From a virus, in IMG/VR virus record IMGVR_UViG_3300022072_000154, positions 1 to 22,026 of that record: a DNA stretch of 22,026 bases, one strand, 5' to 3'. The notes beneath the pieces are model-generated. The model was not told where the DNA came from. It did no database searches and saw nothing but the letters and a program-made list of their open reading frames with translations. The position numbers and the translations under genes were made by a program. This document shows positions 1-22,026 of the stretch, piece by piece (position 1 is the stretch's first letter; each line of letters begins with the position of its first letter).

Positions 1-626
1 AAGACGGCAAAGGAAAGAATTATTTCATCGAAGGTATCATCATGCAAGGTGATATCAAGAACCGTAATGGACGAGTATATCCATCAAGTGTTCTTGCTAA
101 AGAGATGAAGCGTTACAATGAGACATACGTAATGAAGAATCGTGCGTATGGCGAATTAGGACATCCAGCGGGTCCAACTATCAACTTAGATCGTGTTTCA
201 CACATGTTCACAGAGTTGAGACAAGAAGGGTCAAATATCGTTGGTCGTGCTAAGATCATGGAAACTCCCATGGGTAAGATCGTTAAAAATCTTATCGATG
301 AAGGCTGCCTAGTTGGTATATCTTCACGAGGAATGGGTTCAATTAAACAGAACAAAGATGGTATCATGGAAGTGCAGAGCGACTTTATGCTTGCAACTGC
401 CGGAGATATTGTTGCCGATCCTTCTGCTCCAGACGCATTCGTTAAAGGTGTTATGGAAGGCGTTGAATGGGTATACGATGTAGCTTCATCCTCTTGGGCA
501 GCAGCGCAAGCTTTTGACCAGATTGAAGAAGAGATCAAAAAGTCAGCAAAAGTCTCTACGAAAGAGCTAGAGTTCAAAGCAGCCGCTCTTTTTGAAAAGT
601 TTGTAAGATCTTTGTCAAAGACATGA
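1..626 (+). CDS. 21: Prohead core protease, gp21-like (5' partial)
   Basis: This is the maturation protease of T4-type proheads, which cleaves scaffold and capsid proteins during head assembly. The reading frame is open from base 3 and continues upstream of the window, so the start is missing; the ATG at 42 is internal. The sequence has the layout of T4 gp21: an IEGIIMQGDIKNRNGRVYP segment near the start, a GELGHP motif that holds the likely catalytic histidine, a VGISSRGMGS motif that holds the likely catalytic serine, and a GDIVADPSAPDAF segment after it. T4 gp21 is about 212 residues, so only a short N-terminal piece is absent. The scaffold and capsid genes follow directly. The family assignment is firm; the catalytic residues are inferred by analogy with the herpesvirus-like protease fold. 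Confidence 0.93.
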   Translation, partial: DGKGKNYFIEGIIMQGDIKNRNGRVYPSSVLAKEMKRYNETYVMKNRAYGELGHPAGPTINLDRVSHMFTELRQEGSNIVGRAKIMETPMGKIVKNLIDEGCLVGISSRGMGSIKQNKDGIMEVQSDFMLATAGDIVADPSAPDAFVKGVMEGVEWVYDVASSSWAAAQAFDQIEEEIKKSAKVSTKELEFKAAALFEKFVRSLSKT

Positions 627-630
627 TTTT

Positions 631-638
631 TATAAATA
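631..638 (+). promoter_or_regulatory. T4-type late promoter for the scaffold gene
   Basis: Exact TATAAATA, the late -10 element read by gp55-bound RNA polymerase in T4-type phages. It lies in the gap after the protease gene, 39 bases before the scaffold ATG, and shares the longer TATAAATAATACT string with the capsid promoter at 1614. There is no -35 element, as expected for this class. Confidence 0.85.
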
Positions 639-677
639 ATACTGAATGAATACACTTACATTAAAAAGGAGAAGTCG

Positions 678-1607
678 ATGAGTGATAAACTAGAAACGAG
701 TCTAGACCTGGAAGAGGCGCAAGCCACTGGTGAAGATTCGGTCGCAGCTGATGCTGTGATTCCAACTGGCGGTGCTGTTAAGAAGCGAAAGGGCGATGTA
801 AAAAAAGCCGCTGACGCTACAGCCGATGACATCGAAGATGATGTTAAGACGCCTCAAGGTAAAAACAACACAGGCTTGAAAGAAGCTGTTGACCGTATGT
901 TTGAAGGTTCAGAATTATCTGAAGACTTTAAAGAGCAGACAGTCGCAATCTTCGAGGCCGCAGTACACGAAAAAGTTCTTGCTGAAAAAGTTGAACTTGA
1001 AGAGAAGTTTGAGCGTGATCTACAGGAGCAAGTCGATGTTGCTGTGGAAGAGTTAGTAGAAAAAGTTGATTCCTATCTTGACTATATAGTAGAGAGTTGG
1101 ATGGATGACAACAAGGTTCAGGTCGAAAGCACCATGAAAGTCGAAGTCGCTGAATCACTGTTAGCTGGAATTAAAGGTCTTGTTACTGAGCATAACATGG
1201 AAATCGATGAAGAGCAAGTCGATCACGTTGCAAATTTAGAAGCTAAACTCGAAGAGTCTTCTACTAAATACAATGAGATCGTTGAGCAATTAATCGAAGT
1301 TCGTGAAGCTAAGACAGCATCTGATCTTGAAATTGCATTCAAAGGAATTTCTGAGGCTTTAACTGATACACAATCAGATAAATTGCGGGTTCTCTCAGAA
1401 GGTGTCTCTTTCGACACAGTAGAAGATTATAGCCGAAAGTTGGTTGCTATTCGTAACAACTACTTCGCTGAATCAGCTCCTGTAGTGGAAGACGAGACTG
1501 ATCTTCTACAAGAAGAAATTGCGGAAGACGTGAAGCCAGCAGCATCGATTGAAAACCCGATGATTGCTCGTTACGCCGAAACCCTTGGTCGTCATGCAGC
1601 AAAATAG
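678..1607 (+). CDS. 22: Prohead core scaffold protein, gp22-like
   Basis: This is the probable internal scaffold of the prohead, degraded by the protease before DNA packaging. The 309-residue product is very acidic, rich in Glu, Lys, Val and Ala, and has long heptad-like stretches (about residues 75-140 and 185-240) that look like coiled coil. The segment LSEDFKEQTVAIFEAAV (about residues 80-97) resembles the conserved part of gp22 proteins in marine T4-like phages. It sits between protease and capsid genes as in T4. T4 gp22 is 269 residues; the extra length here is mostly a low-complexity, charged N-terminus (residues 1-65). A strong AGGAG lies six bases before the ATG. Several L-x-E tripeptides could be protease sites, but I did not single any out. 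Confidence 0.88.
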   Translation: MSDKLETSLDLEEAQATGEDSVAADAVIPTGGAVKKRKGDVKKAADATADDIEDDVKTPQGKNNTGLKEAVDRMFEGSELSEDFKEQTVAIFEAAVHEKVLAEKVELEEKFERDLQEQVDVAVEELVEKVDSYLDYIVESWMDDNKVQVESTMKVEVAESLLAGIKGLVTEHNMEIDEEQVDHVANLEAKLEESSTKYNEIVEQLIEVREAKTASDLEIAFKGISEALTDTQSDKLRVLSEGVSFDTVEDYSRKLVAIRNNYFAESAPVVEDETDLLQEEIAEDVKPAASIENPMIARYAETLGRHAAK

Positions 1608-1613
1608 TTTTTG

Positions 1614-1621
1614 TATAAATA
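1614..1621 (+). promoter_or_regulatory. T4-type late promoter for the major capsid gene
   Basis: Exact TATAAATA in the short gap between scaffold and capsid genes, 34 bases before the capsid ATG and followed by AGGAGA at 1643-1648. The downstream bases ATACT match the scaffold late promoter. Confidence 0.87.
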
Positions 1622-1655
1622 ATACTAGTAAAATCTCAAAAAAGGAGAACCACAA

Positions 1656-2918
1656 ATGAGAAATGAAGAACTGATGAACAAGTGGAAGCCAATCTTAGAG
1701 CATACCGCTCTTCCTGGCATCCAAAACTCTCACCGAGCTGCTGTTACTGCAACTCTGCTAGAGAACACCGAAACCGCTATGCGTAATGGCGAAACTTATA
1801 CTCCTCAGTCTTTGCTAGAAGCGGCTCCTGCCAACTCTTCAGCTGATGTAGCTAACTACGATCCCGTACTGATTTCTTTGGTACGCCGTGCAATGCCTAA
1901 CTTGGTTGCATATGATATCGCTGGTGTTCAACCAATGACTGGCCCTACAGGCTTGATCTTTGCAATGCGTTCTAAGTACGAAGATGAAGCTGGTAAGCCA
2001 GAAGCATTCTACGGCGAAGCATTGACCGACGTTTCTGGCGCTGGTGCTCATGCTGGTGCTTTAGGCACTGGTGGCGAGACTACTGGTACTGGCATGGCAA
2101 CAGCAACTGCTGAAGCTCTTGGCGATGGCACTGGTGCTGAGTTCGCTCAGATGTCTTTCTCTATCGAGAAAGTAGCAGTTACTGCTAAGTCTCGTGCTCT
2201 GAAAGCTGAATACACAACTGAACTTGCCCAAGATCTTAAAGCTATCCACGGTCTGGATGCTGAAACTGAATTGGCTAACATGTTGTCTGCTGAGCTGCTT
2301 GCTGAAATCAACCGTGAAGTGATTCGTACTGTGTACGCTACTGCTGTCGCTGGTTCACAAGGTGGCGTTGCCTCCAACGGTACTTTCAACTTAGACGTTG
2401 ATGCCAATGGTCGCTGGTCTGTAGAGAAGTTCAAAGGCTTGATGTTCCAAATCGAAAAAGAAGCCAACCAAATTGCTAAAGACACTCGTCGTGGCAAAGG
2501 CAACTTGATCGTATGTTCTTCTGACGTTGCTTCTGCACTTCAGATGGCTGGCGTTCTCGATTATACTCCTGCTTTGAACAGCAACAACTTGAACCCAGAT
2601 GACACAGGCAATACATTTGCTGGTGTTCTGAACGGTCGTTTCAAAGTGTATATCGATCCCTATGCAGGCGCTAACTACATGGTAGTCGGCTACAAAGGTT
2701 CTAGCACTTTTGACGCTGGTTTGTTCTATTGCCCTTACGTTCCATTGCAAATGGTTCGTGCAGTTGGCGAGAACAGCTTCCAATCTAAGCTTGGCTTTAA
2801 GACTCGCTATGGTATGGTTGCTAACCCGTTCGCTCAAGGCTCTGCTGTCGGTAACGGCGCAGTTACAGCTAACAGCAACGTTTACTACCGTCGTACCGCA
2901 GTAACCAACCTGCTGTAA
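1656..2918 (+). CDS. 23: Major capsid protein, gp23-like
   Basis: This is the main shell protein of the head. The 420-residue product carries the conserved gp23 segment YDPVLISLVRRAMPNLVAYD (residues 68-87) followed by GVQPMTGPTGLIFAMRSKY, the strongest signature of the family. A Gly/Ala/Thr-rich stretch (about residues 127-163) is typical of marine T4-like capsid proteins. The N-terminal propeptide contains SLLE-AAP (Leu53-Leu54-Glu55), which fits the [I/L]-x-E rule for gp21 cleavage, so the mature protein probably starts at Ala56. It is shorter than T4 gp23 (521 residues). Codon use is visibly skewed to GCT, GGC, ACT and AAC, as expected for the most expressed gene. It has its own late promoter and is closed by a terminator. 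Confidence 0.97.
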   Translation: MRNEELMNKWKPILEHTALPGIQNSHRAAVTATLLENTETAMRNGETYTPQSLLEAAPANSSADVANYDPVLISLVRRAMPNLVAYDIAGVQPMTGPTGLIFAMRSKYEDEAGKPEAFYGEALTDVSGAGAHAGALGTGGETTGTGMATATAEALGDGTGAEFAQMSFSIEKVAVTAKSRALKAEYTTELAQDLKAIHGLDAETELANMLSAELLAEINREVIRTVYATAVAGSQGGVASNGTFNLDVDANGRWSVEKFKGLMFQIEKEANQIAKDTRRGKGNLIVCSSDVASALQMAGVLDYTPALNSNNLNPDDTGNTFAGVLNGRFKVYIDPYAGANYMVVGYKGSSTFDAGLFYCPYVPLQMVRAVGENSFQSKLGFKTRYGMVANPFAQGSAVGNGAVTANSNVYYRRTAVTNLL

Positions 2919-2927
2919 ATAATAAGA

Positions 2928-2945
2928 TTGGGGGTAAAACCCCAA
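2928..2945 (+). other. Hairpin after the capsid gene
   Basis: TTGGGG pairs with CCCCAA around a six-base loop, ten bases after the capsid stop codon. There is no T-run, so it is more likely an RNA 3' end stabiliser or processing site than a terminator. A true terminator follows at 2963. Confidence 0.5.
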
Positions 2946-2962
2946 CACTGTTATAGACTATT

Positions 2963-2990
2963 GAGGTTCCGAAAGGAGCCTCTTTTTTTT
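2963..2990 (+). terminator. Rho-independent terminator after the capsid gene
   Basis: GAGGTTCC and GGAGCCTC form an 8-bp stem with one G-U pair and a GAAA tetraloop, followed at once by eight T residues. It ends the capsid transcript, and the next late promoter starts only six bases beyond the T-run, which insulates capsid expression from the tube-like gene. Confidence 0.92.
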
Positions 2991-2995
2991 GTCTG

Positions 2996-3003
2996 TATAA
3001 ATA
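2996..3003 (+). promoter_or_regulatory. T4-type late promoter for the tube-like gene
   Basis: Exact TATAAATA directly after the capsid terminator and 30 bases before the ATG at 3034. It probably also serves uvsY, uvsW and the small gene that follows, since no other promoter was found before them. Confidence 0.85.
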
Positions 3004-3033
3004 GTAGAATACCACTTTGTTCGAGGAAGTACA

Positions 3034-3522
3034 ATGCCTACTAATGTAAATTTTCTATCTCCAATCGAGTTCAAGTTGATACTTGATCGATTACCTAATG
3101 TAGAATTTTTTATCCAGTCTGCCAATATCCCAGGTATAGCCTCTGGTGTCACCGAAAGAGCAACTCCTTTCAAAGCTCTATTTGAGCCAGGCGACAAGCT
3201 ATCATACGACGACTTTAACGTAAGCATTGTATGTGATGAGGATATGGTATCATATCGTGAGATATCTGATTGGTTAGTATCGATCACTAAGCCAGAGAGT
3301 TATGATCAGTATAAAGCGGCGGCAAGTACTAAGACCGGACTCAAAACAGATGGTACTTTGATCATACTAAATAGTAATAAGAATGGTAACGTGAGTATAA
3401 AGTTCAAAGACCTGTTTCCAGTATCGGTTGGCTCCATGCAGCTCAATACAACTGGTACAGATGTCACTCCTCCAACTTTCGAGATAGTCTTCAAGTATAC
3501 TTCGTATGACATTGTAGTGTAA
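3034..3522 (+). CDS. Tail tube-family protein (gp19/gp3-like)
   Basis: The 162-residue product has the pattern of the T4 gp19 tail tube family: an N-terminal strand (EFKLILDRLPNVEFFIQSANIPGI), a central LSYDDFNVSIVCDED segment followed by a helix (YREISDWLVSI), and a C-terminal KFKDLFPVSVGSMQLN...PTFEIVFKY. T4 gp19 is 163 residues. In cyanophage-like genomes the gene in this position, between gp23 and uvsY, is usually named gp3 (tail completion and sheath stabiliser), which also has a tube-like fold. I therefore read it as a tail tube-fold virion protein, either a tube subunit or the tail terminator. It is expressed late from the promoter at 2996, and GAGGAAG precedes the start. Confidence 0.75.
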   Translation: MPTNVNFLSPIEFKLILDRLPNVEFFIQSANIPGIASGVTERATPFKALFEPGDKLSYDDFNVSIVCDEDMVSYREISDWLVSITKPESYDQYKAAASTKTGLKTDGTLIILNSNKNGNVSIKFKDLFPVSVGSMQLNTTGTDVTPPTFEIVFKYTSYDIVV

Positions 3523-3570
3523 ACGACCAAATTGAATTGATAGAACGTACCTAAATTATGGAGATTATGA

Positions 3571-4005
3571 ATGAAACTAGAAGATATCATCGCAGAATGG
3601 GACAAAGACGGTACAGTTGATCAGATCAACGTATCTAACGAGTCTGCCAACATCCCAAAACTACACAACAAGTATTTCAAGATCTACATGGGAGAAGGTT
3701 ATCTCCTGCGTAAGATGAAGACCGAGTACAAGAAATTCTTCAAACTCAAGACAGAGTACTATCGAGGCGAGCTAGATGTGTCTGAGCTTAAGCAGTTCGG
3801 GTGGGCACCACAGCCACTAAAGATTTTACGCCAAGATATACCATCATACATGGACGCTGATGATGATCTAATCGAACAGTCCCTAAAGGTTGGCGCACAA
3901 GAACAGAAGGTTGAGTACCTAGAAGCTATCATCAAAATGATTGGCAACAGAGGCTTTCAGCTTAAAACTATAGTGGATTGGGAAAGGTTTAGGACGGGAG
4001 CATAA
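3571..4005 (+). CDS. uvsY: UvsY recombination mediator
   Basis: UvsY loads the UvsX recombinase onto single-stranded DNA coated with gp32 during recombination-dependent replication. The 144-residue product matches T4 UvsY (137 residues) in length and pattern: MKLEDI at the start, a basic helical middle (about residues 45-65, KMKTEYKKFFKLKTEYYRGE), and IIKMIGNRGFQLKTIVDWERFRTG at the end, corresponding to the ISRGFAIK...RAF end of the T4 protein. A GGAG sits seven bases before the ATG. The stop codon overlaps the uvsW start by one base (TAATG), so the two are probably translationally coupled. Confidence 0.9.
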   Translation: MKLEDIIAEWDKDGTVDQINVSNESANIPKLHNKYFKIYMGEGYLLRKMKTEYKKFFKLKTEYYRGELDVSELKQFGWAPQPLKILRQDIPSYMDADDDLIEQSLKVGAQEQKVEYLEAIIKMIGNRGFQLKTIVDWERFRTGA

Positions 4006-5462
4006 TGGATAGTGTATTAGTAGAGCGAATAGACGATGTTCATGTTAGGGTTCAAGCTGATCCCGGCATAAAGATGGAGATGTCTGGCCACTTCGAGTTC
4101 GAAGTACCTGGTGCTAAGTTTATGCCTTCAGTTCGAAATAAGGTGTGGGATGGCAAGATTCGTCTGTTCAATACAATGACAGGTATGATATATGCTGGAC
4201 TGGTGCCACATATCGTCAACTTCTGCAACACACGAGACTACGAAATAACCATAGATTCTGGCGTAATGCCGAACAACGACATCCCAGAAACGGCTGGATA
4301 TGATCTAGCTAAAGAGTTTGGATCGCCATTTGTACCAAGAGATTACCAGAATAACGCAGTCGTACACGCTTTAAAGACCGAGAGATCTCTGCTACTATCG
4401 CCTACAGCATCAGGTAAATCGTTCATAATCTACCTATTAACACGTTTTCACGTAGATTCTGCCCAACGTAGAGTGCTTATCGTAGTGCCAACCACGTCAC
4501 TCGTCGAGCAGATGTCATCGGACTTCATTGAGTACAATAACGGGAATCCACTTGATATACATAAGATAAGAGGCGGAATAGATAAGAACATAGATGCTGC
4601 TATCACCGTAACTACATGGCAGTCAGTATATAAGTTAGGCAGAGATTGGTTTGATAAGTTCGATGTCGTTATTGGTGATGAAGCTCACCTCTTTAAGTCG
4701 AAGTCTCTGGTGTCAGTGTTAGAGAAGATGAATGACTGTAAATATCGATATGGCTTTACAGGCACACTTGATGGATCATTAACCAATAAGCTAGTACTAG
4801 AAGGGTTGTTTGGATCTGTATTCGAGGTTACGAAGACCAAGAAGTTGATTGAGGACAACACCTTAGCGGAGTTTGGAATCAAAGCACTTGTGCTACAGTA
4901 TCCAGACGCAATACGGAAGCTGAATAAGGGTAAGAGTTATCAAGAAGAGATTGATTGGATTGTTACGAATGATTCTAGAAACAAGTATATTAGGAATCTT
5001 GCTCATTCACTCAAAGGCAATACGCTCATTCTGTTTCAGTTCGTTGAGAAGCATGGCAAAGTACTACATCCTATGCTTCAGAAAGAGGGTAAGAACGTTC
5101 ATTTCATCCACGGTGCAATCAGTGCTGAAGATCGTGAATCGGTGCGTCACCTGGCTGAGTCTAGTGATAATAATATCATTCTCGCTAGTTATGGCACCTT
5201 TAGTACTGGCGTTAACATTAAGCGCTTGGATAATATTATCTTTGCTAGTCCTTCTAAGTCGAAGATTCGGAACTTACAATCCATAGGACGAGTACTGCGT
5301 AAGAGTACGGGAAACAGTAAAGCTACGCTTTACGACATAGTTGATGATCTACAATGGAAGAATACGAAGAACTTTGCAGTTAAGCACTTTATGGAAAGAG
5401 TCAGCATATACGATGATGAGGGGTTTGAGTATCGTATATATAATGTTAACATCAAAGGATAG
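4005..5462 (+). CDS. uvsW: UvsW RNA-DNA/DNA helicase
   Basis: UvsW is a superfamily 2 helicase that unwinds R-loops and branched DNA and helps shift replication from origin-dependent to recombination-dependent mode. The 485-residue protein has an N-terminal DNA-binding region (about residues 1-95), motif I LSPTASGKS (Lys138), motif II GDEAH (residues 224-228), motif III GFTGT, and motif VI QSIGRVLRKS in the second RecA-like domain. T4 UvsW is of similar size. It follows uvsY with a one-base overlap. In T4 the gene is strictly late; here it lies downstream of a late promoter, and two consensus promoters just beyond its neighbour face back into it, which could keep it low early in infection. 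Confidence 0.94.
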   Translation: MDSVLVERIDDVHVRVQADPGIKMEMSGHFEFEVPGAKFMPSVRNKVWDGKIRLFNTMTGMIYAGLVPHIVNFCNTRDYEITIDSGVMPNNDIPETAGYDLAKEFGSPFVPRDYQNNAVVHALKTERSLLLSPTASGKSFIIYLLTRFHVDSAQRRVLIVVPTTSLVEQMSSDFIEYNNGNPLDIHKIRGGIDKNIDAAITVTTWQSVYKLGRDWFDKFDVVIGDEAHLFKSKSLVSVLEKMNDCKYRYGFTGTLDGSLTNKLVLEGLFGSVFEVTKTKKLIEDNTLAEFGIKALVLQYPDAIRKLNKGKSYQEEIDWIVTNDSRNKYIRNLAHSLKGNTLILFQFVEKHGKVLHPMLQKEGKNVHFIHGAISAEDRESVRHLAESSDNNIILASYGTFSTGVNIKRLDNIIFASPSKSKIRNLQSIGRVLRKSTGNSKATLYDIVDDLQWKNTKNFAVKHFMERVSIYDDEGFEYRIYNVNIKG

Positions 5463-5470
5463 AGTAGATT

Positions 5471-5824
5471 ATGTTGATTCACATTAAGATGAAGAGTGGG
5501 GAAGACTTAGTAGCCAGTGTGCTAGATAGAGACACTGACATGCTTCATATCGACAATCCAATCCAGATTCGTATTCATCCAGTGCATGGTCTCTTTGCTA
5601 AGAGCTGGATGCTGTTATCTGCTGAGACTGATGTTGTATTACTACTGCAAGACGTACTGTACACCTCTGAAGCAAATGATAAAGCGATTGAGTACTACGA
5701 GTCGTTTATGGAGAGATTGGCTGGAGTTACTACTAAGAAGTCTAGAGATGAGTACGAAGATGATGATGCAGTGTCAGAGATGTTAGCTTCTATCATAGCG
5801 TCTCGTGATGCAATCAAACATTGA
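5471..5824 (+). CDS. Small conserved phage protein, Sm-like fold candidate
   Basis: The 117-residue product begins MLIHIKMKSGEDLVASVLDRD, then DNPIQIRIHP, then WMLLSAETDVVLLLQDVLYTSE, and ends in an acidic tail. The run of short strands with a GEDLVA turn resembles small Sm-like proteins that often follow uvsW in marine T4-like phages. I base that on pattern memory, not on a search. It lies nine bases after uvsW and is the last gene of the late block. No membrane segment or catalytic motif is visible. If the Sm-like reading is right it could bind RNA, but the function is unknown. Confidence 0.6.
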   Translation: MLIHIKMKSGEDLVASVLDRDTDMLHIDNPIQIRIHPVHGLFAKSWMLLSAETDVVLLLQDVLYTSEANDKAIEYYESFMERLAGVTTKKSRDEYEDDDAVSEMLASIIASRDAIKH

Positions 5825-5849
5825 TATTATTATTAGAAGCGATAAGCAC

Positions 5850-5878
5850 ATTATACAGAAGAATGATTGTGCTGTCAA
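5850..5878 (-). promoter_or_regulatory. Leftward sigma70 promoter A (antisense to late block)
   Basis: On the minus strand TTGACA (5873-5878) and TATAAT (5850-5855) are separated by exactly 17 bases, a perfect consensus. A short inverted repeat, GTGC/GCAC, flanks the -35 box and could be an operator. Transcripts would start near 5842 and run into the end of the 5471-5824 gene and uvsW in antisense. No open reading frame of note begins downstream on the minus strand. Confidence 0.8.
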
Positions 5879-5907
5879 GCACTTTCGAAGAAATAACCAG
5901 ATTGATT
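5872..5907. repeat. Direct repeat copy 1 (carries -35 box of promoter A)
   Basis: This 36-base stretch is repeated at 5970-6005 with 30 of 36 identical positions, including an unbroken match of 15 bases (CTGTCAAGCACTTTC). The repeat covers the minus-strand -35 box and the A/T-rich region upstream of it, so the second promoter looks like a duplication of the first. Confidence 0.85.
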
Positions 5908-5947
5908 CTAACTAAACAACAGCTATTACTAGTGACGCTATAGAACC

Positions 5948-5976
5948 ATTATACCATACCCCTCTAAACCTGTCAA
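5948..5976 (-). promoter_or_regulatory. Leftward sigma70 promoter B (antisense to late block)
   Basis: On the minus strand TTGACA (5971-5976) and TATAAT (5948-5953) are separated by exactly 17 bases. It lies 98 bases upstream of promoter A in the same direction and shares its -35 surroundings through the direct repeat. It faces away from the gene 55 promoter, making this gap a divergent promoter region. Confidence 0.8.
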
Positions 5977-6005
5977 GCACTTTCTACGAAATAATCACAT
6001 TAATA
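5970..6005. repeat. Direct repeat copy 2 (carries -35 box of promoter B)
   Basis: Second copy of the repeat at 5872-5907, offset by exactly 98 bases. The six differences are scattered in the A/T-rich half, while the half with the -35 box is identical. Confidence 0.85.
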
Positions 6006-6018
6006 TCACAAAAAAGCA

Positions 6019-6047
6019 TTGACACAGCCCCATAACTGTTGTATAAT
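6019..6047 (+). promoter_or_regulatory. Sigma70-type early promoter for gene 55
   Basis: TTGACA (6019-6024) and TATAAT (6042-6047) with a 17-base spacer, a perfect host-type promoter 29 bases before the ATG of gene 55. It probably drives genes 55, 47 and 46. Its transcribed leader closely resembles that of the ligase promoter at 19900. Confidence 0.93.
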
Positions 6048-6076
6048 GGATCATAAATCAAGTGAGGCAGTACATC

Positions 6077-6685
6077 ATGGCTAAAGCAAAGCGCAATTAC
6101 GTAAACAACCCCGAGTTCCTGGCAGCTATCGTAGCATACAAGAAGATATGCATTGAGGCAGAGGACTCAGGTGATTCTAAGCCACAGATCACCAATTACA
6201 TCGGTCAATGCATCTTTCAGATATCAACCCGTCTAGCATCAAAGCCCAACTTCTCGGGTTACTCATATAAAGATGAGATGATCAGCGATGGTCTAGAAAA
6301 CGCAATCCAAGCACTAGGTAACTTTGACCCAGAGAAGTCTAGTAACCCCTTTGCATACTTCACCCAGATCATCTGGTATGCGTTCTTACGCCGTATCGAC
6401 AAAGAGAAGAAGCAGTTGTACATCAAGCACAAGGTCACCGAATACTCAGTCGTATCTGGTAATGCAGTCGAGCATGATGATAACAGTACACAAGAATCTT
6501 CGGATACCAGTGGATTCATTGATCTAAACAATGACTATATGGCAGACTTTGTTACGGCATATGAGAAGCGTATGGATGATAAGAAGAAGCAGCAAGTCAA
6601 AGCTAAGAAGGGATTAGAGAAGTTCATTGAAGATGAGCCACTGGTCGAAGCTGTCTTAGACCCAGAAGTCAAGATTGAGGAGTAG
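6077..6685 (+). CDS. 55: Late-transcription sigma factor, gp55-like
   Basis: Gp55 is the phage sigma subunit that directs host RNA polymerase to the TATAAATA late promoters, together with the sliding clamp. The 202-residue product matches T4 gp55 (185 residues) in its key segment: NYVNN near the start, NFSGYSYKDEMISDGLENAIQALGNFD (about residues 59-85), then NPFAYFTQIIWYAFLRRIDKEKKQ, the sigma region 2-like part. The tail is acidic and ends with a gp33-like charged stretch. I chose the ATG at 6077 because GAGG at 6064-6067 is nine bases upstream; an in-frame GTG at 6062 would sit almost on the predicted transcript start. It is early here, with its own consensus promoter. Confidence 0.92.
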   Translation: MAKAKRNYVNNPEFLAAIVAYKKICIEAEDSGDSKPQITNYIGQCIFQISTRLASKPNFSGYSYKDEMISDGLENAIQALGNFDPEKSSNPFAYFTQIIWYAFLRRIDKEKKQLYIKHKVTEYSVVSGNAVEHDDNSTQESSDTSGFIDLNNDYMADFVTAYEKRMDDKKKQQVKAKKGLEKFIEDEPLVEAVLDPEVKIEE

Positions 6686-6688
6686 AGT

Positions 6689-7756
6689 ATGAAGATTGCT
6701 GTGATAAATGACACACACTGGGGAGCTAGAAGCGATAACGTTGCATTCGCTGACTACTTCATTAAGTTCTATAAGGAAGTGTTCTTCCCGACATTACGAG
6801 AGCAAGGTATCAAGACAGTCTTTCACCTCGGTGATGTGACTGATCGACGTAAGTATATCAACTTCCTTACTGCCAAGAATCTCGAAGAGAACTTCATGAA
6901 AGTGTGTGCTGATGAAGGTATAGACCTACACATCATCGCAGGCAATCATGATACTTTCTTTAAGAATACTAATGAAGTCAATAGCCTTCGGCAGCTGTAT
7001 GGCACATCTGCTTATAGCAATCTACACATCTACTGGGAGAAGCCTGTTGAGTTGGATATGGATGGCTTTAAGGTCATGCTATCTCCTTGGCTATGTGCTG
7101 ACAACTGGGAGAAGTCATTCGAGATGTACAAGGAGACTGACGCTCAAGTACTGTTCGGCCACTTTGAGTTCCAAGGCTTTGAGATGATGAAAGGTCAGCT
7201 ATGCGATCATGGTCTAGATAAGAAGGTATTTAACAAGTTTGATGCTGTGTATTCTGGACACTTTCACCATCCTTCCACTATCGACAACATCACATATCTC
7301 GGCGCACCATACGAGATGAACTGGTCGGATTATAACCAACGTCGAGGTTTCAACATCTTTGACACAGAGACTCGTGAAGTGACTCACGTTGTTAACCCGT
7401 TCAGGATGTTCCATAAGATCATGTATGATGATACTGACATGACTATTGAAGATATTGCGAACTATGAAACAAAAGACTTGACAAACACCTTCATAAAAGT
7501 TATAGTTACTAATAAGAGTAACCCATACCTATTTGACCTGTTCTTAGACCGATTACAGGCTGCATCGCCATCTGATATCAGGGTCGTAGAAGACCACACC
7601 AATCTAGATGTGATTGATGAGAGCGAGTTAGTCGACGAGGCACAAGACACTCTAACGATCTTAAAGCAGTATGTCCAGAACCTGGAGTTTACTGGAGATA
7701 AGGTCAGAGTTGAGAAGATCCTTGATGATCTATACCAAGAGGCGATTGATCTGTGA
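6689..7756 (+). CDS. 47: Recombination nuclease subunit gp47 (SbcD/Mre11-like)
   Basis: Gp47 is the nuclease half of the Gp46/47 complex, which resects DNA ends for recombination-dependent replication and degrades host DNA. The 355-residue product (T4: 339) shows all metallophosphatase motifs of Mre11/SbcD: DTHWG (Asp8, His10), GDVTDRR (48-54), GNHD (85-88), then LFGHFEFQ and YSGHFHHP with the metal-binding histidines. A GAGGAG overlapping the end of gene 55 provides the ribosome site, three bases separate the two genes, and the stop overlaps the GTG start of gene 46. Confidence 0.96.
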   Translation: MKIAVINDTHWGARSDNVAFADYFIKFYKEVFFPTLREQGIKTVFHLGDVTDRRKYINFLTAKNLEENFMKVCADEGIDLHIIAGNHDTFFKNTNEVNSLRQLYGTSAYSNLHIYWEKPVELDMDGFKVMLSPWLCADNWEKSFEMYKETDAQVLFGHFEFQGFEMMKGQLCDHGLDKKVFNKFDAVYSGHFHHPSTIDNITYLGAPYEMNWSDYNQRRGFNIFDTETREVTHVVNPFRMFHKIMYDDTDMTIEDIANYETKDLTNTFIKVIVTNKSNPYLFDLFLDRLQAASPSDIRVVEDHTNLDVIDESELVDEAQDTLTILKQYVQNLEFTGDKVRVEKILDDLYQEAIDL

Positions 7757-9462
7757 TAATTTTTGAAAAGCTTAAGTACAAGAACATTCTGTCAACCGGA
7801 AATGCTTGGACTGAGATACAACTAAACCGAAGTAAGTCTACCTTGATCGTCGGTGAGAACGGCGCAGGTAAGTCGACTATGCTGGATGCGTTGACGTTTG
7901 CTTTGTATGGCAAACCCTTTCGTAAGATCAATAAGAATCAGCTACTAAACTCTATCAATACCAAGGGTTTAGAGGTTGAGGCATACTTTAGTATTAGTAC
8001 AGTGCGGTATGTGATCAAGCGTGGTATCAAGCCAAATATCTTTGAGATCTGGAAGAATGACGTTCTGCTTAACCAAGATGCAGCCGCACGAGACTACCAG
8101 ACATACTTGGAAGAGACCATCCTTAAACTGAACTACAAGTCGTTTGGTCAAGTGGTTGTTCTAGGCTCGAGCACGTTCGTACCGTTCATGCAGTTGAAAG
8201 CCGGTGAACGCCGTGAGGTCATCGAAGATCTACTTGATATCCAGATCTTCACTGTGATGAATACACTGCTTAAGGATAAGCTAAGTATTAATAAGTCTGA
8301 GATACTTGATATCAAATACCAGATAGACCTTCTTAAGAACAGGATCGAGTCCTCTAAGACGCACAACGAGTCTATTCGTAAGATGAAAGAGGTCGAGGTA
8401 GGCCGTCTTAAAGACAAACTGCGTGAGCAAATCGCATTCGTTGAATCTGAGCAAGTCGCTATAGACGCATTGCTAGACGAGATCGGTGGGTTGGCTGAAA
8501 GTATACTCGATAAAGCAGGCGTCAAGAAGGGAATATCTGAACTGAATGATATTGACCGAGACTTGGTGGCTAAACATCGACTATTGACTACGGAAGTATC
8601 ATTCTATGAAGATAACGACAATTGTCCAACCTGTAAACAAGGCATCAAACACGAGTTCAAAGAAGAAACAATCACCGCCCATTCCGCCAAAGCTGAAGAA
8701 ATTACCACCGCAAGAGGGCAGCTTAGACATAAAGGTGTAAAGCTCGACACTAGATTGGCTGAGATTGATGATATCGAGTCTGTTATCACATCCAAGCACC
8801 TAGACGTGAGTGAGCACAGGGGTAACCATAAGATGTCTATGACCTCATGCAAGTCTATCAAGAATGAACTGACTGGCGCTGAAAAGGAAGTGGTTGCTAT
8901 CGACAATAACGATATCATAGCGCTTGAACGTGAGTTGAATGCGCATCATGATAGTCAGACTAAACTGTTTGATGACAAAGAGACTCTATCTATCGTATCG
9001 GCTATGCTGAAGGATGGCGGTATCAAGACACGTATCATTAAGCAGTACGTGCCCGTGATGAACAAGTTGATTGGTAAGTACCTGTCTGCTATGGACTTCT
9101 TTGTACAGTTTGAGCTAGATGAGAACTTCAATGAGACCATCAAGTCTCGCTTTCGTGACGATTTCTCGTATGCATCATTCTCCGAAGGTGAGAAGTTGCG
9201 TATAGATCTAGCTCTGTTGTTCACATGGAGAGCTGTCTCTAAATTGCGTAACTCTGTGGCGACTAACCTGTTGATTATGGATGAGATCATGGACTCGTCG
9301 CTGGACTCCACTGGCACCGAAGAGTTTCTCAAGATCATTGAAGAGCTGGCAACGGACTCCAATATCTTTATCATCAGCCACAAGGGTGATCAGTTGTTTG
9401 ACAAGTTCCATAGCGTAATCAGGTTCGAGAAGGTTAAGAACTTTAGTAGAATTGCGTCATAA
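7753..9462 (+). CDS. 46: Recombination nuclease ATPase subunit gp46 (SbcC/Rad50-like)
   Basis: This is the ATPase partner of gp47. The 569-residue product (T4: 560) has Walker A GENGAGKS (Lys40), a long charged coiled coil (about 170-240 and 300-400) broken by the zinc hook CPTC (Cys291, Cys294), the ABC signature FSEGEKLRIDLAL (about 475), Walker B LLIMDE (about 506) and a switch histidine in IISHKG. It starts at GTG in a GTGA overlap with the stop of gene 47, so translation is coupled. Its far end is followed by a different kind of cargo, the sugar cassette, where T4 has rpbA and gene 45. Confidence 0.96.
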   Translation: MIIFEKLKYKNILSTGNAWTEIQLNRSKSTLIVGENGAGKSTMLDALTFALYGKPFRKINKNQLLNSINTKGLEVEAYFSISTVRYVIKRGIKPNIFEIWKNDVLLNQDAAARDYQTYLEETILKLNYKSFGQVVVLGSSTFVPFMQLKAGERREVIEDLLDIQIFTVMNTLLKDKLSINKSEILDIKYQIDLLKNRIESSKTHNESIRKMKEVEVGRLKDKLREQIAFVESEQVAIDALLDEIGGLAESILDKAGVKKGISELNDIDRDLVAKHRLLTTEVSFYEDNDNCPTCKQGIKHEFKEETITAHSAKAEEITTARGQLRHKGVKLDTRLAEIDDIESVITSKHLDVSEHRGNHKMSMTSCKSIKNELTGAEKEVVAIDNNDIIALERELNAHHDSQTKLFDDKETLSIVSAMLKDGGIKTRIIKQYVPVMNKLIGKYLSAMDFFVQFELDENFNETIKSRFRDDFSYASFSEGEKLRIDLALLFTWRAVSKLRNSVATNLLIMDEIMDSSLDSTGTEEFLKIIEELATDSNIFIISHKGDQLFDKFHSVIRFEKVKNFSRIAS

Positions 9463-9465
9463 ATA
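9458..9465 (+). promoter_or_regulatory. Possible variant late promoter before the sugar cassette
   Basis: CATAAATA differs from the late consensus only at its first base. It overlaps the end of gene 46 and lies 73 bases before the HAD gene. It could give late expression of the cassette, but one mismatch and the longer leader make this weak. Confidence 0.3.
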
Positions 9466-9478
9466 TCAAACATGTCTT

Positions 9479-9502
9479 TACCATAGCGTGATGTCTATGG
9501 TA
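9479..9502 (+). other. Hairpin in the leader of the sugar cassette
   Basis: TACCATAG and CTATGGTA form a perfect 8-bp stem around an eight-base loop in the gap after gene 46. No T-run follows, so it is more likely an RNA processing or stabilising element, or an operator, than a terminator. Confidence 0.5.
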
Positions 9503-9538
9503 GAGATTGCATTGCTTTATTATCAGAGGATGACTGAA

Positions 9539-10303
9539 ATGAATACCAAGCGCTATATATTCGATGTTGATGGAACACTAACTCCTAGTCGCAGTAGAAT
9601 GAACACAGAGTTTGCTTTGTGGTTCTCGAAGTTTTGTGATAGCCATGACGTATATCTAGTGACCGGTAGTGATAGAAAACGCACGATAGATCAGCTTGGT
9701 GAGGAGCTGTATAATAAGTGTACTAGAGTCTATCAGTGTGCTGGTAATGATGTTTGGGAGAAAGATGTTAATATTCGCACATCTTCTATGGATATCCCAG
9801 CAGACATGCTTAGTACATTAGAAGATATTGAGCGGAACAGTGCATTTGAGCACCGTACCGGAGATCATATGGATCGCCGTCCTGGTCTGATAAACTTCTC
9901 TGTTTTAGGTAAAGGAGCTACCACTCAGCAGAGAGCCGACTATTATCGATGGGACAATGCAATCATGGAAAGGGCATATATGGTTCATGTGTTGGCCACC
10001 GCATACGGCGACGAGTATGATATAGCGATTGCAGGCGATACTGGCATAGATATCACCCGTAAGAACTCTAGTAAGAAACAGGTCTTGACAGACTTCTCTG
10101 ATGATGATATAATACACTTCTACGGCGATAACATGTATGCCGGAGGTAATGATCGTGAACTAGCATTAGAGGTTCTGGCTAGGGGCGATATTGCGATCTC
10201 TGTCGACGATTGGGTTCATACGTGGTCTCTACTAGAGATACACTTAAACGATCGATCTGGCAAAAGCACCATCGGTACACGTTTCTACCCATTTACGAAA
10301 TAG
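9539..10303 (+). CDS. Eukaryotic-type phosphomannomutase-like HAD protein
   Basis: The 254-residue product follows the alpha-phosphomannomutase (PMM1/PMM2) branch of the HAD superfamily almost motif by motif: RYIFDVDGTLTPSR (nucleophile Asp9, acid/base Asp11), LVTGSDRKRTIDQLGEE, YQCAGNDVW, the sugar-binding RPGLINFSVLGKGATTQQR, then IAGDTGIDITRKNSSKKQVL and FYGDNMYAGGNDREL with the metal-binding acidic residues. Human PMM2 is 246 residues. These enzymes convert mannose-6-phosphate to mannose-1-phosphate, the precursor of GDP-sugars; a related hexose phosphatase role is possible. I chose ATG 9539 because GAGGA at 9526-9530 is eight bases upstream; more distant starts add an unrelated leader. 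Fifteen bases separate it from the next gene, a glycosyltransferase candidate, suggesting that it feeds sugar donor synthesis. Confidence 0.85.
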   Translation: MNTKRYIFDVDGTLTPSRSRMNTEFALWFSKFCDSHDVYLVTGSDRKRTIDQLGEELYNKCTRVYQCAGNDVWEKDVNIRTSSMDIPADMLSTLEDIERNSAFEHRTGDHMDRRPGLINFSVLGKGATTQQRADYYRWDNAIMERAYMVHVLATAYGDEYDIAIAGDTGIDITRKNSSKKQVLTDFSDDDIIHFYGDNMYAGGNDRELALEVLARGDIAISVDDWVHTWSLLEIHLNDRSGKSTIGTRFYPFTK

Positions 10304-10318
10304 AACACCCATTATATT

Positions 10319-11395
10319 ATGAGTACGACCATGACAAAAGGACTATTCTTCACAACACGATCCGTAACTGGACGTGAAGGCAAAGGCATCGTTGCTCACA
10401 TGGGCATCATCCAGACGCATTCTGCTCAAGTCGACTATCTATCTTCAAAGAAGACTGATAAGACTAAGCAGTTCATTGAGAGCTACGCTGATATCAGGAT
10501 CAACGAGAGCCGCAATCTATTTGGCGACTTTTATCTGAATGAAGCTATGCACATGTCTGACTGGATGGAAGTCTATGATAAGTTGGATGTCACCTCTCTT
10601 AGGATGTATGACAACTTATATCTAATTGGTGGAGTTGATTTGTGGAGATCTGGTCTCACCCGAGGCTCGAAACGTAACTTCATATTCCCCAAGGATCGGG
10701 GACAACTTAAGTTTCAGTCATGTGGCACTCTGCTGATAAACATGTTAGCACTGCTTAAAGCCCATCGTGACTATGGTATTCCCCTTCACGAGATGGCATT
10801 CGACCCAAATGAAATGTCACTAGATCTAGTTCACCCAGACGTTGCACCTCGAGACAATTACTATCTATATCATGGATATGATAATAGTCGATATAATACC
10901 TCTAGGCTGGACAGTATTCAACACTTCTTTAGTGGTAAGACCTCGATGTTCGATGATCCCAGCGATAAGTCATATGACTTCACATTCGGGTTCACTGTGC
11001 TTGAGATGAGTGGTCGCAAGGACTATAGCGCTGATGTCGCCGACCTATCTAGCAGATTTACTAACGTGAACGTATTCTGTAAGAACTATCTCACTGGAGA
11101 GGACACGCTAGTCGATAGGGATGTGTATCTACACTATGTATCGAAGTCGAAGTACACCATGATGCTTCCCTCGTATGACTCCAGCTGCTTCTCAATATAC
11201 CGATTTGTGGAATCCCTACATAATAACTGTGTACCGATACTTCATGCTGATTGTGTTGTGCATGAGATAGAGAGTTCGTTCGATGTAGACTTGAGTCCTT
11301 TGATGATGCTTGAAATTCCGAGCGAATCTAAGCGTATTGAGTTGCTGGCGTACTATAAAGACAAGTTTTTGAATGTTGAAAGAGGATTTAGATGA
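10319..11395 (+). CDS. Putative glycosyltransferase, exostosin-like C-terminus
   Basis: The 358-residue protein is not one I recognise over its whole length. Its C-terminal third contains YVSKSKYTMMLPSYDSSCFS and IYRFVESLHNNCVPILHADC (about residues 275-315), the pattern of exostosin/GT-B nucleotide-sugar sites, where a conserved Glu sits in a helix before a small-residue turn and a PI strand. The N-terminal half has no clear motif. No membrane segment is seen, so it should act in the cytoplasm. It lies between the phosphomannomutase-like gene and the TAGT-like gene and overlaps the latter by four bases. The ATG at 10319 has no clear ribosome site (upstream sequence is CCCATTATATT), and the ATG at 10331 is an alternative. 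Family call is tentative; a sugar-transfer role is supported by context. Confidence 0.55.
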   Translation: MSTTMTKGLFFTTRSVTGREGKGIVAHMGIIQTHSAQVDYLSSKKTDKTKQFIESYADIRINESRNLFGDFYLNEAMHMSDWMEVYDKLDVTSLRMYDNLYLIGGVDLWRSGLTRGSKRNFIFPKDRGQLKFQSCGTLLINMLALLKAHRDYGIPLHEMAFDPNEMSLDLVHPDVAPRDNYYLYHGYDNSRYNTSRLDSIQHFFSGKTSMFDDPSDKSYDFTFGFTVLEMSGRKDYSADVADLSSRFTNVNVFCKNYLTGEDTLVDRDVYLHYVSKSKYTMMLPSYDSSCFSIYRFVESLHNNCVPILHADCVVHEIESSFDVDLSPLMMLEIPSESKRIELLAYYKDKFLNVERGFR

Positions 11396-12927
11396 TGAAT
11401 AGAGATCTAGTTAAAGAAAGTGGCGATTACGACAACTACATCGACACTGAAGCCAGAAAGGGCGATAAGTACAGCGTGAGCCTCGATAGGTTCTTTGATG
11501 AGCCCATACCAGTTGCTCTACAGGACAACTCTAAGGCAAACAGAGTCGTTCGATCTAGCGTCTGGAAAGAGATTTATGTACACTTCAGGACAAAGGATGA
11601 CATGGCTGCATTCTGTACGGCCGTCAACCAATTCTTCCCAGGTGATATGAAAGAGGCGTATTATCCCTTGCATGATACATCACTCAGTCTATTCAAAGAC
11701 GAAGACGACTCTCCTGTGGTATTTGACGCAGACAAGCTCATACCCACTAGGGGTGGTATCAGCAATGGCCCGCTCGATGTGCCTTCAGCATACACACTAA
11801 ACTGGATGGCCCATTGGAAAGATATGCCAAACTTTGTTCAGAACGAGAAGATCAAGTTTCGGGTCATCACATTAAAGTTTCGCACTGAAGAGTGCTATGC
11901 GAAGTTTTGTGCTAAGATTCCACAGTCCATCACCGAGAAGACTAAGAGTATGTGGTATCCAGAGCAGAAGGTTATTAAGAATCTGCTCTTACGTTGGATT
12001 CAGCCCGAAGGCCGGACGCTTCCTAAGCACCCAATGTACATTGTATCAAAGGGTCGATCTGAGTCTATGATCACATCTAGAGTGTTGTCTCGTATGCAGA
12101 TACCACATAACATCGTCATTGAGCCTCAAGATCTGGAGCCATATGAGAAAGCCCTAGATACGTTTAGCATTAGGGATTACGTCACGTTGCTGGTGGCACC
12201 ATTTTCTAATCATGGCGATGGCCCAGGACGTGCTCGAAACTGGGCATGGGATCACTCTATTAGTATGGGTGCAACGAGTCACTGGGTATTGGATGATAAC
12301 ATCGGAGACTTCCACCGACTTCATAACAACTCTAGAGTCCGGTTCGAAAGCGGAGTCGGCTTTCAGGTAATGGAAGACTTTGTTGAGAGATACTCTAATG
12401 TCTATATCGCTGGGCCACAGTATCGGTTCTTTATTGACCCTAGTCAGCAATATGCGCCGTATGTGGCTAATACTCGAATCTATTCAACTCTACTCATTCG
12501 CAATGACTGTAAGCATAGATGGCGAGGTCGTTACAACGAAGATACCGACATCTGCCTGAGAGTTATGAAGGATGGAGACGTTTGTGTGCAGTTTAACTCA
12601 TTCCTTCAGGCCAAGTGCGCCACCCAGACAGTAGCTGGTGGTAATACGTCCGAGTTCTATCATGCAGAGAACGCCGACAGTGAGGGATTCAAAGAGACAG
12701 GCTACAATACCGAAGGAACAGTCAATAAGTCGCAAATGCTCGTTGATATGCACCCTGATGTTGCTCGGCTTGTCTGGCGATACGGTCGCTGGCACCATCA
12801 CGTAGACTACACGCCATTCAAGGTGAATAAGCTCAAGTTTAGAGATGGTTTTGAGCCAAGCGCTGATGCTGAGCCTAACGAGTACGGTATGAAATATGTT
12901 GAAGATTTCGACTGGAAGCACGCTTAG
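11392..12927 (+). CDS. TET-associated glycosyltransferase (TAGT)-like protein
   Basis: The C-terminal 300 residues (about 213-478) match the TAGT family as I know it: MYIVSKGRSESMITSR, a nucleotide-sugar GT-A start; IVIEPQDLEPYEKA; APFSNHGDGPGRARNWAWDHS; WVLDDN (299-303, metal-binding DD); NTRIYSTLLIRND; RWRGRYNEDTDICLRVMKDG (377-395); AGGNT; and HPDVARLVWRYGRWHHHVDYTPF. TAGTs are encoded by phages and glycosylate hydroxylated bases in DNA. The N-terminal 200 residues hold two degenerate copies of a small domain (about 58-92 and 156-190), the second ending ITEKTKSMWYP. GAGGA at 11382-11386 serves ATG 11392 or 11395. Expression is probably coupled to the preceding glycosyltransferase. Acceptor and sugar are not known; the required hydroxylated base must be made by genes outside this window. 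Confidence 0.85.
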   Translation: MMNRDLVKESGDYDNYIDTEARKGDKYSVSLDRFFDEPIPVALQDNSKANRVVRSSVWKEIYVHFRTKDDMAAFCTAVNQFFPGDMKEAYYPLHDTSLSLFKDEDDSPVVFDADKLIPTRGGISNGPLDVPSAYTLNWMAHWKDMPNFVQNEKIKFRVITLKFRTEECYAKFCAKIPQSITEKTKSMWYPEQKVIKNLLLRWIQPEGRTLPKHPMYIVSKGRSESMITSRVLSRMQIPHNIVIEPQDLEPYEKALDTFSIRDYVTLLVAPFSNHGDGPGRARNWAWDHSISMGATSHWVLDDNIGDFHRLHNNSRVRFESGVGFQVMEDFVERYSNVYIAGPQYRFFIDPSQQYAPYVANTRIYSTLLIRNDCKHRWRGRYNEDTDICLRVMKDGDVCVQFNSFLQAKCATQTVAGGNTSEFYHAENADSEGFKETGYNTEGTVNKSQMLVDMHPDVARLVWRYGRWHHHVDYTPFKVNKLKFRDGFEPSADAEPNEYGMKYVEDFDWKHA

Positions 12928-12930
12928 GGG

Positions 12931-12958
12931 TTGACACCAGCATCCAGTGTGTTATAAT
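12931..12958 (+). promoter_or_regulatory. Sigma70-type early promoter
   Basis: TTGACA (12931-12936) and TATAAT (12953-12958) with a 16-base spacer. The -35 box begins three bases after the TAGT-like stop codon. The -10 region continues as TATAATAGATAC, identical to the next promoter at 13273. Confidence 0.9.
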
Positions 12959-12989
12959 AGATACTTAATTGAGACTAAAGAGAGTTGTA

Positions 12990-13247
12990 ATGATACTTAA
13001 CACAGATTTCGGAATGTACACCCAACAGGGCAACGTAATGGTCGCCCGCATATCTACTGCCGCAGTGAAGTTAGCGCAGCTCGACGGCGCAGAGAGCGCT
13101 TGGGAATTTGCGTACAGAGCGTTAGAGAAGCTCGGTGCCGCAGAAAGTTTCGACGAAGCGACTGATACCATCGTACTACAGAACGTCTTTAGCGAGGTGG
13201 CTAGTTGCTCTCCCACTCCTATATCTTTTGAAATTAAAGTGAAATAG
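12990..13247 (+). CDS. Small early protein of unknown function
   Basis: The 85-residue product (MILNTDFGMYTQQGNVMVARIS...) is not recognised. It has no cysteines until near the end, no membrane segment and a short Ala-rich helical middle (AWEFAYRALEKLGAAESFDEA). A consensus promoter ends 32 bases before the ATG. A TTG at 12969 is in frame but too close to the predicted transcript start, so ATG 12990, preceded by a weak AAGAGAG, is preferred. It forms the first of three promoter-plus-gene units in a row. Confidence 0.7.
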   Translation: MILNTDFGMYTQQGNVMVARISTAAVKLAQLDGAESAWEFAYRALEKLGAAESFDEATDTIVLQNVFSEVASCSPTPISFEIKVK

Positions 13248-13250
13248 TTG

Positions 13251-13278
13251 TTGACACTGCGGTTGAATATGATATAAT
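13251..13278 (+). promoter_or_regulatory. Sigma70-type early promoter
   Basis: TTGACA (13251-13256) and TATAAT (13273-13278) with a 16-base spacer, starting three bases after the previous stop codon. The 12 bases from the -10 box (TATAATAGATAC) repeat those at 12953. Confidence 0.9.
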
Positions 13279-13311
13279 AGATACATAACCAACGAGAGAG
13301 ACACATATATT

Positions 13312-13743
13312 ATGGCTTACATGAATCAAGAGATGAAATCTGAACTAGCCCCTGCGATCAAAGCAGTTCTTAAGAAGTATGACATGAAAGGCACTATTAG
13401 TGTCAAAAACTACTCTCAGTTGTCAGTCAAGGTCACAAAAGGTGCGATTGACTTTAGCAACAGCAGAACTGATGAGTACTTTCGAGTGAATCAGTATTTC
13501 ATCAACCAACATTACCAAGGCATCGCACGAGCTTTCCTGACCGAACTTCGAGACGTAATGAGAGGCCCAAAGTACTTCGACGAAAGTGATATCATGACCG
13601 ACTACTTCAACTGTAGTCACTACACCGAGATTAATATCGGTACCTTCCGAAAGCCTTACACCCTAGTCAAGGGAACTAAGATCAACGTTGATGCTTCACT
13701 TCGAGCAGACCCAACTAAAGAAGCTTATATCGTAAAAATGTAA
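13312..13743 (+). CDS. LPD29-like small protein
   Basis: The 143-residue product looks like the domain found alone in phages and as part of large polyvalent proteins of mobile elements (LPD29 type). The shared pattern is MNQE-K-x-x-APAIKAVLKKYDMKGTISV near the start, a KVTKGAIDF strand, YFINQHYQGIARAFLTELRDVM in the middle, and a C-terminal FDESDIMTDYFNCSHYTEINIGTFRKPYT. These proteins have no proven activity; roles in countering host defence or in early takeover have been proposed for such domains. It has its own promoter and an early position. A GAGAGAG at 13294-13300 lies eleven bases before the ATG. Confidence 0.72.
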   Translation: MAYMNQEMKSELAPAIKAVLKKYDMKGTISVKNYSQLSVKVTKGAIDFSNSRTDEYFRVNQYFINQHYQGIARAFLTELRDVMRGPKYFDESDIMTDYFNCSHYTEINIGTFRKPYTLVKGTKINVDASLRADPTKEAYIVKM

Positions 13744-13751
13744 AAATGTGG

Positions 13752-13780
13752 TTGACAAAGCAGTGAACTCCTAGTATAAT
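13752..13780 (+). promoter_or_regulatory. Sigma70-type early promoter before the dexA operon
   Basis: TTGACA (13752-13757) and TATAAT (13775-13780) with a 17-base spacer, eight bases after the previous stop codon. It should drive the 109-residue gene, dexA and the dATP/dGTP diphosphohydrolase-like gene, which overlap one another. Confidence 0.92.
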
Positions 13781-13808
13781 ACATTAGTACCAATTGAGAG
13801 ATGCCTAG

Positions 13809-14138
13809 ATGATAGTAAACGTTATACACTCCGCATTAGAAGAAACTCCTCGTCTCGTAGCTAAAGTTGATGCGGGGTCTCGATCGATAGACGATGCTCT
13901 GGAATATGCATATAACGTCACTAACAATCTTAGGGGTAGCTGGTCTCAGGCTGCCGAGTTCACCTACGATAAAGTTCTAGTGAAGAATCTAGATTACAAT
14001 CCCAATGTGTCGGTTCTAGTGGATCTCCCAGTTCGGCTTGGTAAGACGTATGGCTTACGTTCGACCTCGATGGGAGATCAAATGCTAGTCGATTCCAAAA
14101 AATACAAAGTCGATATGGCAGGGTTTAAGGAGATATAA
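13809..14138 (+). CDS. Small early protein of unknown function
   Basis: The 109-residue product (MIVNVIHSALEETPRLVAKVD...) is not recognised. It contains an Asp/Ala-rich helix, then NLRGSWSQAAEF, and a basic C-terminus; no cysteines, metal motifs or membrane segments are seen. GAGAG at 13796-13800 is eight bases before the ATG. Its stop overlaps the dexA start by one base (TAATG), so it is coupled to dexA and might modulate that nuclease, which is inference from position only. Confidence 0.65.
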   Translation: MIVNVIHSALEETPRLVAKVDAGSRSIDDALEYAYNVTNNLRGSWSQAAEFTYDKVLVKNLDYNPNVSVLVDLPVRLGKTYGLRSTSMGDQMLVDSKKYKVDMAGFKEI

Positions 14139-14776
14139 TGGCAAAGAGAGATTTCATATTCGACATGGAGACTATTGGTGCAAACGTATTCGTCTGTCCT
14201 GTAGTTGATATGGCATACACCACATTTGATTGGGATAGGTTCTTAACAGATCCTTATACATTCGAAGAGATAGTATCAAGCGTCCAGACAGTGAAAGTCA
14301 ACGTCCTTGAGCAGATGCGTGAGTATGGCTGTGCCTTCAATAAGGTTGATGTTGAATGGTGGGAGAAGCTTCCTAAACTTGCACGAGATAAGTTAAAACC
14401 TTCGGCAGATGACTTGACAGTGGAGGAGTTTTGTAGTACAATACTAACATATCTTAGCGAACAAGGTAAGATCAATTACTGGTGGTCACGAGGCAACACA
14501 TTCGACCCAGTTATCTTATCTAGAAATATGCGAGCTGTAGGTAAAGAAGAGTTGATGAATAAGTTCTTGAAGTTCTATACAGTACGTGATGTACGAACTT
14601 ACATTGATGCGAAGTTCAACTTTACCACAAAGAGTGGATTTGTGCCGCTAGCTGATGAGACTTACTGGAACAACGCTTTCGTTGCCCACGATAGTTCACA
14701 TGATGTTGCAGCAGATGTTTTACGATTACAGACCATATACAGAGCTGAAAACGACTTGGAGCAAACTACACGATGA
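14138..14776 (+). CDS. dexA: DexA-like 3'-5' exonuclease
   Basis: The 212-residue product resembles T4 exonuclease A (227 residues), a DnaQ-fold enzyme that degrades single-stranded DNA. Visible motifs are FDMET (Asp9, Glu11; Exo I), RGNTFDPVIL (Asp123; Exo II) and AHDSSHDVAADV (His188, Asp193; Exo III). The VEWWEKLPKLARDKLKPS segment matches the IEWWKNQSPEARKNIAPS of T4 DexA. AAGGAG lies six bases before the ATG. The stop codon overlaps the ATG of the next gene. It may help recycle host DNA into nucleotides, alongside gp46/47 and the nucleotide-pool enzyme downstream. Confidence 0.9.
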   Translation: MAKRDFIFDMETIGANVFVCPVVDMAYTTFDWDRFLTDPYTFEEIVSSVQTVKVNVLEQMREYGCAFNKVDVEWWEKLPKLARDKLKPSADDLTVEEFCSTILTYLSEQGKINYWWSRGNTFDPVILSRNMRAVGKEELMNKFLKFYTVRDVRTYIDAKFNFTTKSGFVPLADETYWNNAFVAHDSSHDVAADVLRLQTIYRAENDLEQTTR

Positions 14777-15270
14777 ATGTTAAGCATGATAACTCGACTG
14801 GTAATATAAAGTACGCATCGTCAGGCAATATCGACTACGACGCCAAGTATGATGCATCAAGCACTGGCGCAATGCGAGAAGCAATGAACGTTCCCTATAT
14901 GCGCCAGTTGCCGTTAGAGGCACTTGCCGCAGGAGCAGCAGCGCTTGAATATGGTGCTAATAAGTATAGCAATCGTAACTGGGAGAAGGGTCTACCTTGG
15001 CAGCAGATGATTGATAGCCTGAAGCGTCACATTGATGACTTTGAGCGTGGTCATAACTTCGATGACGGTGATGGTGGATCTGGACTAGATCAAGTCTGCA
15101 TGATCATGGCATCATCGATGATGTTAGCTGCTTCCGTAGTTCGAGGCATAGGTGAAGATGATCGTATGGCACCACCTGGCAATCTAACACTTTCTGCCAA
15201 AGAGTGTGCTATTTGGATAGATATGCAGCTCGACAATGCCGAAGAGTTTAAGAACAGAACTACCCCATAA
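14773..15270 (+). CDS. dATP/dGTP diphosphohydrolase-family protein (DUF5664-like)
   Basis: Residues 45-122 of this 165-residue protein match the phage family annotated as dATP/dGTP diphosphohydrolase N-terminal domain (formerly DUF5664): LPLEALAAGAAALEYGANKYSNRNWEKGLPWQQMID, followed by HIDDFERG, and a helix with LDQVCMIMASSMMLA. The all-helical fold, with acidic residues on paired helices, is related to MazG-type pyrophosphohydrolases. Members hydrolyse dNTPs to dNMP; which base is cleaved here cannot be told. It overlaps dexA by four bases (ATGA). Together with the dUTPase it points to control of the nucleotide pool, which would fit a phage with modified DNA, but such enzymes are also found without it. 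Confidence 0.75.
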   Translation: MNVKHDNSTGNIKYASSGNIDYDAKYDASSTGAMREAMNVPYMRQLPLEALAAGAAALEYGANKYSNRNWEKGLPWQQMIDSLKRHIDDFERGHNFDDGDGGSGLDQVCMIMASSMMLAASVVRGIGEDDRMAPPGNLTLSAKECAIWIDMQLDNAEEFKNRTTP

Positions 15271-15275
15271 TAATT

Positions 15276-15289
15276 CTACTATATAGTAG
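15276..15289. repeat. 14-bp perfect palindrome upstream of the clamp gene
   Basis: CTACTATATAGTAG reads the same on both strands and lies 41 bases before the clamp gene ATG, in the only real gap (60 bases) around it. It could bind a dimeric regulator or form a small RNA hairpin; no consensus promoter is visible beside it. Confidence 0.55.
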
Positions 15290-15330
15290 CGATAGTGTGA
15301 CTCTTTAATATAACCAAAGGTGAATATAGT

Positions 15331-15981
15331 ATGAAATTTAGTACCGATACATTGAATATCCTTAAGAACTTCTCGAACATCAACCCAAGCATCGTATTCA
15401 AAGCTGGGTCGACCATTCGAACAATCTCTCCGCAAAAGACTGTTATGGCCGCTGCAACTATTGGTGAGCATGTAGATCAGCAAGCTGGTGTATATGACTT
15501 GTCCCGTTTCTTGGCGACCCTCAGTCTTTTCGAGAATCCAGAGGTAGTATTTGGCACAGATCGATTTACCATTAAGGGCGGTAAAAGCGAACTCAAATAC
15601 ACCTATACCTCTGAGTCCTTGATTGTATCACCTCCAGATAAGGACATCGTTGTTCCTGATCCAGAGGCTACGATCAATGTCAGCTGGTCATCTATTGATA
15701 GTGTTATCCGTGCTACGGGTGTGCTACAGTTGCCAGAAGTCGCTTTCGTTAGTGATGGTACGACCATTTCAATGTCAGCGGTTGATAGTAAGACATCGAC
15801 TGCCGATAAGTATGAGATCGTCATTGCAGAAGGCGTTGACACCGTGCCCTTTAATATGGTTATCAAGACTGATAATCTAAAGCTAGTACATGCTGATTAT
15901 GTGGTAACGTTATCCTCTAAGGGCATGGCACACTTTAAGTCCGATAAAGTCCAGTACTGGATAGCAATCGAGTCCAAGTGA
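15331..15981 (+). CDS. 45: DNA polymerase sliding clamp, gp45-like
   Basis: This is the trimeric ring that tethers the polymerase and also activates late transcription with gp55. The 216-residue product (T4: 228) begins MKFSTDTLNILKNFSNINPSIVFKAGSTIRT, closely parallel to MKLSKDTTALLKNFATINSGIMLKSG of T4 gp45, and keeps the YDLSRFLATLSLF segment and a C-terminal GMAHFKSDKVQYWIAIES strand pair. AAAGGTGA supplies the ribosome site. It is followed by a small conserved gene and then the clamp loader, as in marine T4-like phages. No clear own promoter was found; a 14-bp palindrome lies upstream. Confidence 0.94.
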   Translation: MKFSTDTLNILKNFSNINPSIVFKAGSTIRTISPQKTVMAAATIGEHVDQQAGVYDLSRFLATLSLFENPEVVFGTDRFTIKGGKSELKYTYTSESLIVSPPDKDIVVPDPEATINVSWSSIDSVIRATGVLQLPEVAFVSDGTTISMSAVDSKTSTADKYEIVIAEGVDTVPFNMVIKTDNLKLVHADYVVTLSSKGMAHFKSDKVQYWIAIESK

Positions 15982-16027
15982 TACACAACCAGAATTACAA
16001 CTTTATAATAACCCAGGAGAACACATT

Positions 16028-16309
16028 ATGACCGATAAAACTACAGCTGTTGAAGGCGAAACTCAAGAACAAGAACAGGGCCCAGGTCTGTCACTCAATG
16101 ACATCTTGTCCGCTGTTCAAATTATTGACGTAACAGTTCAACGTGGTGCATTCAAAGGCGAAGAACTCGTAACAATCAGTACAGTTCGGGAGCGACTGAT
16201 TGCGTTCTTACGTCATGCTAAAGAGCAGGGCCAAGAAGTCAATCTTCCACCATCAATGTACAACGCTCCAGAAGAGCCATCTGAGGCCGAAGAAGCACCT
16301 GCTGTCTGA
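16028..16309 (+). CDS. Small conserved protein between clamp and clamp loader
   Basis: The 93-residue product has acidic ends and a helical core LSLNDILSAVQIIDVTVQRGAFKGEELVTISTVRERLIAFL. I recall similar small proteins (a 'xIVDxxxQRGAF...' pattern) beside the clamp genes in cyanophage-like genomes, where they remain uncharacterised. AGGAGA is seven bases before the ATG. Position suggests a replisome or transcription link, comparable to T4 RpbA, though the sequence does not resemble RpbA. A terminator-like hairpin follows the stop. Confidence 0.75.
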   Translation: MTDKTTAVEGETQEQEQGPGLSLNDILSAVQIIDVTVQRGAFKGEELVTISTVRERLIAFLRHAKEQGQEVNLPPSMYNAPEEPSEAEEAPAV

Positions 16310-16322
16310 TCAAAATAAGAGT

Positions 16323-16351
16323 GGGGAAGATTGACTTCCCCTTCTCTTTCT
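16323..16351 (+). terminator. Terminator-like hairpin after the 93-residue gene
   Basis: GGGGAAG (16323-16329) pairs with CTTCCCC (16335-16341) around a five-base loop, then a pyrimidine-rich stretch (TTCTCTTTCTG) follows. The tail is not a pure T-run, so termination may be partial. The loop and second arm overlap the -35 box of the next promoter. Confidence 0.6.
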
Positions 16352-16359
16352 GTTATACT
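16331..16359 (+). promoter_or_regulatory. Sigma70-type promoter for the clamp loader operon
   Basis: TTGACT (16331-16336) and TATACT (16354-16359), each one base off consensus, with a 17-base spacer, 50 bases before the ATG of gene 44. The -35 box is embedded in the hairpin at 16323. It would drive genes 44, the zinc protein, 62, regA and dUTPase. Confidence 0.55.
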
Positions 16360-16408
16360 TGACGACTGAATTACGGCATTACGCATTATTATATTATGGA
16401 GAGTTACT

Positions 16409-17362
16409 ATGACAGTTTCTAAGCAGGACAACTTCATCTGGGTTGAGGCATACCGCCCTCAAACAGTTCAAGATACCATCCTTCCTGCCGATCTAAAGAA
16501 GACCTTCCAACAGTTCGTCGATCAAAAGAACGTACCCAATCTACTATTAAGTGGGCGTGCTGGCATTGGTAAGACTACTATTGCTAAGGCTATGTTAGAA
16601 GAGATTGGATCGGATTACATAACAATCAACGGTTCTATGAATGGTAATATCGACACACTTCGACACGAGATATCAAACTTTGCGTCAAGTGTATCATTCA
16701 CGGGTGGACGTAAGTACGTTATCTTAGATGAAGCTGATTATCTGAACCCAAACTCGACTCAACCAGCACTACGTAACTTCATGGAGGAGTTCTCGAAGAA
16801 CTGTGGCTTTATCATGACCTGTAACTTTAAGAACAGGATCATTGAGCCACTGCACTCTCGATGTAGTGTTATTGAGTTTAGCATTGACCGGGCTGACAAG
16901 CCTAAGCTCGCATCTCAGTTTTTCAAACGAGTGTGCGGAATTTTGGATGGCGAAGGAGTTACTTATGATCAGAAAGCAGTTGCAGAACTTGTACAACTTT
17001 ATTTTCCCGATTGGCGCAGAGTCCTTAATGAACTACAGCGTTATGCTACTACTGGTAGTATTGATGCTGGTATTCTAGCAAACAAGTCTGGTGATAGTAT
17101 CAGCGGTCTCATCGATCTAATGAAGGCCAAAGATTTTACTGCGACTCGTAAGTGGGTAGCTGAGAATGTTGACGTGGACTCTGCCGTACTCTATCGTCAG
17201 TTATATGATGTACTGCCGTCTAAGGTCAGCACAACTCAGAGTATTGCTGAAGCGATTATCATCCTCGCTGATTACCAATACAAAGAGGCATTCGTCGCTA
17301 ATACTGAAATCAATCGAGTTGCTGCCCTTGCTACTCTCATGGCGGAGATCGACTGGAAATGA
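16409..17362 (+). CDS. 44: Clamp loader ATPase subunit, gp44-like
   Basis: This AAA+ subunit opens and loads the sliding clamp with gp62. The 317-residue product (T4: 319) starts with WVEAYRPQTVQDTILP, the usual opening of replication factor C proteins, then Walker A GRAGIGKTT (Lys55), Walker B ILDEAD (105-110), sensor 1 FIMTCNFKN and the SRC arginine-finger motif (150-152). GGAGAG at 16398-16403 is the ribosome site. Its stop overlaps the start of the zinc-binding gene by four bases (ATGA). Confidence 0.96.
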   Translation: MTVSKQDNFIWVEAYRPQTVQDTILPADLKKTFQQFVDQKNVPNLLLSGRAGIGKTTIAKAMLEEIGSDYITINGSMNGNIDTLRHEISNFASSVSFTGGRKYVILDEADYLNPNSTQPALRNFMEEFSKNCGFIMTCNFKNRIIEPLHSRCSVIEFSIDRADKPKLASQFFKRVCGILDGEGVTYDQKAVAELVQLYFPDWRRVLNELQRYATTGSIDAGILANKSGDSISGLIDLMKAKDFTATRKWVAENVDVDSAVLYRQLYDVLPSKVSTTQSIAEAIIILADYQYKEAFVANTEINRVAALATLMAEIDWK

Positions 17363-17562
17363 GTATATTCAAGTCTAAAGTTCCACCAAAGGAATGCCTC
17401 ATCTGCGCCGATGCTGTTGGTGAGAATCCTTCCGAAGTACGATACAAGTATCAGGATGGGGAAGGTGTTGCGTACCTATGTAAGAAGTGCTCGGACTCTA
17501 TGAACAAAGATAATGTCAATAGTGATGACGAAGAGGATGTCGAGTATGGCGAATCCATTTGA
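17359..17562 (+). CDS. Small zinc-binding protein between genes 44 and 62
   Basis: The 67-residue product has a CLIC and CKKC pair (Cys13, Cys16 and two more near residues 41-44), spaced like a treble-clef or zinc ribbon, and a strongly acidic tail. T4 has no gene here. It overlaps gene 44 by ATGA and runs 17 bases into gene 62, so all three are translationally linked. It may help set the ratio of gp44 to gp62, or bind replication or transcription proteins; neither is shown by the sequence. Confidence 0.75.
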   Translation: MSIFKSKVPPKECLICADAVGENPSEVRYKYQDGEGVAYLCKKCSDSMNKDNVNSDDEEDVEYGESI

Positions 17563-17941
17563 GTATCTAACGTCGATTAATAGCACTAAAAAGAATATGA
17601 TGCGTGATAGTGAGAACGATGTGTTGGCTGAGAAGGGATACGAGCCTTGGCTTGTTAACAAGGCTCTATCGTACTTCCCAGACACCATTCTACACGCCAA
17701 CCTGATGAATCAATATCATCATTTGGATAAGCGCCCCCAATACGAATGTCTTATAAATAGCATTAGACCCAAAAAGCGATTTGCGAAATGGGTCAAAAGT
17801 GCTAGTGATGAAGGACTTGACTTGGTGTGCGAATATTATAAATGCAATACGATTATCGCCCAAGACTACCTATCTTTGTTGTCTAGTGAAGAGTTAGACA
17901 CTATAAAACAGCGATTAGATACGGGTGGCATTAAAAAATGA
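17546..17941 (+). CDS. 62: Clamp loader small subunit, gp62-like (short form)
   Basis: The 131-residue product (from ATG 17546) is the non-ATPase subunit of the clamp loader. It resembles the short gp62 of cyanophage-like T4 relatives: NPFEYLTSINSTKKNMM, WLVNKALSYFPDTILHANLMNQYHHLDKRPQYECLIN, then RPKKRFAKWVK, and a C-terminal LSSEELDTIKQRL. T4 gp62 is 187 residues and shares VENALSQFPE...MN and RGKRYGKW with it. AGAGGA about ten bases upstream and the MANPFEYL start favour 17546 over an upstream ATG at 17513. The end overlaps regA by four bases. Confidence 0.88.
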   Translation: MANPFEYLTSINSTKKNMMRDSENDVLAEKGYEPWLVNKALSYFPDTILHANLMNQYHHLDKRPQYECLINSIRPKKRFAKWVKSASDEGLDLVCEYYKCNTIIAQDYLSLLSSEELDTIKQRLDTGGIKK

Positions 17942-18333
17942 ACTTAATAGATGAACTCATCGAGGTTACTCTACCAAGCGAAGAGAGTTTTCTGAAGGTA
18001 AAGGAAACCTTAACCCGAATTGGTATTGCCTCTAAGAAAGAACAGAAACTGTTTCAGTCTTGTCATATACTGCATAAGCAAGGCAGATATTACATCGTAC
18101 ACTTCAAAGAACTGTTCATGTTAGACGGCAAAACGAACGACTTCTCCATCGAAGATAAAGCACGACGAAACACTATCACAGCACTTCTTTCTGAGTGGGA
18201 ATTAGTCAAACCTGTAGACGCAGCAGCAATTGCAGAGCCACTTGCCCCACTGTCTCAGATTAAGATTCTTCCTCATAAAGAGAAGGGCGAATGGGAACTG
18301 ATTGCCAAATACTCTATTGGCAAAAAACGATAA
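17938..18333 (+). CDS. regA: Translational repressor RegA
   Basis: RegA binds early mRNAs around their start codons and turns off their translation. The 131-residue product (T4: 122) contains SFLKVKETLTRIGIASKKEQKLFQSCHILHKQGRYYIVHFKE, nearly the same as LKVKETLTRMGIANNKDKVLYQSCHILQKKGLYYIVHFKE in T4, and ends with EWELIAKYSIGKKR, like the HEWKLVPKYTIGN end. It overlaps gene 62 by ATGA and has only a poor ribosome site of its own. In T4 it is the next gene after 62, as here. Confidence 0.96.
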   Translation: MNLIDELIEVTLPSEESFLKVKETLTRIGIASKKEQKLFQSCHILHKQGRYYIVHFKELFMLDGKTNDFSIEDKARRNTITALLSEWELVKPVDAAAIAEPLAPLSQIKILPHKEKGEWELIAKYSIGKKR

Positions 18334-18349
18334 CATAGGAATCTATATT

Positions 18350-18895
18350 ATGTCACTTGATACATGGGATGCATTTGGTCTATTGATGAAACCCAAGCTA
18401 CATATACACAAGCTCTTTGATGAAGCACATCTTCCAACATATGCCACCGATTGGTCGGCTTGCTTCGATATCAGAGCATCCATCCGAGTGGGCGATGAAG
18501 TCACTGTTATGGACTTCAATAACGTTAAGCGTAAGGTCGTCTACGAAGATGGTATCAGTCTTAGGTTTGGCGAGCGAGTGCTTATCCCAACCGGACTAGT
18601 ATTCGATTTGGCGGAAGAACAGTCCCTACGGATTCACCCTAGATCTGGTCTTGCGTGGAAGAATGGCATCACTCTGGCAAATGCAGAGGGTGTCATTGAT
18701 GCCGACTATGTACAGCAGACCTTTGTTATGCTGCTACAGACATCTGACCCAGATGAGGCTTTTGTTATACGTGACGGTGATCGTATCGCTCAAGGCGAAA
18801 TCGTTGCCAATGCGCAAGTACTCTTTACCGTCACAGACACGCTTCCTGCGGAAAAGACTGATCGAGTTGGTGGATTTGGATCAACCGGAGTCTAG
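18350..18895 (+). CDS. dut: dUTPase (deoxyuridine 5'-triphosphate nucleotidohydrolase)
   Basis: This enzyme converts dUTP to dUMP and keeps uracil out of DNA while supplying thymidylate precursor. The 181-residue product has all five trimeric dUTPase motifs: DWSACFDIRA (34-43), HPRSGLAWKNGI (96-107), GVIDADY (114-120), GDRIAQ (143-148) and RVGGFGSTG (172-180). An extra loop (about residues 46-72) between motifs I and II makes it longer than the usual 150. I chose ATG 18350 with AGGA nine bases upstream; an earlier in-frame start would overlap regA. T4 has no dUTPase of this type, as its gp56 does the job. Confidence 0.93.
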   Translation: MSLDTWDAFGLLMKPKLHIHKLFDEAHLPTYATDWSACFDIRASIRVGDEVTVMDFNNVKRKVVYEDGISLRFGERVLIPTGLVFDLAEEQSLRIHPRSGLAWKNGITLANAEGVIDADYVQQTFVMLLQTSDPDEAFVIRDGDRIAQGEIVANAQVLFTVTDTLPAEKTDRVGGFGSTGV

Positions 18896-18896
18896 A

Positions 18897-19112
18897 ATGC
18901 ACATCCAGTTGGAGTTCGACTTCTATACACAGCAGCTGCCGGAACAGCTTATACTACATCTGGATAGTTTTGTCGAGTTTAACTTTCGGTCGTATGACCC
19001 GGCGATGACATTTGGTGCAGTAAATAGTTTTTCCGATGCAGCAAACAGTCTGAATTCTGACAATCTTAGAGTATCCGTATCACATATCCCAGCTGGTACC
19101 TCTCTAGATTGA
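18897..19112 (+). CDS. Small protein of unknown function
   Basis: The 71-residue product begins MHIQLEFDFYTQQLPEQLILHLD and is not recognised. It starts one base after the dUTPase stop, with GGAG six bases upstream of the ATG, so it should be translated as part of the clamp loader operon. It contains several aromatic residues but no cysteines, membrane segment or known motif. Confidence 0.65.
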   Translation: MHIQLEFDFYTQQLPEQLILHLDSFVEFNFRSYDPAMTFGAVNSFSDAANSLNSDNLRVSVSHIPAGTSLD

Positions 19113-19156
19113 ATTGTAACATATTGTAAAAATACAAGAATTCTTTATACAATACG

Positions 19157-19164
19157 TATAAATA
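19157..19164 (+). promoter_or_regulatory. T4-type late promoter for the Hsp20 gene
   Basis: Exact TATAAATA, 58 bases before the Hsp20 ATG, in a 110-base gap. The leader contains an imperfect hairpin at 19170-19188 (GAGT/ACTC ends) before a strong GGAGGT ribosome site at 19211-19216. Confidence 0.82.
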
Positions 19165-19222
19165 ATCGTGAGTTGCCTTAGGGGACTCATAACTTAACCC
19201 TTGCTTAATTGGAGGTCATAAC

Positions 19223-19681
19223 ATGACTTATATGCAAACACAATACGACCCATTCACCACCGTAGGATTTGACAGAATCTTTGATCGCATTTCTGCATTG
19301 CAGATGCCACAGACACATAAGGCAACGAACTATCCGCCTTATAACATCACTAAGGAAAGTGATACAACGTATATCGTTGAACTTGCCGTAGCCGGATTCA
19401 CAGACGAGACTATTGACATTGAAGTCAAAGACTATATTCTTACCATCGAAGGTAAGGTAGCAGAGTCTACTGATAAGGAGTACATCCATAAAGGTATTGC
19501 CGCTCGTGCCTTCACGAGATCGTTCACGCTCGCAGAGACAGTGATCGTAAGGGAAGCTGGATTGGAGAATGGTATGCTTCGTATACTGTTAGAGAATATA
19601 ATTCCCGAAGAGCGTAAGCCCAAGAAGATCAGTATTGGGCAGAAGCTAACAGTCGGAAAACCAGAATTACTCGTAGAGTGA
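19223..19681 (+). CDS. Small heat shock protein, Hsp20 family
   Basis: The 152-residue product is an alpha-crystallin-type chaperone that holds unfolding proteins. The core is NYPPYNITKESDTTYIVELAVAGFTDETIDIEVKDYILTIEGK, followed by FTRSFTLAETVIVREAGLENGMLRILLENIIP, the usual VEV...GLE-x-GxLxIxL pattern of IbpA-like proteins, then a short C-terminal I-x-I-like ISIGQ. Phage Hsp20 genes are a common trait of marine T4-like phages. A strong GGAGGT lies six bases before the ATG, and the exact late promoter upstream places it among late genes, so it may assist head or tail folding. Confidence 0.93.
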   Translation: MTYMQTQYDPFTTVGFDRIFDRISALQMPQTHKATNYPPYNITKESDTTYIVELAVAGFTDETIDIEVKDYILTIEGKVAESTDKEYIHKGIAARAFTRSFTLAETVIVREAGLENGMLRILLENIIPEERKPKKISIGQKLTVGKPELLVE

Positions 19682-19687
19682 TTATTA

Positions 19688-19709
19688 GGGTGGGGCTTCG
19701 GCCCTGCCC
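19688..19709 (+). terminator. UUCG hairpin after the Hsp20 gene
   Basis: GGGTGGGGC and GCCCTGCCC form a 9-bp stem with two G-U pairs and a TTCG tetraloop, six bases after the Hsp20 stop. No T-run follows, so it may act as a 3' end stabiliser or a weak terminator. Confidence 0.55.
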
Positions 19710-19732
19710 ACAATCAACCAGATCAGGAGAAA

Positions 19733-19861
19733 ATGAAGACTATGGGACGTGCGACCTCTTTAGGTAAGAGTGGTGACGTTTTCTGTGACGTAGTGGCTAT
19801 ATTGACACTTTTAACAGTTAGCACCTTTGTAATATTCAGCTGTATGACAATGCTTATGTAA
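19733..19861 (+). CDS. 42-residue membrane peptide
   Basis: A short open frame encodes MKTMGRATSLGKSGDVF followed by one hydrophobic segment (about residues 20-42, VVAILTLLTVSTFVIFSC...). AGGAG at 19725-19729 precedes it, three bases from ATG 19733 or twelve from ATG 19742 in the same frame; neither spacing is ideal. One membrane span with a short basic N-terminus fits a small phage inner-membrane peptide, such as a lysis- or exclusion-related factor, but no family is recognised. It lies between Hsp20 and ligase. Confidence 0.45.
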   Translation: MKTMGRATSLGKSGDVFCDVVAILTLLTVSTFVIFSCMTMLM

Positions 19862-19882
19862 CATCCCCGCCTAACACCCAAG

Positions 19883-19897
19883 AGAACTTCAAGTTCT
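19883..19897. repeat. Inverted repeat beside the ligase promoter
   Basis: AGAACTT-C-AAGTTCT is a perfect 7-bp inverted repeat ending two bases before the -35 box of the ligase promoter. It could be an operator for a dimeric regulator. Confidence 0.5.
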
Positions 19898-19899
19898 GC

Positions 19900-19928
19900 T
19901 TGACAATCCAAAATACCCATGTTATAAT
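19900..19928 (+). promoter_or_regulatory. Sigma70-type early promoter for DNA ligase
   Basis: TTGACA (19900-19905) and TATAAT (19923-19928) with a 17-base spacer, 26 bases before the ligase ATG. The leader ATCATATCAAGTGAGG closely matches the gene 55 leader at 6050-6067. Confidence 0.93.
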
Positions 19929-19954
19929 ATATCATATCAAGTGAGGGCTATACT

Positions 19955-21079
19955 ATGAATACTATTGAAAATCTACCTATGCTGTACAAACGAGACAGTA
20001 AGGGCAAGATACGAGTTTGGCAAGTAGAAATCGGCTATGACAGCGAAGATGTTGCAGGCACTCGATCCGTTGCTGGTCTACAAGATGGTCAACGGGTCAC
20101 CAGTGAGTGGAACATCAGTACCCCTAAGAATGTTGGTAAGATTAACGGCACTACAGGTCTGACTCAAGCTAAAGCGGAGGCGAAAGCCACGTGGGACAAG
20201 AGATCTGAGAAGGAGTACTTTGAGAGCATAGCTGATATCGACGCTTATGACAAGTTCTCTCCTATGCTCGCAGGTGACTACACTAAGAAGCCTCAGAGCG
20301 AAGGATACAGTCAGCCTAAGCTTGATGGAATACGATGCGTTGCCAACTCGAATGGTCTATGGACACGTAGCGGTAAACCAATCACGAGCTGTCCACATGT
20401 CTGGAGTGAAGTACAGGACTTCTTGACACGTAATCCCAATGTTACCCTAGATGGCGAACTCTATAACCATGACCTCAAAGAAGACTTCAATAAGATTGTT
20501 AGTCTAGTCCGCAAGACGAAGACCACAGACTCTGACGTTCAGGAATCTGCAAAATTAGTCCAATATCATGTGTATGATATGTACGATGAGAATGTTCCGA
20601 CCTTATCGTTTGTCAATCGCACCGAGGTCCTTGAGCGTATGTCTAGCGATTGGCAATCTCTTCGACTGGTTCCCACAACTTGGTCTGCTACTCAAGATGA
20701 GTTAGACGAGAACTATGGTCAATATATGACCGATGGATATGAAGGCCAGATGGTCAGAAATGACGCACCCTATGAGAAGAACAAGCGTTCCAAAGCTCTA
20801 CTAAAACGTAAGGAGTTCATCACAGAGGAGTTTCCCGTCGTCGCTATGCTAGAAGGCCAAGGCAACTGGTCTGGTCATACCAAGCGGTTCACACTTCGTA
20901 TGCCAGATGGCACTGAAGTTGGCTCTGGTGTTAGAGGCAATCAAGAGCAGTTACGTACGCTGTGGGAGTCCAAGGAGACACCAACCTGGGTCACACTACG
21001 ATACTTTGGTCTTACCCCAGATGGTGTACCTCGTTTTCCTGTAGTAATAGATTATGGTATTGGCGATCGAATCGATTAA
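19955..21079 (+). CDS. 30: ATP-dependent DNA ligase
   Basis: This enzyme seals nicks during replication and recombination. The 374-residue product has the nucleotidyltransferase motifs in order: motif I QPKLDGIR (adenylated Lys122), motif III LDGELYNH, motif IV EGQMVRN and motif V LLKRKEF, then a C-terminal OB fold (about residues 280-374). Residues 8-60 (MLYKRDSKGKIRVWQVEI...GLQDGQRVTSEW) form an N-terminal domain of WGR-like pattern that I recall from ligases of KVP40-type phages. It is shorter than T4 gp30 (487 residues), so equivalence to gene 30 is functional rather than by close sequence. GAGGG seven bases before the ATG sets the start. Confidence 0.93.
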   Translation: MNTIENLPMLYKRDSKGKIRVWQVEIGYDSEDVAGTRSVAGLQDGQRVTSEWNISTPKNVGKINGTTGLTQAKAEAKATWDKRSEKEYFESIADIDAYDKFSPMLAGDYTKKPQSEGYSQPKLDGIRCVANSNGLWTRSGKPITSCPHVWSEVQDFLTRNPNVTLDGELYNHDLKEDFNKIVSLVRKTKTTDSDVQESAKLVQYHVYDMYDENVPTLSFVNRTEVLERMSSDWQSLRLVPTTWSATQDELDENYGQYMTDGYEGQMVRNDAPYEKNKRSKALLKRKEFITEEFPVVAMLEGQGNWSGHTKRFTLRMPDGTEVGSGVRGNQEQLRTLWESKETPTWVTLRYFGLTPDGVPRFPVVIDYGIGDRID

Positions 21080-21084
21080 ACCGC

Positions 21085-21113
21085 TTGACAACCCAGCGAT
21101 AGTGTTGTATAAT
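21085..21113 (+). promoter_or_regulatory. Sigma70-type early promoter for DNA polymerase
   Basis: TTGACA (21085-21090) and TATAAT (21108-21113) with a 17-base spacer, beginning five bases after the ligase stop codon and ending 32 bases before the TTG start of the polymerase. Confidence 0.93.
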
Positions 21114-21145
21114 GGTACCTGAAATACAAATAACGGAGATACATA

Positions 21146-22026
21146 TTGAGCTTTTACACCTGTGTGAATAGATACGGCAACAACATGCTCTATAGAGGCT
21201 ATGATGATGATGGCGAACGAGTCAAGATGCGTGTGCCATTCAAGCCCACCATGTACGTACAATCAGCTAAGTCCGAGAGTGGTTGGAAGTCTTTCGACGG
21301 AGGTATCGTTGAGCCAATAGAACTCGATTCCATGAGCGAAGCAGCTGACTTTGTTAAGAAGTATGAAGACATTGACAACTTTAAGATTCATGGTAACAAC
21401 AACTTCGTTGCACAGTTCATTGCCGATAAGTTTCCAGGTACCATCAAGTATGACCTTAAGCAGATCGAGCTTGGCAATATTGACATCGAGGTTGCTTCTG
21501 ATGACGGATTCCCAGAGCCAGGTGAAGCAAACTATCCGATCATATCAATCGCATATAAGAGTTCTAAGAGCAACATCTATTATGTCTGGGGTCTCGATTC
21601 TTATGATCCGAGTAAGACTGAGTTAGATCTCGATGGCGCACGTATCCTTTACGTCCAATGCGCTGGTGAGTCCGATCTAATGTTGAAGTTTCTCACGTAC
21701 TGGATGCACAATACTCCTGATATTATCACTGGCTGGAACATTCGATTCTTCGATATACCGTACATGGTTAATCGTACGAAGAAGATCCTTGGTGATGATA
21801 CTGTTAAGAAGTTCTCTCCCTTCGGCATTACCAAGTACCGTCAGATTAACGTCAAGGGCAAGAGCCTCGATGCTTATGAAGTATATGGTGTTCAGCAGAT
21901 GGATTACTTCGACTTGTTTCAGAAGTTCGGGTATAGCTATGGAACACAGGCATCGTACACCCTAGATCACATTGCCTCCGTGGTTGTTGGTCAAAAGAAG
22001 TTATCCTATGCTGAGTATGGAAGTCT
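21146..22026 (+). CDS. 43: DNA polymerase, family B, gp43-like (3' partial)
   Basis: This is the N-terminal third (293 codons) of the replicative polymerase; it runs off the window. The frame opens MSFYTCVNRYGNNMLYRGYDD..., similar to MKEFYISIETVGNNIVERYIDE of T4 gp43. The exonuclease motifs are present: NIDIEV (Asp113, Glu115; T4 Asp112, Glu114) and GWNIRFFDIPYMVNR (Asn198, Asp203), followed by FSPFG and the MDYFDLFQKF segment. The proofreading site therefore looks intact. No ATG lies near the right place; TTG at 21146 is chosen because GGAG at 21135-21138 is seven bases upstream and the homology starts there. It has its own consensus promoter and follows ligase. Confidence 0.95.
   Translation, partial: MSFYTCVNRYGNNMLYRGYDDDGERVKMRVPFKPTMYVQSAKSESGWKSFDGGIVEPIELDSMSEAADFVKKYEDIDNFKIHGNNNFVAQFIADKFPGTIKYDLKQIELGNIDIEVASDDGFPEPGEANYPIISIAYKSSKSNIYYVWGLDSYDPSKTELDLDGARILYVQCAGESDLMLKFLTYWMHNTPDIITGWNIRFFDIPYMVNRTKKILGDDTVKKFSPFGITKYRQINVKGKSLDAYEVYGVQQMDYFDLFQKFGYSYGTQASYTLDHIASVVVGQKKLSYAEYGS

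Follow-up and report, generated by a model that had tools for sequence, protein, structure and literature searches.

In relatives of the phage described here, the interval between gene 46 and dexA or gene 45 is an exchangeable, probably DNA-modifying island, in which the TAGT gene is fixed and its partner transferase is swapped. The window analyzed here (the whole stretch of 22,026 nucleotides) covers 22 kb of a T4-like phage and is the only contig of its virus record. It carries three genes in a row between genes 46 and 45, namely, a phosphomannomutase (PMM), a glycosyltransferase-like protein called GT2 (a label for the second gene of the triad, not CAZy family GT2) and a TAGT (Table 1). The main finding is that the parts of this triad recombine freely in other phages. 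In its exact form, the triad was found in a single phage population, being intact in three other IMG/VR contigs with protein identities of 99-100%. The triad probably represents one version of a DNA hypermodification island that is exchangeable among marine T4-like phages, and, judging from sequence, its function is very probably DNA glycosylation. The arrangement is as an earlier note on this DNA had described it: the coordinates and open reading frames were confirmed, PMM and GT2 are separated by 15 bases, and GT2 and TAGT overlap by 4 bases. The capsid protein of the window is nearest to those of Sinorhizobium phages phiM12 and phiN3 and of marine Methylophilales phages. The nearest relatives of its gp46 are in Stenotrophomonas phage DLP6, phiM12 and Melnitz.

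Table 1. Features of the window around the gene 46-gene 45 interval.
Feature	Coordinates	Strand	Basis
Gene 46 (SbcC-like recombination endonuclease subunit), upstream island border	7753..9462	+	tblastn to gp46 of DLP6 (55%), phiM12 and others
Phosphomannomutase (PMM), HAD superfamily, eukaryotic type; 254 aa, ATG start	9539..10303	+	PF03332, E 4.3e-15
GT2, glycosyltransferase-like protein, probable GT-B; 358 aa	10319..11395	+	Homologues in gp42 operons; TAGT pairing
TAGT, GT-A, candidate DNA glycosyltransferase, N-terminal extension of ~210 residues; 511 aa	11392..12927	+	PF20691, E 5e-38
Duplicated accessory N-domain of TAGT, copies at ~residues 55-95 and 138-203	11392..12030	+	Profiles of both copies match the same proteins
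dexA-like exonuclease, downstream island border	14138..14776	+	phrog_255 exonuclease, 1.1e-30
Gene 45 sliding clamp	15331..15981	+	Homology to gp45 of relatives

The first gene, taken earlier for a phosphomannomutase-like HAD protein, is indeed one: besides the PF03332 match, its PDB relatives are PMM1 and PMM2, with E-values down to 1e-19. The DxDGT nucleophile motif is present as DVDGTLTPSR and is kept with at most single changes in all 25 phage homologues, and the FYGD..GGND motif is also retained. However, the substrate-site arginine of the N-S-P-I-G-R motif is replaced, the window protein having GK where PMM2 has R141, while GR is found in every homologue with the motif outside the near-identical group of the window. 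The change keeps the charge and may be compatible with activity. PMM is the first island gene in four other TAGT contigs (L016, L025, L027, and L032), and the family is also found in L239, in an island with gp42 and an alpha-glucosyltransferase (PF03332, 1e-21). These positions make it improbable that PMM is an auxiliary metabolic gene for mannose or glucose phosphate flux that came to adjoin the transferases by chance, a reading favored by cyanophages S-SSM7 and P-TIM68, in which PMM occurs with neither a PF00303 gene nor a TAGT match; the PMM gene of P-TIM68 likewise lies in the gene 46-gene 45 interval.

The third protein was called TAGT-like in the earlier note, and by profile and predicted fold it is a TAGT. 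The PF20691 match scores 131.5 bits, well above the cut-off of 27.5, and GT-A enzymes are the top rows of a VIA-align search with the predicted model (pLDDT 63.5), with Z of 8.5-9.7. The motifs DDN and EDTD are invariant in an alignment of 22 sequences. The accessory N-domain is seen only within TAGT genes or directly upstream of them, and was not found fused in other protein contexts in phages or plasmids. In unrelated phages, TAGT genes have as neighbors Dam and helicases (Vibrio phage 1.124.O), gp62, dUTPase and polymerase (henriette 12B8), or the DNA end protector gp2 (Kuja). These neighborhoods, and the family to which the T6 enzyme belongs (PMC13216743), tie TAGT to DNA.

The second protein is less easily placed. 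Neither of the two transferase-like proteins of the window matches PF11440 or any Pfam transferase family other than TAGT, and GT2 itself has no Pfam match and no PDB relative by sequence. That it is glycosyltransferase-like holds, but its exostosin-like character is unproven, since that label comes from motifs and from a sub-threshold match of a distant homologue: the exostosin GT47 profile meets the homologue in phage AB434P2 at E 0.096, below the cut-off. The AF2 model of GT2 has a pLDDT of 57. Its N-terminal half bears a weak likeness to the MurG N-domain, which is the best VIA-align row at a Z of 7.2, within the noise range. Foldseek returned only Rossmann-type epimerases at low TM. The structural check proposed in the earlier note places TAGT in GT-A by its predicted fold but leaves GT2 without a confident fold. 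Profile comparison of GT2 with a 414-aa transferase of Pseudoalteromonas phage XG4 (hhalign, probability 69% over 152 columns) is no more than suggestive.

In XG4 (L212), a GT2 homologue lies in the order gp42-HAD-NTP transferase/kinase-GT-GT2-C5 methyltransferase. In Agathobaculum phage AB434P2 (L213), it directly follows a gene annotated as 'deoxyuridylate hydroxymethyltransferase', with a kinase, a cytidylyltransferase and a glycosyltransferase upstream, and in L238 a weaker homologue lies near gp42. The hydroxymethylases of the gp42 phages that bear GT2 have Asp where dTMP synthases have Asn, as does gp42 of T4; this replacement is the mark of dCMP hydroxymethylase. GT2 is paired with TAGT in L218, L219, and L221; in L218 and L219, which belong to another T4-like lineage, the accessory N-domain is a separate small gene upstream of GT2. 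Among cultured phages, Vibrio phages phiKT1024 and pv27 have both GT2 and TAGT. The overlapping GT2-TAGT pair is thus found in three lineages, which supports the two-transferase logic suggested earlier. From these associations, GT2 probably transfers a sugar, the acceptor being either a hydroxylated base of the DNA or the sugar added by TAGT.

Exchange within the island is evident from about 50 related contigs, in which TAGT is flanked by gene 46 on its upstream side and by dexA or gene 45 on its downstream side; in most of them the island ends at dexA. The partner of TAGT is GT2 (the window and L221), a GT4-like GT-B protein (CL2), a short TAGT-like GT-A protein (CL0) or an FkbM methyltransferase. 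A single CL0 member matches PF20691, at 1.2e-6, and the hhalign match between CL0 and TAGT is weak. In Aeromonas phages Aeh1 and 65, henriette, L034, and L050, TAGT is without a partner glycosyltransferase. Upstream in the TAGT islands, PMM and a cytidylyltransferase-like protein (CL1; phrog_7878, heptose nucleotidyltransferase) are variably present. When the partners are mapped on a gene-46 tree of 36 TAGT phages, the label needs nine changes, the minimum being four; CL0 and CL2, each taken by itself, need four, and GT2 is on two separate branches. The 4-base overlap between partner and TAGT recurs in 21 loci with CL2 and 16 with GT2, repeated contigs being counted, and its frequency suggests that partner and TAGT are translationally coupled.

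Phages with a known base-modification pathway use the same interval. A scan of viral contigs for relatives of dCMP hydroxymethylase (gp42) gave 80 loci, in many of which the stretch from gene 46/47 to dexA holds gp42, dCMP deaminase, a kinase, CL1, a C5-methyltransferase and a glycosyltransferase, the last being CL2, alpha-GT or the 414-aa type of XG4. L239 is the clearest case: the order is gp46-PMM-CL1 nucleotidyltransferase-gp42-dCMP deaminase-alpha-GT-C5 methyltransferase-dexA, and the alpha-GT is a DNA alpha-glucosyltransferase by its PF11440 match (1.4e-74). This is a sister phage, whose genes 46, 44 and 45 and clamp-loader genes are ~58-75% identical to those of the clade of the window. 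The island of L240 has in addition a 5-hmdU DNA kinase domain and an inositol-1-phosphate synthase. CL1 and CL2 (of GT-B type) are common to the TAGT and gp42 islands. Since PMM and GT2 are shared with gp42 islands, two of the three families of the window are tied by synteny to a known DNA-base pathway. DNA glycosylation, the purpose proposed in the earlier note, is strongly supported by this synteny, the sister-phage interval having gp42, dCMP deaminase, alpha-GT and 5-hmdU DNA kinase-like genes.

In a rival reading, the sugars would go to a protein of the virion, to the surface of the host or to a small molecule, the location of the triad among replication genes being incidental. Genes of the PMM type are common in the synthesis of surface sugars. 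PMM also occurs as a pair with an HldE/TagD-like nucleotidyltransferase in contigs that have neither TAGT nor gp42 nearby, and no hydroxylase is visible. However, genes of the island are repeatedly seen alongside those for gp42, alpha-GT and dCMP deaminase and alongside hmdU-kinase-like genes, and TAGT homologues are found in replication or DNA-methylation neighborhoods of unrelated phages, which makes a target other than DNA very improbable.

If DNA is the target, PMM would make a hexose-1-phosphate for the sugar donor. This role, assigned to the first gene earlier, is plausible, but in relatives PMM usually comes with a nucleotidyltransferase that is absent from the window; without CL1, a host or another phage enzyme would activate the hexose-1-phosphate to an NDP-sugar. 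GT2 and TAGT, presumably translationally coupled, would then add two sugars in sequence to a hydroxylated pyrimidine of replicated phage DNA, and the sugared DNA would be poorly cut by restriction and CRISPR nucleases. We lean slightly to TAGT acting first and GT2 second, because TAGT is the constant member and the partner is swapped. The opposite order, in which the base would receive its first sugar from GT2 and the second would come from TAGT, by analogy with alpha-GT and TAGT in T2 and T6, is somewhat short of an even chance. It draws on the action of T6 TAGT on alpha-glucosyl-hmC (PMC13216743, PMC13390438), on GT2 homologues in gp42 phages without TAGT, and on the alpha-GT of the sister-phage island. 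The lone TAGTs mentioned above speak against it, and retention of TAGT through changes of partner fits TAGT as the inner enzyme.

The enzyme that would supply the hydroxylated base was sought in the window and beyond. The window has no PF00303 match, as expected from the earlier claim that it lacks a hydroxymethyltransferase. The companion claim for TET/JBP dioxygenases is less secure: TET_JBP (PF12851) had no match in the window or its relatives, but control genomes also gave none or weak matches, and the records are fragments. The earlier note placed the base-modifying step elsewhere; gp42, however, was found neither in any TAGT island nor in the longest contigs of the clade (up to 91 kb; all fragments). 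In two of these, G006 (53 kb) and G012 (91 kb), the sole thymidylate synthase is of the ordinary Asn type, and beside it lies a gene that we take from its sequence to be dihydrofolate reductase; a third, G011 (66 kb), has no PF00303 match. More broadly, TAGT and gp42 were never in one locus among 121 TAGT and 99 gp42 loci, counted over the fetched flanks of redundant loci chosen by best hit. The exclusion is local and not absolute, because Tenacibaculum phage PTm1, a TAGT phage, has a second, Asp-type thymidylate-synthase homologue. TAGT-bearing Aeh1 has an Asn-type enzyme. Aeh1 is described as lacking gene 42 in a review which suggests, without naming Aeh1 in this regard, that the DNA of many T4 relatives lacking this gene is little modified (PMC2993671).

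Other candidates were set aside. The thymidylate synthases of Vibrio phage phiKT1024 and of Kuja do not serve as evidence of hydroxymethyluracil, the nearest relatives of the phiKT1024 enzyme, at ~67%, being T5-like enzymes annotated as thymidylate synthases. A 2-oxoglutarate oxygenase (PF13640) was considered as the missing hydroxylase and rejected, being absent from G006, G011, and G012 and confined to two distant TAGT contigs, G013 and G015, apart from a trace below the threshold in G014. No oxygenase is among the genes common to TAGT contigs but not phiM12, which are instead for structural proteins, a ligase, hsp20 and unknown proteins. We infer that an enzyme encoded outside the window, or else an unrecognized one, produces the hydroxyl-bearing base; the base may be 5hmC, 5-hydroxy-C, hmU or one not yet described. 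It is also conceivable, if rather unlikely, that TAGT-island phages glycosylate their DNA without gp42 or TET, by way of an unrecognized hydroxylase or a base position that needs no hydroxymethylation, the partner swap changing the outer sugar.

Among known systems, the closest in outline is that of T2 and T6, where gp42, alpha-GT and TAGT together produce gentiobiosyl-hmC (PMC13390438, PMC13216743). The T6 enzyme, the one characterized TAGT, adds the second sugar by glucosylating glucosyl-hmC (PMC13216743, PMC13390438). As in T2 and T6, two candidate DNA glycosyltransferases, one of them a Pfam TAGT, lie among DNA genes of a T4-type phage. However, the window has neither gp42 nor alpha-GT, the partner is GT2, a phosphomannomutase is provided, the location is between genes 46 and 45, and the TAGT is distantly related and has a duplicated N-domain. 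As far as is visible, the window is not a member of the T-even pathway. The arabinosylation island of RB69 and other Mosigvirus phages similarly clusters sugar-supply genes with DNA glycosyltransferases, but it has a 5-hydroxy-dCMP synthase with isomerase, epimerase, kinase and NTP transferase genes, none of which is in the window, which has PMM instead (PMC6024577, PMC13390438). The pentose-cytosine modification of Shewanella phage Thanatos also combines phage-encoded sugar activation with DNA glycosylation; by its description, a UDP-xylose pyrophosphorylase and other transferases set it apart from the window (PMC12838424).

A 2026 study reported, from 288 of 753 phage genomes, TAGTs that are solitary and of unknown role; the window TAGT resembles them in being, as far as the window shows, without alpha-GT or beta-GT (PMC13216743). 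Many such TAGTs are here seen to be paired with exchangeable partners, GT2 in the case of the window. Cassette exchange could give phage DNA a different sugar and thereby help in evading base-specific host defenses. Many "solitary" TAGTs occupy one definite interval, together with exchangeable transferases and sugar-supply genes.

The window's TAGT carries its accessory N-domain fused and duplicated, whereas in the viral contigs L137 and L219 this domain is encoded by a separate gene. As a stand-alone small gene it lies upstream of TAGT, either adjoining it or ahead of the gene for GT2, the partner transferase. Immediately downstream of dexA, the window encodes a PF18909 protein that is kept across many TAGT-island contigs and also in L236 and L239, the latter a sister phage with gp42 (dCMP hydroxymethylase). 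The putative role of this protein could be to deplete one canonical dNTP. In three relatives of the window (L221, L239 and phiM12), a conserved GT-A-like protein is encoded immediately upstream of gene 45; it has no counterpart in the window.

Coordinates of features in the window and in related loci
Feature	Location	Details
Protein with dATP/dGTP diphosphohydrolase N-terminal domain	window, 14773-15270	PF18909, 1.9e-19
Separate TAGT accessory N-domain gene	L137:5639-5965	
Separate TAGT accessory N-domain gene	L219:7657-8004	
Conserved GT-A-like protein	L221:12310-13233	
Conserved GT-A-like protein	L239:14642-15574	PF13506, 0.0027, below cut-off
Conserved GT-A-like protein	phiM12, 16408-17385	
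gp42 island	L240:9995-18630	inositol-1-phosphate synthase, 5-hmdU DNA kinase helical domain, GT4-like protein

In Prochlorococcus phage P-TIM68 (L117), genes 46 and 45 flank a member of the window's phosphomannomutase family, and neither TAGT, gp42 nor any partner transferase was seen in this cyanophage. Tenacibaculum phage PTm1 (L124), a TAGT phage, has a second thymidylate-synthase homologue of the Asp type, a candidate dCMP hydroxymethylase or 5-hydroxy-dCMP synthase. For the gp42 island of L240, a candidate reading is perhaps an inositol-type modification of DNA. In the gp42 loci (L234-L313), a C5-cytosine methyltransferase homologue is encoded alongside gp42 in roughly every second case (51 of 99, a best-hit selection that includes redundant loci), and its gene frequently overlaps dexA.
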